In this document: piece after piece, positions 1 to 64,000 of the stretch
Layout of the letters: each line of letters opens with the position of its first letter
Numbering within the stretch: the first letter of the stretch is position 1
Source of the DNA: Ignavibacteriota bacterium
Lineage (GTDB): Bacteria; Bacteroidota; Ignavibacteria; UBA10030
Assembly: GCA_003170475.1 (NCBI GenBank)
Contig: PMZI01000052.1
Span: forward strand, 1 to 64,000
DNA length: 64,000 nt
Direction: 5' to 3'
Position numbers and translations under genes: made by a program
The notes under the pieces: generated by a model
What the model saw: the letters and a program-made list of their open reading frames with translations, nothing else
Told to the model about the DNA's origin: nothing
The model's database searches: none

Positions 1-515
1 GAGTAGGAGGGTGGGGGCGTATCCTTGGCGATGAAGGAAGCGGGTACACTATCGGGCGAGATGGCCTCAATGCAGTGACAAAGCACCTGGACGGTCGTGG
101 AAAACCAACGCTCCTGACGGCGCTCATCGATCAGCGATTTGGGCTTTCGAACCATGAGAAGATTATCGGATCGATCTATCGCAGTAGTTTCGATGTCGCG
201 ACAGTCGCACCGCTCGTTGTGGAAGCGGCGGAGGCAAAGGATCCCGAGTGTCAGCGAATTCTCAATAAGGCAACCTTCGAGTTGTTTGAACATGTCCGGG
301 TTCTTGTCAATAAGATAGAGGAGTCGAAGGGCGCCAGGGCAAAGATCCCGGTTGCATTTATCGGCGGCCTGATCAGCAATGACAATGTCTATCGGAGAAT
401 CCTGACCCAAAAAATAACGTTTTCGATGCCTCAAGTACATGTCATTGTTCCCGAGGCTTCACCGACCTACGGTGCTGTTCTTCTTTCCATACGCTCGGCT
501 CAGGACCAGCTATGA
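1..515 (+). CDS. BadF/BadG/BcrA/BcrD-family sugar kinase (GlcNAc/MurNAc kinase-like), 5' end outside window
   Basis: This is the C-terminal part of an ASKHA-fold ATPase of the BadF/BadG/BcrA/BcrD family. The open frame runs in from the window edge, with the first full codon at base 3, and starts GGWGRILGDEGSGYTIGRDG. That is the glycine-rich GDEGSG phosphate loop typical of GlcNAc kinases and of MurK-type kinases that phosphorylate GlcNAc or MurNAc. A GTG at 75 lies inside this conserved loop and so is not the true start. The C-terminal FIGGLISND and GAVLLS segments also fit the family. The stop overlaps the next gene as ATGA. Neighbours involved in wall salvage favour an amino-sugar substrate, but that is inference. 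Confidence 0.85.
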   Translation, partial: VGGWGRILGDEGSGYTIGRDGLNAVTKHLDGRGKPTLLTALIDQRFGLSNHEKIIGSIYRSSFDVATVAPLVVEAAEAKDPECQRILNKATFELFEHVRVLVNKIEESKGARAKIPVAFIGGLISNDNVYRRILTQKITFSMPQVHVIVPEASPTYGAVLLSIRSAQDQL

Positions 516-1984
516 GTTTGATCTCTGTCGCTCTGCCTTTTTCGACGCTGCCGCATTTTGAATCGACACTTCGGCAGTTTATCGAATCGCCGCTGGTGGA
601 AAGGATCTTCGTGGTCCATGGCGGTGAGTACTCCGGTGTCCACCGGAAGTGCGAAGGCGTTGTTTCACCTACTCTCGCCTCGGGGAAAACGCTCAACAGT
701 ATTCTCGGGAAAGTACCATCCGGCTATTTTCTTTTCGTCTCGCAATCGCAGGAATTCCAGCTAGGTCAGGCTGCTCTTGAACGGTTCACGAGCATTGCGG
801 AGCAGACCTCCGCCGGCATGTGCTATTCCGACTTCCATGATGTCAAGAAAGGCGTCCGGTCAGAACATCCTGTGATCGATTATCAGTTTGGGAGCATCCG
901 CGACAACTTCGATTTCGGAGCGCTCCTTCTGTTTTCGATGCCTGCGGTGAAACAGGCGCTTTCTTCTCTCGGTCCTGTCGCAAATGTCGAGGGAGCCGGA
1001 CTCTACGACCTGCGGCTCAAGGTTTCCGTATCCCATTCACTATTTCACATTCAAGAACATCTCTACACAAAAGTGGAATCTGATCTGCGCCTGACCGGTG
1101 AGAAGCTCTTTGACTATGTCGATCCGAGGAACCAGATCGTGCAAAAGGAAATGGAGGCCGTGGCCACACAGCATCTGAAGAATGTGGACGTTTATCTGGC
1201 TCCGCGCTTCAAGCCTCTTCCGAAATCCAATGCTCAATTCCCTGTGGAGGCAAGTGTGGTCATCCCGGTGCGAAATCGGGAACACACGATCGCCGACGCG
1301 GTCCACAGCGTTCTCCAGCAGAAGTTCGATGGTCCTTTCAACTTGATCGTCGTCGACAATCATTCTACTGACGGAACGACCAAGGTCCTTTCGGACTTGG
1401 CGGCGCATTCCCCCGCATTGAAGCACATTATTCCTTCGCGCCACGATCTTGGAATCGGCGGCTGCTGGAACGAGGCCGTCCTTTCGCCTCATTGCGGGCG
1501 CTATGCGATCCAACTCGATTCGGATGACATCTATAGCGGGACGGATACGGTTCAGAAAGTCATCGACGCGTTCCGCGGCGGCGAGTATGCCATGGTGATC
1601 GGATCGTACAAGCTTGTGAACATGAAGCTTGAAGAACTCCCCCCGGGGCTCATCGATCATCGGGAGTGGACTCCTGAAAACGGGCGAAACAACGCCCTGA
1701 GGATCAATGGACTTGGGGCTCCTCGCGCCTTCAATACTGCTTTGCTGCGGCAGGTGTTGCTCCCCAATACGAGTTACGGCGAGGATTATGCCGTCGCAAT
1801 TCAACTTTCGCGCCACTATCAGATTGGCAGGGTTTTCGAATCCCTCTACTTGTGCCGTCGCTGGGAGGGGAACACGGATGCAGCCCTCTCTATAGAGAAG
1901 GCAAACCAAAACGACATCTATAAAGACAAGATACGCACCATAGAAATGCTTGCACGCCAACGCATGAATCGACAAGGAGCATAG
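512..1984 (+). CDS. Family 2 glycosyltransferase with two GT-A-like halves
   Basis: A 490-residue cytoplasmic-looking protein. Residues about 245-480 form a recognisable GT-A family 2 domain: ASVVIPVRNRE at its start, IVVDNHSTDG, and the metal/nucleotide-binding region QLDSDDIYSG. The N-terminal half (about 1-235) has the same rhythm of segments (ISVALPFS, IFVVHGG, GYFLFVSQSQ, GMCYSDFHD) but no clear DxD, so it may be a degenerate second GT-A domain. The start ATG overlaps the stop of the kinase gene, implying translational coupling. Donor and acceptor are unknown. Its place between a sugar kinase and a GalT-like protein suggests use of a salvaged sugar. The GT2 call is firm; the substrate is not. 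Confidence 0.82.
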   Translation: MSLISVALPFSTLPHFESTLRQFIESPLVERIFVVHGGEYSGVHRKCEGVVSPTLASGKTLNSILGKVPSGYFLFVSQSQEFQLGQAALERFTSIAEQTSAGMCYSDFHDVKKGVRSEHPVIDYQFGSIRDNFDFGALLLFSMPAVKQALSSLGPVANVEGAGLYDLRLKVSVSHSLFHIQEHLYTKVESDLRLTGEKLFDYVDPRNQIVQKEMEAVATQHLKNVDVYLAPRFKPLPKSNAQFPVEASVVIPVRNREHTIADAVHSVLQQKFDGPFNLIVVDNHSTDGTTKVLSDLAAHSPALKHIIPSRHDLGIGGCWNEAVLSPHCGRYAIQLDSDDIYSGTDTVQKVIDAFRGGEYAMVIGSYKLVNMKLEELPPGLIDHREWTPENGRNNALRINGLGAPRAFNTALLRQVLLPNTSYGEDYAVAIQLSRHYQIGRVFESLYLCRRWEGNTDAALSIEKANQNDIYKDKIRTIEMLARQRMNRQGA

Positions 1985-1985
1985 T

Positions 1986-2495
1986 ATGGCACACACTGTT
2001 CGCCGCTGGACGCTCGATGACCTGAGCACAGTTCAGGATGTACTTTGGAAGACGTGGCTTGATTCGTATTCGCATTTTATTCCCGAGGATGATTTGCGGG
2101 CATATTTCGCAGAACACTATGATCTGGATTCCCTTCGATCGCTCTTTCATAATCCGATGGCTGACGGATTTGTCATCGAGGTCGAGCGAAAGGTGGTCGC
2201 ATTCATGAGGACGGCAAGAGATCCCGAAGAAAACCGCTACTACGTCTCTTCGCTCTATGTGCTCCCGGAGTTTCAGTCCAAGGGTCTTGGAAAGTTGTTG
2301 ATGAAACGCGCTGCCGAGGAGGCGAAAGCGTTTCGACTTGACCGCTTGTGGGTTGGCGTCATGGTGCAGAATCAACACACCGTTGATTGGTACAAGAGCA
2401 TGGGATATCAGGTGGTCCGGACGGAGCCTTTTTCGATGGGCAAGTCGACAGTCGACCATCACATCGGTTTTATCATCAACGAGTCGATTCATTAA
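1986..2495 (+). CDS. GNAT-family N-acetyltransferase
   Basis: A 169-residue single-domain GNAT acetyltransferase, transferring an acetyl group from acetyl-CoA to an amine. The acetyl-CoA pyrophosphate loop is visible as QSKGLGKLLMKRA, preceded by the strand YVSSLYVLPEF and followed by VQNQHTVDWYKSMGYQ, the usual C-terminal half of the fold. The start ATG has an AAGGAG-like site just upstream and follows the glycosyltransferase stop by one base, so it belongs to the same operon. The acceptor cannot be read from sequence; an amino sugar or a muropeptide amine would fit the neighbours but is only a guess. Confidence 0.85.
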   Translation: MAHTVRRWTLDDLSTVQDVLWKTWLDSYSHFIPEDDLRAYFAEHYDLDSLRSLFHNPMADGFVIEVERKVVAFMRTARDPEENRYYVSSLYVLPEFQSKGLGKLLMKRAAEEAKAFRLDRLWVGVMVQNQHTVDWYKSMGYQVVRTEPFSMGKSTVDHHIGFIINESIH

Positions 2496-2507
2496 ACCTG
2501 CTCCCCC

Positions 2508-3545
2508 GTGAGGAGGGAAACCTTCTCTGTTCGCCGGAGGCACACTGCTGAGAATCTTCTGACACCACTGATTCAAGCCAGGTCCTTTACAGCCGTCAAC
2601 TCGGAGACTCCACTGGCTGAGCTTTCACGTCAGCTTCTGGAACATCAGAAACTGACGTGGCCCCAACTGACGACGGGGTACGCTTCGCTGGCAACCGTCC
2701 GTCTGCGCGAAATCCGTTGCCGGGGGTTCTCCGTTTGGCTCCAGTTTAATCCCGGTCGTATCGTGAGCACGGGCGCAAAGGTCGACGCGCAGTCAATCCG
2801 TGAGCGCCGCTGTTTCCTCTGTGTGGAAAACCTTCCCGAGCCGCAGAAGGGAATCGTCTACAAGGATGAGTTTCTCATTCTGTGCAACCCAGCTCCTATT
2901 TTTGCGGAGCACTTCACCATCTCGAATATCCGTCACATACCCCAGGTCCTCGCACCGTACATCCCGACGATGCTGGATCTTGCCCGCGACCTCAGTCCCC
3001 GGCTCACAGTCTTTTACAATGGACCAAAGTGTGGTGCTTCGGCCCCCGACCACATGCACTTCCAGGCAAACCCGACGGGAGTGATTCCCGTCGAACTGTC
3101 TGCAAGGGAAGAATCGCGCCGGATGTTTCGTCGGTCAATCGATTCGGTGGATATCCTGACATTGCAGGACTTCGGGCGTCAGGTCATTGTGCTTGAGTCG
3201 CGTCAGAAAGAGAATCTCGTTACAGTCCTGACCAATCTCACCGAGGCGCTTCGGCAGACCATGGGAGTGAGTGAAGAGCCGATGATGAATGTGTTGTGTT
3301 CCTTTTCGGGGGAGGAGTGGAGAGTGATCCTCTTTCCGCGAAGCAAACACAGGCCCGATGTGTTTTTCAAGGAGGGGGCGGAGCGCATTGTGATCAGTCC
3401 AGCAGCCGTGGACATCGGAGGCCTGATCGTTACACCGCTTGAGAAGGATTTCAAGACAGTTGATGCATCCCGGGTGGAGAGCATTTTTCAGGAAGTGAGC
3501 CTTCCGCCCGCGGATCTTGATAAGACCATCCTGCAGCTTTCATAG
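2508..3545 (+). CDS. DUF4922 protein, GalT/HIT-type nucleotidyltransferase-like
   Basis: A 345-residue protein of the DUF4922 family. It has C102-F-L-C105, placed like the zinc-binding CxxC of galactose-1-phosphate uridylyltransferases. It also has D181-H-M-H-F-Q186, a HIT-superfamily HxHxQ motif that in GalT-like and GDP/ADP-sugar phosphorylases carries the nucleotidylated histidine. Known family chemistry therefore suggests transfer or phosphorolysis of a nucleotide-sugar bond, but I know of no proven reaction for this family. The start is a GTG at 2508; no in-frame ATG exists until far into the fold. It lies 12 bases after the GNAT gene and 14 before spoIID, in the wall-salvage cluster. 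Confidence 0.72.
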   Translation: MRRETFSVRRRHTAENLLTPLIQARSFTAVNSETPLAELSRQLLEHQKLTWPQLTTGYASLATVRLREIRCRGFSVWLQFNPGRIVSTGAKVDAQSIRERRCFLCVENLPEPQKGIVYKDEFLILCNPAPIFAEHFTISNIRHIPQVLAPYIPTMLDLARDLSPRLTVFYNGPKCGASAPDHMHFQANPTGVIPVELSAREESRRMFRRSIDSVDILTLQDFGRQVIVLESRQKENLVTVLTNLTEALRQTMGVSEEPMMNVLCSFSGEEWRVILFPRSKHRPDVFFKEGAERIVISPAAVDIGGLIVTPLEKDFKTVDASRVESIFQEVSLPPADLDKTILQLS

Positions 3546-3559
3546 ATTCTAAAAAAACC

Positions 3560-4894
3560 ATGATTCATCAGGAACCATATGTAAGCGTCGGAGTTGTAGA
3601 ACATGTGCCCGAAATTCAGGGCACCTTCAATGGCCGCTTTGAACTTCCGACCACTGTGCGACTGGAAGGGAAGTTCACCGTCCGCTCACTTGATGGTCGC
3701 TTCGTCCTGTTCGATGATGAAGACATTGAGGTGATGAAGGGTGAAGACATCTGTTGCACAGCGCTCAATCGCGCGACGTTCACGCTGCATGAAGTAACGA
3801 TCGGTATTAACTTTCATTGGGAGCGCAAGGAAGACCAGACGTTCGAGGGAAACCTGCGGTTTGTTGCGGCGCCGGACGGCTCGTTGACGGCGATCAACGA
3901 AATTGGAGTCGAAAACTATCTGAAAAGCGTGATCTCATCGGAGATGAGTGCTGAAGCTCCGCTCGAGTTGCTCCGTGCGCATGCGATCACATCAAGGAGC
4001 TGGCTCGTCGCAATGCTTTACAAACAGATGCAGGCAAGAAACGTTGGTGTACCAACGATCCGATCGCGGGAAACGGAGTCGGAAATCGTCCGATGGTACG
4101 ACAGAGAAGACCACCTGCTGTTTAACGTTTGCGCCGACGACCACTGCCAGAGATATCAGGGCATTTCGAAAATCATTACGGAGAATGCTCAGAAGGCAAT
4201 CGAGGATACGAGGGGTGTCCTGCTCGTTCACGATGACCAGGTTTGCGATGCCCGTTTCTACAAAGCCTGCGGTGGACTCACGGAGGATTTTGAAAACGCC
4301 TGGGAGGACACTGCTATTCCTTACCTGCGGTCTGTCTCGGATGCAGAACAGCCCTATGGCGACAAATCCGCAGAACCTGAAGCGCGCGAGTGGATACTCT
4401 CTTCACCGAAAGCTTATTGTAACACGAACGATGTCGCTATTCTGAAGCAGATTCTTCCCTCGTTCGATCAGGAGACCACGGACTTCTTTCGTTGGCGCGT
4501 GGACTATTCACGCGAAGAACTCGAGCGCATCGTACACAAGAGGTCGGGGATTGACTTTGGAACAATCACGGCACTCCTTCCGTTGCAACGCGGACCATCC
4601 TCAAGGATCACGCGGCTGAAGATTGTCGGGACGAAGAAAACCATGATCGTCGGAAAAGAACTTGAGATCCGCCGTTGGCTCTCGAACAGTCATCTGTACA
4701 GTTCCGCATTTGTCGTGGAGGCGGAACTTGACTCCCGTGGATTGCCAACTCGCTTTACCTTGCATGGAGCAGGGTGGGGGCATGGGGTCGGTCTGTGCCA
4801 AATTGGTGCAGCGGTGATGGCGGCACAGGGAAAGAAAGCAGAAGAGATCGTGCTGCACTATTTTTCGGGTGCCAGCCTGCAGAAACTCTACTAA
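3560..4894 (+). CDS. SpoIID/LytB-domain protein (peptidoglycan lytic enzyme or amidase activator)
   Basis: A 444-residue protein with a complete SpoIID/LytB domain. In Bacillus SpoIID is a lytic transglycosylase that cuts glycan strands lacking stem peptides, and LytB stimulates an amidase. The core is visible as VISSEMSAEAPLELLRAHAI with the likely catalytic Glu at residue 128, then TSRSW, a C-x2-C-like cysteine region (CADDHCQRYQG), and the C-terminal GWGHGVGLCQIGA and HYFSGA motifs. No signal peptide is evident at the chosen ATG, which is unusual for a wall-acting enzyme. The protein may work on imported muropeptides or leave by another route. It is followed directly by the AmpG-like gene. 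Confidence 0.85.
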   Translation: MIHQEPYVSVGVVEHVPEIQGTFNGRFELPTTVRLEGKFTVRSLDGRFVLFDDEDIEVMKGEDICCTALNRATFTLHEVTIGINFHWERKEDQTFEGNLRFVAAPDGSLTAINEIGVENYLKSVISSEMSAEAPLELLRAHAITSRSWLVAMLYKQMQARNVGVPTIRSRETESEIVRWYDREDHLLFNVCADDHCQRYQGISKIITENAQKAIEDTRGVLLVHDDQVCDARFYKACGGLTEDFENAWEDTAIPYLRSVSDAEQPYGDKSAEPEAREWILSSPKAYCNTNDVAILKQILPSFDQETTDFFRWRVDYSREELERIVHKRSGIDFGTITALLPLQRGPSSRITRLKIVGTKKTMIVGKELEIRRWLSNSHLYSSAFVVEAELDSRGLPTRFTLHGAGWGHGVGLCQIGAAVMAAQGKKAEEIVLHYFSGASLQKLY

Positions 4895-4919
4895 ACCTAT
4901 CCTCGAAGAGGAATCCGGT

Positions 4920-6770
4920 ATGGAGAACAACCAGAAGAACTATCGAAACCCCTGGGCGTGGGTCCCAACATTGTATTTTGCGCAGGGGATTCCGTACGTC
5001 GTCGTGATGACGGTGTCCGTCATCATGTACAAACGGCTGGGGATCTCAAATTCCGACATCGCCTTCTACACAAGTTGGTTGTATCTGCCCTGGGTGATCA
5101 AGCCACTGTGGAGTCCTTTCGTCGACATGTTCTCCAAGAAGCGCCTCTGGGTGGTCTCCCTTCAATTTGTGATAGGGCTCGGACTGGCTTCGGTGGCATT
5201 TACTCTTCCGGCGTCAGCGTTCTTCCAATGGAGCATAGCGATGTTCTGGCTGATGGCGTTCGCCTCAGCGACCCATGATATCGCGGCAGATGGTTTCTAT
5301 ATGCTCAGTCTGGAACAACACGAGCAGGCAACGTTTTCCGGCGTTCGCAGTACGTTCTATCGGGTCGCGATGCTGACGGGTCAGGGGCTCCTCGTCATTG
5401 TGGCCGGCACCATTGAGACGAGTTCGAGTCTCCCCACGCACGATGTCACCGTCCAAGCAGTTCGTTCAATCGCAGACACAAGCGTTGCCATGACCGATCT
5501 TGTGGCGGAACCAGGAACTCAGGTTGCAGTGCTTGCGGGTCCTCCCGTCTTGCGAATTCCTTTGATTCCGAGAACCAAGCTTGAAGTGGATTCGGTTGTG
5601 AAGTCGGTTGCATCACGGAACATCGCGAACGCGTTTCGCACGGCAGACGAAAAAATAGAGAGCAGTTGGTGGGATAGAGTGGTGTCCTCGAGGATCAAAC
5701 AATTCATCCGCGATCTCGTCGGCGAACACAGGGGGTCCGATGCCGATGTCGACAAACGCGGAAATGTCGGGCTCGTTCATCTCCGCCTTTCACGTCCGCC
5801 GCTGGATGACAGCCCGGTGGTTGTGGCATTCGAACACAAGTCCGGGGACGCAAGTCTCAAAGTGGTAGAGGGCGACCGATTGACCTTCACACGTGGGAAT
5901 TGGGACAAGGGTGCGCTCATCGTCGTGCAACTTGACAAGAACCTGACCAAGGAGGAATCCGCGGTCTTCGCTGCCAAATCCGGGAATATCCCGTTTGCGT
6001 GGTCCGTGACGTTCAGCGTTCTCGCCGGAATGTTTCTTCTCCTGTTCGCTTATCACAAGCTGATGCTGCCCTATCCCTTGGCGGACAAGCCGACGCGTGC
6101 GGATGCGTCTCAAAGCGTCTGGAAAGAATTCGTTCATACGTTCGCGCTCTTCTTCAACAAGAAGGGGATCATTGCCACACTCGCGTTTCTGCTCTTCTAT
6201 CGATTTGCTGAGGCTCAGCTCGTCAAAATGGTATCCCCCTTTCTCCTCGATCCAAGGGGCAAAGGAGGTTTGGGTCTGACGACAAGCGAAGTCGGAATTG
6301 TCTACGGGACAGTCGGCGTCATTGCACTCTTGCTTGGAGGGCTCCTTGGAGGATATATCGTCTCCAGGAAGGGTCTCAAGTACTGGTTGTGGATCATGGT
6401 ATTTGCTATTCATCTCCCGGATGTCGTGTTTGTGTTTCTGTCGCAAGTTCAACCCGAGAGTCTCCTCCTCATCAACCTCGGTGTTGGTCTGGAGCAATTC
6501 GGCTATGGATTTGGGTTCACGGCGTACATGTTGTACATGATTTCTGTTTCTGAAGGGGACCACAAGACCGCTCACTATGCAATCTGCACGGGCATCATGG
6601 CGCTTGGCATGATGCTGCCAGGAATGTTCAGCGGAGATCTTCAGGAACTGGTTGGATACAAGAACTTCTTCCTCTGGGTCATCCTCGCGACGATTCCCGG
6701 ATTTCTTGTCGCAGCATTTGTGAAGATCGATCCGCTCTTTGCAAAGAAGGTTGTGAAAACTCAGGAATGA
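4920..6770 (+). CDS. AmpG-like MFS transporter with a large soluble insert
   Basis: A 616-residue major-facilitator transporter resembling AmpG, the permease that brings anhydro-muropeptides or related wall sugars into the cytoplasm. The ATG at 4920 follows a GAGGAA site; an earlier in-frame start at 4869 lies inside the spoIID gene and is disfavoured. The N-terminal half has WVPTLYFAQGIPY and YLPWVIKPLWSPFVDMF, typical of AmpG. Between the two membrane halves (about residues 165-355) lies a soluble insert ending in a beta-sandwich-like stretch with LTFTRGNW (about 319-327), reminiscent of Calx-beta or adhesin-type repeats. The second half resumes at about 356. The large insert is the oddity. 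Confidence 0.83.
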   Translation: MENNQKNYRNPWAWVPTLYFAQGIPYVVVMTVSVIMYKRLGISNSDIAFYTSWLYLPWVIKPLWSPFVDMFSKKRLWVVSLQFVIGLGLASVAFTLPASAFFQWSIAMFWLMAFASATHDIAADGFYMLSLEQHEQATFSGVRSTFYRVAMLTGQGLLVIVAGTIETSSSLPTHDVTVQAVRSIADTSVAMTDLVAEPGTQVAVLAGPPVLRIPLIPRTKLEVDSVVKSVASRNIANAFRTADEKIESSWWDRVVSSRIKQFIRDLVGEHRGSDADVDKRGNVGLVHLRLSRPPLDDSPVVVAFEHKSGDASLKVVEGDRLTFTRGNWDKGALIVVQLDKNLTKEESAVFAAKSGNIPFAWSVTFSVLAGMFLLLFAYHKLMLPYPLADKPTRADASQSVWKEFVHTFALFFNKKGIIATLAFLLFYRFAEAQLVKMVSPFLLDPRGKGGLGLTTSEVGIVYGTVGVIALLLGGLLGGYIVSRKGLKYWLWIMVFAIHLPDVVFVFLSQVQPESLLLINLGVGLEQFGYGFGFTAYMLYMISVSEGDHKTAHYAICTGIMALGMMLPGMFSGDLQELVGYKNFFLWVILATIPGFLVAAFVKIDPLFAKKVVKTQE

Positions 6771-6846
6771 TTCCGATTGATTCTCGAGACATTGCTTCGT
6801 AATTTTTCTATCCAATCTTCAACCACTTTCTAAGAACGGCTGGTCC

Positions 6847-9756
6847 ATGCAATCCCATTCTCTGCACACACGATGTCTGTTGCTTGCTTGCCTCCGCAGG
6901 GGGGCAAGTTTTCTCCTCCTGAGTCTGACCGTGTCGTTTTCGTCATTTGCCCAGGAAGTCTCCACAATGTTTGTTACCAGCGAAAAGCCTGCCACCTCTG
7001 AGTGGGTCGAATCGACCCTGAAGCGGCTGTCGCTCGAAGAAAAGGTCGCTCAGCTCGTGTTTCCGTCAACACCGGGGACGTATTATGCTCAGGATTCTGA
7101 CCCGTGGCGGGAGCTCGAAAAGTACGTTACCAAGCGAAAAGTGGGGGGCTTGGTTCTCTCCATCGGTGACGTCTACGAGTATGCTCTCATGGTCAACAAA
7201 CTCCAGAAAGCTTCCGACATACCGCTCCTCATTGCTGGTGACTTCGAATACGGAGCTGCAATGCGCGTTCATCGGGCAACCATGTTTCCACGCGCGATGG
7301 CAATCGGTGCGACGAGGAATCCCGGTTACGCTTACGAAGTCGGGCGTGCTACTGCTGACGAAGCCAGGGCGCTGGGGATCCATCAGAATTTTGCTCCGAC
7401 AATCGATGTCAACAACAATCCCAGAAATCCGGTCATCAACACACGGTCCTACGGTGATGATGTCAAACTGGTGACGGAAATGGGGACGGCATTTGTGCGC
7501 GGCACGCAGGAAGGCGGCATGATTGCCACCGTCAAGCATTTCCCCGGGCATGGGGATACGGACGTCGATACACACCTTGGAATGGTAACGCTCAACTACA
7601 GCAAGCAGCATTTTGATTCGATTGAATTCCCCCCCTTCCGGGCTGCGATCAAAGCAGGAGTGAAGTCTGTCATGGTCGGCCACATCGCCTTGCCGGCGTA
7701 TGATACCGGCAAAGGAATCCCTGCCACTGTTTCTCCACGAATCACGACCGATCTTCTGCGCAAAGAGTTTCATTTCGATGGGCTTATCGTCACCGATGCA
7801 ATGCGTATGCGGGGTGTCGCTTCGAAATACAGTTCGGGGGAAGCATCGGTTCTCGCGATCAAGGCCGGAACGGATATTGTCCTGATGCCGTCAGACATCG
7901 ACGTGGCGATCGATGCCATCATCGCTGCCGTAAAACGCGGCGATATTTCCGAGCAGCGCATCGATGCTTCAGTTCGCAGAGTCCTGCAGACGAAACAGGA
8001 TATGAGACTCGACCTGGATAGGATGGTGAATGTCGGGAAGATTTCCAGTGTGGTTTCCACCCGCGGTCACGAAATGCTCGCGATGCAGATAGCACGGAGA
8101 GCCGTAACGGTTCTCGGGAACAAGAGTGAAATCCTTCCTCTTTCTCCTGTGGATACGAAGAAAATTGTCGACATCAACGTTTCAGACACGGAAGATCCCA
8201 AGAACGGTCGATCGTTCCATTCGATGCTGCACGATCGCCGCCTCAACGTCGAGTTCGCGAAAGTCGATCCAAGAAGCGACGATGCCGAATATGACTCCGC
8301 TCTCGAAATGGCAGCGGGCGCGGATGTGATCATTTTTCAACTCAATCTCTCTACCCGCTCCGGTGAGATGACGGGATTCGTTTCGCGGAGACAAAAGGAG
8401 TTCCTGACGCGTGCATGTGCTCTTGGGAAGCCGGTCATCGTGATCTCCTTCGGCAACCCATATGTTATCATGGATCTTCCAAAAGTTGACGCCTACGTCT
8501 GTGCGTACTCCGATGCTGAGGTCATGCAGCAAGCCGTGGCTGAGGTGCTCTTCGCGGAATCTCCCGCGGAAGGGAAACTTCCCATCACCATTCCCGGTGT
8601 GTACAAGTTTGGAGATGGCGTCGCATATCCGAAAACAAGACTGCGAACGGGGATTCCTGAAGAAGTTGGATTCATCAGAGACAGTCTCGATGTTGTCGAC
8701 AAGATCGTGAACCAGGCGATCAAAGACACGTCATTCCCAGGTGCGGTACTTGTCATTGTGAAAGACGGGGTCATCGTTCAAGAGAAAGCATACGGGTCAT
8801 ATGAGTACGAACCGTATTCCAAGAGAGTCGATGTCAACACGATCTTTGATCTTGCATCCGTTACGAAGGTCATCTCCACGACGAGCGCCGTCATGCGGTT
8901 GGTCGGAGAGGGCAAACTGAAACTGGACGATCCGGTGGTCAAGTACTTCCCGAAGTTTGGCCAATTCGGAAAGGAACGCATCACGCTCTACAATCTCATG
9001 GTCCATAACTCGGGTCTGGTGGGCTGGGCCAAGTTCTATGAGTTCTGCAAAACGCCTCAGCAGCTCCTTGACTCGATTTTTGCGACGCATCTCACCTTCA
9101 AAACAGGTGACTCAACAGTGTACAGCGATCTCGGTTTGATCACCACGGGCAAGATCGTCGAAAAAGTCACCGGCACCACTCTTGACAATTATGTCGACTC
9201 GGTGTTCTTCAAGCCGCTGGGAATGACGAGTACGATGTACAACCCTCCCGAACGACTCTGGAATCGCGTCATGCCGACCGAAGTGGACAACTTCTGGAGG
9301 AAGACGGGTACCGCGGTTCGTGGAACAGTACACGATGAAAACGCCTCGATCCTCGGTGGTGTTTCGGGTCATGCTGGACTCTTCTCCACGGCTCCGAATC
9401 TTGCAGTCCTTTTGCAGATGGAGCTGAAGGGCGGCGTCTACGGAGGAAAGAGATTTCTCAAAGAGGATGTTCTTCGGAAGTTCACCACCAGGCAATCACC
9501 GAAGAGCTCTCGCGGGATTGGCTGGGATACGAAGATTTCTCCTCATGGATGGTCGGGCAAGTTGCTTTCGGATAAAACGTGGCTGCACACTGGGTTCACC
9601 GGTACGTCTGTGGTCACTGACCCGACGAGGGAACTCATTGTTGTCTTCCTGACGAACAGAGTCTATCCCACGCGGGACAACCAGAAGATTGGCGCGATCC
9701 GCGCGAAAGTGCATGATGCTATCGTGCGCTCGCTGATGCAAGAGCAAGAGAAGTGA
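6847..9756 (+). CDS. Secreted GH3 beta-N-acetylhexosaminidase (NagZ-like) fused to a beta-lactamase-family serine hydrolase
   Basis: A 969-residue two-domain enzyme. An N-terminal signal peptide ends near residue 36 (FSSFAQ). The GH3 domain shows the NagZ signature KHFPGHGDTDVDTH (residues 230-243), with the His/Asp pair used as acid/base in this family, and the nucleophile Asp317 in VTDAMRM. A GH3 C-terminal domain follows to about residue 600. Residues about 620-969 form a penicillin-binding/beta-lactamase-like hydrolase with S671-V-T-K674, Y759-S-D and H914-T-G. NagZ removes GlcNAc from muropeptides; the second domain could cleave stem peptides or esters. Export contrasts with cytoplasmic E. 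coli NagZ. It ends the salvage cluster. Confidence 0.92.
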   Translation: MQSHSLHTRCLLLACLRRGASFLLLSLTVSFSSFAQEVSTMFVTSEKPATSEWVESTLKRLSLEEKVAQLVFPSTPGTYYAQDSDPWRELEKYVTKRKVGGLVLSIGDVYEYALMVNKLQKASDIPLLIAGDFEYGAAMRVHRATMFPRAMAIGATRNPGYAYEVGRATADEARALGIHQNFAPTIDVNNNPRNPVINTRSYGDDVKLVTEMGTAFVRGTQEGGMIATVKHFPGHGDTDVDTHLGMVTLNYSKQHFDSIEFPPFRAAIKAGVKSVMVGHIALPAYDTGKGIPATVSPRITTDLLRKEFHFDGLIVTDAMRMRGVASKYSSGEASVLAIKAGTDIVLMPSDIDVAIDAIIAAVKRGDISEQRIDASVRRVLQTKQDMRLDLDRMVNVGKISSVVSTRGHEMLAMQIARRAVTVLGNKSEILPLSPVDTKKIVDINVSDTEDPKNGRSFHSMLHDRRLNVEFAKVDPRSDDAEYDSALEMAAGADVIIFQLNLSTRSGEMTGFVSRRQKEFLTRACALGKPVIVISFGNPYVIMDLPKVDAYVCAYSDAEVMQQAVAEVLFAESPAEGKLPITIPGVYKFGDGVAYPKTRLRTGIPEEVGFIRDSLDVVDKIVNQAIKDTSFPGAVLVIVKDGVIVQEKAYGSYEYEPYSKRVDVNTIFDLASVTKVISTTSAVMRLVGEGKLKLDDPVVKYFPKFGQFGKERITLYNLMVHNSGLVGWAKFYEFCKTPQQLLDSIFATHLTFKTGDSTVYSDLGLITTGKIVEKVTGTTLDNYVDSVFFKPLGMTSTMYNPPERLWNRVMPTEVDNFWRKTGTAVRGTVHDENASILGGVSGHAGLFSTAPNLAVLLQMELKGGVYGGKRFLKEDVLRKFTTRQSPKSSRGIGWDTKISPHGWSGKLLSDKTWLHTGFTGTSVVTDPTRELIVVFLTNRVYPTRDNQKIGAIRAKVHDAIVRSLMQEQEK

Positions 9757-9782
9757 AACATCTCATGTAAAGGACCTATGGT

Positions 9783-11339
9783 ATGGCCATCTCGTCATTC
9801 AAGAATGAACCATTAACTGATTTCACGAAGCCGGCAAACCGAAAAGCCATGGAGCTGGCGCTGGCGAAAGTAAAATCGATTCTGGGGAAAGAATACCCCG
9901 CCGTTATCGGCAAAGAAGAGATTACCACTCCGGACAAACTCAACTCCTACAACCCCTCTCGACCAAAGGAAATCGTCGGTGTCTTCCAAAAGGCTGATAT
10001 CGCGATGGCCAACAAAGCCGTGGAGACCGCTGCCGCAAAATTCGAAGAGTGGCGCTGGGTGGATCCAAAAAAGAGAGCTGAGTTTCTCTTCAAGGCCGCG
10101 AAGTTGATGCGCAAACGAAAACATGAATTCAGCGCCGTGATGGTCTATGAAGTTGGAAAGACGTGGCCTGAAGCTGATGCGGACACTGCCGAGGCGATCG
10201 ACTTCATCGAGTTTTACGCGAGGGAAATGCTTCGGTATGCCGGAAAGCAGCCGATCACGAAAACTCCCGGAGAGAAGAACGAACTCGTCTATATCCCTCT
10301 TGGAGTGGGATTAGTCGTGCCTCCTTGGAACTTTGCCCTTGCCATTCTCACTGGTATGACCTTGGCGGCTGTCGTCACGGGGAATACCGTGGTACTCAAG
10401 CCTTCGAGCGATTCTCCGCTGACAGGGTGGATGTTGTTCAATTTGATGCGCGAAGTGGGACTCCCGGCGGGAGTCATCAACTTCGTGACCGGTCCCGGAG
10501 GCTCGTTCGGCAATGCCATCGTCGCTCATCCGAAAATCAGGTTCGTCTCGTTTACTGGTTCCAAGGAAGTGGGTATTCATATCAATGAGCTCGCTGCAAA
10601 AGTGCAGCCGGGTCAGATCTGGTTGAAGCGCGTTGTTGCCGAGATGGGCGGAAAGGATTCCATCATCATCGACGATCAGACCGACCTGGAGGCGGCGGCA
10701 CAAGCGACCGTTGCTTCAGCGTTTGGATTCCAGGGTCAGAAATGTTCTGCAGCCTCGAGAGCGATCGTGGTAGAGAAGGTCTATGACAGGTTTGTCGAGC
10801 TTCTAAAGCAAAAAACCGCAACGCTGAAAGTTGGCGCTTCGGACGATCCTGCAAACTACCTGGGTCCCGTCATCAACGAAAGTTCCGAGCGAAAAATCCT
10901 AGCGTATGTCGAAAAGGGAATTCAGGGAGGAGGCCGGCTCATCGTTGGTGGCAAGAAAGCAGCAGGCGAAGGGTATTTCATTCAGCCGACAGTCATCGCA
11001 GACGTTCATCCAAAGTCGACGATTTCTCAGGAAGAGATCTTCGGACCGGTTCTGGCTGTCATCAAGGCAAAGGACTTTGATCATGCTCTGGAAATCGCGA
11101 ACGACACGGAGTTTGGATTGACCGGCGGTGTCTGGACAAAGAATCGCAAGAAAATTGAAAAGGCGAAGCGGGTATTTCACGTTGGCAATTTCTATGTCAA
11201 TCGGAAGATCACTGGGGCAATGGTCGGTGTGCATCCCTTCGGGGGATTTAATATGTCTGGCACAGACTCCAAGGCCGGCGGAAGGGACTATCTCCTGCTG
11301 ATGATGCAGGCGAAGTCGATTTCCGAAAAGGTGAAGTAG
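9783..11339 (+). CDS. pruA: L-glutamate gamma-semialdehyde dehydrogenase (1-pyrroline-5-carboxylate dehydrogenase)
   Basis: A 518-residue NAD-dependent aldehyde dehydrogenase that oxidises glutamate semialdehyde to glutamate in proline and arginine breakdown. The catalytic cysteine is C321 in GQKCSAASR and the general-base glutamate is E287 in VAEMGGKD. The NAD-binding VPPWNFALAI and FTGSKEVG segments are intact. The N-terminus, with ALAKVKSILGKEYP and ITTPDKLNSYNPSRP, and the C-terminal GGFNMSGTDSKAGGRDYL match the stand-alone PruA/RocA type rather than PutA fusions. No proline dehydrogenase gene is next to it. The ATG at 9783 is favoured. The family call is strong. Confidence 0.93.
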   Translation: MAISSFKNEPLTDFTKPANRKAMELALAKVKSILGKEYPAVIGKEEITTPDKLNSYNPSRPKEIVGVFQKADIAMANKAVETAAAKFEEWRWVDPKKRAEFLFKAAKLMRKRKHEFSAVMVYEVGKTWPEADADTAEAIDFIEFYAREMLRYAGKQPITKTPGEKNELVYIPLGVGLVVPPWNFALAILTGMTLAAVVTGNTVVLKPSSDSPLTGWMLFNLMREVGLPAGVINFVTGPGGSFGNAIVAHPKIRFVSFTGSKEVGIHINELAAKVQPGQIWLKRVVAEMGGKDSIIIDDQTDLEAAAQATVASAFGFQGQKCSAASRAIVVEKVYDRFVELLKQKTATLKVGASDDPANYLGPVINESSERKILAYVEKGIQGGGRLIVGGKKAAGEGYFIQPTVIADVHPKSTISQEEIFGPVLAVIKAKDFDHALEIANDTEFGLTGGVWTKNRKKIEKAKRVFHVGNFYVNRKITGAMVGVHPFGGFNMSGTDSKAGGRDYLLLMMQAKSISEKVK

Positions 11340-11374
11340 CACATCCTGGTGTTGCCGACGGGGAAGGAGGGCGT

Positions 11375-11887
11375 TTGGGCGAGGATGAATATGTGAAGTG
11401 CCCCCATTGTTTGGAGGAAATCACTTCGGATAGTGATTTCTGCCCGCACTGCGGCGTCTTGTTCTCCGGCGCTTCGGGGCAAATGTGCGATCTGCACCCC
11501 CAACGTCCCGCTGACGGTATCTGTATCATCTGTCGGAAGCTGCTGTGTGAAGAGTGTGAAAAGATCATCCATTGCCGTGCATTTTGTTCTGATCATCGGG
11601 CTGTCGAGGTCCAGCAGGATTGGGCTCGAGTATTTCAATCAACCGACATCAACGAAAGCGAATTAGCCAGATCCTTTCTCGAAGGAGCGGGACACAAGGT
11701 GCTCGTTCAGAATTTCGCCCCGATCGGATTTATGTGGGATGGAGGAGGCGATTCCGCTCTTTCACGAAGTGCGCTGAGCAAGCCGGCAAAGATATTCGTC
11801 CCGATTCCTGAGTATCTGCAAGCGAAAGAATCGCTGGAGGAATGGAAATCGGGAGCTGTCGAGACCAAGGATGTCGATACGGAGTAA
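11375..11887 (+). CDS. Zinc-ribbon and B-box-like protein with C-terminal DUF2007 signal-transducing domain
   Basis: A 170-residue protein. The first about 30 residues form a zinc ribbon (CPHCLEE...FCPHCG). Residues about 40-75 hold a second cysteine/histidine-rich module resembling a B-box zinc finger ([21 protein letters not shown], then CEEC and CSDH). The C-terminal part, from [20 protein letters not shown] through [16 protein letters not shown], resembles the small DUF2007 putative signal-transducing domain. The start is TTG, supported by a strong AAGGAGG six bases upstream and by the zinc ribbon beginning at once. The function is unknown. It lies between pruA and sucC and could be cotranscribed with both. 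Confidence 0.75.
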
Positions 11888-11912
11888 AGTTCACCGAGAG
11901 CGAGGAGTGCGT

Positions 11913-13076
11913 ATGAAAATCCATGAATATCAGGGAAAAGAGATCCTCAAAAAATACGGCGTTCCCGTTCCGATCGGGAAGGTCGCGTTCAACGTCGATG
12001 AGGCCGTTCGTGCGGCTGAAACGATTGGCGGAGCGGTTTGGGTCGTGAAGGCACAAATCCACGCCGGCGGACGTGGAAAGGGTGGCGGCGTGAAGCTTGC
12101 GAGGAACCTCGACGAGGTTCGGGATCGCTCATCCGAAATTCTTGGTATGCGTTTGGTCACCCACCAAACCGGTCCTGAGGGTCGCATCGTGAAGCGGCTC
12201 TTGATCGAGCAAGGGATGAACATCGCAAGAGAGATGTATGTCGGCATTACGCTCGATCGCGCCCGCTCGCAAAACGTCGTGATGGTCTCGACGGAAGGAG
12301 GCGTAGAAATTGAAAAGATTGCTGCCGAGTCTCCGGAGAAGATTCTCAAAGAATACGTGCATCCGTCCCTTGGTCTGCAGCAGTTTCAAGCTCGCCGGTT
12401 GTGTTTTGGTCTTGGTTTGAGCGGCGATGCGTTCAAGAACGGCGTCAAGTTTCTCATGGCGCTCTACAAGGCGTACGACGCGTCCGATGCATCGCTCGCA
12501 GAGATCAACCCTCTCGTCATCACGCAGGAAGGGGCCGTCATCGCTCTTGATGCAAAAATGAATTTCGATGATAACGCTCTGTATCGTCATCCGGAGATTC
12601 TCGCGATGCGCGATCTGGACGAAGAAGATCCTCTCGAGATCGAGGCGTCGAAATCGAATCTCAACTATATTAAACTCGACGGAAATGTCGGTTGCATGGT
12701 CAACGGTGCCGGGCTTGCGATGGGGACCATGGACATCATCAAACTTGCCGGTGGTATGCCCGCGAATTTTCTGGATGTTGGAGGCGGTGCGAGTGCAGAG
12801 ACGGTGGAGGCGGGCTTCCGCATTATCCTGAAAGATCCCAACGTGAAGGCTGTGCTGATTAATATCTTTGGCGGCATCGTTCGCTGCGATCGTGTGGCCA
12901 ACGGTGTTGTCCAGGCAGCCAAGAATGTTCATGTGCAAGTGCCCATCGTGATTCGATTGGCAGGCACGAACGCGGAACTCGCTGCCGAGATTCTCAAGTC
13001 GTCCGGATTGAGTTTTCTCGTCGCGGGCAGTCTCAAAGATGCCGCAGAGAAAGTGACGAAAGCAATCGCTGCATAG
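11913..13076 (+). CDS. sucC: Succinate--CoA ligase (ADP-forming) beta subunit
   Basis: The 387-residue beta subunit of succinyl-CoA synthetase, the TCA-cycle enzyme that makes ATP from succinyl-CoA. The ATG at 11913 follows a GAGGAG site and gives the family start [19 protein letters not shown]; an upstream in-frame start at 11871 overlaps the preceding gene and is rejected. The ATP-grasp domain occupies about residues 1-240, with [18 protein letters not shown] and EINPLV. The C-terminal ligase domain has [11 protein letters not shown] and [10 protein letters not shown]. Length equals the family norm (about 388). The alpha subunit gene sucD is not adjacent, so the two subunits must be encoded apart. 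Confidence 0.95.
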
Positions 13077-13130
13077 TGACTCCAGCGGCTGTGTTCTCTA
13101 GGATCTGAACTTCAACGCAGGAACTTGTCG

Positions 13131-14600
13131 ATGGCTTTGTGGAACGAACGATATGAGCCGGTGATTGGCCTGGAGGTTCATGCCCAGCTGCTCACAGAAT
13201 CCAAAGCGTTCTGCAGCTGCTCAACACATTTTGGCGCCGATCCTAACTCCAATGTTTGTCCAGTGTGTCTCGGGATGCCGGGTGTCCTGCCTGTACTGAA
13301 TCATCAGGTTGTGGAGTTTCTCATCCGTGTGGGGCTTGCCACGCACTGCTCCATCGCGCCCCGTTCGATCTTTGCCCGCAAGAACTACTTTTATCCTGAT
13401 CTTCCGAAGGGGTATCAGATCTCTCAGTACGAAGAGCCCATTTGCACCAACGGATTTGTGACGATTGAAACGGACGACGGAAAGCGTAAAGACATCGGCC
13501 TCACTCGCATTCACATGGAAGAGGATGCCGGAAAGTCTATCCACGATCAGGACGCTGATACGCTCGTCGACGTCAACCGCTGCGGCGTCCCGCTGGCGGA
13601 GATCGTGACTGAACCGGATATCCGCTCCCCGCGAGAAGCGTACCTCTATCTCACAAAAATCCGTCAACTGGTTCGGTATCTCGAAATCTGCGACGGGAAC
13701 ATGGAAGAGGGAAGTCTGCGCTGCGATGCAAACGTGTCTGTGCGCCGGGTCGGCGAAACGGTGTTGGGGACGAAAACAGAAATAAAGAACCTGAACTCCT
13801 TCCGTTTTGTCGAAAAAGCTCTGGAATTTGAAATCAACAGGCAGATTGACCTCCTCGAAAGCGGCGGGAAGGTGGTCCAGGAGACGCTCCTCTGGGATGC
13901 CGGGCAAGGTGTCGCTGTGCCGATGCGCTCGAAGGAAGAAGCACACGACTATCGATATTTCCCGGATCCTGACCTCGTCCCGGTTCTCGTCAACGCTGAC
14001 TGGATACAACAGGCTGCAAAAGCACTGCCCGAGGGACCGACCGGCCGGCGTGATCGTTTTGTCGATGAGTACATGATTCCGAAATACGATGCCGACATCC
14101 TGACCTCGGAAAAATCGCTGGCCGACTACTTCGAGGCCGTTGTCACGAGCCTTCGTTCGAAGACCGTCGAGAATTTCAAGCTCGTCAGCAACTGGACCAT
14201 GGGTGATGTCCTGAGGGTCGTCAATACCGACAAAGTGGATGTGGCAAAGTTCCCTGTGAAACCGGAGGATCTTGGTGAGATGATCAATCTCATCGCTGAC
14301 GGCACCATCAGCGGCAAGATCGCAAAGGACGTATTTGAGGAAATGCTCACGTCCGGGCAATCCCCAAAGGCGATCGTCAAACGAAAGGGTCTTGTGCAAG
14401 TGAGCGATGCCGGCGCCATCGAGCAAATGATCGACGATGTCCTCATGAAAAACAAAGGACAGGTCGAGAGCTATCTCGGCGGGAAGGTGCAGGTTTTTGG
14501 ATTTTTGGTGGGTGAAACCATGAAGGCAACGAAGGGAAAGGCAAACCCCAAGATCGTGAACGAACTTCTGAAAAAGAAACTTGAATCAATGAAACCCTAG
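13131..14600 (+). CDS. gatB: Aspartyl/glutamyl-tRNA(Asn/Gln) amidotransferase subunit B
   Basis: The 489-residue GatB subunit of the GatCAB complex, which amidates misacylated Glu-tRNA(Gln) and Asp-tRNA(Asn). The start is placed at ATG 13131; a TTG six bases upstream is possible. The kinase-like catalytic core is intact: [18 protein letters not shown] with its zinc-binding cysteines, [41 protein letters not shown] and the [12 protein letters not shown] region. The C-terminal YqeY-like tail ends in [15 protein letters not shown]. gatA and gatC are not nearby, so the complex is encoded at separate loci. Presence of GatB implies indirect Gln- and/or Asn-tRNA formation. Confidence 0.96.
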
Positions 14601-14644
14601 CTTCATCATTTCAATCTGACTAGACATTTCACGGGAAGAAAACT

Positions 14645-15412
14645 ATGAGTGTGCGAACGAAAGTAATCGCTGGTAATTGGAAACTGAACAAGGATGTTCA
14701 TCAGACGGAAGAACTTCTCACGGGACTCAAGATCAGCTTGACCTTTGATCTGAAAGGGGTCAGGGTGATTGTGTGTCCTCCCTTCACATCACTCGAGACT
14801 GCCAATCGATGCACAAAAGGATCTGTGATGTCTCTCGGCGCACAGAATATGTATCATGAAGACGAGGGCGCATTCACAGGCGAGATCTCGCCGAAAATGC
14901 TGAAGTCTGTCGGCTGCGAGTATGTTATTCTCGGCCACTCGGAGCGACGGCAGATTTTTGGAGAGACGGATGAGCTCATCAACAAGAAAGTCAAGAAGGC
15001 CATCGCTTCGGGCCTTGTGCCGATCGTTTGTGTCGGCGAGACCCTCGACCAGCGGGAGAAGAACGTCACATCTCAGATTGTGACGACCCAGGTGCGTGGT
15101 GTTCTGAAAGATATTTCTGCCGAGCAAGTTCAGAAGATCATCGTGGCATATGAACCTGTCTGGGCGATCGGGACAGGGAGGAACGCGACTCCGCAGCAAG
15201 CGGAAGAAGTCCACCTTCTGATTCGCACGTTACTCGCGGAGTTGTACACTCCAGCCGCAGCAGGAGACGTGATCATCCAATATGGAGGGAGCGTGAAGCC
15301 TGACAACGCTGCTGAGCTCCTGTGGCAGCCAAATGTTGACGGCGCACTGGTGGGTGGGGCGTGCTTGAAAGCGGATTCGTTCTCTGCAATCATCAAAGCA
15401 GCAGTTCGCTGA
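14645..15412 (+). CDS. tpiA: Triose-phosphate isomerase
   Basis: A 255-residue cytoplasmic TIM-barrel enzyme interconverting dihydroxyacetone phosphate and glyceraldehyde 3-phosphate in glycolysis and gluconeogenesis. The active site is complete: Asn and Lys in AGNWKLNK near the N-terminus, the electrophilic His in LGHSERRQIFGE, the catalytic Glu in VAYEPVWAIGTGRNATP, and the phosphate-binding QYGGSVKPDNA and GALVGGACLK loops. Length matches the family. It has its own gap of 44 bases after gatB and is followed by two lipoprotein genes that are probably unrelated in function. Confidence 0.97.
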   Translation: MSVRTKVIAGNWKLNKDVHQTEELLTGLKISLTFDLKGVRVIVCPPFTSLETANRCTKGSVMSLGAQNMYHEDEGAFTGEISPKMLKSVGCEYVILGHSERRQIFGETDELINKKVKKAIASGLVPIVCVGETLDQREKNVTSQIVTTQVRGVLKDISAEQVQKIIVAYEPVWAIGTGRNATPQQAEEVHLLIRTLLAELYTPAAAGDVIIQYGGSVKPDNAAELLWQPNVDGALVGGACLKADSFSAIIKAAVR

Positions 15413-15463
15413 ACGCCGCGGACAATGAACTCACAACCAATATCCATGAAGGAGGGATTTTCC

Positions 15464-15895
15464 ATGGGATACTTCATCAGGATTCTTGCGGCAAGTGTGA
15501 TTCTGGCTCTGCTCATCGGATGCTCTGACAAGGTGAAGCCAAGCATCGCCGAGACTGAGCCCGGGCTGAAGACCTTTCTGATCATGGAAAAAGGAAAGAC
15601 CTGTGGCGGAACCGTCAGCGTTGATCAAATGGCGATTGCGAAGATTGGCGACTACGAAGATAAGTATGGCGGATGGCCCGTCTATGCAAAGTTTGCCGTC
15701 ACCTGCGTCGAAGGGTCGAGTTTTTCCTCCTGGACCAACGAAGACACCAGCAGTGCCAATTGGACAACCATCGTTCGGCAAAAAATGGACGGTGGGTATG
15801 AATGCTATATTCCCGAGCTGTTTCGTGAACGCCAGAACGATTTGGGGAGACAGATGGATCGGCTGCCGACGGACATGACGCCGAAGACGAAATAG
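15464..15895 (+). CDS. Small lipoprotein of unknown function (first of a tandem pair)
   Basis: A predicted lipoprotein of 143 residues from ATG 15464, which sits seven bases after a strong GAAGGAGGGA site; an in-frame ATG at 15425 would add an unlikely leader. The signal peptide ends in the lipobox LIGC with the lipidated Cys at residue 20. The mature part has a conserved core shared with the next gene: ETEPGLKTFLI, KTCGG, YGGWPVYAKFAVTC and YECYIPELFRE. Two mature cysteine pairs could form disulfides in the periplasm. I do not recognise a named family. It is probably anchored to the inner or outer membrane. Confidence 0.8.
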   Translation: MGYFIRILAASVILALLIGCSDKVKPSIAETEPGLKTFLIMEKGKTCGGTVSVDQMAIAKIGDYEDKYGGWPVYAKFAVTCVEGSSFSSWTNEDTSSANWTTIVRQKMDGGYECYIPELFRERQNDLGRQMDRLPTDMTPKTK

Positions 15896-15960
15896 CGCGG
15901 AGCAGCATCCGATCGAATGAAAGTTGCGCGTGGATCTCCGCCGAAAGGGCAGCATCGAAC

Positions 15961-16368
15961 ATGTTCAAATGGATGACGATCCTGGTCCTGTTGCTTGGCG
16001 TTTACGCAGGATGCTCGAGTGACACCAAGCCAACAACAGATGAGGTTGAGCCTGCACTCAAGGTATATCTCTTGTCAGAGAAGGCAAAGGCCTGCAACGG
16101 AAGGGTTGAGATTGAGCGGCTCTCCGTCATTGAGGTGGGAGATTTTGACAAGCGATGGGGAGGTTGGCCAGTGTTCGCGACATTTTCGGTCACCTGTTAC
16201 GATGGCGGAAATCGTATGACATGGAATTCAAACGATCCGTCAGAAAAGGTGATGACTTCGCTTGTGCGCAAAAATGCAGCCGGCGACTATGAGTGTTTTC
16301 TGCCCGACATGTTTCGTGCAGCACAAGAGCAGGTGAAAAGGCAACTGGAGAATTTGATGAAGAAGTAA
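15961..16368 (+). CDS. Small lipoprotein of unknown function (second of a tandem pair)
   Basis: A 135-residue lipoprotein clearly paralogous to the preceding gene. It has a signal peptide with lipobox YAGC (Cys at residue 18). The shared core follows: EVEPALKVYLL, KACNG, WGGWPVFATFSVTC and YECFLPDMFR, ending in a charged helix. Cysteine positions in the mature parts agree between the two proteins, supporting a common disulfide-bonded fold. The 65-base spacer holds no clear terminator, so the two may be cotranscribed. They arose by tandem duplication and have since diverged considerably. The function is unknown. Confidence 0.8.
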   Translation: MFKWMTILVLLLGVYAGCSSDTKPTTDEVEPALKVYLLSEKAKACNGRVEIERLSVIEVGDFDKRWGGWPVFATFSVTCYDGGNRMTWNSNDPSEKVMTSLVRKNAAGDYECFLPDMFRAAQEQVKRQLENLMKK

Positions 16369-16527
16369 GAGGGGACCAGGTGCTCGATTTGCATCTGGCA
16401 ATGCAATGTCTGTATGGAATAGCGCTGTTCCACGAGTTCAGTGTTTTGTTCTTCAAATGATGGCCCGAAATCTTTGAAAATCTTTCATTTAGGCAGTTTC
16501 CCAAGTCTGCCAATTTGATGATTTTCG

Positions 16528-16556
16528 TTGATTTCCGGCCATTTTTGTATTATATT
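16528..16556 (+). promoter_or_regulatory. Putative sigma-70-type promoter for the GH2-like gene
   Basis: TTGATT (16528-16533) and TATATT (16551-16556) are 17 bases apart, in an AT-rich part of the 256-base gap between the second lipoprotein gene and the GH2-like gene. The remainder of that gap (16369-16527) shows no gene or convincing hairpin. Transcription would start about 60 bases before the TTG start codon. Confidence 0.5.
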
Positions 16557-16624
16557 GCTTCTGATGTTTCACGGGTACCGAAATCGATCTGTCCCGTCTT
16601 TTTGCCCATTGCCTGCTCAGAGAA

Positions 16625-19255
16625 TTGGCCAAAATAACTCAGAGTTTTATCAAGCATCTCCCCCTTGTTCTTGCCTTTCTAGGCTTCATTCCGTGCATTT
16701 CAGCTTTTGGACAAATCAGCATTCATGAAAATGGTCAGCCGACGCTGATTGGTTCTGATGCGAGTGTGCATGCTGATAATCAATCCCGGCGCAAGATCGA
16801 CCTTGCAGGCACCTGGATGTATTCCACGGACAATGAGACCTGGAACGAAGTGAAGGTCCCCAGCTCTTTTGATTATCAGGGCCGTATCGTCTTTGTCCGC
16901 AAGTTCACGCTCGACAAGACCACACTTTCGGCCTCCGCATTCCATCTCATCGCTTTTGGCATCAATCACGACGCAGAGATCTACATCAACGATGTTTTTG
17001 TCGGCAAGCACGTTGGCGGCTATACGAATGTCGATATTGATTTGCCTGAAAACGCGCTGCAGCTCGGGAGCGAAAATGCGGTGAAGATCATCGTCAACTC
17101 CACTCTGAACGCTCGGTCGACGCTTCCTTTGAGAAAACAAATCTGGGGGTGGCGAAACTACGGCGGCATCCTGCGCGATATTTACCTCCTCGTTACACCC
17201 CGACTCTGGATCGATCGCATCACGCTCAAGACGGAGTTGAATGAGGACCTCACGCAGGGCGTCGTGGATGTCGTCGGCGAGCTCAACAGCAAGATCAGTG
17301 GGGGAGCCGGGGATACGCTCAGCGCTATCGTACAGTCGTTTCAGCCCTTGTTCGCGATAGATGTCGTCGACAAGTCGACCGGCGCGATCGTCGGGCAGTC
17401 TCAACCGCAGCCTGTTGCCGTTCAGGTGAACCGTGACTACGAGGTGAAAGCTTCCGTCGTTGTCAAATCGCCTCGTCCCTGGAGTCCCGATACCCCCGAT
17501 CTGTACTTCCTCCGGGCGAAGATCTTCGTTCAACAGGGAAAGCAAGTCAAGCTCATCGATGAATTTGATATCTCGACCGGATTCCGACGCTTTGAGATTG
17601 AGAAGGACGGTTTTGTTCTGAATGGCAAACCGGTTGTTTTGCGCGGGACCGTTTGGCACGAAGATGCACCACAGGAGGGTGCATCGTTGACGTATGAGCA
17701 GATGGAGAAGGACATCTCGCTGATGAAGACCCTCGGCGCGAATGCTGTTCGGTTCGCGTATCATCCTCCTCATCCTTATGTCCTGAGCCTTTGTGATCGT
17801 TACGGACTGCTCGCACTGGTGGAGATTCCTGCCGTTGGCGTTCCCGGAGCGATATTGGACCAGGATCATTTCACGAGCATGGCAGAGGCAGTGACCACCG
17901 AGATGATCGAGCGCGACCAGCATCGGCCCTCCATCGTTGCGTGGGGTATCGGCGATAACCTGGATTCGTCGGATCCGAGGACATGCGGGTACGTCGAGAA
18001 AATTGTAGAAGTCGCGAAGAAGCTCGACAAGCGTCCGATATACTATGGCTCGCTGGTATTCTTGAATGATCGTTGTTCCGGTAAGGTGGATATCGCAGCA
18101 GTAAAGCTCTCGGTTGAAGGAGCGAACTCGTTGAAAAACGTGCTTCGGACATGGAAGACCGATCACAGTGACCAACCGGTCGTGCTGCTTGGCTATGGAA
18201 AAGATGTTGAACCGGAGAACCGAAACGGCTGGAGTGATCCAATGTCGCAGGAAGCTCAGGCCGAGTACTTCAAAAAAGCTTATGCCATCATTAAAGATGC
18301 GAAAATTGCCGGATCGTTTATCGATGGTTTCGCCGATTGGAGAAGCGATCGTCCGTTGATGTCAGTGGGGGTTGGTGATCGATATGTCTACCCTCAGGGA
18401 CTTCTCAGCTATGCCAGGGAGAAACGGTCATCATTCGACATGGTGAAGCTTCTCTACAATGGTGAGAAGTTGACTGCGTTGCCGATCGGTCGTTATCGAG
18501 CGACCTTCCCGTTTGCCCACATCGCGTGGGGTTTCGCGATCATTTTCGTCGTCGCGTACTTGTATCACTACAATCGCCGCTTCAATGAAACATTCAAACG
18601 CGCCCTCGTCAGATCGTACAACTTTTACGCGGATTTGCGGGATGTGCACACGGTTTCTATCCCGCAGACACTGATTCTCGCTGCGGCGGTTGCCGCGACG
18701 ATGGGAGTGATGTTGTCGGGCATTCTCTATCGATTCCGGACAGATTTGCCCGCTGACTATTTCATCACAACGTTCGTCGTCTGGGATCGCTTGAAGGAGT
18801 ACATGATTTCTGCGACGTGGCACCCCTTTGAGGGCATCCTGGTGTTTTCGCTTGGATTCCTCCTCTGGTACCCCATGGTCGCTGCGTTGATCAAGCTGCT
18901 CTCGCTGTTGGTGAAACGGCGGGTCTATTGGTATCATTCGTTCGCCATTGCGGTATGGGGTTCCTTGCCGATTGTCCTTTTAAGCCCGCTGGCAATGGCT
19001 CTTTTCAAGCTACTCCAGAGTGATTTCTACGTTCTCCCAGCCTTCCTTCTGATCGGGTTTTTTGTGCTGTGGTCCTTCGTAAGAATGCTCAAGGGCGTTT
19101 CGGTGATCTATGATGTCAGCCCGTTGAAAGCCTACGGGGGCGGAATTCTCGTGGTTCTCCTCCTCCTCGGAGGCATCTTCATCTACTACGAGACGACATA
19201 CGCTCTCACCGCCAACATCGAGTATCTCATCCACATTGGCCGGAGCCTGAGTTAA
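16625..19255 (+). CDS. GH2-like membrane protein lacking both catalytic glutamates
   Basis: An 876-residue protein starting at TTG 16625 (no in-frame ATG before residue about 60), with a signal peptide ending near ISAFGQ. Residues about 50-600 follow the glycoside hydrolase 2 plan: sugar-binding jelly roll, Ig-like domain, then a TIM-barrel-like domain (GFRRFEIEKDGFVLNGKPVVLRG, ANAVRFAYHPPHP). At the acid/base site the usual WSxGNE reads W440-G-I-G-D-N445. At the nucleophile site the usual TEfG reads L522-G-Y-G. Both glutamates are absent, so hydrolysis by the family mechanism is unlikely. Residues about 630-876 hold several transmembrane segments. The stop overlaps the smc start by one base. 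Confidence 0.78.
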   Translation: MAKITQSFIKHLPLVLAFLGFIPCISAFGQISIHENGQPTLIGSDASVHADNQSRRKIDLAGTWMYSTDNETWNEVKVPSSFDYQGRIVFVRKFTLDKTTLSASAFHLIAFGINHDAEIYINDVFVGKHVGGYTNVDIDLPENALQLGSENAVKIIVNSTLNARSTLPLRKQIWGWRNYGGILRDIYLLVTPRLWIDRITLKTELNEDLTQGVVDVVGELNSKISGGAGDTLSAIVQSFQPLFAIDVVDKSTGAIVGQSQPQPVAVQVNRDYEVKASVVVKSPRPWSPDTPDLYFLRAKIFVQQGKQVKLIDEFDISTGFRRFEIEKDGFVLNGKPVVLRGTVWHEDAPQEGASLTYEQMEKDISLMKTLGANAVRFAYHPPHPYVLSLCDRYGLLALVEIPAVGVPGAILDQDHFTSMAEAVTTEMIERDQHRPSIVAWGIGDNLDSSDPRTCGYVEKIVEVAKKLDKRPIYYGSLVFLNDRCSGKVDIAAVKLSVEGANSLKNVLRTWKTDHSDQPVVLLGYGKDVEPENRNGWSDPMSQEAQAEYFKKAYAIIKDAKIAGSFIDGFADWRSDRPLMSVGVGDRYVYPQGLLSYAREKRSSFDMVKLLYNGEKLTALPIGRYRATFPFAHIAWGFAIIFVVAYLYHYNRRFNETFKRALVRSYNFYADLRDVHTVSIPQTLILAAAVAATMGVMLSGILYRFRTDLPADYFITTFVVWDRLKEYMISATWHPFEGILVFSLGFLLWYPMVAALIKLLSLLVKRRVYWYHSFAIAVWGSLPIVLLSPLAMALFKLLQSDFYVLPAFLLIGFFVLWSFVRMLKGVSVIYDVSPLKAYGGGILVVLLLLGGIFIYYETTYALTANIEYLIHIGRSLS

Positions 19256-22200
19256 TGTATCTTTCGAAGCTCGAAGTGTTCGGATTCAAGTCATTCGCAC
19301 AGAAAATCAATCTGTCGTTTGATTCCGGCATGACAGCCATTGTCGGGCCCAATGGGTGCGGCAAGACAAATGTCGTGGATGCGATCCGCTGGGCATTGGG
19401 AGAGCAGCGCCCGACTATGCTTCGCAGCGACAAGATGGAAGACGTTATCTTCAACGGGACAAAAAGCCGCAAGCCCCTCAGCATCGCAGAGGTTTCTCTC
19501 ACCATCGAAAACACCAAGGGGATCCTCCCTTCAGAGTACACCGAAGTTGTCGTCACTCGCCGCGTCTACCGCTCAGGCGAGAGCGAATACTACCTGAACA
19601 AGACGCTCTGCCGGTTGAAAGACATCCGTGACCTCTTCATGGACACGGGAATGGGTTCTGATGCTTATTCCGTCATCGAGCTCAAGATGGTTGAGACGAT
19701 TCTGAGCGACAGCACAGATGAGCGACGTCGACTCTTTGAAGAAGCGGCAGGTGTGACGAAGTACAAGCACCGCAGGAAAGAAGCCTATCGAAAACTCGAG
19801 AACGTCCAGCATGATCTGACACGCGTCAGCGACATTGTTCGCGAAGTTCAGAAAGCCGTGAACTCGCTTGAGCGTCAAGCCCACAAAGCTCAGCGCTACA
19901 ACGAGCACGCCAAGCAGGTTCAGACACTCGAAACGAATCTCATGGCGCGCGAATTCGCCAGCATCGTGACAAAGATCGATCCGCTCCAGCTTCAGTTGAA
20001 TCTCGCCGTTACCGAGAAGACGAAGATCGATGTTGAACTCTCTCAGGAAGAAACCCTGCTCGACGTTCTTCGTTCAGAGATGGACGAATTGGAAGATCGG
20101 ATGGGTGAACTCCAGCTCGCGCATTCAGAGCAACAAAGCAAAGTCCATGAATTTGAACGGACGATAGCGACTTCCAGCGAGCGACGACGATCTCTCTCTT
20201 CCAATATCGAACGGTACGAGAAAGAGAAAGTTCAGTTGCGTCAACAGGAGGAAGAGCTCGCGCGAAAGCAGGAGGAGCTTCAACTCAAGCTGGCAGATGT
20301 GCGACAAAAATCGACCGTTGCGGAAGAAGCGTATACGCAGAAGAAGGCCGAGCTGGACCTCTTCGAGAAACAGCTCAATGACAAGAAGGCGGAGTTGAGG
20401 ATCCATCAGGACCGGGTCATTGCGTTACTGCTCGAAGTATCGGAGATGAGGAACAAAGAGGGACAGGCGAAGGCGCGTACGGACAACTTACGCGGCCGGA
20501 TTGACTATACGACGGAAGAGAATCAACTGTCCGTCGAGGACATCGCCAAGAACTCAGAACTCATTGTTCATTTGAGCGCGGAAGATCGCGAGCTGCGCCG
20601 CAAGCACGCTGAAGCTGAGGTCAGAGTCCATCAGATGGAAGAGCGAAAGATTGAGCTCCAGAAGGAGCTCGAGACTCTGCGCGTCCGCGACTTCGAACTC
20701 CGCAGCATCATCGATCGCAAACAAGCGAAGATGGATTTCCTCAAAGGGCTGGTCGAAAACTATGACGGCTATTCAGAAGGCGCTCAGTTCCTGATTAAAA
20801 GCGGCGACTGGAAGTCCATCGTCGATACAACCGTGGGAGAAGCCGCGACCGTTGATCCGCGGTACCGCATCTCCATCGAATCTGCGCTGGGAGAGGCCTC
20901 GGGGTACGTCATTGTTTCAAGCATTGATAATGCCTACGCAGCGATTGAGTACTTGAAGAAGCATCAGAAGGGAAAGGCCACGTTTATCTGCCTTGATCGC
21001 CTCCCGAAATTGATGGACCACCGTCCTCTTCTCACGGATCCCGGCGTCGTCGGTTGGGCGAGCAGTCTTGTGCATACCGAGGACCGGTTTAGGGAATTGT
21101 ATCGTGTGCTTCTTGATGATACTCTGGTTGTTGCCGATGTCACTGTCGCGCGCCAACTGGTCGGAAGAGAGAAGGGCGTTCGGTGTGTGACGCTGGAGGG
21201 CGAAATCGTCACCAGCAAAGGTGTCTTGAGAGGTGGGAGCGTCCGTCAGGATGAAGGTGGGCACATCGGTGGTCGCTCACAGCTCGAAGAAATGGCGGAG
21301 GAGATTCGGGGGCTTGAACGACAGCGGGAGCGATTGCTGAATGAAGTCGAGCAGAAGAATGATGAGATCAACCGCATCGATGTGAAACAACTGCTCGAAG
21401 AGGCGAAATCGCTCGAGCAGGAGATGACCACAGTCGAAATTAGAATAGCGCAGCTCGAGTTTGAGAAGAAGCGCGCGCACGAGACGATCGAACGCAACCA
21501 GATAGAAGTTCAGAAGCTTCAACAAGAGATCGAAACGCTGCAGAGTGAACTGAGCCTGCTCGGACCTTCCATTGAGCGGCTTGAAGGCGAGAAGGCGGAA
21601 GCCGAGCGCCTCTCTGGAGCAGCGTCAAGCGAGCTCGAGACCATGGAAGCCCTCTGGAATGAGTATTCGCGGGTTGCAGCCGAGGCCAATGTTCATGTTC
21701 TCAACCTGAAAGGGGAAGAGCGAAGCATCCAGCAGGAGATCGACTACGCCGGCACGACACTCCAATCAATTGCCTCAACGTTCGAACAACGCACCGCCGA
21801 CATTTTCGCTGCACGGGATGAGATCGAACGCCTCGGGATCGAGATGAAAGAGACGGAGGATGCTTTGGCATTCGCCCGCACAGAGCTGGGATCCCTGGGT
21901 GAGAAGCGAAGAGCGTTCGAGAAGGATGTGACGGCGAAGCGCAGCCAGGTGCACGACATCGAGCTCAAATTGAAGGACGAACGGTCGCGCCATGAGGGTT
22001 CGCTCAAGGCAGCGCACGATCTGGAGATCAAGATCCAGGAACTCACCATGAAGGCCGAGAACCTGAAGGTTCGCGCCAAGGAGGAGTTCGATCTTGAAAT
22101 GCAGCTTCAGATATTCGAGGACAATGAGACCTTCGACTTCCACGCAGCGCGTGAAGAAGTTCGCCTTCTAAAAGAAAAAATCCGATCTCTTGGTGCCGTG

Positions 22201-22803
22201 AACTTCGCCGCGTTCGATGAGTACAAGAGCGAGAAAGAGCGGCTCGATTTTGTCAACGCTCAACGCAAGGATCTGGTCGATTCGGAGCAGACGCTGATGT
22301 CGACCATCGAGGAAATCAACGCGACGGCCCAGCGCCAATTCCTCGAGACCTTCGCGAAGATCCGGGAGAATTTCATCACCACCTTTAAGGGTTTGTTCGA
22401 CGAGGGTGATGAATGCGATCTGCGATTGGAGGAGGGCGTCGATCCTCTGGAAGCCCGCATCGAAATCGTCGCGAAACCTCGCGGCAAACGTCCCACGTCG
22501 ATTGACTTGCTGTCAGGAGGAGAAAAGACTCTTACCGCCATCGCACTCCTGTTCGCTATCTATCTGGTCAAGCCAAGTCCCTTCTGTATCCTCGATGAAG
22601 TCGACGCACCGCTCGACGACAGCAACATCGACCGTTTCACTCGCATCCTCAGGAAGTTTTCCAACAACACGCAGTTCATTGTCGTTACGCACAATAAGCG
22701 AACGATGGAAGCGGCGAATGCCCTCTATGGCGTCACCATGGAAGAAGAAGGGGTTTCGAAGCTTGTCTCTGTACGATTCAACGAGACGGTGCCGAATGGA
22801 TAG
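19255..22803 (+). CDS. smc: Chromosome segregation protein SMC
   Basis: A full-length 1182-residue SMC ATPase, the core of the bacterial condensin that compacts and separates chromosomes. The N-terminal head has Walker A GPNGCGKTN (31-39). Long coiled coils (about 170-500 and 680-1010) flank a hinge at about 520-660 with GEASGYVIV and GGSVRQDEGG-type sequences. The C-terminal head has the ABC signature LSGGEK (1086-1091) and Walker B ILDEVDAPLDD (D1114, E1115). The partner genes scpA and scpB are not in the window. The start codon overlaps the stop of the GH2-like gene (TAATG), so the two may be translationally coupled. Confidence 0.96.
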   Translation: MYLSKLEVFGFKSFAQKINLSFDSGMTAIVGPNGCGKTNVVDAIRWALGEQRPTMLRSDKMEDVIFNGTKSRKPLSIAEVSLTIENTKGILPSEYTEVVVTRRVYRSGESEYYLNKTLCRLKDIRDLFMDTGMGSDAYSVIELKMVETILSDSTDERRRLFEEAAGVTKYKHRRKEAYRKLENVQHDLTRVSDIVREVQKAVNSLERQAHKAQRYNEHAKQVQTLETNLMAREFASIVTKIDPLQLQLNLAVTEKTKIDVELSQEETLLDVLRSEMDELEDRMGELQLAHSEQQSKVHEFERTIATSSERRRSLSSNIERYEKEKVQLRQQEEELARKQEELQLKLADVRQKSTVAEEAYTQKKAELDLFEKQLNDKKAELRIHQDRVIALLLEVSEMRNKEGQAKARTDNLRGRIDYTTEENQLSVEDIAKNSELIVHLSAEDRELRRKHAEAEVRVHQMEERKIELQKELETLRVRDFELRSIIDRKQAKMDFLKGLVENYDGYSEGAQFLIKSGDWKSIVDTTVGEAATVDPRYRISIESALGEASGYVIVSSIDNAYAAIEYLKKHQKGKATFICLDRLPKLMDHRPLLTDPGVVGWASSLVHTEDRFRELYRVLLDDTLVVADVTVARQLVGREKGVRCVTLEGEIVTSKGVLRGGSVRQDEGGHIGGRSQLEEMAEEIRGLERQRERLLNEVEQKNDEINRIDVKQLLEEAKSLEQEMTTVEIRIAQLEFEKKRAHETIERNQIEVQKLQQEIETLQSELSLLGPSIERLEGEKAEAERLSGAASSELETMEALWNEYSRVAAEANVHVLNLKGEERSIQQEIDYAGTTLQSIASTFEQRTADIFAARDEIERLGIEMKETEDALAFARTELGSLGEKRRAFEKDVTAKRSQVHDIELKLKDERSRHEGSLKAAHDLEIKIQELTMKAENLKVRAKEEFDLEMQLQIFEDNETFDFHAAREEVRLLKEKIRSLGAVNFAAFDEYKSEKERLDFVNAQRKDLVDSEQTLMSTIEEINATAQRQFLETFAKIRENFITTFKGLFDEGDECDLRLEEGVDPLEARIEIVAKPRGKRPTSIDLLSGGEKTLTAIALLFAIYLVKPSPFCILDEVDAPLDDSNIDRFTRILRKFSNNTQFIVVTHNKRTMEAANALYGVTMEEEGVSKLVSVRFNETVPNG

Positions 22804-22812
22804 AGGTCGTCA

Positions 22813-23535
22813 GTGCAGATGATGCGGGTTTTCAGCGATTTCGACGGGACGATAGCAGCAGAGGATGTGGGAAGCCGGCTCTTCCGGACATTCGCCGGTG
22901 CTCAGGCGAGTGAGATTGTTCGCTACTATCTGGACGGGACCATCAATGCCCGCGCGTGCCTCACGAGGGAATGCGAAGCGGTGGAAAGCGCAACCCGGGG
23001 TGAACTCGGGGAGTTCGTCGATCAATTCTCTCTCGATCCGACGTTCAAAGAGTTTGCCGCATTTTGCCGCGGACGGGATATTCCATTGGTGGTGCTGAGC
23101 GATGGCCTCGATTTCTACGTCGAGCGATTGTTGAAGAAGAATGGGTTTGGCAATCTTCCGTTCTTTTCGAACCACCTGGAGTTCGTTGACTCCGGCGCAA
23201 CGACCAAACTGGTTCCTTCTTTTCCGCACACGGATGCCGAGTGTCTTCTGTGCGGCAACTGCAAGCGGAATCATGTGTTGACGCTTTCGGCTGACGATGA
23301 CATCATCGTGTATATTGGTGACGGAATCTCGGACCGATGTCCCGTCCGGTATGCGGACATTGTGTTTGCGAAGGGAAGTCTGATCCGATACTGTCAGGCG
23401 CAAAACGTCACGTACCACGAGTTCAAGACGTTCAGCGATGTGACTCGACGACTCGAGCTGATCGTGCAGCGGAAACGCATCAAGAAACGCCGTGAAGCCG
23501 AAATGGCCCGGCGTGAAGTGTTTGCACAAGGCTGA
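22813..23535 (+). CDS. HAD-family phosphatase, MtnX-like
   Basis: A 240-residue haloacid-dehalogenase-superfamily phosphatase. Motif I is FSDFDGTIA near the N-terminus, motif II VVLSDGLDFY and the acidic motif IV GDGISDRC. A cysteine cluster CLLCGNCKR in the middle is also seen in MtnX-like and thrH-like HAD proteins. MtnX acts in methionine salvage, but no other salvage genes are nearby, so the substrate is unassigned. The GTG at 22813 is favoured by an AGAGG six bases upstream; ATG codons at 22819 and 22822 are alternatives. A basic tail (RKRIKKRREAEMARR) is distinctive. Confidence 0.82.
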   Translation: MQMMRVFSDFDGTIAAEDVGSRLFRTFAGAQASEIVRYYLDGTINARACLTRECEAVESATRGELGEFVDQFSLDPTFKEFAAFCRGRDIPLVVLSDGLDFYVERLLKKNGFGNLPFFSNHLEFVDSGATTKLVPSFPHTDAECLLCGNCKRNHVLTLSADDDIIVYIGDGISDRCPVRYADIVFAKGSLIRYCQAQNVTYHEFKTFSDVTRRLELIVQRKRIKKRREAEMARREVFAQG

Positions 23536-23563
23536 TCAATCAGAGATTTGGAAAGAGGGCAGG

Positions 23564-24145
23564 TTGTCAGACATTCGTCAAGTGTTGTTTCGGTACCGCA
23601 GCTACACACCGATTCCATTTTTGTTCGCGATGGTTCTTTTCGCTCTTCCCACCACGACGACGGTTCTTTGCGGGTTCGCTGTTGCCATCCTCGGTGAGTC
23701 ACTCCGGTTCTGGGGAGTTGCCTACGCCGGATCGCTTACGCGTGTCACGGGAAGCGTCGGTGCACCTGAGGTGGTGGTCGCCGGACCGTTCGCGTATCTT
23801 CGCAATCCCCTGTACCTGGGTAATGTGCTGATGTATTGCGGAATCGGCGTCATGGCGAATGCCCTCACGCCGTGGCTCGTTATGATCGCTCTCGTGTACT
23901 TTGGATTTCAGTACGCAATGATCGTTTCTCTGGAAGAGGAGTTTTTGGAGAAGGAATTCGGCAAGGAATATCTCGAGTTCAAGAAAAACGTGCCGAGATT
24001 CCTACCGCGGTTGAGCGCATATCGAACGACTGCTCAGGACCATCAGAAACCAAATTGGACAGAATGTCTACGATCCGAGCGTCGAACGTTGCAGGCATTG
24101 TCGATCATCGTTGTCCTGCTTCTCCTGATCTGGGCTTGGAGGTAA
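23564..24145 (+). CDS. Isoprenylcysteine carboxyl methyltransferase (ICMT/PEMT)-like membrane protein
   Basis: A 193-residue membrane protein of the ICMT/phospholipid methyltransferase superfamily. The conserved SAM-binding C-terminal core is clear: GPFAYLRNPLYLGNVLMYCG, then EEEFLEKEFGKEYLEFKKNVPRFLP. About four membrane segments precede and surround it, and one more ends the protein. TTG at 23564 after AGAGGGCAGG is the preferred start, because the next upstream ATG at 23492 lies inside the HAD gene. Bacterial members methylate varied small or lipid substrates; the actual one is unknown. It directly precedes lpxB, so a lipid-related role is possible but unproven. Confidence 0.8.
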   Translation: MSDIRQVLFRYRSYTPIPFLFAMVLFALPTTTTVLCGFAVAILGESLRFWGVAYAGSLTRVTGSVGAPEVVVAGPFAYLRNPLYLGNVLMYCGIGVMANALTPWLVMIALVYFGFQYAMIVSLEEEFLEKEFGKEYLEFKKNVPRFLPRLSAYRTTAQDHQKPNWTECLRSERRTLQALSIIVVLLLLIWAWR

Positions 24146-24146
24146 T

Positions 24147-25268
24147 GTGGTCAAGAGAGTGATGATCATCGCCGGCGAAGCTTCGGGCGACTTACACGGT
24201 GCGGGCGTCGTCCGGGAACTGAAGCGCGCAAATCCGGATGTCGAGATTTTCGGCGTTGGCGGCGACAGGATGAAGCAGGAAGGAATGCAGCTGATCTACC
24301 ATGTCAAAGAACTTGGCTTCATGGGATTCGCGGAGGTGATCAAGCACCTTCCGGTGATCCGTTCGATGAAAATTGCGCTGGAAGCTGTTCTTCGACTTCG
24401 AAAACCTGATGTTGTTGTTCTCATCGATTATCCCGGTTTCAATCTTCGGTTCGCGCATTCAGCAAAGCGAAGCGGTGCGAAAGTCGTTTATTATATCAGT
24501 CCACAGGTCTGGGCTTGGCACCGATCCCGCGTGAAGAAAATGCGGGGAATCGTGGACAAAATGTTGGTGATTTTTCCGTTTGAAGTGGACTTGTACCGTA
24601 ACGAGGGAGTCGATGCGGAGTTTGTCGGACATCCGTTGCTTGAAGGGCTCCATGCTAATTTGGACCGGAAGAATTTCGTTAACAGGTATGGTTTAGATCC
24701 TCAGAAGAGAATATTGGCGCTGTTGCCCGGGAGCCGGATGCAGGAGATCGAAATGATCTTTCCGGAAATGCTTCGGGCGGGCCGGACGATTGCTAAGGCA
24801 GAGTCTATGGAGGTTGTGGTTGCGGTCGCTCCTACCATGCAGGAGGAGCACTTCCGGAGGTTTTATAATGTCGAGGGTGTTCATCTGGTGAAGGACGCTT
24901 CGTACGAGGTGATGGCCAATTCGGACTTCGCGCTCGTGACTTCCGGGACCGCCACGTTGGAAACAGGACTTTTCGGGACGCCGATGGTGGTTGTTTACAA
25001 GACGTCGTGGCCCACGTACCTGCTCGGACGGTTGTTGATTCATGTTAAGAACATCGGCCTGGTCAACATCGTTGCGGGGAAGCAAATTGTGCCTGAGTTC
25101 ATTCAGCACCGGGCTTCAGCTTCAACGATGGCGCAAGAGGTGATCCGGCTCCTCGAGAATAGTGACCTGCTTGCCTCGATGAAGCAGGAACTGCAGAGCG
25201 TCAAAGGTCGATTGGGTGAATTCGGAGCATCCCAAAGGGTTGCCCAACGCATCCTCCAAATGGTGTAA
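24147..25268 (+). CDS. lpxB: Lipid-A-disaccharide synthase
   Basis: A 373-residue peripheral membrane glycosyltransferase (GT19) that joins UDP-2,3-diacylglucosamine and lipid X to form the lipid A disaccharide. Diagnostic segments are IIAGEASGDLHGAGVVREL at the N-terminus, GVGGDRMKQEGM, VLIDYPGFNLR, YYISPQVWAWHRSR and LLPGSRMQEIE. Near the end SGTATLETGLFGTPMVVVYK marks the UDP-sugar site. The start is a GTG after a GGAGG site, one base beyond the stop of the previous gene. lpxK follows within five bases, giving a small lipid A operon. Presence of this gene is direct evidence for an LPS-type outer membrane. Confidence 0.96.
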   Translation: MVKRVMIIAGEASGDLHGAGVVRELKRANPDVEIFGVGGDRMKQEGMQLIYHVKELGFMGFAEVIKHLPVIRSMKIALEAVLRLRKPDVVVLIDYPGFNLRFAHSAKRSGAKVVYYISPQVWAWHRSRVKKMRGIVDKMLVIFPFEVDLYRNEGVDAEFVGHPLLEGLHANLDRKNFVNRYGLDPQKRILALLPGSRMQEIEMIFPEMLRAGRTIAKAESMEVVVAVAPTMQEEHFRRFYNVEGVHLVKDASYEVMANSDFALVTSGTATLETGLFGTPMVVVYKTSWPTYLLGRLLIHVKNIGLVNIVAGKQIVPEFIQHRASASTMAQEVIRLLENSDLLASMKQELQSVKGRLGEFGASQRVAQRILQMV

Positions 25269-25272
25269 CGCT

Positions 25273-26310
25273 ATGCGCCCACTCTTGCTGCCCTGTGTTC
25301 CTTTGTACGGCGTGGGTGTCACAATACGCAATTGGTTCTTTGATATCGGACTCCTTCGCTCGCACAAGGTCAGGGTGCCGGTGATATCGGTCGGAAATCT
25401 CTCTGCGGGTGGATCAGGCAAAACGCCCTTCGTTGAAATGCTGGCGAAGCGCCTTCTCTTTGCAGATCGAAAAGTTGCCATCGTCAGCCGCGGGTACAAG
25501 CGTCAGAGCAGCGGGATGCTTGTGGTCAGCAACGGGACAGTTCAGTGCGCGGATGCATTGGCCGGTGGAGATGAACCAGCCCAGTTGGCCGCCAAGTTGA
25601 CAGGGGCTGTGGTGATCGTTGATGAACAACGTGTCCGCGGAGCCGAATACGCCATCGAGAAGTTCGGTTCGGAAGTGATCATCCTCGATGATGGGTTTCA
25701 ACATCGTTATCTGAAACGGGATTTGGATATTCTTGTTCTTCCTGTCGATGAAGTTGAGAAACCTGAATGGATGCTTCCTGCCGGAAACAGGCGCGAACCG
25801 ATGTCCTCCATACGACGCGCATCGCTCATTGCGATTTCGCGATGTGAATCCGTCGTGCAGTTTCAGAAAGCAAAAACAGAAGTACAGCATTGGACCGGCA
25901 AACCGGTCATTGGAATCACGACCAGGGTTGCCGCATTCAGGCGGGCAAGCTCCAGATTCAGCGTGGACCTTGGGGGAATCAAAGGGAAGTCGGTGGTCGC
26001 GTTTTCCGGCATTGGGAATCCGGAGTCGTTCGTACGAACGCTTCATGCCCTTGGACTCGAAGTGAAACAGCACGTTGTCTTTCCCGATCATCACCTGTAT
26101 CGTGGGAGTGAGCTCCGGAATTTGGAAGTGCTGCTGACGGAAACTCGGGCTGACTATTGCGTAACGACGGAAAAGGATGTAGCTCGTCTCTCGTCGCCGA
26201 AAAATGAGTTCAGTGATTTCTTGGAAAATACACCCCTGTTCTTTGTGGAAATCGAACAGAGTGTGATCGCTGGCGAAAATGAATTGACTGAAGGGATAAA
26301 CAAACTGTGA
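25273..26310 (+). CDS. lpxK: Tetraacyldisaccharide 4'-kinase
   Basis: A 345-residue kinase phosphorylating the 4' position of the lipid A disaccharide, the step after LpxB. ATG 25273 is chosen, since an earlier in-frame start at 25216 lies inside lpxB. The N-terminus carries the family hydrophobic/amphipathic helix (LLLPCVPLYGVGV) and then VISVGNLSAGGSGKTP, the P-loop of LpxK. GYKRQS, GDEPAQLA, ILDDGFQHRYLKRDLDIL and DHHLYRGSEL are further family landmarks. The stop overlaps the following GTG start (GTGA). Together with lpxB this shows late lipid A synthesis in this organism. Confidence 0.95.
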   Translation: MRPLLLPCVPLYGVGVTIRNWFFDIGLLRSHKVRVPVISVGNLSAGGSGKTPFVEMLAKRLLFADRKVAIVSRGYKRQSSGMLVVSNGTVQCADALAGGDEPAQLAAKLTGAVVIVDEQRVRGAEYAIEKFGSEVIILDDGFQHRYLKRDLDILVLPVDEVEKPEWMLPAGNRREPMSSIRRASLIAISRCESVVQFQKAKTEVQHWTGKPVIGITTRVAAFRRASSRFSVDLGGIKGKSVVAFSGIGNPESFVRTLHALGLEVKQHVVFPDHHLYRGSELRNLEVLLTETRADYCVTTEKDVARLSSPKNEFSDFLENTPLFFVEIEQSVIAGENELTEGINKL

Positions 26311-27056
26311 GCATGGCTACCAAGAAACGAATTGGCATCACGGATACGCTGAAGCCAAGTCTCAAACACTATATGGATTGGCTGGCGCATTTCGATCCAG
26401 ACATTGAAATTGCGTTCCTCTCGCATTTGCGCAATAATCTTCGCGACGTTGACAATGTTGATGGCGTTGTGCTGACGGGTGGAGGGGACGTAGACCCGCT
26501 GTTCTTTGATAACGAAGACAGCGTCGGGCATGCAAAAGAAATCAATCATTCGCGTGACGAGTTTGAATTCTATGTCATTGAGAAAGCTCTGGAGCGTGAA
26601 CTCCCGATCCTCGGCATTTGCCGCGGCATGCAGGTGATGAACGTATTCCTGGGCGGGACGCTCGTCCTGGATCTTCCGTCCGCCGGCTACAATGATCACT
26701 CGACGGGGGACAAGTACCAGGTCGCTCATCGCGTTGAAGTGCTTCCCGGTACTCTTCTCGGGGCTATCACCGGTGAGAACGCGTTTGATGTGAATTCGTC
26801 TCATCATCAGGCAATTGAACGGATGGGCAGTGGTCTGATGGCGAGTGCCATGTCTCCGGACGGAGTGATCGAAGCCGCGGAATGGCTGATGAAAGATCGA
26901 ACGTCGTACCTGAACCTCGTTCAATGGCATCCCGAACGAATGCAGAACCTCGGGGAAACTCCCGCTTCGCGGGCGATCGCCGAACGGTTCCTTGAGACTG
27001 TAAATCAATCAACAACAAACAGAACAACGATACCGCTCCATTTGATAGAGAAATAA
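26307..27056 (+). CDS. Gamma-glutamyl-gamma-aminobutyrate hydrolase-like class I glutamine amidotransferase
   Basis: A 249-residue cytoplasmic peptidase C26-type protein of the PuuD family, which hydrolyses gamma-glutamyl bonds. The catalytic triad is visible: the nucleophile Cys in ILGICRGMQVMNVFLGG, and His and Glu in NLVQWHPERM. A conserved VNSSHHQAI segment precedes it, and GGGDVDPLFF forms the oxyanion region. Start GTG 26307 overlaps the lpxK stop, with AAGGGA ten bases upstream; ATG 26313 is possible. The best-known role is putrescine breakdown, but no other puu genes are near and the natural substrate is unknown. Confidence 0.85.
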   Translation: MSMATKKRIGITDTLKPSLKHYMDWLAHFDPDIEIAFLSHLRNNLRDVDNVDGVVLTGGGDVDPLFFDNEDSVGHAKEINHSRDEFEFYVIEKALERELPILGICRGMQVMNVFLGGTLVLDLPSAGYNDHSTGDKYQVAHRVEVLPGTLLGAITGENAFDVNSSHHQAIERMGSGLMASAMSPDGVIEAAEWLMKDRTSYLNLVQWHPERMQNLGETPASRAIAERFLETVNQSTTNRTTIPLHLIEK

Positions 27057-27082
27057 GCAACCAAGAAAGAGAGAATCACGCT

Positions 27083-29845
27083 ATGGCAAAGAAAACGAAA
27101 TACGTCTATTCCTTCGGTGGCGGCAAGGCCGACGGGAATGAATCCATGAAAGAGCTCCTTGGAGGCAAAGGTGCCAATCTTGCGGAGATGGCCGGTCATC
27201 CCAGGCTTCGTCTCCCCGTGCCCCCCGGCTTCACGATCACCACGGAGGTCTGCGGTTACTATCTAGCGAACAAACGCAATTACCCGAAAGAGCTCAAGGC
27301 TCAGGTGGAAGGGGCACTCGGAAAGATTGAGAAGCTGATGGGAAAGAAGTTCGGCGATCAGAAGAATCCGCTCCTCGTCTCCGTCCGCTCCGGCGCGCGC
27401 AAGTCTATGCCGGGGATGATGGAAACAGTTCTGAACGTCGGACTGAGTGAGAAGACCATTGGCGGACTCGTGGCTCTGACGAAGAACGAGCGCTTTGTGT
27501 ACGACGCCTATCGTCGGCTCATCATGATGTACTCCGACGTAGTTATGGAGAAAGCTGCAGGCATCGAGCCGAAGGACGGAAAAGGAATTCGTAAGGTGCT
27601 CGATGAACGGCTTGAAGCAGTCAAGCACAGCAAAGGGTACAAGATTGACACCGAGCTGACGGTCGAAGACCTGAAGATGCTGGTAGCAGAATTCAAGCAG
27701 AAGATTCTTGAGACTCTCGGCAAGCCATTCCCGGACGATCCGTACGAACAACTTTGGGGAGGGGTCGGGGCGGTCTTTTCGAGTTGGAATGGAAAACGTG
27801 CATTTGAGTACCGCCGGATCGAGCGAATTCCCGACGAGTGGGGCACCGCCGTCACCGTGCAAACGATGGTCTTCGGAAACATGGGCGATGATTGCGCCAC
27901 CGGTGTTGCTTTTAGCCGCAATCCAGGCAACGGCGAAAATCAATTCTACGGTGAATACCTCGTCAATGCTCAGGGCGAAGATGTCGTTGCCGGCATCCGC
28001 ACCCCCGGCCCTATCAATGAGTATTCGAAGAACGATCAGAGCAGGACTCTGCCGACGCTTCATGAGATCATGCCATCGCTCTACAAAGAGCTCGACTCCA
28101 TGAAAAAGCGGCTCGAACTTCACTACAGGGACATGCAGGATATCGAGTTTACGATTGAAAAAGACAAGCTCTTTATGCTTCAATGCCGCGTCGGGAAACG
28201 CAACGGAGTTGCAGCGGTTCGTATGGCGACAGACATGCACAAGGAAAAGTTGATCGATGCGCACACGGCAGTATTGCGCGTGGCGCCGAATCAACTCGTT
28301 GAGCTTCTGCTCCCCATGCTCGATCCAAAAGCCGAATTGGCAACGCCGCCGATCGCGAAGGGCCTGCCGGCCGGTCCGGGTGGAGCGAAGGGGCGTGCCG
28401 TTTTCAACTCAGAGGACGCTGTGGCATGGGCAGCCCGGGGTGAGAAAGTCATCCTCGTTCGCGAAGAAACTTCCCCTGAAGATGTCGACGGAATGCACAA
28501 GTCGCAGGCTATTCTCACGAGCAAAGGGGGCATGACCTCTCACGCAGCACTCGTCGCTCGCGGTTGGGGCAAGTGCTGCATCGTTGGATGCAGTGATGTC
28601 GAAGTTCGTGACGACGGAAAATCTTTTATGACGAAGAAAGGAAATGTCATCAAGGAAGGAGACTGGATCAGTCTTAACGGTACCACCGGTCTGGTCTATG
28701 AGGGAGGACTTCCCCTGGTCGACGTGGATCTCGAACACAACAAGTCGTACGTCGAATTGATGAAGCTTGTAGATAAGGTGCGCGTTCTGAAGATTCGCAC
28801 AAACGCGGATGCGCCAAAGGACAGTGCGAAGGCGATCGAGTTCGGTGCAGAGGGTATCGGCTTGTTCCGGACGGAACACATGTTCTATGGCGAAGGTAGC
28901 GACAAACCGCTGTTTCTTCTTCGCAAGATGATCATGAGCCGTACGGCGGAAGAACGGCGTCTTGCGTTGACAGAATTGTTTCCGTTTGTGAAGAGCGATA
29001 TCAAAGCGACGATGGCGGTTATGGATGGTCGTCCCGTGACGATCCGTCTGCTGGATCCGCCGCTGCACGAGTTCGTGCCGCACAGTGAAGACAAGATGCA
29101 GGCGCTGGCGAAAGAACTTGGCGTAAACATGGCCGAACTTCACAAGCGTGCGGAATCACTCCGCGAGAATAACCCGATGCTGGGTCATCGAGGCGTGCGT
29201 CTCGGGATTACGTATCCCGAAATCACGGAGATGCAGGTCCGGGCAATCCTGGAAGCCGCCGGAGAGCTTGTGAAGGAAGGGAAGAAGGCAAATCCCGAGA
29301 TCATGGTACCGGTCACTTGTCACGTGAATGAACTCAGCAACCAGAAGGTCATCGTCGATCGCGTGTATGCTGAAGTGTGTGCAAAGCTCGGAGTGAAGAA
29401 GATATCGTTCCTCTACGGGACGATGATAGAAATCCCGCGCGCTGCGCTGACGGCAAATCGCATGGCAGAGGTAGCGGAATTCTTCAGTTACGGCACAAAC
29501 GACCTTACGCAAATGGGCTTCGGATTCTCGCGCGATGATATCGGTTCGTTCCTCCCTGACTATTTGAACGCGAAGATTCTGCCCGTCGATCCGTTCCAAT
29601 CGATCGATCAGGAAGGTATCGGCGAGCTCATCAAGATAGGAATCGAACGGGGACGCGCGACTCGTCCACACCTCAAGGTGGGAATTTGCGGAGAGCATGG
29701 CGGTGAGCCGGAAAGCGTCAAGTTCTGTCATCGGGTTGGCATGGACTATGTCAGCTGTTCGCCGTTCCGAGTTCCCATTGCGCGCCTTGCGGCTGCCCAC
29801 GCAGCGATTGAAGAGAAGGCAACAAAGGCAGCGAAGAAGCGGTAA
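27083..29845 (+). CDS. ppdK: Pyruvate, phosphate dikinase
   Basis: A 920-residue enzyme interconverting pyruvate, ATP and Pi with phosphoenolpyruvate, AMP and PPi. The N-terminal ATP-grasp domain begins VYSFGGGKADGNESMKELLGGKGANLAEM. The swivelling phosphohistidine domain has the catalytic His in GGMTSHAALVARGWGKCC. The C-terminal PEP/pyruvate TIM barrel shows GLFRTEHMF, GTNDLTQMGFGFSRDD, and GICGEHGGEPESVKFC followed by DYVSCSPFRVPIARLAAA. All three domains are intact and length is only slightly above the family norm. It could run in glycolytic or gluconeogenic direction, as in many anaerobes. It follows the PuuD-like gene by 26 bases. Confidence 0.96.
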   Translation: MAKKTKYVYSFGGGKADGNESMKELLGGKGANLAEMAGHPRLRLPVPPGFTITTEVCGYYLANKRNYPKELKAQVEGALGKIEKLMGKKFGDQKNPLLVSVRSGARKSMPGMMETVLNVGLSEKTIGGLVALTKNERFVYDAYRRLIMMYSDVVMEKAAGIEPKDGKGIRKVLDERLEAVKHSKGYKIDTELTVEDLKMLVAEFKQKILETLGKPFPDDPYEQLWGGVGAVFSSWNGKRAFEYRRIERIPDEWGTAVTVQTMVFGNMGDDCATGVAFSRNPGNGENQFYGEYLVNAQGEDVVAGIRTPGPINEYSKNDQSRTLPTLHEIMPSLYKELDSMKKRLELHYRDMQDIEFTIEKDKLFMLQCRVGKRNGVAAVRMATDMHKEKLIDAHTAVLRVAPNQLVELLLPMLDPKAELATPPIAKGLPAGPGGAKGRAVFNSEDAVAWAARGEKVILVREETSPEDVDGMHKSQAILTSKGGMTSHAALVARGWGKCCIVGCSDVEVRDDGKSFMTKKGNVIKEGDWISLNGTTGLVYEGGLPLVDVDLEHNKSYVELMKLVDKVRVLKIRTNADAPKDSAKAIEFGAEGIGLFRTEHMFYGEGSDKPLFLLRKMIMSRTAEERRLALTELFPFVKSDIKATMAVMDGRPVTIRLLDPPLHEFVPHSEDKMQALAKELGVNMAELHKRAESLRENNPMLGHRGVRLGITYPEITEMQVRAILEAAGELVKEGKKANPEIMVPVTCHVNELSNQKVIVDRVYAEVCAKLGVKKISFLYGTMIEIPRAALTANRMAEVAEFFSYGTNDLTQMGFGFSRDDIGSFLPDYLNAKILPVDPFQSIDQEGIGELIKIGIERGRATRPHLKVGICGEHGGEPESVKFCHRVGMDYVSCSPFRVPIARLAAAHAAIEEKATKAAKKR

Positions 29846-29865
29846 GAGGTACCGAAGTCTGAGTT

Positions 29866-29922
29866 GTGCCCGCGGTGCAAACGCGGAAGGCACACAGCTT
29901 GCCGCAGTGGGCAAGCGGGCAC
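29866..29922 (+). other. Compact GC-rich structured element between ppdK and queA
   Basis: Three nested complementary pairs fit in 57 bases of the 140-base gap. A closing stem pairs 29866-29871 (GTGCCC) with 29917-29922 (GGGCAC). An internal hairpin pairs 29875-29878 (GTGC) with 29890-29893 (GCAC). Another pairs 29897-29903 (GCTTGCC) with 29910-29916 (GGCAAGC). Together they could make a three-way junction. No T-run follows on either strand, so a simple intrinsic terminator is unlikely. It may be a 3' stabiliser of ppdK mRNA, a leader element of queA or a small RNA. Function is unknown. Confidence 0.4.
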
Positions 29923-29985
29923 GTACTCTTCACCGAAGTATTCTGATGTCCACATTCACCTCATCATTGAGAGAGGCAAGAAGCA

Positions 29986-31023
29986 ATGAAACTCTCTGAT
30001 TTCAAGTATCCGTTACCGCGCAATCTTATTGCGAAGTTTCCAGCGAAACCGCGTGACCACTCGCGGCTGATGGTGCTCAATCGTGCAGACGAATCGATTG
30101 ACGACATCAAGTTCTTCGAAATCGCGGACTTCCTCAACAAAGGAGATTGCCTTGTTGTCAACGAGACGAAGGTCTTCCAGGCCAGGCTGTTCGGGAAGAA
30201 GGAAAAGACCAACGCCAAGATTGAGGTGTTTCTTCTCCGTGAGCTGAATGCAGAGGATAACATCTGGGATGTCATCGTTGATCCGGCTCGCAAGGTCCGC
30301 ATCGGGAACAAGATCTTCTTTGATAACGGAAAGCTGTGGTGCGAAGTCATTGACAACACGACGTCGCGCGGTCGGACAGTCCGCTTCAATCACAAAGGTG
30401 ACTTCTTCAAGATTATTGAGCGTATCGGTATTACGCCATTGCCGTACTATATCAAGCGCGATGCGACGGAGAAAGACAAGGAAGCCTATCAAACGGTGTA
30501 TGCCCGCGTGCTCGGGGCAGTGGCCGCACCGACGGCGGGGCTGCATTTCACGAGGCCGCTCCTCAAGAAGCTTGAGAATAAGGGAGTGAAGATCGTTCCG
30601 ATCCTGCTGCATGTCGGGTTGGGTTCATTCCGTGCCGTTGAGGTGGAAGATCTTACAAAGCACAAGATGGATTCGGAGTACTATGAGATTTCCCCCGATG
30701 CAGCGCATGCAATCAATAAGGTGATTGACAATCGGCACAATGTCGTTGTTGTCGGCACCAGCACATGCCGCGCCCTCGAGTCCAGCGTGACGTCCGATGG
30801 TCATCTGAAGCCGTCAAAAGGGTGGACAGACAAGTTCCTCTTCCCCCCGTATGATTTCAAGATCGCTGACAAACTGGTGACGAATTTTCACCTCCCTGAA
30901 TCGACGCTGCTGATGCTGGTGAGCGCTTTTGCCGGCCATGATTTTGTCATGAGAGCGTACAAGAAGGGGATCAAAGAGGGGTACCGGTTCTACAGCTACG
31001 GCGATGCGATGTTCATTCTCTGA
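29986..31023 (+). CDS. queA: S-adenosylmethionine:tRNA ribosyltransferase-isomerase
   Basis: A 345-residue cytoplasmic enzyme that moves the ribosyl part of SAM onto preQ1 in tRNA to make epoxyqueuosine. Diagnostic stretches are LSDFKYPLPRNLIAKFPAKPRDHSRLMVL at the N-terminus, CLVVNETKVFQARLFG, TPLPYYIKRDATEKDKEAYQTVYA, GAVAAPTAGLHFT, LHVGLGSFRAVEVEDL and VTNFHLPESTLLMLVSAFAG. Length equals the family norm. The start ATG follows AGAGGCAAGAAG. tgt and queG are not nearby. A small structured element precedes the gene; a link to queuosine regulation is not shown. Confidence 0.96.
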   Translation: MKLSDFKYPLPRNLIAKFPAKPRDHSRLMVLNRADESIDDIKFFEIADFLNKGDCLVVNETKVFQARLFGKKEKTNAKIEVFLLRELNAEDNIWDVIVDPARKVRIGNKIFFDNGKLWCEVIDNTTSRGRTVRFNHKGDFFKIIERIGITPLPYYIKRDATEKDKEAYQTVYARVLGAVAAPTAGLHFTRPLLKKLENKGVKIVPILLHVGLGSFRAVEVEDLTKHKMDSEYYEISPDAAHAINKVIDNRHNVVVVGTSTCRALESSVTSDGHLKPSKGWTDKFLFPPYDFKIADKLVTNFHLPESTLLMLVSAFAGHDFVMRAYKKGIKEGYRFYSYGDAMFIL

Positions 31024-31088
31024 CCATCAGGCTTTATGAAGTTTGGCAGAGAAGATGTTTCTGAACTCTCCCTGATGAGCACATAAGT

Positions 31089-31808
31089 ATGCCAAAATCA
31101 AGACCCAAGGTTTTTGTGATTGTTCCCGCGGCAGGTGCGGGCAAGCGGCTTGGCGGATCCGTGAAGAAGCAATTTCTTCTCCTTCGCGACAAACCGATCA
31201 TTGCTCATACCTTGCAACGATTTGAGCATTGTCCCGATGTTGACGAAATTGCAGTGGTGGTGCCAGAACAACAGATCGCGGAAATGGAATCGATCGTTTC
31301 GCGGTTCCGTCTGCGCAAGGTGAGTATGGTGACCGTGGGAGGCGAAAAACGTCAGGATTCAGTCTACAATGCGCTGCGACGGCTGACGATCAATCCTTCT
31401 GACATCGTGATGGTGCATGACGGAGTGCGACCTTTCATCGAGTCGAAACGCATTTCCCATGTCATCCGTGCGTGCAAAGACCACGATGCCGCAGTTCTTG
31501 CGGTGCAGCCGAAAGACACCATGCGACGGTCTCGGGGAGGCGAGTTCTTTGATCAAACCCTCGACAGGAACGCGTTGTGGCTTGTCCAGACTCCTCAAGC
31601 CTTCAAGGGCTCTCTGCTGATGAAGGCGTTCAAGAAGGCGAAGGCGGACAAGTTTTATGGAACGGATGAGGCGGTTCTCGTTGAGCGTCTGGGCATCAAG
31701 GCAAAGATCGTTGAAGGCTCGTACGACAATATCAAAATCACAACGCAGGAAGATATCGAGCTGGGGCAACTGATCCTCGAACGATGGAGAACGAAAGGTC
31801 TTCTCTAA
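31089..31808 (+). CDS. ispD: 2-C-methyl-D-erythritol 4-phosphate cytidylyltransferase
   Basis: A 239-residue nucleotidyltransferase of the MEP isoprenoid pathway, making CDP-methylerythritol from MEP and CTP. The N-terminal CTP loop is VIVPAAGAGKRLGGSVKKQF. Other landmarks are KPIIAHTLQRFE, VTVGGEKRQDSVYNAL, VMVHDGVRPFI, QTPQAFKGSLL, TDEAVLVERLG and GSYDNIKITTQEDI. All are canonical, so the enzyme should be active. It shows that this organism makes isoprenoid precursors by the MEP route, which is relevant to the isoprenoid-lipid genes further along. It follows queA by 65 bases without a visible terminator. Confidence 0.96.
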   Translation: MPKSRPKVFVIVPAAGAGKRLGGSVKKQFLLLRDKPIIAHTLQRFEHCPDVDEIAVVVPEQQIAEMESIVSRFRLRKVSMVTVGGEKRQDSVYNALRRLTINPSDIVMVHDGVRPFIESKRISHVIRACKDHDAAVLAVQPKDTMRRSRGGEFFDQTLDRNALWLVQTPQAFKGSLLMKAFKKAKADKFYGTDEAVLVERLGIKAKIVEGSYDNIKITTQEDIELGQLILERWRTKGLL

Positions 31809-31835
31809 ACGTTGCAGAGAAAGGCCTGAATTGTA

Positions 31836-31864
31836 TTGCATCTGAGAGCCGCAGTCCCTACATT
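31836..31864 (+). promoter_or_regulatory. Putative promoter for plsY (first copy)
   Basis: TTGCAT (31836-31841) and TACATT (31859-31864) are separated by exactly 17 bases in the gap between ispD and the first plsY gene. The start codon is 42 bases further on. The match to the sigma-70 consensus is moderate. Confidence 0.4.
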
Positions 31865-31906
31865 AAAAGTATGTTTGCTTGTTGAAAACACGAGAGGGCT
31901 TAGCGA

Positions 31907-32599
31907 ATGCTGAATTTGGCGATCGTCATCCTTTTGAGCTATGTCATCGGGTCCATTCCGACGAGCCTCATGCTCTCCAAATGGATTCATGGGTTCGACA
32001 TTCGCACAAAGGGTAGCGGAAACGCCGGCGGGACGAACGTCTTCCGGGTTCTGGGATGGAAGTCAGGCGTGTTCGTGATGTTGGTGGATCTCGGAAAAGG
32101 TGTCCTTGCCACAGCCGTGATCTCCCGGCTCTTCTGGGATCCGACATTGCCTTTCTATAACAGGAGTCCGTTCGACGACTTCACCATTATCCAGATGATT
32201 TGCGGCGGGGCAGCCATCGTCGGTCATATCTGGACGCTCTTCGCGGGTTTCAAAGGTGGAAAAGGAATTGCCACCGGCGCCGGCATGCTCCTCGGCATAG
32301 CACCAACCGAATTTGTCATTTCTATCGCCGTATTCTTCATTGTGTTCTGGGTCTACAAATATGTCTCCCTCGGCTCAATCGCCGCTGCCGTCGCGTTTCC
32401 GATGTCCCTCTTCGTGCGTCATAATCTTTTCGGCGATGAGATCGCAAGCTATCGTACGCTGATCGTTTTCAGTCTCTCTGTAGCCATCTTGCTGCTCTAT
32501 TCGCACCGTGCGAACATCAAGCGCTTGTTGGAGGGGACCGAGAAAAAAATCTCAGGCTTTGCTCGCAAGAAGGTTCAGGAGACGAGCAGCCCACGGTAG
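31907..32599 (+). CDS. plsY: Glycerol-3-phosphate acyltransferase PlsY (first copy)
   Basis: A 230-residue inner-membrane enzyme transferring an acyl group from acyl-phosphate to glycerol 3-phosphate, the first step of phospholipid synthesis. The three PlsY motifs are present: the N-terminal YVIGSIPTS with KGSGNAGGTNVFRVLG, GHIWTLFAGFKGGKGIATGAGMLLG, and a later KYVSLGSIAAAVAFP. About five to six membrane segments are visible, and the C-terminus is a basic cytoplasmic tail. gpsA, which makes its substrate, lies 66 bases downstream, followed by a second plsY. This copy keeps the canonical motif residues and is the likelier housekeeping enzyme. Confidence 0.93.
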   Translation: MLNLAIVILLSYVIGSIPTSLMLSKWIHGFDIRTKGSGNAGGTNVFRVLGWKSGVFVMLVDLGKGVLATAVISRLFWDPTLPFYNRSPFDDFTIIQMICGGAAIVGHIWTLFAGFKGGKGIATGAGMLLGIAPTEFVISIAVFFIVFWVYKYVSLGSIAAAVAFPMSLFVRHNLFGDEIASYRTLIVFSLSVAILLLYSHRANIKRLLEGTEKKISGFARKKVQETSSPR

Positions 32600-32665
32600 T
32601 CAGAAATAGGCGATTCCCTCAACGATCCCTCATCACGTCGATTCGCGGAGACGACAACCCCTCCC

Positions 32666-33661
32666 ATGAAAATCACTGTCCTTGGTGCCGGTAGCTGGGG
32701 TACGACGCTTGCGTTGGTCTTGCTGCAAAATGACCATGAGGTAACACTCTGGGCCTATACGCGTGAGCAAACCGATTTGCTGCGGGAACGGCACGAGAAT
32801 CCCGAGTTCCTTCCCGGCATCCCTCTCCCGCTGAATCTCAAATTCTCCAACGATATCGAAATGGCATCCGCAGGCCGCGACATGATTGTGACAGCAGTGC
32901 CTGCACAGTATCTTCGCTCCGTCCTCCAAATGATTTCGCACCTCGATCTTAAACACACGGTCATCTGCAATGTCGCCAAAGGAATCGAGAATTCCACCTT
33001 GATGACGATGTCCGAGGTTCTCCTCGATGTTCTCCAGTATGAGAGGAAAGAGAATCTGGCAATCCTCTCGGGTCCAAGTCACGCCGAGGAAGTCTCCAGA
33101 CAGATCCCGACGGCGGTGGTCGCCGGTGCGTTCAAGCCAAAAACTTCAAAGATTGTGCAGGATGCCTTCATGACAAAGTACTTCCGCGTCTATATCAATG
33201 ATGACATTCGCGGAGTGGAACTTGGGGGCGCTCTGAAGAATGTGATTGCCATTGCTGCAGGGATCAGTGATGGAGCCGGATTCGGTGATAACACCAAGGC
33301 GGCGATCATGACACGAGGAATCTATGAGATCACGCGCCTCGGTGTCAAGTTGGGTGCTCAACCTCGTACATTCGCCGGCCTCTCCGGTGTGGGAGACCTT
33401 ATCGTTACCTGTATGAGTCATCACAGCCGAAACAGATATCTCGGTGAACAGGTCGGCAAGGGTCGTCGGCTGGACGATGTTCTGAAAGAAATGGTGATGG
33501 TCGCGGAAGGCGTTGCTACGGCGAGGTCTGTTCGCGAACTTGAGAAAAAATACGATATTGATCTCCCGATCATGACGGAAGTGCACCAAGTCCTTTTCGA
33601 AAACAAAGACCCCCAGGTAGCGACGTTTGATCTTCTGACGCGCGATTCAAAAGGGGAGTAG
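32666..33661 (+). CDS. gpsA: Glycerol-3-phosphate dehydrogenase [NAD(P)+]
   Basis: A 331-residue soluble enzyme reducing dihydroxyacetone phosphate to sn-glycerol 3-phosphate for phospholipid synthesis. The Rossmann loop is ITVLGAGSWGTTLALVL at the very N-terminus. Further family segments are NVAKGIE, LSGPSHAEEV, the catalytic-lysine region GVELGGALKNVIAIAAGI, GDNTKAAIMTRG and GLSGVGDLIVTCMS. The ATG start at 32666 follows directly from the Rossmann strand position. It lies between two plsY genes, giving supply and use of glycerol 3-phosphate in one locus. Confidence 0.96.
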   Translation: MKITVLGAGSWGTTLALVLLQNDHEVTLWAYTREQTDLLRERHENPEFLPGIPLPLNLKFSNDIEMASAGRDMIVTAVPAQYLRSVLQMISHLDLKHTVICNVAKGIENSTLMTMSEVLLDVLQYERKENLAILSGPSHAEEVSRQIPTAVVAGAFKPKTSKIVQDAFMTKYFRVYINDDIRGVELGGALKNVIAIAAGISDGAGFGDNTKAAIMTRGIYEITRLGVKLGAQPRTFAGLSGVGDLIVTCMSHHSRNRYLGEQVGKGRRLDDVLKEMVMVAEGVATARSVRELEKKYDIDLPIMTEVHQVLFENKDPQVATFDLLTRDSKGE

Positions 33662-33827
33662 TTTCAATCGAAGTCACACTCTGCTCTTCATTTTCTCCCC
33701 ACTCTTTTCGCTTCACATTCACGAATTCGACGATTCCACGGTTGCAGAAGGGCCTTTCAGCCCTCTTCACCTTGCTTCCGATAGCTGTTTTCAGTAACTT
33801 TCCGAGGAATTCTACATCATTCCTTGC

Positions 33828-34493
33828 ATGAGCAGCGGTGATCTCGTGATACCGGTTTTCGTCAATTTTGTCATGGGATACATCCTCGGATCCATTCCCT
33901 TTGCCTATCTCGTGACACAGGGAGTGGCGAAGGTGGATATCCGTAGTGTCGGGAGCGGCAATGTGGGGGGCTACAACGCCTACATCGTCACTCAGTCCAA
34001 ATGGACCGGATTGCTTGTCATTGTCCTTGACTGCCTCAAAGGACTTGTCGCGGTGCAGGCCTCGCTCTGGCTCTATCCAGACTCATATCTGAGTCAGTGC
34101 GTGGCACTTCTGGGGGCTTTGGGAGGTCACAACTACTCGATCTGGCTTGGCTTCAAAGGAGGAAGGGGTTTGGCTACCGCAGCCGGGGGCATGCTCCTTC
34201 TGGGTCCCAGCTATGCTGTTGTGTGGAGTGTCGCCTGGTTGATTGTGAAAACGCTGAAGCGGGATATCCTCACGTCGAACCTCGTGGCGATTCTTGTCAC
34301 ACCACCGATTCTTTGGATTCTGCCCTGGAGTCTTACGCTGGCGCTGGTGAGTGTCCGAGTAGAGAGCAGCACATTCTTGTTCTTTAGTTGTATCCTGAGC
34401 GCTGTGCTTCTGCTGAGCCACCTTGATGCATTGCGGGACATCTGGAAGGGCGCAAAAACGAACGACTCTCAATCACGATCCTCAACAATCTAA
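33828..34493 (+). CDS. PlsY-like glycerol-3-phosphate acyltransferase (second, divergent copy)
   Basis: A 221-residue polytopic membrane protein of the PlsY family. YILGSIPFAYLV and GSGNVGGYNAYIVT are the first motif, but the arginine that usually follows the Asn block (NVFR in the first copy) is replaced by Ile. The second motif, GLGFKGGRGLATAAGG in related form, is kept as GFKGGRGLATAAGGMLLLG. The tail is shorter than in the first copy. Start ATG 33828 has only a distant GAGGA site; GTG 33846 is an in-frame alternative. It could be a second acyltransferase with different preference or a changed activity. The 166-base gap before it has only a weak imperfect hairpin. Confidence 0.82.
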   Translation: MSSGDLVIPVFVNFVMGYILGSIPFAYLVTQGVAKVDIRSVGSGNVGGYNAYIVTQSKWTGLLVIVLDCLKGLVAVQASLWLYPDSYLSQCVALLGALGGHNYSIWLGFKGGRGLATAAGGMLLLGPSYAVVWSVAWLIVKTLKRDILTSNLVAILVTPPILWILPWSLTLALVSVRVESSTFLFFSCILSAVLLLSHLDALRDIWKGAKTNDSQSRSSTI

Positions 34494-34508
34494 GGTCAAC
34501 TGTTCATC

Positions 34509-35717
34509 ATGAAGAGAAACCTCGCCAGAATCGCGCTTATTCTCGCGGTTCCGCTTTTCCTCGGGATCGCCATCGGATATTCGATCAAGCCTTCGGCCGC
34601 AGCCTCTCGGGGTGAACCGGATGCCGCGTTCGATAAATCATTCCCGACAGCCATACGAGTTCAGGATAAGATCTCGGGTGAGCAGGATCCGACATCCAAC
34701 AACCGACGCAATGCCATCACACGCGCTATTGGCAAAGTGAGTTCTGCGACTGTCGGTATCAATGTCACGGAAATCGTTGAGCAGCCCGGAGTAGATCCAT
34801 CCCTGCGCCAGTTTTTTGGCAACGACCAGTTCTTTAGGCAATTCTTTGGTCCGCAACGCTATGAAGTCAAAAACCTCGGATCGGGGGTCGTGATCTCTCC
34901 CGACGGGTACATCGTCACGAATTTCCATGTGGCTGGCAACGCAAAAGAAATCACTGTCACGTTCGTCGGCGGAAAGAAACTCAAGGCGAAACTCATGGGG
35001 GCGGATGCTGTGAGCGACATAGCTCTGGTGAAAGTCGACGGCTCTGATCTTCCGTATGCGGACCTTGGCAACTCCGACGATGTTGTGATTGGTGAGTGGG
35101 CCATTGCACTCGGGAATCCCTTCGGTCTCTTTGAGATCAATGACAAACCGACTGTGACCGTCGGGGTCATCAGCTCCACCGGGATGAATCTTGGACGGCA
35201 AGGGAATGCAATTTATCGGGACATGATCGAGACGGATGCGGCGATTAACGGAGGAAACAGCGGCGGTCCGCTTGTGAACAGCAACGGTGAAGTTGTCGGT
35301 ATCAATACACTTATTTTCACGGGCGGTGTCAGCCAGGCTTTCGTCGGCTATGGTTTTGCGATTCCGATCAACAAGGTGAAAAAGGTCGTTGCCGACCTGC
35401 GGAAGAAAGGAAAAGTGACTCGCGAGGTCTACACAGGTTTTGAGGCGCAAGAAGTCGATGCCCGCGTCGCGCGCTATTTTGGATTGACTGAACCGCGTGG
35501 CGTCATTGTAAGTGATATCTTCAAGAAAGGCCCGGCGGAAAAGGCGGATCTTCGGATCGGGGACATCATCCTCGAGGCGAACGGTACGCGCGTCAACACG
35601 GCAGATGAGTTCTCCGGACTTCTCTACGATGCGAGCCCGGGGGATGTGCTGAAATTGAAAGTGTACCGCGAAAAGAAAATGATCGATCTTGATTTGAAAC
35701 TGGACAAGAAACCGTAG
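34509..35717 (+). CDS. HtrA/Deg-family periplasmic serine protease with one PDZ domain
   Basis: A 402-residue envelope-quality-control protease. The N-terminus has a hydrophobic segment (IALILAVPLFLGIAIGYSI) that is either a signal peptide or a membrane anchor. The trypsin-like domain has the triad His140 (TNFHVAGNA), Asp170 (SDIALVKVD) and Ser251 (GGNSGGPLVN). A single PDZ domain follows at about residues 310-395 (ARYFGLTEPRGVIVSDIFKKGPAEKADLRIGD-type sequence). Two PDZ domains are usual in DegP, so this is closer to DegS/HtrA types or DegQ-like short forms. It lies 15 bases after the second plsY and 16 before purB. Confidence 0.92.
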   Translation: MKRNLARIALILAVPLFLGIAIGYSIKPSAAASRGEPDAAFDKSFPTAIRVQDKISGEQDPTSNNRRNAITRAIGKVSSATVGINVTEIVEQPGVDPSLRQFFGNDQFFRQFFGPQRYEVKNLGSGVVISPDGYIVTNFHVAGNAKEITVTFVGGKKLKAKLMGADAVSDIALVKVDGSDLPYADLGNSDDVVIGEWAIALGNPFGLFEINDKPTVTVGVISSTGMNLGRQGNAIYRDMIETDAAINGGNSGGPLVNSNGEVVGINTLIFTGGVSQAFVGYGFAIPINKVKKVVADLRKKGKVTREVYTGFEAQEVDARVARYFGLTEPRGVIVSDIFKKGPAEKADLRIGDIILEANGTRVNTADEFSGLLYDASPGDVLKLKVYREKKMIDLDLKLDKKP

Positions 35718-35733
35718 ACGGAAGGGTGATGCA

Positions 35734-37029
35734 TTGATCCAGCGTTATACACGCGCCGAGATGGGCAAGCTGTGGGAAGACGAAAACAAGTATCGCATCT
35801 GGCTCGATATTGAGGTTCTGGCGTGCGAGGCTCAGGCCGAGCTTGGCATCATCCCGGCGGAGGCTGTCAAGATCATCCGCTCCAAGGCCAAGTTCAACGT
35901 GGCGCGTGTTCTTCAAATTGAAGAGGAAGTGAAACACGACGTGATCGCCTTCCTCACGAACGTTGGAGAGTATGTTGGAACGGAGTCGCGCTTCATCCAT
36001 CTTGGAATGACTTCGTCGGACGTTCTTGACACGGCCCTGGCTGTCCAGATGAAGCAGTCTGCAGATCTGCTTCTCAAGGATCTTGAGGGATTGAAGGCTG
36101 TTCTTGCTCGAAGAGCAAAGGAATTCAAGCACACGATGATGATCGGTCGTACTCACGGGATCCACGCGGAGCCCACGACGTTCGGGCTGAAGCTGGCGCT
36201 CTGGTATGCAGAAACGGCGCGCAACATCGATCGATTAAAGAAGGCAAGGGAGACGGTCAGCGTTGGTCAGATTTCGGGAGCCGTTGGAACCTACGCTCAT
36301 CTGGATCCTTTCGTCGAGCGGTATGTCTGCGAAAAACTTGGCCTGACGCCCGCCCCGATTTCCACACAAGTGCTGCAACGCGATCGTCACGCCGAGTTTA
36401 TGAATACGCTCGCACTCAGTGGAAGTTCGCTTGAGAAATTTGCGACGGAGATTCGCCATCTGCAAAGGACCGAAGTTCTGGAGGTCGAGGAGTATTTCTC
36501 CAAAGGACAAAAGGGCTCTTCTGCGATGCCTCACAAACGAAATCCCATCACCTGCGAACGCATCGCGGGGTTGTCGCGGGTACTTCGGGGGAATGCCCTT
36601 GCCGCGATGGAGAACGTCGCGTTATGGCATGAGCGCGATATAACACATTCATCGGTGGAGCGTGTGATCGTTCCCGACAGTTGCATCCTCCTCGACTACA
36701 TGCTGGCTCAGTTCACAAAGATTCTTGATCAACTCCTGGTCTATCCGGAGCATATGCAGGAGAATATCGATCGCACGTTTGGTCTCGTCTTCTCCCAGGA
36801 TGTTCTGCTGGCTCTCACCAAGGGGGGAATGAAGCGGGAAGATGCGTATGCGATCGTACAGGAGGAAGCAATGAAGGTCTGGCAGCATCGTCAGAGTTTT
36901 CGCAGCCTGATCGAAAAGAGAGCCGAGGTTCAGAAGCTGCTGCCTGCGAAAGAAATGGATCATCTCTTCGATCCGCGGCGAAGTCTCAAGAATGTAGATT
37001 ACATATTTCATCAGGTTGGACTAGATTGA
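35734..37029 (+). CDS. purB: Adenylosuccinate lyase
   Basis: A 431-residue cytoplasmic lyase acting twice in purine synthesis, on SAICAR and on adenylosuccinate. The TTG start at 35734 gives the family beginning IQRYTRAEMGKLWEDE and has GAAGGG eight bases upstream; no in-frame ATG is closer. The catalytic landmarks are FIHLGMTSSDVLDTALA, GRTHGIHAEPTTFGLK, SGAVGTYAHLDP, the flexible signature loop GSSAMPHKRNP, and ERDITHSSVERVIVPD. Length matches the Bacillus-type enzyme. It is followed after 16 bases by an aldehyde dehydrogenase gene with no obvious link. Confidence 0.96.
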   Translation: MIQRYTRAEMGKLWEDENKYRIWLDIEVLACEAQAELGIIPAEAVKIIRSKAKFNVARVLQIEEEVKHDVIAFLTNVGEYVGTESRFIHLGMTSSDVLDTALAVQMKQSADLLLKDLEGLKAVLARRAKEFKHTMMIGRTHGIHAEPTTFGLKLALWYAETARNIDRLKKARETVSVGQISGAVGTYAHLDPFVERYVCEKLGLTPAPISTQVLQRDRHAEFMNTLALSGSSLEKFATEIRHLQRTEVLEVEEYFSKGQKGSSAMPHKRNPITCERIAGLSRVLRGNALAAMENVALWHERDITHSSVERVIVPDSCILLDYMLAQFTKILDQLLVYPEHMQENIDRTFGLVFSQDVLLALTKGGMKREDAYAIVQEEAMKVWQHRQSFRSLIEKRAEVQKLLPAKEMDHLFDPRRSLKNVDYIFHQVGLD

Positions 37030-37045
37030 GAACGGAGTATTCCCC

Positions 37046-38536
37046 ATGCCTAAGAGGTTCCAGAACTACATAGATGGTCGGTGGGTTGATGCAATTTCGG
37101 GTAAGACATTTGAGAACAGAAACCCCGCAAATTGGGATGAAGTGATCGGTACGTTCCCACTCTCGAGCAAAGAAGAAGTGGACCAGGCGGTCAAGGCTGC
37201 TCGTCGCGCATTTGAATCATGGCGTCTCGTTCCTGCACCAAAACGGGGCGACATCATGAAAAAGGCCGGAGATATTCTCACAGCGCGAAAAGAAGAGATC
37301 GCCAAACAAATGACGCGTGAAATGGGGAAGGTTCTCCTGGAGACCCGGGGCGATGTGCAGGAAGGAATTGACACAGCCTATTATGGAGCGTCCGAGGCGC
37401 GTCGTCTTTTCGGCCACACCGTTCCCTCGGAGCTGCCGAACAAATTCAACATGGCCATGCGTGTCCCGATCGGCGTCGCAGCGATCATCACCCCCTGGAA
37501 TTTCCCAATGGCAATCCCGACCTGGAAAATATTCCCGGCATTGGTGTGTGGAAATACCGTCGTGTTCAAGCCGGCATCAGATACTCCTGCCACAGCCACG
37601 ACGTTGGTCGAGATTTTGCTGGAAGCCGGGGTTCCCCCTGGCGTCATCAACATCGCTCACGGTAGCGGCCGTGAGGTGGGGAATCGTCTTGTAGAACATC
37701 CCGATGTGGATCTCGTCAGTTTCACGGGGTCTACGATGGTTGGCAAGCGAATTTCAGAGGTCGCGAGCAATACGCTGAAGCGTGTTTCTCTCGAACTGGG
37801 AGGCAAGAATGCCCAAATCGTCATGGACGACGCAAATCTCGACCTTGCGCTTGAAGGCGTACTGTGGGGGGCGTTCGGGACAACAGGCCAGCGATGCACG
37901 GCAACAAGTCGGCTCATTGTTCACGAGAAAGTCTATGACAAGTTCGTTTCGATGGTTGTTGATCACGCGAAGAAGTTGCGACTCGGCGACGGTCTGAAGG
38001 ACAATGTCGATGTCGGGCCGTGCATCAATGAGGGTCAGCGCAAAACCGTGGATGAATACGTGCAGATTGGCAAGGGGGAAGGGGCGAAAGTGCTGGCTGG
38101 CGGGAAGATGGCAGTCGGCGACGGGTTGGCGAAAGGCTGGTTCTATGAACCGACGGTCTTGGGAGACGTGACGCCTCAAATGCGGGTTGCTCGTGAAGAG
38201 ATCTTCGGACCCGTTCTCTCCGTCATCAAGATCAAATCGCTCGAAGAAGCGATCGCTGTCTCGAACAACACGACCTACGGACTCTCCTCGTCAATCTATA
38301 CGCAGGACATCAACAATGCCTACATAGCAATCCGCGATATTAAGGCGGGGATTACGTATGTGAACAGTCCGACCATCGGAGCCGAAGCTCACATGCCCTT
38401 TGGCGGTGTGAAAGAAACAGGGAACGGTCATCGCGAGGGTGGCTGGACGGTGTACGAGTTCTACACAGAGTGGAAAGCTGTTTACGTCGACTACAGCGGC
38501 AAATTGCAGCGCGCACAAATCGACAATGCCGAATAG
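37046..38536 (+). CDS. Aldehyde dehydrogenase, probable 2-aminoadipate semialdehyde (piperideine-6-carboxylate) dehydrogenase
   Basis: A 496-residue NAD(P)-dependent aldehyde dehydrogenase. Cofactor-binding ITPWNFPMAIPTWK and FTGSTMVGKR, general-base Glu in LELGGKNAQ and catalytic Cys in GTTGQRCTATSR are all intact. The stretch EGIDTAYYGASEARRLFG with SELPNK resembles dehydrogenases acting on dicarboxylic semialdehydes (alpha-ketoglutaric and aminoadipic types). The next gene is L-lysine 6-transaminase, whose product, 2-aminoadipate 6-semialdehyde, would be the natural substrate. The substrate call therefore rests on context. A 126-base gap with an imperfect hairpin separates the two genes. 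Confidence 0.85.
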   Translation: MPKRFQNYIDGRWVDAISGKTFENRNPANWDEVIGTFPLSSKEEVDQAVKAARRAFESWRLVPAPKRGDIMKKAGDILTARKEEIAKQMTREMGKVLLETRGDVQEGIDTAYYGASEARRLFGHTVPSELPNKFNMAMRVPIGVAAIITPWNFPMAIPTWKIFPALVCGNTVVFKPASDTPATATTLVEILLEAGVPPGVINIAHGSGREVGNRLVEHPDVDLVSFTGSTMVGKRISEVASNTLKRVSLELGGKNAQIVMDDANLDLALEGVLWGAFGTTGQRCTATSRLIVHEKVYDKFVSMVVDHAKKLRLGDGLKDNVDVGPCINEGQRKTVDEYVQIGKGEGAKVLAGGKMAVGDGLAKGWFYEPTVLGDVTPQMRVAREEIFGPVLSVIKIKSLEEAIAVSNNTTYGLSSSIYTQDINNAYIAIRDIKAGITYVNSPTIGAEAHMPFGGVKETGNGHREGGWTVYEFYTEWKAVYVDYSGKLQRAQIDNAE

Positions 38537-38662
38537 TAACATTATGACCCTTTACCTCTACATAGTTTCGTATTACGAACACCAGGAATTCTTCTGACGC
38601 GTCTGGTGACCTCGTGACTAATCAACCCAGAACCGTGCTGGAACGAAACTCAGAGGTGACAT

Positions 38663-40090
38663 ATGACAGACACATTGACCGCGAATGCGGAACAAACGCA
38701 GGCTGCACTATCGACCGCAGCCAATAACGGATACGATGGGGAGAAACCCACGACGAAGACCTCGATCAAAATCGCTCCAAACGAAGTACACACCACACTC
38801 GCAAAGCACATGCTGGTGGATGGGTTTGACCTCGTGGTGGATCTTAAGCGGAGTCAGGGATCGTATCTCTACGATTCGCGCTACAACAAGCGATACCTGG
38901 ACTTTTTCACTTTCTTCGCATCAGGCTCGGTGGGCATGAATCATCCGAAATTGAATTGCCCTGAATTTCTCGAGAAGCTCGGTTACGTCGCAGTTCACAA
39001 ACCGTCCAATGCAGACGCGTACACGGTCGAAATGGCGGAATTCGTTGAAACGTTTTCGCGGATTGCCCAGCCGGAGTATCTCCCTTATGCGTTCTTTATC
39101 GACGGCGGAGCTCTTGCCGTGGAGAACGCATTGAAGACAGCGTTTGACTGGAAAGTCCGGAAGAATTTCATCAAAGGGTACACCGAGGAACGAGGAAGAC
39201 AGATCATTCACTTCCGCCGTGCATTCCATGGGAGAAGCGGCTACACGCTCTCAATCACGAACACGGATCCTGTGAAGACGAACTATTTCCCGAAATTCCG
39301 TTGGCCCCGCATCCACAACCCAATCATCGAGTTCCCTTTGAATAAGGAAAACCTTGCTCGGGTGAAGAAAGCGGAGTCCATTGCTCTTCAGCAGATCAAG
39401 CAGGCGATCATCAACAACCCGGATGACATCGCAGGCATGATCATCGAACCGATTCAGTGCGAAGGGGGAGACAATCACTTCCGGAAGGAGTTCCTTGAAG
39501 AACTCAGAACGATTTGCGATGAGAGCGACATCCTTCTGATCTTCGACGAAGTCCAGACCGGCATGGGTGTCACTGGGAAAATGTGGGCGCATGAGTACTT
39601 TGTGAAGCCCGACGTGATGTCGTTTGGAAAGAAAACGCAGATCTGCGGAATCATGTGCAGCAGACGAATTGATGACGTGCTCGAGAACGTCTTCCATAAG
39701 CCGAGCCGCATTAATTCAACGTTCGGCGGAAACCTCGTCGATATGGTGCGATTCCAGCGGATTCTCGAGATCATCCATGAAGAAAAACTCGTCGAGAATG
39801 CCCGTGTCACTGGTATCTATTTGCTTGAGAAGCTGGGTGAGCTCGAAGAAGAGTTTCCCGAACTGCTCTCAAGCTCCCGAGGCAGAGGGTTGCTCTGTGC
39901 GATTGACCTCGACACCGCGCAGAACAGGGATCAGCTGAGGAGCAAAGCGTACGATAATGGTCTGATCCTCATCGGTTGCGGGGATCGATCGATTCGGTTC
40001 CGTCCGCCGTTGAACGTCAGCAAGACCGAGCTTGACGAAGGACTGAGCATCATTCACGAAGCTCTCACCGAAATCAACCAGGGTGACTAA
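38663..40090 (+). CDS. lat: L-lysine 6-transaminase
   Basis: A 475-residue class III PLP-dependent aminotransferase moving the epsilon-amino group of lysine to 2-oxoglutarate. Family-typical segments are TLAKHMLVDGFDLVVDL, GSYLYDSRYNKRYLDFFTFFAS, FIDGGALAVENALKTAFDWK, and IEPIQCEGGDNHFRKEF. The PLP Asp lies in LIFDEVQTGMGVTGKMWAHE and the Schiff-base lysine is K323 or K324 in FGKKTQICGIM. The N-terminal about 35 residues are a low-complexity extension rich in Thr and Ala. With the adjacent dehydrogenase it would convert lysine to 2-aminoadipate. Confidence 0.93.
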   Translation: MTDTLTANAEQTQAALSTAANNGYDGEKPTTKTSIKIAPNEVHTTLAKHMLVDGFDLVVDLKRSQGSYLYDSRYNKRYLDFFTFFASGSVGMNHPKLNCPEFLEKLGYVAVHKPSNADAYTVEMAEFVETFSRIAQPEYLPYAFFIDGGALAVENALKTAFDWKVRKNFIKGYTEERGRQIIHFRRAFHGRSGYTLSITNTDPVKTNYFPKFRWPRIHNPIIEFPLNKENLARVKKAESIALQQIKQAIINNPDDIAGMIIEPIQCEGGDNHFRKEFLEELRTICDESDILLIFDEVQTGMGVTGKMWAHEYFVKPDVMSFGKKTQICGIMCSRRIDDVLENVFHKPSRINSTFGGNLVDMVRFQRILEIIHEEKLVENARVTGIYLLEKLGELEEEFPELLSSSRGRGLLCAIDLDTAQNRDQLRSKAYDNGLILIGCGDRSIRFRPPLNVSKTELDEGLSIIHEALTEINQGD

Positions 40091-40118
40091 CTCCGCACCG
40101 GAGAATTGAAAGAGAAGC

Positions 40119-40964
40119 GTGGAAACAAATCAACACGATCCAAAGAGTGGTCTCGATCTTGATGTGATGGTTGTCAACGAATTGCTGGTGCAGTTCATTC
40201 GGGACGAGACGAAGAACGCCGGATTTCATCGCGGAGTTATCGGTTTGTCCGGCGGAGTGGATTCGGCCGTCAGTGCTGCACTGACGGCTGTCGCCCTCGG
40301 CAAGGATGACACGATGGGTGTCCTCATGCCCTATCGGACGAGCAGCCCGAAAAGCGTCGACGATGCGAAGATCGTGGTCGAGCAGCTTGGCATCCGGTCG
40401 GAGATCGTCGATATCTCGGAGATGGTCGATGCATATTGTGCGGTTCATAAGGTAACTGACCGGGTCCGTCGGGGCAACGTTATGGCGCGGATGCGCATGA
40501 TTGTGCTCTATGATATATCGGCGAGAGAGCAAGCCCTCGTGATCGGGACAAGCAACAAGACCGAGATCATGGTTGGCTACGGAACGCTTTTCGGTGACAC
40601 TGCGTCCGCGATCAACCCTCTCGGTGATCTCTATAAGTCTCAGATATGGCAGCTTGCCCGGCATCTCGGTCTTCCGGCGAAGATCGTGGAGAAGGTGCCG
40701 ACGGCCGATCTCTGGGAGGGGCAGTCCGACGAAGAGGAGCTTGGATGTACTTACCCCCAGCTCGATGCACTGCTCTACCATCTTGTCGATGAACGAAGAA
40801 ACGACAGCGAGCTAAAGGCGCTTGGCTACGATTCGGCGTTCGTCGATCGCGTCAAATCGCTTATCCGCAGAAATCAGTTCAAGCGTCGGCCGCCTTTGAT
40901 TGCGAAAATATCCTATCGGACCGTGAATGTTGATTTCCGCTATGTTCGCGATTGGGGGCTATGA
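40119..40964 (+). CDS. nadE: NAD(+) synthetase, ammonia-dependent type
   Basis: A 281-residue enzyme amidating nicotinate adenine dinucleotide to NAD. The PP-loop is IGLSGGVDSAVSAAL; further motifs are GTSNKTEIMVGYGTLFGD, INPLGDLYKSQ, and PTADLWEGQSDEEELG. The glutaminase (nitrilase) domain of long NadE proteins is absent, so ammonia is the expected nitrogen source. Start GTG 40119 is preferred, with weak AGAGAAG upstream. The stop overlaps the start of rsmI as ATGA. Two other NAD genes, pncB and pncA, lie together about 18 kb downstream. Confidence 0.95.
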   Translation: METNQHDPKSGLDLDVMVVNELLVQFIRDETKNAGFHRGVIGLSGGVDSAVSAALTAVALGKDDTMGVLMPYRTSSPKSVDDAKIVVEQLGIRSEIVDISEMVDAYCAVHKVTDRVRRGNVMARMRMIVLYDISAREQALVIGTSNKTEIMVGYGTLFGDTASAINPLGDLYKSQIWQLARHLGLPAKIVEKVPTADLWEGQSDEEELGCTYPQLDALLYHLVDERRNDSELKALGYDSAFVDRVKSLIRRNQFKRRPPLIAKISYRTVNVDFRYVRDWGL

Positions 40965-41659
40965 GAATGGAAAACCCAGTCTCGCCGGGAACCCTGTATC
41001 TTGTCGCCACACCGATCGGAAACCTTGATGACATCACCCACCGTGCGATCAAAGTCCTCTCCGGAGTAGATCTCGTCGCTGCAGAGGACACACGCAAGAC
41101 AAAAATCCTTCTGGATCACTACGCGATCAGCAAGCCGATGCTGAGCTACTTCAGTTACAACGAACGCCAGCGTACGCCTCAACTCATCGAGAAGCTTCTT
41201 CAGGGGACGTCTATTGCCCTCGTTTCGGATGCCGGTACACCGGGGATCTCCGATCCGGCGTTTCACATCGTCCAGTCAGCGTTGGATTCCGGAATTCCCA
41301 TTGTGCCGATTCCCGGCCCCTCGGCGTTTGTCTCCGCTCTGATCGTCAGCGGACTGCCGACAGACAGGTTTGTTTTCGAAGGATTCCTTCCGGTCAAAAA
41401 GGGAAGGAAGACGAAACTGGAGATTCTGCGCACCGAGCCCAGAACCATCATCCTCTACGAATCGCCTCACCGTATTCTCAGAACTTTGGGAGAGATCCAC
41501 GCATCGTTTGGCGACCGAAGGGTTGTTGTGGCGCGTGAACTCACAAAGAAATTCGAGGAGATTGTCCGGGGGAAACTCTCCCTCGTGCTCCCTCAGCTGA
41601 CAGGCAAGCCTACGCGCGGTGAGTATGTGATTGTCATCCAAGGATATTCCCCCTCCTGA
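40961..41659 (+). CDS. rsmI: 16S rRNA (cytidine-1402-2'-O)-methyltransferase
   Basis: A 232-residue SAM-dependent methyltransferase of the tetrapyrrole-methylase fold that 2'-O-methylates C1402 of 16S rRNA. The core is LYLVATPIGNLDDITHRAIKVL at the N-terminus, then AAEDTRKTKILLDHY, ALVSDAGTPGISDP, PIPGPSAFVSALIVSGLP and FEGFLP. ATG 40961 overlaps the nadE stop as ATGA; a TTG nine bases earlier is less likely. The C-terminal helical extension found in some RsmI proteins is short here. A hairpin with a T-run follows 40 bases later. Confidence 0.95.
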   Translation: MRMENPVSPGTLYLVATPIGNLDDITHRAIKVLSGVDLVAAEDTRKTKILLDHYAISKPMLSYFSYNERQRTPQLIEKLLQGTSIALVSDAGTPGISDPAFHIVQSALDSGIPIVPIPGPSAFVSALIVSGLPTDRFVFEGFLPVKKGRKTKLEILRTEPRTIILYESPHRILRTLGEIHASFGDRRVVVARELTKKFEEIVRGKLSLVLPQLTGKPTRGEYVIVIQGYSPS

Positions 41660-41698
41660 AATCAAAGCTCATCCCAAGAACTGATATTGCGTTTGATC

Positions 41699-41735
41699 GT
41701 TCCGAACGAATGCATCCTCCGGAACAGTCCTTTTT
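41699..41735 (+). terminator. Probable intrinsic terminator after rsmI
   Basis: GTTCCG (41699-41704) pairs with CGGAAC (41720-41725), and TTTTT follows at 41731-41735 after a five-base spacer. The stem is only six pairs and the T-run is displaced, so efficiency may be modest. It would separate the nadE-rsmI transcript from groESL. Confidence 0.45.
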
Positions 41736-41781
41736 GTAGAGTTCTCTTCGAAAATCTCATTTTTCCTCACAAAACAAGCTC

Positions 41782-41810
41782 TTGACAAAGCCAAAGAATT
41801 AGGATATATT
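41782..41810 (+). promoter_or_regulatory. Strong sigma-70-type promoter of groESL
   Basis: TTGACA (41782-41787) is a perfect -35, and TATATT (41805-41810) is a near-perfect -10 with a 17-base spacer. The CIRCE operator begins two bases after the -10, so it covers the start site. This is the clearest promoter in the window. Confidence 0.9.
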
Positions 41811-41811
41811 G

Positions 41812-41838
41812 TTAGCACTCTACTATGGAGAGTGCTAA
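41812..41838 (+). promoter_or_regulatory. CIRCE operator (HrcA repressor site)
   Basis: The perfect inverted repeat TTAGCACTC, nine-base spacer, GAGTGCTAA matches the CIRCE consensus. HrcA binds it and represses heat-shock chaperone operons. It overlaps the expected groESL transcription start, the usual position. hrcA itself is not in the window. Confidence 0.96.
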
Positions 41839-41896
41839 CACTGGTGCGATTCCATAAGTCTGTTAATAATCTAAACTTACATAGGAGGCATCTCAA

Positions 41897-42190
41897 ATGA
41901 ATCTGAAGCCATTAGCAGATCGGGTGGTCGTAAGGCCCTCGGTTGCGGAAGAGAAAACAAAGGGTGGCATTATTGTTCCTGATACGGCGAAGGAAAAACC
42001 CGTTTGGGGCGAGCTTATAGCGGTTGGACCGGGAAAGGTCTCCGATGAAGGAAAGTTGATTGCGTTGGAAGTAAAAGTCGGCGATCGCGTGCTCTACGGG
42101 AAATACTCGGGAACCGAGGTCACGATTGACGGCGAGGAACTACTCATCATGCGCGAAAGCGACGTCTTTGCCATTATGCCCAAAAAGTAA
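41897..42190 (+). CDS. groES: Co-chaperonin GroES
   Basis: The 97-residue heptameric lid of the GroEL chaperonin. The sequence begins [13 protein letters not shown] and carries the mobile loop [18 protein letters not shown] that contacts GroEL, then [26 protein letters not shown] near the end. A perfect AGGAGG lies ten bases before the ATG. It is the first gene of the heat-shock operon under the CIRCE-controlled promoter, with groEL starting 28 bases after its stop. Confidence 0.98.
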
Positions 42191-42212
42191 TTTCAGACAA
42201 AAAAGGAGATAG

Positions 42213-43856
<1,644 letters not shown>

Positions 43857-43895
43857 TCCTGTCGAGACGCATTTTCTCGACAAAGAGATACATGA

Positions 43896-43936
43896 AAAGC
43901 CCTTCTGTTCCTTGAGAGCAGAAGGGCTTTCTTTTT
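43896..43936 (+). terminator. Intrinsic terminator of groESL
   Basis: AAAGCCCTTCTG (43896-43907) and CAGAAGGGCTTT (43919-43930) form a perfect 12-pair stem with an 11-base loop, followed by CTTTTT (43931-43936). A smaller hairpin (GTCGAG/CTCGAC, 43861-43881) lies just after the groEL stop. Confidence 0.93.
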
Positions 43937-43980
43937 GAGAGGAAACGGACTGCAAGTCATTGTGCCATAAGTCAGAAACC

Positions 43981-44009
43981 TTGCTTGTGCCTTGTTTATT
44001 GGCTAAATT
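43981..44009 (+). promoter_or_regulatory. Putative promoter of dnaG giving a very short leader
   Basis: TTGCTT (43981-43986) and TAAATT (44004-44009) are 17 bases apart, directly before dnaG. The start codon at 44022 is only 12 bases beyond the -10, so the mRNA leader would be about five bases and no Shine-Dalgarno site is visible. The dnaG message may be nearly leaderless. Confidence 0.5.
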
Positions 44010-44021
44010 CCAACGACAAGT

Positions 44022-45902
44022 ATGAGAATTCCCCCTGAGAAAATCGAGGAAATCCGCTCTGCCAATGACATCGTCGATGTCATTTCACAGCACGTGCGGT
44101 TGAAAAAGAGGGGGAAAAACTTCGTCGGCCTCTGTCCCTTCCATCAGGAAAAAACACCCTCATTCACCGTGAGTTCGGAGAAGCAGATGTACCACTGCTT
44201 CGGCTGCTCGAAGGGGGGGAATATCATCACGTTTGTCATGGAGTTTGAAAAGGTCTCCTTCACGGAAGCCGTGCGTTCTCTCGCAGAGAAGGCGGGGATT
44301 GTCATTTCCTTTACGGAAGTCGACCAGGAGCGCCAGAACGAGACTGAGGCTCTCTACAACGCGTGCCGTTTTGCCGGACTTCATTTTCACACCAACCTGA
44401 CGAAGACCGATGAGGGACGATCCGCGCTGGAGTATTTTCATCAGCGGGGATTCAGTGATGAGACGATCAGGGTGTTCGGTCTCGGCTATTCTCTCAATTC
44501 CTGGGATGGGTTTGTCCTTCGTGCGAGAGAAGAGGGACTGGACCGCGCCGACCTTTTGAAGGCGGGCTTGATCCGCGTCCGCGAAGACGGGACGGACTAC
44601 GACTATTTCCGCGGCAGAGCGATGTTTCCGATCTTCTCCACCACCGGCCGTGTCGTGGGATTCGGGGCAAGGAAGCTGCGCGACGACGACCCCTTGGGAA
44701 AGTACATCAATTCTCCTGAGACTCCGATCTACAACAAGAGCCGCGTCCTGTTTGGTTTGTTCCATTCAAAGGACGCCGTTCGGGCGCAAGACAATGCGCT
44801 CATGGTCGAGGGGTATGCCGATCTGATCTCGCTCTATCAGGCGGGAATCCAGAATGTCGTTGCGTCCAGCGGCACAGCTCTGACGGAAGAACAAGTACAG
44901 CTGATTTCCCGCTACGGGAAAAAACTCACCCTTGTCTATGATGCCGACTCAGCGGGGTCGAATGCCACGCTGCGTGGAATGGATATTGCCTTTGCTCAGG
45001 ACCTCGATGTCTCCATCGTCGAACTTCCCGAGGGAGAAGATCCCGACTCGTTCATCCGAAAGTCCGGCGGCAAGGAGTTTCAGAAGCTCCTCGACCGAGG
45101 GATGTCGTTCATAGATTTCAAAGCGCGACAGTTCCTTCGTACGGGCTCATTTGCCACACCGGAAGGAAAAGCCCAGGCCGTCCGTTCGATCGTGCAGTCG
45201 ATCGCGAAAATGAAAGACGAGTTGAAGCGCAACTTCTACATTAAGGAAGTCGCAACGAAATATGATATCTATGAGTCTGTCCTGTATCGCGAGCTGGAGA
45301 AATGGACGGGGGAACGCAATCGGACCGGATCATTCGGTGCGCCGCGAAGCGACGGGCCACAACGCCCCGATTCGAATCAGAACAACGTATCTTCATCCGT
45401 GGCGGAAAAGAAGCGGACTCCGGTGGCAGAAAGAGATCTGCTGAAGCTGGTCCTGGAGCATCCCAAAGAAATGCTTGAGTTCATCTTTTCTCACATCGCT
45501 ATCACCGATATCACGGATCCACAAATTCGGAAGATTGTCGAATTTCTGCTCTCCCGTTTCGACGAGAGGGGCCCCGGTGAAGTGACAGAGATTGTTGGAG
45601 AGATAACAGATCCGGCTCTGAAAAGCATCGTGACCGACAGTGTGATGAGCAGGTACGAGTTGAGCAAACAATGGGAAAGCAGTGAAGGCGAAATTGAGGT
45701 GGCGGATCCCTGGATGGTCGCGCGTGATGCCATCGTTGACATGAAGAAGAGAGGGTTGGAGTTCCAGATCGAGGAGAACAGGCGAGCGTTGAAGGATGTG
45801 TCTGAGCGCGGAATCGATGTCCAACCGTTTGTCCTCCGGCATCAGGAACTCTCGAAGCAGCTCGATGACCTCAAGTCCGGAGCTTTGTTCAAATCAACGT
45901 GA
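44022..45902 (+). CDS. dnaG: DNA primase
   Basis: A 626-residue primase that makes RNA primers for DNA replication. The N-terminal CHC2 zinc finger uses C38, H41, C59 and C62 (CPFHQEKTPSF...YHCFGCSKGG). The catalytic core has GLGYSLNSWDGF, RGRAMFPIF and GFGARKL. The Toprim acidic residues lie in LMVEGYADLIS and LVYDADSAG. A C-terminal helicase-binding domain follows a Ser/Gly/Asn-rich linker at about residues 435-465. It lies after the groESL terminator with its own putative promoter. No rpoD follows it, unlike the E. coli arrangement; a ferredoxin gene does. Confidence 0.96.
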   Translation: MRIPPEKIEEIRSANDIVDVISQHVRLKKRGKNFVGLCPFHQEKTPSFTVSSEKQMYHCFGCSKGGNIITFVMEFEKVSFTEAVRSLAEKAGIVISFTEVDQERQNETEALYNACRFAGLHFHTNLTKTDEGRSALEYFHQRGFSDETIRVFGLGYSLNSWDGFVLRAREEGLDRADLLKAGLIRVREDGTDYDYFRGRAMFPIFSTTGRVVGFGARKLRDDDPLGKYINSPETPIYNKSRVLFGLFHSKDAVRAQDNALMVEGYADLISLYQAGIQNVVASSGTALTEEQVQLISRYGKKLTLVYDADSAGSNATLRGMDIAFAQDLDVSIVELPEGEDPDSFIRKSGGKEFQKLLDRGMSFIDFKARQFLRTGSFATPEGKAQAVRSIVQSIAKMKDELKRNFYIKEVATKYDIYESVLYRELEKWTGERNRTGSFGAPRSDGPQRPDSNQNNVSSSVAEKKRTPVAERDLLKLVLEHPKEMLEFIFSHIAITDITDPQIRKIVEFLLSRFDERGPGEVTEIVGEITDPALKSIVTDSVMSRYELSKQWESSEGEIEVADPWMVARDAIVDMKKRGLEFQIEENRRALKDVSERGIDVQPFVLRHQELSKQLDDLKSGALFKST

Positions 45903-45912
45903 AGAGGTCCCA

Positions 45913-46167
45913 GTGGCACGAAACACACCCTTGATGATTCACATCGTTCCCGGCAAGTGCGATTTTTGCGGCTGCTGTGTCGGCGTTTGCCCGGAAGACG
46001 CTATCGAGCTCATGGAAGCCGAAATACGGATCATCGACGCCCGATGCACAAATTGCCGAAAGTGCGTTTGGGCCTGTCCGTGGGAAGTCATTGAATTCCA
46101 TCGTGAAGGAATTGATCAACTGCCCAAAGTCGTGTCTCTCCCTCAGGAACGAACACCGTCATTCTAG
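45913..46167 (+). CDS. Two-cluster 4Fe-4S ferredoxin-like protein
   Basis: A small iron-sulfur protein of 84 residues from GTG 45913, which follows AGAGG by six bases. A much earlier in-frame ATG at 45796 lies inside dnaG and is rejected. Two clusters are encoded by CDFCGCCVGVCPED and CTNCRKCVWACPWE, each C-x2-C-x2-C-x3-C-P. It should carry low-potential electrons in the cytoplasm. The next gene, 38 bases on, is a geranylgeranyl-reductase-family flavoprotein. In some archaea such reductases take electrons from a ferredoxin encoded alongside, so a functional pair is plausible here. Confidence 0.88.
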   Translation: MARNTPLMIHIVPGKCDFCGCCVGVCPEDAIELMEAEIRIIDARCTNCRKCVWACPWEVIEFHREGIDQLPKVVSLPQERTPSF

Positions 46168-46205
46168 ACGATTGCCGGACAATCGGGTTAGCGAAGAGAA
46201 GGTCA

Positions 46206-47381
46206 ATGTTTGCAATGAAAGAACGTTACGACGTCATCGTGGTTGGAGCCGGGCCTGCTGGATCGACCGCTGCTCGATTTGCGGCTGCGGGAGGGGCGTC
46301 CGTCCTTGTCCTGGAAAAAGACCGCGATGTCGGTTATCCGGTGAGGTGTGGTGAGGCGGTGAGCCATGAGGGGGTAGCTCAATTCATTGAACCCGACCCC
46401 CGCTGGATTGCAGCGACCGTATCCAAGTTTAGGATCATCTCCCCGGGTGGCAACTCAATAGTTCCGCGTCTCGACGGCACTGCTTATGTACTTGAACGTC
46501 GGATCTTTGACTATGAACTCGCGAAACTGGCTGTTCGGGAGGGGGCGGAGATTGTCACGAAAGCGTACGTGTATGACCTGCTGAGAGACGGAGATACTGT
46601 CGTCGGTGTTCGTGCTGTGGTAAAGGATCAGAAAGTCGAGATACGATCTGGTATCGTTGTCGGGGCAGATGGAGTCGAGAGCCGCGTTGGCAAATGGGGT
46701 GGAATTGACACGACGACCAGCATTCACGACATGGAGAGTTGCGCTCAGCTTACCTTGAGCGGCATCGAGGTTGAGCAGGGGATTTTGGAATTCTATTTTG
46801 GCGAAAACGTCGCGCCGGGCGGATATGTGTGGGTGTTTCCGAAAGGGAAAGACTCTGCGAACGTCGGGATTGGGATCAGCGTGGACGAGGCGAAGGACAA
46901 GTCGGCTGTCAAGTATCTGGAAGAGTTTGTCCAGAAGAAGTACCCCAAAGCCGGAATTCTCACGAGGATCGCCGGCGGCGTTCCGTGCGCAAAAACGTGC
47001 GATGAAATCGTAAAGAACAACATTGTCCTTGTCGGCGATGCAGCGCACCAGGTGAATCCCACGAGCGGCGGAGGGATCATCAGCGGAATGATCGGGGGGA
47101 TGATCGCGGGACAGGTTATCGCCGAAGCGGTCGCAAAGAACGACATCACTCAGCTGAAAGAGTACACAGATCGTTGGCACAAGCGTCTCGGATGGCGGCA
47201 TGATGTATTCTATAGAATCAAAGAAGCGATCTCAGCGCTTTCCGACGAAACTCTGAACAAGATCTGCGAAGATGGACTGAGATTGCCTGAAGAAAAACGA
47301 ACAGTTGGCGGAATCTTCAAGACGGCGCTTTGGAATCAGCCCTCGCTCCTCCTGGATGTTGCGAGAGTGTTTTTCTCCTGA
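46206..47381 (+). CDS. Geranylgeranyl-reductase-family FAD-dependent oxidoreductase
   Basis: A 391-residue flavoprotein of the geranylgeranyl reductase (GGR/ChlP-like) family. The FAD site is IVVGAGPAGSTAARFAAAGG followed by LEKDRDVGYPVRCGEAVS; the cysteine in that PVRCGE stretch is conserved in archaeal GGRs. GADGVESRVGKWGG and GDAAHQVNPTSGGGI complete the dinucleotide-binding region. GGRs saturate isoprenoid double bonds in archaeal lipids, menaquinone or phytyl chains. ATG 46206 or 46215 may be the start. Its neighbour is a two-cluster ferredoxin. The exact lipid substrate is unknown. Confidence 0.87.
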   Translation: MFAMKERYDVIVVGAGPAGSTAARFAAAGGASVLVLEKDRDVGYPVRCGEAVSHEGVAQFIEPDPRWIAATVSKFRIISPGGNSIVPRLDGTAYVLERRIFDYELAKLAVREGAEIVTKAYVYDLLRDGDTVVGVRAVVKDQKVEIRSGIVVGADGVESRVGKWGGIDTTTSIHDMESCAQLTLSGIEVEQGILEFYFGENVAPGGYVWVFPKGKDSANVGIGISVDEAKDKSAVKYLEEFVQKKYPKAGILTRIAGGVPCAKTCDEIVKNNIVLVGDAAHQVNPTSGGGIISGMIGGMIAGQVIAEAVAKNDITQLKEYTDRWHKRLGWRHDVFYRIKEAISALSDETLNKICEDGLRLPEEKRTVGGIFKTALWNQPSLLLDVARVFFS

Positions 47382-47405
47382 TGTCCCAAGAATTGATCTG
47401 GTGAA

Positions 47406-48458
47406 GTGAAAGAACACGAATTCGAGAATGTGCTCATTGTGCGGACCGACAGGATCGGCGATGTCGTCCTGACGCTTCCTATGGTTCCTGCCCTGCACGC
47501 GAAATTTCCCGGGCGTAGGATCTCGATGTTGCTTCGCTCGTACACGCAGGAACTTGTGGACGGGTTCGATGGACTGGAGAGCATCCTGTCCTATGACGAT
47601 CGGGGGACACCGAAGTCGTTCTTCGCACTCCTCTTTGAATTGCGTCAGCGCCGATTCGATGTGGTCTTTGTCGTTCATCCGACATTCCGGCTTGCGCTTC
47701 TGATGCTCTTTGCAGGTATTCCGATCCGGGTGGGAACGGGTTATCGATGGTATTCGTTCCTTTTCAAGAGGAGAGTGTTCGAACATCGAAAGAAAGCCGA
47801 GAAGCATGAGGCAGAGTACAATCTCTCTTTGCTTCAGGCTGTGGGGTGTGATATCCGGAGCATCCCGACGATCACTCTGGCGGTCTCAGAGGCTGCAAGG
47901 AATGCTGCTGCTCAAGAGACGAAACAGCTGGGGGTTCTTCCGAATGAGAAACTCGTCATTCTGCATCCGGGAAGCGGCGGTTCGGCTCGGGATTGGAGTC
48001 CACAGAATTTTGGAGATCTCGCGAAAGCGCTGAACGATGACGGCTGTTCGGTTGTGGTTACAGGGAGTTCGTCGGAGAAGTCGCTTGTTGAGGAAGTTGT
48101 GAAGAGATCACGGGGCAGCGCAGTAGCGTCTGCGGGCCGCCTGTCCTTAAAGGAGCTGGCTGCGTTCATCAGACCGGCCCGGCTTTTTGTTTCCAATTCA
48201 ACAGGGCCGCTGCATATTGCTGCTGCCATGGGCACTCCGGTCATCGCATTCTATCCGCCGATTCGGGAGTGCAGCCCACGCCGATGGGGACCGCTGACGG
48301 AGAAGAAAATGGTCTTCGCTGCGGACAATGCTCTCTGTGTACGCTGTAATGGGGGATTGTGTCAGGGGAACGATTGCATGGATCAGATAACGGTGGATCG
48401 TGTCGCGCAAGCGGCGCGTCAGATTTTGTCAGACGGGGAGATGCGAAACGAATCGTGA
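47406..48458 (+). CDS. Glycosyltransferase family 9 (ADP-heptose:LPS heptosyltransferase-like)
   Basis: A 350-residue GT-B enzyme resembling WaaC/WaaF heptosyltransferases that build the LPS inner core. The N-terminus has VLIVRTDRIGDVVLTLPMVPAL. The C-terminal nucleotide-binding half has LHPGSGGSARDWSPQNFGDLA, VVVTGSSSEKSLVEEV and SNSTGPLHIAAAMGTPVIAFYPP. The C-terminal cysteines (CVRCNGGLCQGNDC) are distinctive. The start is a GTG at 47406. Its stop overlaps the next GTG start (GTGA). Assignment to a specific sugar or LPS position is not possible from sequence alone. Confidence 0.88.
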   Translation: MKEHEFENVLIVRTDRIGDVVLTLPMVPALHAKFPGRRISMLLRSYTQELVDGFDGLESILSYDDRGTPKSFFALLFELRQRRFDVVFVVHPTFRLALLMLFAGIPIRVGTGYRWYSFLFKRRVFEHRKKAEKHEAEYNLSLLQAVGCDIRSIPTITLAVSEAARNAAAQETKQLGVLPNEKLVILHPGSGGSARDWSPQNFGDLAKALNDDGCSVVVTGSSSEKSLVEEVVKRSRGSAVASAGRLSLKELAAFIRPARLFVSNSTGPLHIAAAMGTPVIAFYPPIRECSPRRWGPLTEKKMVFAADNALCVRCNGGLCQGNDCMDQITVDRVAQAARQILSDGEMRNES

Positions 48459-49297
48459 AAAGAACCAGCCCGTTTCATATCGTCCTCATACTTCTGGCGA
48501 TGAGTGTCGTTCAGAACTCATCGGCGCAGGATACACTCGCATTTCAGACGCGTTTGAAAGAAGCCATCCTTCAGGGGAATGCTGCTCTCCGCGAACTTCC
48601 TCAAACTGCGTTCAAAGAGGGGGAGCGGCTGGTGTTCGATGTTGGCTACAGTTTCATTACTGCCGGCGAAGCGGTCATGTCTGTGCCCAAAATGGATACA
48701 CTGTTCGGCCGGCCTGCGTACCAGGTTCTGTTCACGGTCAACTCCACCAAGACGTTTTCCTGGATCTACAAAGTTGACGATCGATATGAAACGATTCTCG
48801 ATGCCAAGGGAATGTTTCCCTGGCACTTCACTCAACGAGTGCGGGAGGGTTCTTTTAACAGGGATTTTGAAGCATGGTTTGACCAGTCGAATAATATTGC
48901 GTACGCGAACAACAAACAATATCCGGTTCCACCGTACGTCCATGATGCTGTCTCGGCATTCTACTTCATCCGGACCCTGGATTATTCCAAATCACGTGTC
49001 GGTGAGAAGCTCACCCTCCAGAATTTCTTCAGAGATACGACCTATGTCTTGTCTGTGAAGTTTCTCGGCCGTCAGCGGATCGAAGTGGACGCGGGCACAT
49101 TTGATTGCATTATCGTGGAGCCCCTGATGAAAGAAGGGGGGCTCTTCAAGAGCGAAGGTCGGGTTCTCATTTGGTTGACAGACGACGAACGCAAGATCCC
49201 AGTGAAGGTGAGCACGAAAGTCGTCATCGGCTCGATTGAATCTGAACTTCGTGAATACTCCGGTATCAACGGCCCGATCAGGGCGAAGGTGCGATAG
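48455..49297 (+). CDS. DUF3108-domain periplasmic protein
   Basis: A 280-residue exported protein. GTG 48455 overlaps the preceding stop and opens a signal peptide (FHIVLILLAMSVVQNSSAQ, cleavage near residue 26). The DUF3108 domain covers the mature part: FKEGERLVFDVGYSFITAGEAVMSV, VDDRYETILDAKGMFPWHF and the closing RVLIWLTDDERKIPVKV. The fold is predicted to be a beta-rich, lipocalin- or LolA-like barrel in this family, but the function is not known. Cotranscription with a heptosyltransferase-like gene suggests a role in envelope assembly. Confidence 0.82.
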   Translation: MKRTSPFHIVLILLAMSVVQNSSAQDTLAFQTRLKEAILQGNAALRELPQTAFKEGERLVFDVGYSFITAGEAVMSVPKMDTLFGRPAYQVLFTVNSTKTFSWIYKVDDRYETILDAKGMFPWHFTQRVREGSFNRDFEAWFDQSNNIAYANNKQYPVPPYVHDAVSAFYFIRTLDYSKSRVGEKLTLQNFFRDTTYVLSVKFLGRQRIEVDAGTFDCIIVEPLMKEGGLFKSEGRVLIWLTDDERKIPVKVSTKVVIGSIESELREYSGINGPIRAKVR

Positions 49298-49303
49298 GTG
49301 CAT

Positions 49304-50263
49304 ATGTCAAAATTCAAACAGATCAGTCTTTCGGGAATCAAAACGATTTCCATCCGCAATCGAAAGAGCAAGGTCTCACCGAAGGACTTTGGACGCGTGC
49401 TTGATCCGAAAAAGGCGCGGGTCTCGGAGTTCGTCGATTCACTGCCAAGAATCCTGGCAGCCAATGAACTCAAAGAACTCGTACGGGATATCGAGCGATC
49501 CCGCCGGAAGAAGAAGCCGGTCATTCTCATGATGGGCGCGCACGTTGTCAAAGTGGGTTTGGCGCCGCTGATCATCGATATGGTCCGCCGCGGAATCATA
49601 ACCCATGTGGCGATGAACAGCGCTGCTTCGATTCACGACGTCGAAACGGCGATGTGGGGTCAAACCTCGGAAGATGTTGCCGTGAATATCCTCGACGGCC
49701 GGTTTGGGATGTCGAAGGAGACAGGAGAATTCATCAATCGAGAGCTTGTGAGGGCCAGCAGAGAAACCAGCAATGGATACGGTGAAGCTCTCGGGAAGAA
49801 GATTATCGCTTCCAAGGCCCGCTATCGGTCTGTCAGCATTCTTGCAGCCTGCTATGAACGTGACGTCCCCGTGACGGTGCATGCAGCGATTGGAACGGAT
49901 ATCATTCATCAGCAGCCGTCGATGGATGGTGGTGCAACAGGTGAGATGAGTTTTCGCGATTTCAAGATCCTTGCCAACAGCATCAAGGACCTCAAGGGTG
50001 GTGGGGTGGTCCTGAACGTCGGGTCGGCGGTCATCCTTCCGGAAGTCTTCCTGAAGGCACTGACCGTGGCGCGAAATCTTGGGCACAAGGTGCAAGGTTT
50101 CTCAACTGCCAACTTCGACATGATTCGCCAATACCGGCCACAGGTCAACGTCGTCGAGCGGCCGACGCAGCGTCATGGAAGAGGATATACATTTACCGGA
50201 CATCATGAAATCATGATTCCTTTGCTCTCGGCCATGATCAAATTGCGGATCTCCAGAGGATAA
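49304..50263 (+). CDS. Conserved protein with a deoxyhypusine-synthase-like pattern, function unknown
   Basis: A 319-residue cytoplasmic protein. I do not recognise a characterised function. Segments run parallel to deoxyhypusine synthase: GAHVVKVGLAPLIIDMVRRG near residue 80, SILAACYERDVPVTVHAAIG in the middle, then LKGGGVVLNVGS and VQGFSTANFDM, matching the order of the NAD-binding loops in that fold. The synthase lysine that normally follows GGGVP is absent, and bacteria generally lack eIF5A. A different NAD-dependent or sugar-related reaction is likelier. ATG 49304 is preferred over GTG 49298. It lies between the DUF3108 gene and a CPBP protease gene. Confidence 0.5.
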   Translation: MSKFKQISLSGIKTISIRNRKSKVSPKDFGRVLDPKKARVSEFVDSLPRILAANELKELVRDIERSRRKKKPVILMMGAHVVKVGLAPLIIDMVRRGIITHVAMNSAASIHDVETAMWGQTSEDVAVNILDGRFGMSKETGEFINRELVRASRETSNGYGEALGKKIIASKARYRSVSILAACYERDVPVTVHAAIGTDIIHQQPSMDGGATGEMSFRDFKILANSIKDLKGGGVVLNVGSAVILPEVFLKALTVARNLGHKVQGFSTANFDMIRQYRPQVNVVERPTQRHGRGYTFTGHHEIMIPLLSAMIKLRISRG

Positions 50264-50269
50264 TTTCCA

Positions 50270-51208
50270 GTGAACGACGCTCCCGAGAAGGCAACGCCAG
50301 CTGCTCAGTCCCCCTCGATTCCTCTTTCGTTCGTTGAACGGTACCGTATCTCTCCGATCGTTTTTGCGTGCGTGAGCCTCGTTGTTGTCTTCTTCCTGTA
50401 TCAGATTGTCGGCGGGTTCCTGACCCTCTTGTTCGTAGGGACGAAAGTGACAGCTGATACTGTCACCATGCATCGGATCTTCACGATGGGGGGGCAGATT
50501 CTCTTTCTGCTCGTCCCGGCGATCTTCCTCGCGCGATTGCTCGACACAAGAATCTCAACCGTGTTTCCTTGGCGGAAGCCCCATGTTGGTGAGACGCTCT
50601 TCGCTGTGCTCAGCCTCCTCTTCCTTCAGGAAGCGATGCAAATCTATTTGTTTTTCCAGGATCGTATCCCCTTACCTCGAGGAATCGAGAAATATGTCGC
50701 ACCGGCGAGGCAAATGCTCGAGGAAATGTTCCGGATTCTTGTCTCAGCGAAGGATATCCCGGAGCTTCTCTTCGTGGTGCTGGTGGTAGCCATCACTCCT
50801 GCCATCGTCGAGGAACTGTTGTTTCGAGGACTGATACAAAGCGCTTTCGAACGCAGGGTCGTTCCTGTCCGGGCAGCAATTTGGACCGGCATTATCTTTG
50901 GTATCTTTCACTTCAATCCATTTCAGATTGTACCATTGATCATTCTCGGCTGCTTCTTTGGAATTCTGAGAATGCGGTCAAGGAGCATGATCATCGCAAT
51001 GACGGTGCATTTTCTCAACAATGCCCTGGCGGTTGTCGTCACCTACTTTCAGATGGACGACAAGATGGTGATCGGGGCGACGAAGGGGCCGGACATCAAC
51101 ACGACATCCATGCTGGCGCAAATGGCTCTCTTTGTGATGCTGTTCGTGGTTTCGTTTTCGTCGTATCTTCGCTTGACCGCCGAGGTTCAAACGGACGATG
51201 TTCATTGA
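50270..51208 (+). CDS. CPBP-family intramembrane glutamic endopeptidase
   Basis: A 312-residue polytopic membrane protein with the CPBP (CAAX protease and bacteriocin-processing) motifs. The catalytic EExxxR is E181-E-L-L-F-R186, followed by FGIFHFNPFQ with the second-motif His, and MTVHFLNNALA with His and Asn. About eight membrane segments are visible. Bacterial members have roles ranging from protein maturation to bacteriocin self-immunity; this one has no obvious partner. GTG 50270 lies nine bases after AGAGGA. It lies between the deoxyhypusine-synthase-like gene and cdsA. Confidence 0.88.
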   Translation: MNDAPEKATPAAQSPSIPLSFVERYRISPIVFACVSLVVVFFLYQIVGGFLTLLFVGTKVTADTVTMHRIFTMGGQILFLLVPAIFLARLLDTRISTVFPWRKPHVGETLFAVLSLLFLQEAMQIYLFFQDRIPLPRGIEKYVAPARQMLEEMFRILVSAKDIPELLFVVLVVAITPAIVEELLFRGLIQSAFERRVVPVRAAIWTGIIFGIFHFNPFQIVPLIILGCFFGILRMRSRSMIIAMTVHFLNNALAVVVTYFQMDDKMVIGATKGPDINTTSMLAQMALFVMLFVVSFSSYLRLTAEVQTDDVH

Positions 51209-51294
51209 ACATGCAAGCGGAGCGAGAATCCCGAAGCACGCTCCGGCTGGCGGCGAAGAGAACGCACGCAGAATAATTTCCTAACGGAGTTATC

Positions 51295-52248
51295 GTGGAC
51301 TCATCAAAGTTCAGCTCATTGCCAAAACGCGTCGCGGTGGCGATACCTGCCATTGCAGTGATTGTCTGGTTGTCAATGCTGGGAGGATATTGGTTCTTCT
51401 TCTTGATTGCATTGTTCTCCAGTGTCGCACTCTACGAATTCTACGGTCTTGCCGAGCACAAGGGAGCCTTTCCGTTGAAGGCCTTCGGCCTGATCGCAGG
51501 ATTCGTTGTGAATGGGTCGTTCATTTATGAACGCTCGCAGGTGGAGCTGTTTGGCTGGTTTGAGTCACGCGGTATCAGGCTTTCTATGTTTTCTCAACTT
51601 CAATTCTTGCTGGTGGTACTCCTTGTGTTCCTGTTGGCCGTGTTACTCATCGAGCTCTTCCGGCAAAAAGGATCTGCAATCCTCAATGCTTCAACGACTG
51701 TGGCCGGCGTTTGCATCATTTCTCTCTTCTTCGGGACGTTGATCTATGTGCGCGAGCTGTTTCCGTTCGGATTCCCGGTGCATAAGTTCTTTCCGACGAG
51801 CTACGCAGGCGATGCAGAGTTGGCGTTGATTTCACGATGGGGCGGCTACACGATAGTGTCGATTTTTGCATCGATCTGGATGTGTGACACTTTTGCGTAT
51901 TTCGGCGGGTCGACGTTTGGACGTCACAAATTGTTCGAGCGCGTCAGCCCTAACAAATCATGGGAGGGTGCGGTGTTCGGTTTCGCTGCAGCTCTTCTGA
52001 CCATGATGGTTGCTCGCGCAACGGTCCTCGACTATCTGCGAGTTCAGGATGCTCTTGTCATCGGAGCGATCGTCGGAATATTCGGCCAGCTCGGAGACCT
52101 GGTGGAGTCGCGGTTCAAAAGAGATGCAGGTGTAAAAGATTCCTCCGCAATCATTCCGGGTCATGGTGGGGTGTACGATCGGTTCGACAGTCTGGTGTTT
52201 GTTGCCCCCCTTGTGTACCTTTACATCGATTTTGTGGTGTTATCGTGA
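51295..52248 (+). CDS. cdsA: Phosphatidate cytidylyltransferase
   Basis: A 317-residue inner-membrane enzyme making CDP-diacylglycerol from phosphatidate and CTP, the branch point of phospholipid synthesis. The family signature near the C-terminus is present in full: SPNKSWEGAVFG, GQLGDLVESRFKRDAGVKDSS, IPGHGGVYDRFDSLVF. About eight membrane segments are seen. GTG 51295 follows CGGAGTT. The stop overlaps the rimO start as GTGA. It differs from the archaeal CarS type, so ordinary ester phospholipids are expected whatever the other isoprenoid genes do. Confidence 0.95.
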   Translation: MDSSKFSSLPKRVAVAIPAIAVIVWLSMLGGYWFFFLIALFSSVALYEFYGLAEHKGAFPLKAFGLIAGFVVNGSFIYERSQVELFGWFESRGIRLSMFSQLQFLLVVLLVFLLAVLLIELFRQKGSAILNASTTVAGVCIISLFFGTLIYVRELFPFGFPVHKFFPTSYAGDAELALISRWGGYTIVSIFASIWMCDTFAYFGGSTFGRHKLFERVSPNKSWEGAVFGFAAALLTMMVARATVLDYLRVQDALVIGAIVGIFGQLGDLVESRFKRDAGVKDSSAIIPGHGGVYDRFDSLVFVAPLVYLYIDFVVLS

Positions 52249-53579
52249 TCAATGTGAATAAGAATCACGGACCAAAGATCAATGTCGTGACATTGGGTTG
52301 TTCCAAGAATACCGTCGATACTGAGGTGCTTTTGGGCCAGTTGATCGGCGGCAAGGCCAACGTCGTGGAGAGCGTGGAAGATGCCGACATCGCTGTCATT
52401 AATACGTGTGGATTTATCGATGCGGCAAAACAGGAATCGATTGATGCAATCCTCGAAGCCGTTCAGCGCAAAAAGGATGGGAAGCTGAAGAAGGTCGTGG
52501 TAATGGGCTGTCTCTCGGAACGGTTCGCCAAGGATCTTGTGGCGGAAATCCCGGATGTCGATGCCTATTTTGGATCACACCACCTGGCACAAGTTGTACG
52601 AGAGCTCGGCGTCGACTACCGCGAAGAGCTTCTCGGAGAACGACAACTCACCACGCCGCCGCACTTTGCATACCTCAAGATTTCCGAAGGGTGCGACAAT
52701 CCTTGCTCGTTTTGCGCTATTCCGCTTATGCGTGGGCTGCATGTCTCCAAGCCGTTGGAACGCATCGCCGATGAGACCCGCCGATTGGCGTCTCACGGGG
52801 TGAAAGAGTTGATTGTGATTGGCCAGGATACGACCTATTATGGCCTCGATCTTTATGGCGACCGCATCCTCGACCGGCTCCTGCGAGAGGTTTCAGCAGT
52901 CGACGGAATTGAGTGGGTGCGGTTGATGTACGCCTACCCGACGAAATTTCCAAAGAAGATCCTTAATGTCTTCCGGGAAAACCCGAAACTGTGTCGCTAT
53001 CTCGATATTCCAATTCAGCACGCTTCTGACGAAGTGCTGAAATCCATGAGAAGAGGGGGAACCCTTCGAGGTCTGCGAGAACTTCTTCTTGAAATCAAGG
53101 ACGCAGTTCCCGACATTGGATTACGGACGACGCTGATCGTCGGATATCCCAATGAGCGCGATGAAGACTTTCAGCAACTGTGCGACTTCGTTGAGGAAAT
53201 GAGGTTCCATCGCCTGGGTGTCTTTACGTATTCACAAGAAGAGGGGACGACGGCGTTTGAGCTTGGCGATCCGGTACCCAACGAAGTCAAGGAAGAGCGA
53301 CGGGCGCATGTGATGGAGTTGCAGCAGCGAATCTCCGAGGAACGCAATACGTCACTTCTTGGAACCAAAGTAAAGGTTCTGATCGACCGCAATGAAGGGG
53401 AGTTCTTTGTTGGACGAACGGAATGGGATGCGCCCGAAATCGATCAAGAAGTGCTGGTGCGAGCAATCCCGGGGCTTGCCGTCGGGAGCTTCATCACGGC
53501 GAAAGTTACAGACACAACTGAATATGATCTCTATGCCGACTGCGTCGAAGAGGACTTGGGCAGAAAGGGAGCGGGGTAG
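52245..53579 (+). CDS. rimO: Ribosomal protein S12 methylthiotransferase RimO
   Basis: A 444-residue radical-SAM enzyme adding a methylthio group to an aspartate of ribosomal protein S12. The N-terminal UPF0004 domain begins NVVTLGCSKNTVDTE with its cluster cysteines, NTCGFIDAAKQE and GCLSER. The radical-SAM motif is GCDNPCSFCAIP (CxxxCxxC). A C-terminal TRAM domain follows (KVKVLIDRNEGEFFVGRT). GTG 52245 overlapping the cdsA stop is the likely start; longer frames extend back through cdsA and are not real. The CSKN signature distinguishes RimO from MiaB. Confidence 0.95.
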   Translation: MINVNKNHGPKINVVTLGCSKNTVDTEVLLGQLIGGKANVVESVEDADIAVINTCGFIDAAKQESIDAILEAVQRKKDGKLKKVVVMGCLSERFAKDLVAEIPDVDAYFGSHHLAQVVRELGVDYREELLGERQLTTPPHFAYLKISEGCDNPCSFCAIPLMRGLHVSKPLERIADETRRLASHGVKELIVIGQDTTYYGLDLYGDRILDRLLREVSAVDGIEWVRLMYAYPTKFPKKILNVFRENPKLCRYLDIPIQHASDEVLKSMRRGGTLRGLRELLLEIKDAVPDIGLRTTLIVGYPNERDEDFQQLCDFVEEMRFHRLGVFTYSQEEGTTAFELGDPVPNEVKEERRAHVMELQQRISEERNTSLLGTKVKVLIDRNEGEFFVGRTEWDAPEIDQEVLVRAIPGLAVGSFITAKVTDTTEYDLYADCVEEDLGRKGAG

Positions 53580-53582
53580 TCT

Positions 53583-54887
53583 ATGAAAACGATGATTGCA
53601 GCTCGCACAGCCTTCCGCATCGCGGGATGTCTCATGTTGTTCGCAACTCTTGCCTACGGCCAGACAGAAATGCGCCAGACGGGAGAGTTGATCCCGACGT
53701 TTTACGTTGATGCAATGGCGTATGCCTCCTCCCAACCTCAGAAGTCGCGTGTTGATGTCTACGTGCAGGTCCCTCATGAAGAAATCCGATTCATGAAAGA
53801 AGGGGACACTTATATTGGCCGTTATGAAGTCACGCTGACGCTCTTCACAGGCGTGAAACAACTCGTTCACGAGCAAACATGGAGTGTCGACGTCCCCGTC
53901 AATGATTTCGCCCAGACGTCGGGCAGCCGGCTCTACAGTTTGACTCATCGGACGGTGGATGTCGATCCCGGAAGTTATCAGCTCAATGTGGTTTTCCGAG
54001 ATCAAGAATCCCGCAAGTCGTCGCAGGTGAAAAAGACGCTCGTCGTCACAGACTTCGCGAAGGACTCGATTGCCGTCAGCGATATCATGCTGGTGAGCCG
54101 ACTTTCTATCGCCGGCGAGAAGAAAACGATTGTTCCGAATATTACTGGAAGCATCCATCCCCGTTCGGAAGGATTTTTTGTTTTCTTCGAATTGTATTGT
54201 GCTCCCCGGCTGGATTCTGCTGACTTGCTGTACAGAATTTACGATTCGAAAAAGAATGAAGTCTACCGGCGATCCGTGCGGGAAGCGATTACCGGGGCGA
54301 AGACGCAGATCTTCATGAAAGTGGACAGTGCCAGTATCCCGATGGGCACATATTTCCTCTCCGCCGAAGTGGTTGTGCAGGACGGTATCAGCGGAAAATC
54401 ATACCGCGCGACGACCTCTCGCACACTCAACGTCCGATCCCTGGATCTGCCTGCAGCAGTTCTGGACGTCGACAAGGCAATCGACCAACTTGTCTACATT
54501 GCCAGGGAAACAGAACTGCAGTATATCCGCGACGGAGCGACGCAGGACGAAAAACATCGGCGCTTCATGGAATTCTGGGCCAAGCGGGATCCTGATCCAA
54601 GCACCCAACGCAATGAACTGATGGAAGAATACTATGGCCGCGTGCAGTACGCCAATCAGAATTTCGGTCATTACATGGAGGGTTGGCGCACAGATATGGG
54701 GATGGTGTTTATTCGATTCGGCTCGCCCGAGAACATTGAGCGTCATCCGATGGAACTTGATACAAAGCCGTACGAAATATGGTACTATTATCAGCTGAGC
54801 CGACAGTTTATTTTCGTCGACGAGACCGGATTCGGCGACTACCGGCTGACATACCCCACGACTGACTTGTGGGGAAGGACCCGATAA
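53583..54887 (+). CDS. GWxTD-domain exported protein
   Basis: A 434-residue protein with a signal peptide ending near ATLAYGQ. The C-terminal GWxTD domain is present: G367-W-R-T-D371 followed by MGMVFIRFGSPENIERHP and PYEIWYYY, then FVDETGFGDYRLTYP. The preceding 300 residues are beta-rich with no known motif. GWxTD proteins are common in Ignavibacteria, Chlorobi and related lineages and have no established function. The gene lies just before a BamA/TamA-like gene and may contribute to outer-membrane biogenesis. It is a good taxonomic marker for the FCB assignment. Confidence 0.9.
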   Translation: MKTMIAARTAFRIAGCLMLFATLAYGQTEMRQTGELIPTFYVDAMAYASSQPQKSRVDVYVQVPHEEIRFMKEGDTYIGRYEVTLTLFTGVKQLVHEQTWSVDVPVNDFAQTSGSRLYSLTHRTVDVDPGSYQLNVVFRDQESRKSSQVKKTLVVTDFAKDSIAVSDIMLVSRLSIAGEKKTIVPNITGSIHPRSEGFFVFFELYCAPRLDSADLLYRIYDSKKNEVYRRSVREAITGAKTQIFMKVDSASIPMGTYFLSAEVVVQDGISGKSYRATTSRTLNVRSLDLPAAVLDVDKAIDQLVYIARETELQYIRDGATQDEKHRRFMEFWAKRDPDPSTQRNELMEEYYGRVQYANQNFGHYMEGWRTDMGMVFIRFGSPENIERHPMELDTKPYEIWYYYQLSRQFIFVDETGFGDYRLTYPTTDLWGRTR

Positions 54888-54892
54888 TTCAC

Positions 54893-56686
54893 ATGCAGAG
54901 TGTAACGAGAAGAAAAGCCAGTGCGGGACATCCTACGCCTGGCTTTTTCCGTTTTGTTTTCTCCACGTTCATCGGAATTTGTCTCGTCGCGAACAATGGA
55001 ATCTCTCAGGACCGGCGGACAATTCACCAGTTGACGGTCTCTGGAAATGCATCAGTTCCGTCCGGAACAATTGCGAAGTGGCTGGCCTCCCAACCTGGTG
55101 GACGGTTCGTTGCGACGGACGTGCAGACGATTGCCGGCCGATATGCAGCCGAGGGATTTCCATTGGCGAAGGTTGATTCCATAGCTTTTGAACCGACAAC
55201 AGATACGGCCCAGGTGGACGTCGTATTGTGGATCAAGGAGGGAAAACCAGCTCATATCGCTTCACTTCGATTGGATGGGCTCAAGGCCTTGAGCGAAGCT
55301 TCCGCCCGTTCTCTTTTGCACACAACCGTCGGGGAGAAGTTTGTTCCAGCGTTGATGGAGCAGGCTATTGGTGCTCTCCTGTCCGCCTACGAACAGTCAG
55401 GGTATCCGTTTGCGAAGATCTCTCTTGGCGAAATCACGTTTGATGAGGAGAAGGATTCGCTCGGTGTGGACATTGTCTTGACCATTGATGAGGGGATCCT
55501 CGCCCGCATCAACCACCTTCGAGTGGACGGGAACACAACGACGAAGACGAGCGTCATCGTTCGCGAAGCGCGCATCGCTGATGGAGAACTCTTCCGTGGC
55601 GATCAACCCGAAAAAGTTAAACAGAGACTTCAGAAGCTTCAATTGTTTTCCACCGTCTCAGTGCCCGAGTTGTACCTTCACGATGACGGGAGCGTCGGTC
55701 TTGCGTTCAAGGTGACGGAAGGTAACCCGAACCGGTTCGATGGTGTCGTGGGGTATATTCCGGCGTCCGGTTCGAGCGATGGCTATGTAACGGGGTTGGT
55801 GGATGTCCAATTTCGCAATATCTTTGGAACTGGGAGAAGGTTCGCTGCTCGTTGGTTTCGCGAGAATCAGACCTCGCAGGAGATCAACCTTCAGTACAGG
55901 GAGCCATGGTTGGCTTCGCTTCCGGTGAATGCAGATCTTGGCTTCTTTCAGCGCAAACAGGATTCGACTTACATCCGGAGCGTATTTCGATTTGCGGCCG
56001 ATCTTATGGCAACGGACGAATTGAGCCTCGGACTTGTTATTTCGAGCGAGCAAGTGACACCGACTGAAGGATTCGGCAGGCAGATCGTCAGCGAAAGTCG
56101 TGCCATGGATATCGGATTTGTCGTTGCGTATGATTCTCGCAACGATCCTGTGACGCCAACGAGTGGTTTCAATTATCGGACAGAATATGCCACCGGCTTC
56201 AAACAGATTACGAATTCGTACCTTCAGGGACAGAACAACCGAAGCGCGACACAAAAACTCTCGTTCGATTTTGAATTCGTGACTTCTCCCCTTGAGAGAC
56301 AAGTCGTTGTGGTAAATATTTCCGCAAGGGATTTCAGAAGCAGCGCCGTTGAAATAAGCGACCTGTTCAGGCTCGGTGGAGCAAACACTCTCCGCGGGTA
56401 TCGAGAAGGTCAATTCCTGGGCTCACGCATCGCATGGACGAACCTCGAGTACCGGTTTCTAGCCGGTCAACGGTCCTTCGTGTTCGGATTTGTCGATGCA
56501 GGGTATGTGTTGACTCCCGACCGCCCGGAGGTTGGCTTGGTGAGAGAGGAAATGAACAGAGTTGGCTTTGGCGCAGGGCTTCGCGTTGACACGCCTTTGG
56601 GTCTCATCGGAGTCAGTTTGGCATTTGGAAAGGGGGATACCTTTGGAACTTCGAAACTCCATATTCGGTTGGCCAATGAGTTCTAA
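54893..56686 (+). CDS. Omp85-family outer-membrane protein (BamA/TamA-like)
   Basis: A 597-residue outer-membrane assembly protein with a signal peptide ending near NNGISQ. N-terminal POTRA-like repeats follow (TIHQLTVSGNASVPSGTIAKWL, AHIASLRLDGLKALSE, ARINHLRVDGNTTTKTSVIVREARI). The C-terminal bacterial surface antigen barrel spans about residues 290-597, with the Omp85 motif RLGGANTLRGYREGQF and a terminal aromatic ANEF. With three or so POTRA domains it is shorter than most BamA, so it may be TamA-like or a second copy. ATG 54893 is chosen; GTG 54869 overlaps the GWxTD gene. Confidence 0.9.
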   Translation: MQSVTRRKASAGHPTPGFFRFVFSTFIGICLVANNGISQDRRTIHQLTVSGNASVPSGTIAKWLASQPGGRFVATDVQTIAGRYAAEGFPLAKVDSIAFEPTTDTAQVDVVLWIKEGKPAHIASLRLDGLKALSEASARSLLHTTVGEKFVPALMEQAIGALLSAYEQSGYPFAKISLGEITFDEEKDSLGVDIVLTIDEGILARINHLRVDGNTTTKTSVIVREARIADGELFRGDQPEKVKQRLQKLQLFSTVSVPELYLHDDGSVGLAFKVTEGNPNRFDGVVGYIPASGSSDGYVTGLVDVQFRNIFGTGRRFAARWFRENQTSQEINLQYREPWLASLPVNADLGFFQRKQDSTYIRSVFRFAADLMATDELSLGLVISSEQVTPTEGFGRQIVSESRAMDIGFVVAYDSRNDPVTPTSGFNYRTEYATGFKQITNSYLQGQNNRSATQKLSFDFEFVTSPLERQVVVVNISARDFRSSAVEISDLFRLGGANTLRGYREGQFLGSRIAWTNLEYRFLAGQRSFVFGFVDAGYVLTPDRPEVGLVREEMNRVGFGAGLRVDTPLGLIGVSLAFGKGDTFGTSKLHIRLANEF

Positions 56687-57515
56687 TTCGCTGCATCCAT
56701 TTCTTCAGTTGATTCGTCCGGTAAATGTTGTAATCGTCTTCGGCACGATTGTCTTGGCAGGTGTCCTGGCGAAACCGGACGGCTGGGAAATGCTCTGGGT
56801 GATTGTCGCGGGAATGTCGGGCGGGCTCATCGCAGCGGGAGGCAACGCGATCAACGACTTTTTCGATCTCAAGGTTGACAAGATCAATCGACCCGATCGG
56901 CCACTGCCGAGAGGAATCGTCACACTTGAAGAAGCCAAGTCTCTTTGGATGTACTCTTCCGGAGCTGGGTTGGCACTGAGCGCCCTTCTGGGAGTGTGGA
57001 ATCTTATCATTGCGTCCTTCTGGGTCGCCGGTCTGTATGTGTACAGTCGGCAGTTGAAAGGAACAGTGCTCGTAGGCAATGTGACCGTAGCTCTCATGAC
57101 AGGTCTGGCGTTCCCTTTCGGAGCTTTCGTCGTTGATCGTCCTGGTCTTGGACTCTATCCGGGACTCTTCGCCTTTCTCGCAAATCTTGCCAGAGAACTC
57201 CTCAAGGATGTCGAGGATGTTGACGGAGATGCCACCGCCAACCTTGAGACTTTGCCGGTCAAACATGGTGCAGGGGCGGGATTTCTTGGCGCAACGATTG
57301 TGCTCGGCGTGTTGATCCTTTTCACCATTGTGCCGGTGATTGTTGGTGTCTACAACTATACGTATCTTCTTTTTGTTCTCCTCGTGGACTTGGGACTCGC
57401 CTATGTGGGCGTGTCATTGTGGTATGATGCGACAGTCACGAATTTGAGAAGGCTTAGTCTTATCTTGAAGGTGTGTATGGTGGGCGGTTTGTTTGCGATC
57501 TTCGTTGGCTCATGA
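56676..57515 (+). CDS. UbiA-family prenyltransferase, DGGGP-synthase-like
   Basis: A 279-residue polytopic membrane prenyltransferase. The two Asp-rich diphosphate-binding motifs are NAINDFFDLKVDKINRPDRP and ARELLKDVEDVDGDA. The N-terminus LIRPVNVVIVFGTIVLAG and overall spacing resemble digeranylgeranylglyceryl phosphate synthase-like members more than menaquinone MenA. ATG 56676 overlaps the Omp85 stop by 11 bases; earlier in-frame starts lie in that gene. The stop overlaps the rnhB start as ATGA. Such enzymes attach a polyprenyl chain to an acceptor; the acceptor here is uncertain. Confidence 0.85.
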   Translation: MSSNSLHPFLQLIRPVNVVIVFGTIVLAGVLAKPDGWEMLWVIVAGMSGGLIAAGGNAINDFFDLKVDKINRPDRPLPRGIVTLEEAKSLWMYSSGAGLALSALLGVWNLIIASFWVAGLYVYSRQLKGTVLVGNVTVALMTGLAFPFGAFVVDRPGLGLYPGLFAFLANLARELLKDVEDVDGDATANLETLPVKHGAGAGFLGATIVLGVLILFTIVPVIVGVYNYTYLLFVLLVDLGLAYVGVSLWYDATVTNLRRLSLILKVCMVGGLFAIFVGS

Positions 57516-58183
57516 CAATGGATGACCTTCGCAAAACACTGAAAGAGAAGAGGCAGATCCCAACGCTGGAATTTGAAGATGTGTGTTGGGCGCGGGGATT
57601 CGAACACATCGCAGGTGTCGATGAAGCCGGTCGCGGTCCCCTGGCCGGGCCTGTAGTGGCAGCAGCCGTCATACTGCCGAAGGGAATGTCTATCGAGGGC
57701 GTCAACGATTCAAAGAAGTTGAGTGCGAAGCAGCGGGAGAAATTGTTTCACGACATCTACAACCGCGCGCTCGCAGTCGGTGTGGGAATTGTCAGCCACG
57801 AAGTAATTGATAGGATCAACATTTACCAGGCTTCCATCCTCGCGATGAGGAAAGCCGTCGAGAAGCTCGCTATCGTGCCATCGATCGTACTCGCCGACGG
57901 CAACAGCTTCAAGCACGAATCGTGGCGTTATCAGAATATCATCGATGGAGACGCGAAGTCAATCACCATCGCCGCGGCATCGGTCATTGCGAAGGTCACT
58001 CGAGACGGCCTGATGCTCGAATATCACGAACAGTATCCCCTCTACGGATTTGACCGCCACAAGGGTTATGGTACAAGATTTCACGTGGAAGCACTACGTC
58101 AGTACGGAATGTGCCCTATCCACCGCAGGAGTTTCCACATCCATCGCCCCGAGGAATCACACAGGGAAATGGCGCCGGGATGA
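57512..58183 (+). CDS. rnhB: Ribonuclease HII
   Basis: A 223-residue nuclease removing ribonucleotides and RNA primers from DNA. The acidic active site is built from GVDEAGRGPLAGPV (Asp and Glu), the Asp in VLADGNSF, and an Asp in ASVIAKVTRD. GYGTRFHVEALRQYGMCPIHRRSF closes the domain. ATG 57512 overlaps the UbiA stop (ATGA), and its own stop overlaps the yraN start (ATGA). The first about 30 residues form a short charged extension before the catalytic core, slightly longer than the minimum for this family. Confidence 0.95.
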   Translation: MTMDDLRKTLKEKRQIPTLEFEDVCWARGFEHIAGVDEAGRGPLAGPVVAAAVILPKGMSIEGVNDSKKLSAKQREKLFHDIYNRALAVGVGIVSHEVIDRINIYQASILAMRKAVEKLAIVPSIVLADGNSFKHESWRYQNIIDGDAKSITIAAASVIAKVTRDGLMLEYHEQYPLYGFDRHKGYGTRFHVEALRQYGMCPIHRRSFHIHRPEESHREMAPG

Positions 58184-58536
58184 GCAGGCGATCGATGGGA
58201 ACGGAAGGCGAGAGCCTTGCTGCGCAATTTCTGGAAGCGAAAGGCTATACGATCCTCGAAAAGAACTATCGATTCGATAGGGGCGAGATCGACCTCGTTG
58301 CGAAGGATGGGCAAGAACTGGTCTTCATCGAAGTGAAAGCCCGGCGCTCGAGGGAATTCGGTGCACCGGAGGAATCCGTAACTCCGGCAAAGGAAGCTCA
58401 GTTAAAGAAAGTGGCAGAAGGGTACCTCTACGAACATAGTATCGAGAACCAGAGTTGCAGGTTTGATGTTGTCACGATCACCTATCAGGATGGAAGGCCC
58501 GTTCTTCGATTGATCCAAAATGCTTTTCTCGCGTAA
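58180..58536 (+). CDS. yraN: UPF0102/YraN-family nuclease-like protein
   Basis: A 118-residue protein with the YraN domain, a restriction-endonuclease-like fold. It starts MSRRSMGTEGESLAAQFLEAKGY and keeps the nuclease-type core GEIDLVAKDGQELVFIEVKAR, with the E-D-ExK arrangement. The C-terminus QNAF is typical. YraN often lies next to rnhB, as here, which supports the assignment. ATG 58180 overlaps the rnhB stop. The cellular role is not established; a link to DNA repair or recombination is usual speculation. Confidence 0.92.
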   Translation: MSRRSMGTEGESLAAQFLEAKGYTILEKNYRFDRGEIDLVAKDGQELVFIEVKARRSREFGAPEESVTPAKEAQLKKVAEGYLYEHSIENQSCRFDVVTITYQDGRPVLRLIQNAFLA

Positions 58537-58579
58537 ATGTCCAATGCAAGTCATGAGTCACCAAGAGAGCAAGTAGCGA

Positions 58580-59998
58580 ATGAATATCCTCAGCAACGGA
58601 TCCGGTATCTATACTGACTACTATCAGCTTACCATGGCTCAGGGATATTTGCTGACCGGGCGGTCTGAGTCGGTGAGTTGTTTCGATTATTTCTTCCGGG
58701 AGAACCCATTCAAGGGCGGATATGTCATCTTCGCCGGACTCACCGATGTGCTAGAGATGATCGAAGACTTTTCTTTTAACGATGAGATTCTTGAGTATTT
58801 GAGGGGACTTCAATTCAAGGAGGACTTTCTTCAGTATTTGCGCACATTCAAATTCCAGGGGACCATCACCTCTGCGCGGGAGGGCGAACTTGTCTTTCCA
58901 CTTGAGCCGTTCTTGCGTGTCGAAGGCACCTTGATCGAAGCTCAGGTGATTGAGACACTGCTGCTGAACATCATCAATTTTGAATCGCTGATTGCGACCA
59001 AAGCGTCACGGGTGAAGTCCGCAGCCGGCACAAGACGTGTAGTCGATTTTGGGCTCAGACGGGCGCAGGGGCTAGGTGGAATTCACGCGACAAAGGCTGC
59101 TATCATTGGCGGAATTGATGCGACGTCCAACGTCTACGCAGCGTATCATAATGGTTTCGAGGTCTCGGGGACTCAGGCGCATTCCTGGGTACAGAGTTTC
59201 GGCGATGAACTCACGGCATTTCGGGCATACGCCGAAATCTATCCTGACAATTGCGTCCTCCTCGTCGATACCTACAACACGCTGCGAAGTGGCCTTCCGA
59301 ATGCCATAACCGTCGGTCAGGAATTGGAACGCAAAGGGCATCGCCTCAGAGCAGTCAGGCTGGACAGCGGTGATCTGGCGTACCTCAGCAAACGCGCGAG
59401 GCAAATGCTGGATCAAGCGGGTCTTTCGTATGTGAAAATAGCCGTTTCCAACCAGCTGGATGAATACGTCATTCGAAGCTTGCTGGAAGATCAGGAGTCT
59501 CCAATCGACTTGTTCGGGGTCGGCACCCGACTCATCACCGGTCAGCCCGCGGCGGCGTTGGACGGAGTCTATAAGCTGAGCATGTGCGATAACGAGCCCA
59601 GGCTGAAATTCTCGGAGAACTATACCAAGTTGACCCTGCCGGGCGTGAAAAGCATCTATCGGTACGTCAATGGTGATGGCACGTTCTGTGGAGATGCTGT
59701 GACGTTAGAAGGTGAGCCCGCCCCGGAGAACCTGATTCACCCATTCTTTCCTGAACAGCGGAGTTCCCTGAGGCATTGCCCCTCCGAGGTTCTCATGCAG
59801 ACAGTTATGGTGCGAGGGGTTGCCGCAATCAAGAGCACTCCACGCGAAAGTGCGGCCTATGCTCAGGAACGTCTGACGCACCTCGCCCCGGAGCACAAAC
59901 GATTTGAATTCCCGCACATCTACAAGGTGGGAATTTCGCAGGAACTGTTGAACCTCCGGGCGAGACTCGTTGAGGGATTTCAAAAGCGGAATGCATGA
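58580..59998 (+). CDS. pncB: Nicotinate phosphoribosyltransferase
   Basis: A 472-residue enzyme making nicotinate mononucleotide from nicotinate and PRPP in NAD salvage. The N-terminus YTDYYQLTMAQGYLLTG is diagnostic. The PRPP and substrate loops are visible as VVDFGLRRAQGLGG, SGTQAHSWVQSF, LLVDTYNTLRSG, AVRLDSGDLAYLS and FGVGTRLITGQP. It belongs to the long, PncB2-like branch. pncA follows at once, giving a two-gene nicotinamide salvage unit; nadE is about 18 kb upstream. The ATG follows AGAGCAAGTAGC with a weak ribosome site. Confidence 0.95.
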   Translation: MNILSNGSGIYTDYYQLTMAQGYLLTGRSESVSCFDYFFRENPFKGGYVIFAGLTDVLEMIEDFSFNDEILEYLRGLQFKEDFLQYLRTFKFQGTITSAREGELVFPLEPFLRVEGTLIEAQVIETLLLNIINFESLIATKASRVKSAAGTRRVVDFGLRRAQGLGGIHATKAAIIGGIDATSNVYAAYHNGFEVSGTQAHSWVQSFGDELTAFRAYAEIYPDNCVLLVDTYNTLRSGLPNAITVGQELERKGHRLRAVRLDSGDLAYLSKRARQMLDQAGLSYVKIAVSNQLDEYVIRSLLEDQESPIDLFGVGTRLITGQPAAALDGVYKLSMCDNEPRLKFSENYTKLTLPGVKSIYRYVNGDGTFCGDAVTLEGEPAPENLIHPFFPEQRSSLRHCPSEVLMQTVMVRGVAAIKSTPRESAAYAQERLTHLAPEHKRFEFPHIYKVGISQELLNLRARLVEGFQKRNA

Positions 59999-60012
59999 AG
60001 GTGGAACAAGGC

Positions 60013-60552
60013 ATGAAGGGATTATTGATTATCGATGTTCAGAATGATTTTTGCCCCGGCGGAATCCTCGCTGCTCCGGAAGGGGACCACGTGGTGCCTG
60101 TGATCAATCGGCTTATCGATAAGTTCACCATTGTCGTCGCATCCAAGGACTGGCACCCGCGTACGTCGGTTCATTTTCAGCATTGGCCTCCACACTGTGT
60201 GCAAAACAGCCAAGGTGCCGAGTTCCATCCTGAACTGCGTACGGAAAAAATCCAGCAAGTGTTTCTGAAGGGGACAGGGGATAAGGACGATGGATACTCT
60301 GCCTTCGAAGCCACGAACCTGGATATGAATGAGTATCTGAAGTCGAAAGGAGTCACAGAACTTTATGTCACTGGTCTGGCAACCGATTACTGCGTCAAAG
60401 CCTCCGCAATGGATGCCGCGAAGAAGGGATTCAGAACATTCGTTGTGACTGATGCCGTGTCTGCTGTGAATGTGAAACCGGATGACGGACAACAAGCTCT
60501 CGAGGAGATGCAAGCGGCCGCTATCACCCTCGTCGATTCTTCTCAAGTCTGA
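60013..60552 (+). CDS. pncA: Nicotinamidase
   Basis: An enzyme of 179 residues (from ATG 60013) deamidating nicotinamide to nicotinate. The Asp of the catalytic triad is in LLIIDVQNDFCPGG, the Lys in LKGTGDKDDGYSAF, and the nucleophile Cys in TGLATDYCVKASAMDA. Metal-binding histidines lie in DWHPRTSVHF. An upstream ATG at 59995 would overlap the pncB stop as ATGA and add six residues; the start at 60013 matches the usual PncA N-terminus. With pncB it recycles nicotinamide to NaMN. The 145 bases after it, before cstA, are AT-rich without a clear promoter. Confidence 0.94.
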   Translation: MKGLLIIDVQNDFCPGGILAAPEGDHVVPVINRLIDKFTIVVASKDWHPRTSVHFQHWPPHCVQNSQGAEFHPELRTEKIQQVFLKGTGDKDDGYSAFEATNLDMNEYLKSKGVTELYVTGLATDYCVKASAMDAAKKGFRTFVVTDAVSAVNVKPDDGQQALEEMQAAAITLVDSSQV

Positions 60553-60697
60553 TAAGAGACAATGGTCGCTCTTCTGTTGAATGTCTCTCAAAAATCGCTT
60601 ATCCTCGAAACAGATCTAATCAGTGAATGGGTAATTGGTTCATTATTGATTTGTGAATTAAGCTCGCCTCATTAAGTCTGTTCTTCGGAAAATAAAC

Positions 60698-62551
60698 ATG
60701 AATGCTCTCTATCTCCTTCTTATTGCCATTTGTGTGATGGTGATCGCGTATCGCTATTACAGCGCCTTCATTGCAGCAAAAGTCATAGCCCTCGATGATT
60801 CCCGTATCACTCCGGCTCATGAATTCAACGACGGCCACAATTTTCATCCTACGAACAAGTGGGTATTGTTTGGCCATCATTTTGCCGCCATCGCTGGCGC
60901 CGGACCTCTTATCGGACCCGTCCTTGCAGCGCAGTTTGGCTATCTCCCGGGGTTTCTCTGGCTTGTCATTGGCGTCGTCTTTGCAGGCGCTGTTCATGAT
61001 TTTGTCGTTCTCGGAGCTTCGATCAGAAGAAAGGGGAGGTCCCTCGCAAACATCGCGCGGTTCGAGGTCAGTCCGCTCGCAGGAGTCATCGGATCGATCG
61101 CTATTCTGATCATCGTGATTATTGCGTTGTCGGGATTGGGTCTTGCCGTGGTCAACGCACTTCGCGAAAGTTCCTGGGGCACATTCACCATTGCCATGAC
61201 GATCCCGATAGCCCTCTTTGTCGGATTGTGGATGAACAAGATCCGGCCGGGCAAGATAGCGGAAGCGAGCGTCATCGGCGTCGTTGGCGTTGTTGCCAGT
61301 GTGATTTTCGGAAGCATGATTCCCGGTTCTTTTCTCGCTCCGTATTTCACCTTGTCGCGCGACGGAATCATCATTTCGATGGCCATCTACGGTTTCGTCG
61401 CCTCAGTCCTCCCCGTGTGGTTGCTGCTGGCTCCCCGAGACTATCTCAGCTCATACATGAAGCTTGGGACTGTGGCTGCCCTTATTATTGGGGTGTTCAT
61501 CGTTGCGCCGAATCTCAAAATGGAAGCCATCACGCAATATGTCCATGGAGGCGGCCCAATCATTCCAGGGAAGGTGTACCCCTTCATGTTCATCACCATC
61601 GCCTGCGGCGCCATTTCTGGATTTCATTCGCTTGTGTCATCGGGGACAACTCCCAAGATGCTGAACAAGGAAACTGACGCGAGAATGATCGGCTACGGTT
61701 CCATGTTGCTGGAAGGGTTAGTTGGAGTCGTTGCACTGATCGCTGCATGTTCGCTGTTTCCCGGTGACTACTATGCGATCAATCTTTCGCCGGCAAAATT
61801 TCAGGCGCTCGGTCTCTCTACTGTTAATCTGAATGAATTACAGGCAGAGGTCGGAGAAATCGTCGCCGGACGTCCGGGAGGTGCTGTTTCTCTCGCTGTC
61901 GGCTTTGCTCAGATCTTTTCCGCTGTCCCCGGGATGCGGGGTTTGATGGGGTTCTGGTACCACTTTGCCATCATGTTTGAGGCCCTCTTTATCCTCACGA
62001 CGATCGACGCGGGGACAAGGATCGCGAGGTTTCTCGTGCAGGAATTTGTCGGAAGAGTATGGAAGCCTTTCGAGGAAACGAATTGGCTGCCGGGTGCGTA
62101 CCTTTCGACTGCGGTTGTGGTGTTTGCCTGGGCGTATTTCATCTGGGCGGGAAGCATCGGCACGATCTGGCCGATGTTCGGAACGGCGAATCAATTGCTG
62201 GCCGGAGTTGCTCTGGCAGTTGCGACGTCTGCGATCATCAATGCGGGGAAAGTGCGCTACGTTTGGGTAACGATGATTCCCATGTTCTTTGTCTCGATCA
62301 CGACGCTGGTCGCAGGATACGAAAACGTGGTGGAGAACTACCTGCCGCTGATTGATAAACCCGAGACGGCAACACAGGGGTACGTCAATAGTATCCTGAC
62401 CGTGATCATCATGCTGTGTGCGATTGTCATTATGATTGAGTCATTCAGGCGCTGGTACGCCGTTCTGGTACAGAAGAAGGATTTTCATGATCAGGAATTG
62501 AGTTTTGCCACCGAGAAGGAGAGAAGCCTGCCAGGCGGAGGGTGTTGCTGA
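60698..62551 (+). CDS. cstA: Carbon starvation protein CstA-like transporter
   Basis: A 617-residue polytopic membrane protein of the CstA family, which in enterobacteria imports peptides and/or pyruvate. The hallmark segments are present: [42 protein letters not shown], split by a membrane segment, [43 protein letters not shown] and [12 protein letters not shown]. About 16 membrane segments are visible. The C-terminus ends in a GGGCC motif. The length is shorter than E. coli CstA (about 700). A strong terminator lies 60 bases downstream. Confidence 0.94.
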
Positions 62552-62610
62552 TCATTTCTCCCTACCCATGCAGAATGGGAAACGGGAATGAGAAGATTGT
62601 TGCATATTTC

Positions 62611-62666
62611 AGAAGTCCGGATTCTTGCATCGCCGTCGAGTGCAGAATACGGACTTCTTCCTTTTT
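62611..62666 (+). terminator. Intrinsic terminator of cstA
   Basis: AGAAGTCCG (62611-62619) pairs perfectly with CGGACTTCT (62650-62658), and an inner near-perfect helix (ATTCTTGCA with TGCAGAAT) extends it. A T-rich run (TCCTTTTTG) follows at 62659-62667. The opposite strand has no T-run, so it does not look bidirectional despite the convergent gene beyond it. Confidence 0.85.
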
Positions 62667-62738
62667 GAAGCGGAGCTTTGGATGAGCTACAGCGGCAACA
62701 GCGGAAGAAATCCAGCTTACCAGTGTGTGGAGAGACCT

Positions 62739-63452
62739 CTAGACAAGAAGATAAAGATTCAGAGACGGGAGGAGCAAAGCGTAAAGAGCCCACATGAGAG
62801 TACCGATTGCCAGCGGAACACTGATATTATCGTCAATGGTCGTCGACGCAGCTTCGACCACCGCACCCACCGCCGCAGCAATAATCCCAATCACGTATTC
62901 CATCGCGAGCCCCTGCACCTTCGGAGCAAGGAACACAACAACCGTTGCCGATACAAAGAACGCCATCGCTCCTTCAAGGGACTTCTGAAAGAATTTCCTC
63001 TTCCCAAATCGCCGACCAAAAAGAGCGGATGTGATGTCGGAAATGATCAGTATGGCAAAGGCGTTGATAGTGATGATCTTGGGGAAGAGAATGATGCAAA
63101 CAATCGCGGAAAAGAGGATATTTGTGGCACCCGTCAAGCGTTTTGTGCTTTGATCCGTTTCGTGCTTCCGAAGAAGCCATCCAAACCATCGATAGAACCA
63201 GGACTGGACTGGTTTGTGATAGAACCGGGCTAAATCGACAACGAGAAACGCAAGGAACAACGGAACGAGAATCTCGAGGGCAAGTTGCTTCGAAATGAAG
63301 AAGTAAATGGTGGGGATGGAAAGCGAACAAAGATGAATCGACTTGCGGATGAATTCCGACTTGTAGTCGATCGTGGCCGTTGACTGAAGGTGCTCGGACT
63401 CGCTGGTGGTGCGAGTCCGAGCCTCATGCGAGTCTATAGGCAATTCACTCAT
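62739..63452 (-). CDS. SEC59/DGK1/VTE5-like CTP-dependent lipid kinase
   Basis: A 237-residue membrane protein. EFIRKSIHLCSLSIPTIYFF near the N-terminus, SDITSALFGRRFGKRKFFQKSLEGAMAF in the middle (split by membrane helices) and VEAASTTIDDNISVPLAIG near the C-terminus form the pattern of dolichol, phytol and diacylglycerol kinases that use CTP. About six membrane segments are seen. The first 30 residues are a hydrophilic extension. The start overlaps the ftsH stop as ATGA, so it is translated after ftsH. Likely substrate is a polyprenol, phytol-like alcohol or diacylglycerol; sequence does not decide. Confidence 0.75.
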   Translation of the reverse strand: MSELPIDSHEARTRTTSESEHLQSTATIDYKSEFIRKSIHLCSLSIPTIYFFISKQLALEILVPLFLAFLVVDLARFYHKPVQSWFYRWFGWLLRKHETDQSTKRLTGATNILFSAIVCIILFPKIITINAFAILIISDITSALFGRRFGKRKFFQKSLEGAMAFFVSATVVVFLAPKVQGLAMEYVIGIIAAAVGAVVEAASTTIDDNISVPLAIGTLMWALYALLLPSLNLYLLV

Positions 63453-64000
63453 ACTGCTTTCTTCGGTTTGCCGGTCTCGGACACGACCTCAGGCGTTGGT
63501 GGAGCAGTCGGAGGAGTGTTCTGATCAACTTTTTCGGGTTCACCGTTCCGTCGAGGATCGACCGGCGGGAGTTCCTCACCGCGAATGAGCTTGTCGATTT
63601 CGTCAGAGTCCAGAATTTCCCGTTCGAGCAACGCGTTGGACAAACGGTGGAGCGTTTCGATGTCCTCGCGAAGAATTTTCTCCGAGCGCTTCATCGCGGA
63701 CGTTATGATCTTCTTCACTTCCAGATCGATCGCGATGGCGGTGTTCTCGCTGAAGTTGCGCGAGCGCGTGATCTCTCGGCCTAGAAATATCTCTTCTTCT
63801 TTGGCTCCATAGGCAAGTGGTCCAAGCTTTTCACTCATGCCCCACTCGCAAACCATCTTGCGAGCAATCTCTGTCGCGCGCTCGATGTCATTACCTGCCC
63901 CGGTCGTGAGCTGGTTGAAAATGAGTCTCTCAGCGGCTCGGCCGCCGAGCGCATAAGTGATCATCGCGTCAAGATAATCTTTCGAATATGTATGCTTCTC
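63449..64000 (-). CDS. ftsH: ATP-dependent zinc metalloprotease FtsH, C-terminal part (window edge)
   Basis: The final 183 residues of FtsH, reading in from the right edge of the window. The visible stretch begins EKHTYSKDYLDAMITYALGGRAAE, the M41 peptidase region just after the zinc-binding HEXGH (outside the window), and continues through TTGAGNDIERATEIARKMVCEWGMSEKLGP. The third zinc ligand Asp/Glu region is within DIERAT. The C-terminus is a Pro/Thr/Glu-rich tail ending KKAV. FtsH is an inner-membrane quality-control protease. Its stop overlaps the start of the SEC59-like gene. Confidence 0.95.
   Translation of the reverse strand, partial: EKHTYSKDYLDAMITYALGGRAAERLIFNQLTTGAGNDIERATEIARKMVCEWGMSEKLGPLAYGAKEEEIFLGREITRSRNFSENTAIAIDLEVKKIITSAMKRSEKILREDIETLHRLSNALLEREILDSDEIDKLIRGEELPPVDPRRNGEPEKVDQNTPPTAPPTPEVVSETGKPKKAV

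Follow-up and report, generated by a model that had tools for sequence, protein, structure and literature searches.

Peptidoglycan recycling is usually drawn from Escherichia coli and Pseudomonas, where the permease AmpG feeds the glycosidase NagZ. The locus at the left end of the window (the whole stretch of DNA analyzed here, 64,000 nucleotides of an Ignavibacteriota genome, GCA_003170475.1 PMZI01000052.1:1-64000) encodes an AmpG-family permease together with GT2, DUF4922 and SpoIID proteins which are predicted to be cytosolic. This raises the question of what such proteins could do with imported wall fragments.

Layout of the locus and comparison with known operons

Seven genes, all on the plus strand, were confirmed by open reading frame and family searches (Table 1). 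The initial annotation described a run in one direction with gaps of at most about 80 bases, and this description holds: the closest neighbors overlap by 4 bases, and the widest gap is 76 bases. The start of ampG is best placed at the ATG near 4920. An aldehyde dehydrogenase gene (9783-11339) follows on the same strand after 26 bases, so position 9756, previously taken as the end of the locus, is not a demonstrated operon end. A promoter and terminator scan of the locus returned sites no more frequent than in shuffled sequences. Other genomes repeat this gene set and its order, and the arrangement is therefore not due to chance.

Table 1. Genes of the wall-sugar locus, with positions in the window and the basis of each assignment
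Feature	Position	Strand	Basis and remarks
BadF-type MurNAc/GlcNAc kinase (MurK-like), C-terminal part	1..515	+	family search; PDB match 8zo3
GT2-family glycosyltransferase, 490 aa, predicted cytosolic	512..1984	+	Pfam and model; two GT-A-like domains
GNAT acetyltransferase	1986..2495	+	family search; optional member
DUF4922 protein, 345 aa, Ap4A-phosphorylase/GalT fold	2508..3545	+	family, profile and fold
SpoIID/LytB-family protein, predicted cytosolic	3560..4894	+	family; no signal peptide or membrane segment; S-E-M catalytic-Glu motif kept
AmpG-family muropeptide permease	4920..6770	+	homology; insert of ~187 aa, coding about 5424-5984
GH3 (NagZ-like) fused to serine beta-lactamase/PBP4B-like domain, predicted exported	6847..9756	+	family; N-terminal hydrophobic segment

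The window begins at base 1 of its contig (C32), and the kinase gene is therefore cut. Its N-terminal half was found at the start of contig C20, on the minus strand, and a 16-base overlap joins the two halves into a kinase of 317 amino acids. The best PDB match of the joined protein is the MurNAc/GlcNAc kinase 8zo3 (E=2.4e-43, residues 5-309); BadF fold and homology both point to a putative MurNAc/GlcNAc kinase (MurK). Together with the presence of AmpG, this match supports the earlier assignment of the locus to wall-sugar salvage. The sequence to the left had been suggested as a place where murQ or a NamZ gene might lie, but on C20 the kinase is preceded by unrelated, divergently oriented genes for a thioredoxin and DsbD. 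Searches with tblastn found no NamZ, MurT or MurQ in the window and 20 kb of C20, and no AmgK or MurU in the window and the C20 stretch. A Pfam search of the AmpG insert gave no match.

The closest described counterpart is the ampG-murTKQ operon Tanf_08345-08385 of Tannerella forsythia, which is controlled by GppX; it is the only one of these operons for which RT-PCR has shown a single transcript (PMC5388701). Bacteroides ihuae has a gene order in agreement with that of T. forsythia: a Golvesin-type protein and a PQQ protein come first, then GT2, DUF4922, SpoIID and AmpG, followed by NamZ, FAD oxidase, MurT-type transporter, MurK and MurQ-type protein. Tanf_08355 was called a second glycosyltransferase (PMC5388701, the only paper in which our literature search found it), and from gene order we infer that it is a DUF4922 protein. 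What the window shares with these operons is a co-transcribed or co-directional set of GT2, a gene in the second "gtf" position (in Bacteroides this is DUF4922), LytB/SpoIID, AmpG and a MurK-type kinase. Unlike them, it includes a GNAT and the GH3-beta-lactamase fusion, lacks NamZ, MurT and MurQ (MurQ is encoded elsewhere in the genome), and has its kinase first and not near the end. With AmpG, MurK-type kinase, GT2, DUF4922 and SpoIID co-directional as in the Bacteroidota-type operon, the locus is, by predicted gene content, an AmpG/MurK peptidoglycan-recycling operon of that type with its own variations.

Recurrence of AmpG, SpoIID, GT2 and DUF4922

Across the phylum, DUF4922 was confined to the class of the window, with matches in 24 of 148 genomes, of which two were marginal. 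Named relatives belong to Ignavibacteria, Bacteroidales and Syntrophales-type Deltaproteobacteria. Of 98 distinct loci, 85 have GT2 immediately before DUF4922. Three of the remaining loci lie at contig edges, and seven have no nearby GT2, a lack for which no contig edge accounts. The order GT2-DUF4922-SpoIID-AmpG recurs in both Bacteroidales and Syntrophia. Bacteroidales loci contain SpoIID in 20 and AmpG in 18 of 21 cases, Syntrophia loci combine GT2-DUF4922 with SpoIID, AmpG, a MurU-like NTP-transferase and an AmgK-like APH kinase, and the nearest relatives (L046, L050 and L051) have the full order kinase-GT2-GNAT-DUF4922-SpoIID-AmpG-NagZ/beta-lactamase. DUF4922 and GT2 were thus found with AmpG, BadF and NagZ genes in other genomes, as the initial annotation had anticipated. 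GNAT also lies between GT2 and DUF4922 in some Syntrophales. GT2 and DUF4922 form a single open frame in the Syntrophales loci L056, L069, L073, L084, L105 (8501-10918) and L107, frames of fusion length are many among the Syntrophia matches, and a DUF4922-SpoIID fusion was detected in Carboxylicivirga (L126). Some loci have a GT4 gene adjacent to SpoIID. Loci of one family, f4, adjoin a signalling cassette rather than AmpG.

Co-occurrence was assessed in 36 genomes of the class, 22 with and 14 without DUF4922. A full-length SpoIID orthologue was found in 22/22 of the former and 0/14 of the latter (which include one weak partial match), and AmpG in 22/22 and 2/14, respectively, one of the two being weak. 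Fisher tests, in which relatedness is ignored, gave 2.6e-10 for SpoIID and 7.3e-8 for AmpG over the 36 genomes. In a genome of the window's own family (G004), DUF4922 and SpoIID are both absent and AmpG is matched only weakly. The association is not mere linkage, since it persists in family f4, whose genomes have these genes at separate places. We consider it likely that AmpG, cytosolic SpoIID, GT2 and DUF4922 are one functional module for cytosolic processing of wall fragments.

Another possibility is that GT2 and DUF4922 build or repair an envelope or protein glycan and share only regulation with wall recycling. The T. forsythia operon was earlier termed glycosylation-related (PMC5388701), and both the GT4 gene beside SpoIID and the neighborhood of the f4 loci would fit such a role. 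However, the pair strictly co-occurs with AmpG and cytosolic SpoIID, also in genomes in which these genes are not linked, and no lipid-carrier or membrane glycan genes are common to the loci, which makes this explanation quite unlikely.

NagZ and the routes downstream

As in E. coli and Pseudomonas, AmpG import, MurNAc recovery and AnmK (C14:19422) are all represented in the window's genome, and MurQ (C14:176823) is also present. Unlike these models, it has no predicted cytosolic NagZ, and three additional cytosolic proteins accompany AmpG. Seven GH3 matches were found in this genome. The three that are NagZ-like (the window protein, L147 and L159) all have N-terminal hydrophobic segments of export type and are predicted to be exported; the only GH3 lacking such a segment (L164) is of the beta-xylosidase/glucosidase type. 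By hydropathy, therefore, no GH3 hexosaminidase without a signal peptide was found in this genome.

The absence of NagZ was assessed in this genome, in a genome of the same order (G055), which has no GH3, and in Syntrophia; Bacteroidales, which have many glycosidases, were left out. Among 79 Syntrophia genomes of unstated completeness, DUF4922 occurs in 53 and GH3, the NagZ family, in 14, without overlap. The resulting 0/53 (Fisher 7.8e-9) reflects in part a lineage split, because the GH3 genomes form lineages that also lack AmpG; of the 53 DUF4922 genomes, 52 have an AmpG homologue, and of the GH3 genomes not one does. The Syntrophia GH3s also look exported by hydropathy. GH20, the other glycosidase family searched in Syntrophia, was found in 0/79 genomes.

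The initial annotation proposed that salvaged sugars are processed by these proteins and not solely by way of MurQ or AmgK/MurU, the classical routes. This part is not supported, given MurQ and AnmK in the genome and the company of the pair elsewhere: the operons that contain GT2-DUF4922 include MurK/MurQ in Bacteroidales and AmgK/MurU in Syntrophia. A bypass of either route is ruled out by this coexistence, and the pair is no replacement for sugar activation, since it is found with both. As far as gene content indicates, GT2-DUF4922 does not depend on the activation or degradation route that comes after it. Strict replacement of AnmK was also rejected as a general rule, AnmK being present in the window's genome and in several other genomes with DUF4922. 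The apparently missing step that these proteins could supply is an earlier one, the splitting of disaccharides in the cytosol (NagZ).

T. forsythia requires AmpG for use of GlcNAc-MurNAc and GlcNAc-anhMurNAc; no AnmK was found in it, and the authors leave the fate of anhMurNAc and later steps open (PMC7670621). We regard it as an evenly balanced possibility, judging from gene content, that the module handles AmpG-imported wall disaccharides and stands in for NagZ.

Candidate chemistry of the module

The normal site of action of SpoIID enzymes is outside the cytoplasm, which makes a cytosolic member unusual. The window protein has the SpoIID domain with the Glu motif of lytic transglycosylases, but its N-terminus is not hydrophobic and it is predicted to be cytosolic; nearly all of the SpoIID homologues listed likewise lack an export signal by hydropathy. 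No membrane segments were found in GT2, GNAT, DUF4922, SpoIID or the kinase.

The DUF4922 model (pLDDT 94) matches the yeast Ap4A phosphorylase Apa2 first (3.8e-12) and GalT next (2e-5), and the DUF4922 profile also matches Apa2 (8.8e-6); the alignment to Apa2 spans the H-x-H-x-Q motif. A set of 72 DUF4922 sequences shows no variation at C102, C105, H135, H143, H182, H184 and Q186, which we take to fit a metal site and nucleophile of GalT type. Profile, fold and residues agree with the earlier description of DUF4922 as a GalT-like protein, and its fold, CxxC and His metal site and H-x-H-x-Q nucleophile point to membership in the HIT/GalT nucleotidyl-transfer superfamily. Phosphorylases of this superfamily convert NDP-sugar and phosphate to sugar-1-phosphate and NDP. 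DUF4922 shares fold, zinc-type cysteines and histidine and nucleophile motif with Apa2, GalT and plant GDP-L-galactose phosphorylase, to which its identity is ~15%; it differs in being bacterial and in its pairing or fusion with GT2. Our literature search on DUF4922 found plant work only, including a grouping with GDP-L-galactose phosphorylase in one conserved-domain superfamily (PMC9871823), and no assigned bacterial function.

Animal GDP-glucose phosphorylase is a clean-up enzyme for its pathway. DUF4922 could similarly remove Ap4A or a wrong NDP-sugar, leaving SpoIID alone to split the imported disaccharide. Ap4A phosphorylase is indeed the closest solved relative of DUF4922, and SpoIID family enzymes do act on glycan strands. 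Yet the fusion and near-exclusive pairing with GT2 point to a sugar substrate, and the bond that SpoIID is known to cleave is MurNAc-GlcNAc rather than GlcNAc-MurNAc, so that such a division of labor seems improbable.

The earlier description of a tandem GT2 is only partly borne out: Pfam finds a single GT2 domain (residues 248-388), and a second, N-terminal GT-A-like domain is supported by structure alone. The nearest folds to the model (pLDDT 92) are chondroitin polymerase K4CP, heparosan synthase PmHS2, TarP and TarS; the last three are UDP-GlcNAc enzymes, and TarP and TarS are wall-teichoic-acid GlcNAc transferases. The modeled GT2 thus resembles UDP-GlcNAc beta-transferases. Its GT-A fold has the D-x-D and E-D catalytic residues, and D336/D338/D339 and E424/D425 are invariant in 64/64 sequences. 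Inverting GT2 enzymes form beta bonds from alpha-NDP-sugars; in reverse, a beta-GlcNAc bond would yield NDP-GlcNAc.

Such reversal suggests a mechanism whose logic resembles that of sucrose synthase working backward. GT2, acting backward on the beta-1,4 bond, would convert disaccharide and NDP to NDP-GlcNAc and MurNAc; DUF4922 would phosphorolyze NDP-GlcNAc to GlcNAc-1-phosphate and regenerate NDP. In sum, the disaccharide would be phosphorolyzed, and NDP would serve as a catalyst. By opening the 1,6-anhydro ring, cytosolic SpoIID may carry out the last step of a lytic transglycosylase in the opposite direction. Released MurNAc would enter the host's own route, MurK and then MurQ in the window's genome and Bacteroidales or AmgK and then MurU in Syntrophia, and the secreted GH3-beta-lactamase protein would act outside the cytoplasm.

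Coupled phosphorolysis would account for the strict pairing, the GT2-DUF4922 fusion and the lack of NagZ. We put this chemistry forward tentatively, as the likeliest of those considered. The complete reading goes further: GT2 and DUF4922 would be a two-part disaccharide phosphorylase (fused in Syntrophales) with NDP as a recycling cofactor, converting GlcNAc-MurNAc to GlcNAc-1-phosphate and MurNAc while SpoIID opens the anhydro ring, independent of NagZ and AnmK and common to Bacteroidales, Ignavibacteria and Syntrophia. We give it a probability of roughly one in four. Our literature search found no report of phosphorolytic muropeptide cleavage of this kind.

The active site of DUF4922 equally allows GalT-type transfer to a sugar phosphate, and nothing fixes the nucleotide or the direction of GT2. 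The initial annotation took the opposite direction: the kinase would make a sugar phosphate, DUF4922 would transfer a nucleotidyl group to it and GT2 would spend the nucleotide sugar on a glycan. The GalT/Apa2 fold with intact nucleophile, the intact catalytic residues of GT2 and the operon shared by kinase, DUF4922 and GT2 are all consistent with this direction. However, GalT chemistry needs a 1-phosphate, and a BadF MurNAc/GlcNAc kinase of this type is known to act as a 6-kinase. Activation in Syntrophia is already provided by AmgK and MurU beside GT2-DUF4922, and both cytosolic SpoIID and the lack of NagZ are left unexplained. This makes biosynthetic use of the pair unlikely.

The outline of the operon is ordinary; what is new is a route-independent AmpG-SpoIID-GT2-DUF4922 module found in genomes where a cytosolic NagZ is often missing. 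In Bacteroidales (gut Bacteroides among them), Ignavibacteria and Syntrophia it ties AmpG to three uncharacterized cytosolic proteins, and it would offer a testable function for the DUF4922 family. If the imported sugar pair is split in a new way, SpoIID, GT2 and DUF4922 are the best candidates for doing so, and they provide candidates for the open anhMurNAc step in T. forsythia, a species that relies on the import of wall disaccharides.

Neighbours of the recycling genes

The aldehyde dehydrogenase gene that follows the GH3-beta-lactamase gene in the window has a homologue in L046 and in L051, two of the nearest relatives, where it likewise lies a short distance 3' of the GH3-beta-lactamase gene. 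A GT4 glycosyltransferase gene lies in some Ignavibacteria loci with SpoIID on one side and GT2/DUF4922 on the other; three of these loci have no GT2 nearby. In family f4, the GT2-DUF4922 pair neighbours not AmpG but a divergent signalling cassette that encodes a histidine kinase, a sigma-54 response regulator and a receiver-SpoIIE phosphatase. In Bacteroides, the operon includes a FAD-linked oxidase/iron-sulphur gene, which sits between NamZ and the MurT-type transporter.

Features of the window and homologous loci
Feature	Locus	Coordinates	Remarks
GT4 glycosyltransferase	L100	6145-7254	Also L043, L094, L106
GT2-DUF4922 pair beside signalling cassette	L049	4421-9213	Similar loci in family f4
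Aldehyde dehydrogenase	Window	9783-11339	26 bases after GH3-beta-lactamase gene, same strand
AmpG insert	Window	5424-5984	~187 aa, between transmembrane segments, near residues 169-355
FAD-linked oxidase/iron-sulphur protein	L129 (Bacteroides ihuae)	14898-17762	955 aa

AmpG insert

The insert is predicted to lie outside the membrane, and a Pfam search of it returned no matches. This long form of AmpG is shared with Muribaculaceae (L123) and with other members of the class, whereas sister genera have a short form.

GH3 proteins of Syntrophia

Most GH3 proteins from Syntrophia genomes without DUF4922 (L168-L179) look exported, rather than like cytosolic NagZ, since they have N-terminal hydrophobic segments.

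Follow-up and report, generated by a model that had tools for sequence, protein, structure and literature searches.

The DUF4922 protein encoded in the window (the whole 64,000-nucleotide stretch of Ignavibacteriota DNA analyzed here) is one of three obligate partners that are inherited together, the others being a GT2 family glycosyltransferase and a SpoIID/LytB family protein. The preferred reading, to which a probability of about 0.55 is given, is that the DUF4922 protein is a HIT-fold enzyme with a zinc site that would transfer a nucleoside monophosphate through His184. Together with a cytoplasmic GT2 and a cytoplasmic SpoIID it would process the GlcNAc-1,6-anhydroMurNAc imported by AmpG, and the three enzymes could replace AnmK. 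Because of the gene context, the question shifts from which nucleotide sugar is used by DUF4922 to the role of the three enzymes in muropeptide recycling.

Motifs and predicted fold of the DUF4922 protein

The open reading frame at 2508-3545 (forward strand) has a GTG start, 345 codons and a stop at 3545, and encodes 345 aa. The start codon is uncertain, since several homologues start approximately 20-35 residues further in. DUF4922 (PF16269, E 1.5e-55, residues 43-187) is the sole Pfam family in the frame, and NCBIfam holds no fitting model for the protein. The initial annotation pointed to C102-x2-C105 and D181-H-M-H-F-Q186, and both motifs are found exactly there. C102-F-L-C105 (2811-2822, forward strand) contains the predicted GalT-type zinc cysteines, based on conservation and on alignment to C52/C55 of E. 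coli GalT. D181-H182-M183-H184-F185-Q186 (3048-3065, forward strand) contains H182, a candidate zinc ligand, and H184, the predicted nucleophile. The invariant H143 (2934-2936, forward strand) is a candidate third zinc ligand by conservation and by its place in an hhalign alignment, three columns from GalT H115.

Conservation was assessed in 32 homologues gathered with the family model alone; the motifs were not used for selection, which makes this an unbiased test. C102, H135, H143, H182, H184 and F185 are invariant in 32/32. C105 is present in 31/32, the exception being CFLS in L065, and Q186 is kept in 29/32, with HFH in L050 and L057 and HFY in L070. Judged from these sequences, the CxxC and HxHxQ motifs are not chance. 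C102, C105, H143, D181, H182 and H184 are also invariant across 71 DUF4922 proteins, a set that comes mostly from named genomes and was partly chosen by a scan with the PDHxHFQ pattern among others. The change from HFQ to HFH in L050 and L057 turns the motif into HxHxH, the motif of Hint-type hydrolases. L070, the second copy in genome G224, is a divergent DUF4922 with CSFC and with HLHFY instead of HxHxQ, and does not adjoin a GT2 gene.

An AlphaFold2 model built on the 71-row alignment has a mean pLDDT of 93.1 and a pTM of 0.91. The top Foldseek match is yeast Ap4A phosphorylase Apa2 (E 2.5e-11); the next ones are, in this order, a DUF4931 protein, a uridylyltransferase and GalT. In VIA-align the match to Apa2 has a Z score of 23.1 over 269 aligned residues at 3.2 A, and the scores are 10.9 for DUF4931, 10.3 for Arabidopsis ADP-glucose phosphorylase and 9.4-9.5 for GalT. 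The HIT fold, whose absence the initial annotation had named as one refuting outcome, is present in the predicted structure. The single DUF4922 sequence finds no relative below E 0.28 among PDB sequences; the family profile finds yeast Apa2 (E 1.1e-5), with DHxHFQ falling on DHKHLQ. The model places DUF4922 in the HIT superfamily, on the branch that holds Apa2, GalT and ADP-glucose phosphorylase. Since the HIT fold is predicted and Apa2 is found by the sequence profile alone, DUF4922 is best read as a nucleotidyl-histidine transferase or phosphorylase.

DUF4922 shares with Apa2 (4i5t, 4i5v, 4i5w) the two-part HIT fold, an aligned DHxHxQ and the sequence-profile match. However, Apa2 has no CxxC at the place aligned to that of DUF4922, and it is a eukaryotic dinucleotide enzyme without a cell-wall link. 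With GalT (1hxq, 5in3, E. coli galT) the shared features are the HIT fold and two aligned motifs, CFLC followed by HxHxQ, although the overall similarity is weak. The hhalign comparison of the DUF4922 profile to E. coli GalT gives E 1.8e-4 with a probability of only 48. In this alignment CFLC falls on C52-F-L-C55 and H182/H184/Q186 fall on H164/H166/Q168, in agreement with the GalT-like order proposed in the initial annotation. The zinc ligands of E. coli GalT are C52, C55, H115 and H164; in the same weak alignment C102, C105 and H182 fall on zinc-ligand columns, and H143 is three columns off H115. DUF4922 thus combines an Apa2-like body with cysteines absent from Apa2, for which a zinc role is predicted by analogy with GalT.

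The initial annotation held that the first His of HxHxQ is nucleotidylated. The Apa2 chain 4i5v, which contains intact Ap4A, has Ala at the second His position of the motif when compared with 4i5t, and GalT H166, the nucleophile of that enzyme, aligns with H184. For these two reasons the second His, H184, is the expected nucleophile of DUF4922, which leaves H182 as the likely zinc ligand. The enzyme class proposed earlier, a nucleotidyltransferase or phosphorylase, stands in outline on the HIT fold and on the profile match to Apa2, but the residue assigned as nucleophile does not.

Gene neighborhood and partner proteins

The genes in the window, all on the forward strand, are in the order BadF-type kinase end, GT2, GNAT, DUF4922, SpoIID, AmpG and a GH3-beta-lactamase fusion. 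Of the first gene (75-515), a BadF-type GlcNAc/MurNAc kinase, the contig start leaves only the C-terminal part; its match to PF01869 (E 1.6e-6) is below cut-off. A full-length relative of this kinase in L071 matches the MurNAc/GlcNAc kinase structure 8zo3 (E 1.9e-38), and for the Bacteroidales kinase of L150 the matching chains bear the names GlcNAc kinase and putative MurNAc kinase (8oqk, 8ow9). The GNAT acetyltransferase (1986-2495, PF00583) adjoins DUF4922, and in some relatives the two are fused; one idea is that it re-acetylates deacetylated wall sugars.

The GT2 glycosyltransferase (512-1984, PF00535), an obligate partner of DUF4922, has two GT-A-like halves. The DSDD (336-339) and ED (424-425) motifs are invariant in 58 sequences. 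The model (pLDDT 92.3) matches K4 chondroitin polymerase with Z 25.9 over both halves at an rmsd of 21.8, which means that the two proteins arrange their halves differently. The second half matches heparosan synthase (Z 23.3) and TarP/TarS (Z 18.6-19.7). These features bear on the main rival to the preferred reading, a forward pathway in which DUF4922 would make a nucleotide sugar by a GalT-like exchange, GT2 would add the sugar to anhMurNAc or to the disaccharide, and SpoIID would use or cleave the product. Forward is the normal direction for GT2 enzymes. It agrees with the intact DSDD and ED motifs, with the resemblance to polymerases that work forward (for example K4 chondroitin polymerase and the GlcNAc-T domain of heparosan synthase) and with the known exchange activity of GalT; fusions of GT2 to DUF4922 would channel in either direction. 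However, a nucleotide sugar would be costly in a salvage pathway, the imported disaccharide already bears GlcNAc, and the context suggests no second sugar. The forward pathway is a possible explanation, but a less likely one.

The SpoIID/LytB family protein (3560-4894, PF08486, TIGR02669), the other obligate partner in the preferred reading, has no signal peptide. The catalytic Glu128 (SSEM) is invariant in 32/32. The profile matches the solved SpoIID 4rwr (E 5.7e-26), with the Glu of SSEM on the SEM of 4rwr. Inspection of the N-termini by eye gave a signal peptide in 0/33 unfused copies, the 34th copy being the DUF4922-SpoIID fusion of L136. The module SpoIID thus resembles the SpoIID lytic transglycosylases (4rwr, 5i1t) in its profile match and aligned SSEM glutamate, but differs from them in lacking the signal peptide, their export feature, and in being encoded with cytoplasmic enzymes. 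Since the catalytic Glu is kept, 4rwr is matched and a signal peptide is absent, a SpoIID of lytic-transglycosylase type appears to work in the cytoplasm. SpoIID enzymes are known to act on polymeric glycan outside the cytoplasm. This known site runs counter to the preferred reading, as does Apa2, the best structural match of DUF4922, which cleaves Ap4A and not a sugar nucleotide.

The AmpG-family muropeptide permease (4869-6770) matches the TIGR00901 subfamily with E 2.5e-53, which is below the cut-off of that model. It has approximately 185 extra residues between homologous halves (the matches break at about 186 and 371). This long form occurs in 13/81 loci and the short form in 23/81. Adjoining AmpG, a single protein (6847-9756, PF00933 and PF00144) joins a GH3 glycosidase to a beta-lactamase-family domain and has a signal-peptide-like N-terminus; it matches the NCBIfam beta-N-acetylhexosaminidase model below cut-off.

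Loci were collected from named genomes of Ignavibacteria, Bacteroidia, Balneolales and Syntrophales (80, or 81 with the window). Near DUF4922 in the 80 loci are GT2 in 71, SpoIID in 36, AmpG in 36, GH3 in 9, GNAT in 8 and ALDH in 2, all of which are lower bounds since many contigs are short. GNAT, GH3 and aldehyde dehydrogenase were rejected as core genes because they occur at few loci. Clustering of the neighbors in the 81 loci gave a BadF kinase (23), NamZ (21), MurQ (15), an M15-type peptidase (11), an AmiA-like amidase (10), a sodium symporter (10), an AmgK-like kinase (5) and a MurU-like transferase (4). Family scans with one representative per cluster confirmed MurQ (TIGR00274 over cut-off), NamZ, AmiA-like, M15_4 and SSF, and the AmgK and MurU representatives matched below the family cut-offs. 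DUF4922 is thus genomically tied to AmpG and to MurNAc enzymes. Among the neighbors that were named, the recurrent ones are muropeptide genes, a point of difference from GalT of the galactose pathway.

In a typical Bacteroides locus (L139) the order is NamZ, symporter, xanthan-lyase-like, phosphoesterase-like, GT2, DUF4922, SpoIID, AmpG, NamZ and, after further genes, a kinase and MurQ. The xanthan-lyase-like and phosphoesterase-like labels were assigned by eye, the former also from the T. forsythia paper. In a Syntrophales locus (L118) AmpG is followed by MurU-like and AmgK-like genes and, further on, by GT2 with DUF4922 and an M15 peptidase. A MurU-like role for DUF4922 was rejected, since Syntrophales already have a MurU-like gene beside the AmgK-like gene and GT2-DUF4922. 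An M15-type peptidase gene lies directly 3' of DUF4922 in six Syntrophales loci (L098, L106, L114, L116, L118, L141).

A comparable locus has been described in Tannerella forsythia. According to PMC5388701, xanthan lyase-gtf-gtf-lytB-ampG-ybbC and then murTKQ form one transcript under the control of GppX, and the operon is called glycosylation-related. This order equals the Bacteroidales order GT2-DUF4922-SpoIID-AmpG-NamZ, so the second gtf (Tanf_08355) is probably DUF4922, by gene order and not by sequence. The description of the operon, together with the resemblance of GT2 to capsule-type polymerases, could indicate that the three enzymes make a surface or protein-linked glycan and that the adjacency of AmpG reflects shared regulation. 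This is very unlikely, since muropeptide enzymes and transporters make up the recurrent neighbors, a signal peptide is absent from the SpoIID copies and AmpG is present in 41/41 DUF4922 genomes.

Co-inheritance and the distribution of AnmK

A sample of 296 genomes of the phylum of the window was searched for DUF4922, GT2 (E 1e-40), SpoIID (E 1e-20), AmpG (E 1e-40) and AnmK (scored as PF03702). Strong DUF4922 hits were found in 41/296 genomes. Three of the original 44 hits were weak and partial (G027, G136 and G160, E 8e-6 to 9e-4) and were left out of all counts; GT2, SpoIID and AmpG are all absent from these three genomes, and AnmK is present. GT2 occurs in 40/41 DUF4922 genomes (the exception is G156) and in 0/255 others. 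The SpoIID paralogue without signal peptide has the same distribution, 40/41 (the exception is G223) versus 0/255. AmpG is present in 41/41 versus 49/255, or 90/296 in total. The three genes are unlinked in some genomes, such as G074, where DUF4922, GT2 and SpoIID are on contigs C6, C1 and C2, and G184, where they are likewise on different contigs or far apart. Therefore, the link between them is more than neighborhood. Among 69 Syntrophia genomes DUF4922 is found in 46 and SpoIID in 50; both occur in 45, SpoIID alone in 5 and DUF4922 alone in 1.

Fused reading frames were checked at 29 loci picked for long frames. The fusions found are GT2-DUF4922, DUF4922-SpoIID (L136, L153, L154, L156) and GNAT-DUF4922 (L079, L082, L159, L163). 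In L152 one frame runs through GT2, DUF4922 and SpoIID and is ended by the contig edge inside SpoIID.

These patterns bear on the possibility that DUF4922 is a housekeeping phosphorylase of NDP-sugars or dinucleotides, like GDP-glucose or Ap4A phosphorylase, and that its neighbors are incidental. Apa2 is the best fold match, and in PMC9871823 and PMC11047344 plant GGP-like proteins are placed in a DUF4922 superfamily. PMC11066809 describes GGP as a HIT member that is without one His and prefers phosphate. The likeness of DUF4922 to the GDP-glucose/GDP-L-galactose phosphorylases (GGP, GDPGP1) comes from this superfamily assignment, and these enzymes belong to a eukaryotic pathway, unlike DUF4922. 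The inheritance locked to GT2 and SpoIID, the fusions and the CxxC that is absent from Apa2 all argue against a housekeeping role, which is improbable.

AnmK is the kinase that opens the anhydro ring with ATP. It is present in 208/296 genomes. In the 90 genomes with AmpG it is found in 18/41 with DUF4922 versus 49/49 without (Fisher 1.3e-10, which ignores relatedness), so that all 23 AmpG-bearing genomes without AnmK carry DUF4922. Counted by family, AnmK is lost in 7/8 families with DUF4922 versus 0/11 families that have AmpG without DUF4922 (p 1.6e-4). In Bacteroidales, scored regardless of AmpG, it is present in 5/30 genomes with DUF4922 versus 84/99 without (p 8.6e-12). The Fisher tests on AnmK ignore phylogeny and the losses are clustered. 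Of the 80 named-locus genomes, 37, all bearing DUF4922, were scored for AnmK, which was found in 11 and in 0/16 of the deltaproteobacterial ones.

A simple replacement of AnmK by the module is weakened by two observations. AnmK is kept in 18/41 DUF4922 genomes, including the genome of the window, which has both (AnmK at G000:C14); therefore, the module is not merely a substitute for AnmK. In Syntrophia AnmK is over cut-off in 0/69 genomes, with or without DUF4922, and this group gives no support for replacement because AnmK is absent there whatever the state of DUF4922. The distribution agrees with a module that renders AnmK dispensable but does not exclude it. The AnmK-NagZ branch and the module have in common the AmpG-imported substrate and the downstream MurQ or AmgK/MurU, but the three enzymes include no kinase, and they are the pattern seen in all 23 genomes that have AmpG without AnmK.

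T. forsythia also provides growth data. According to PMC7670621, it shows AmpG-dependent growth on GlcNAc-anhMurNAc and GlcNAc-MurNAc and restricted, poor growth on anhMurNAc, for which poor import is named by the authors as a possible cause; an AnmK ortholog is not predicted, and the strategy is left to be explored. The disaccharide preference is what a SpoIID and GT2/DUF4922 pathway would show. A search of the open-licence literature found SpoIID, GT2 or DUF4922 linked to anhMurNAc nowhere.

Proposed pathway and its meaning

In the proposed pathway AmpG would import the disaccharide GlcNAc-1,6-anhydroMurNAc. Lytic-transglycosylase chemistry produces 1,6-anhydroMurNAc, and from family chemistry we infer that SpoIID would open the anhydro ring by the reverse of lytic transglycosylation. 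By the same reasoning, GT2 and DUF4922 would move GlcNAc through a nucleotide-sugar intermediate, and the substrate of DUF4922 is most likely a nucleotide sugar. As an example, GT2 might run backwards with UDP, after which DUF4922 would phosphorolyse UDP-GlcNAc to GlcNAc-1-phosphate; the backward direction of GT2 is a guess, and the order of these steps is presumed. Free MurNAc would be delivered to MurK/MurQ or AmgK/MurU. The stricter form of this pathway is a split, nucleotide-sugar-mediated GlcNAc-anhMurNAc phosphorylase, in which a reverse SpoIID reaction would open the anhydro ring, a reverse GT2 reaction would transfer the GlcNAc onto UDP and DUF4922 would free it as GlcNAc-1-phosphate, without AnmK, cytoplasmic NagZ or ATP for ring opening. 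Such a complete scheme is rather unlikely. If it is true, energy-poor anaerobes could recycle the wall disaccharide without ATP for ring opening.

The three-enzyme module, which is tied to AmpG and present in every sampled AmpG-bearing genome without AnmK, would be a new form of peptidoglycan recycling. Its carriers include the common gut genera Bacteroides, Prevotella and Dysgonomonas as well as Ignavibacteria and syntrophic Deltaproteobacteria. If the preferred reading is true, it would provide roles at once for DUF4922, an unnamed GT2 family and a cytoplasmic SpoIID family, and a second way of opening anhydroMurNAc. It would also bear on the uptake and release of host-sensed peptidoglycan fragments by gut anaerobes. 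Many anaerobes could probably use the three enzymes to recycle fragments of the cell wall in the absence of the textbook enzyme for that step.
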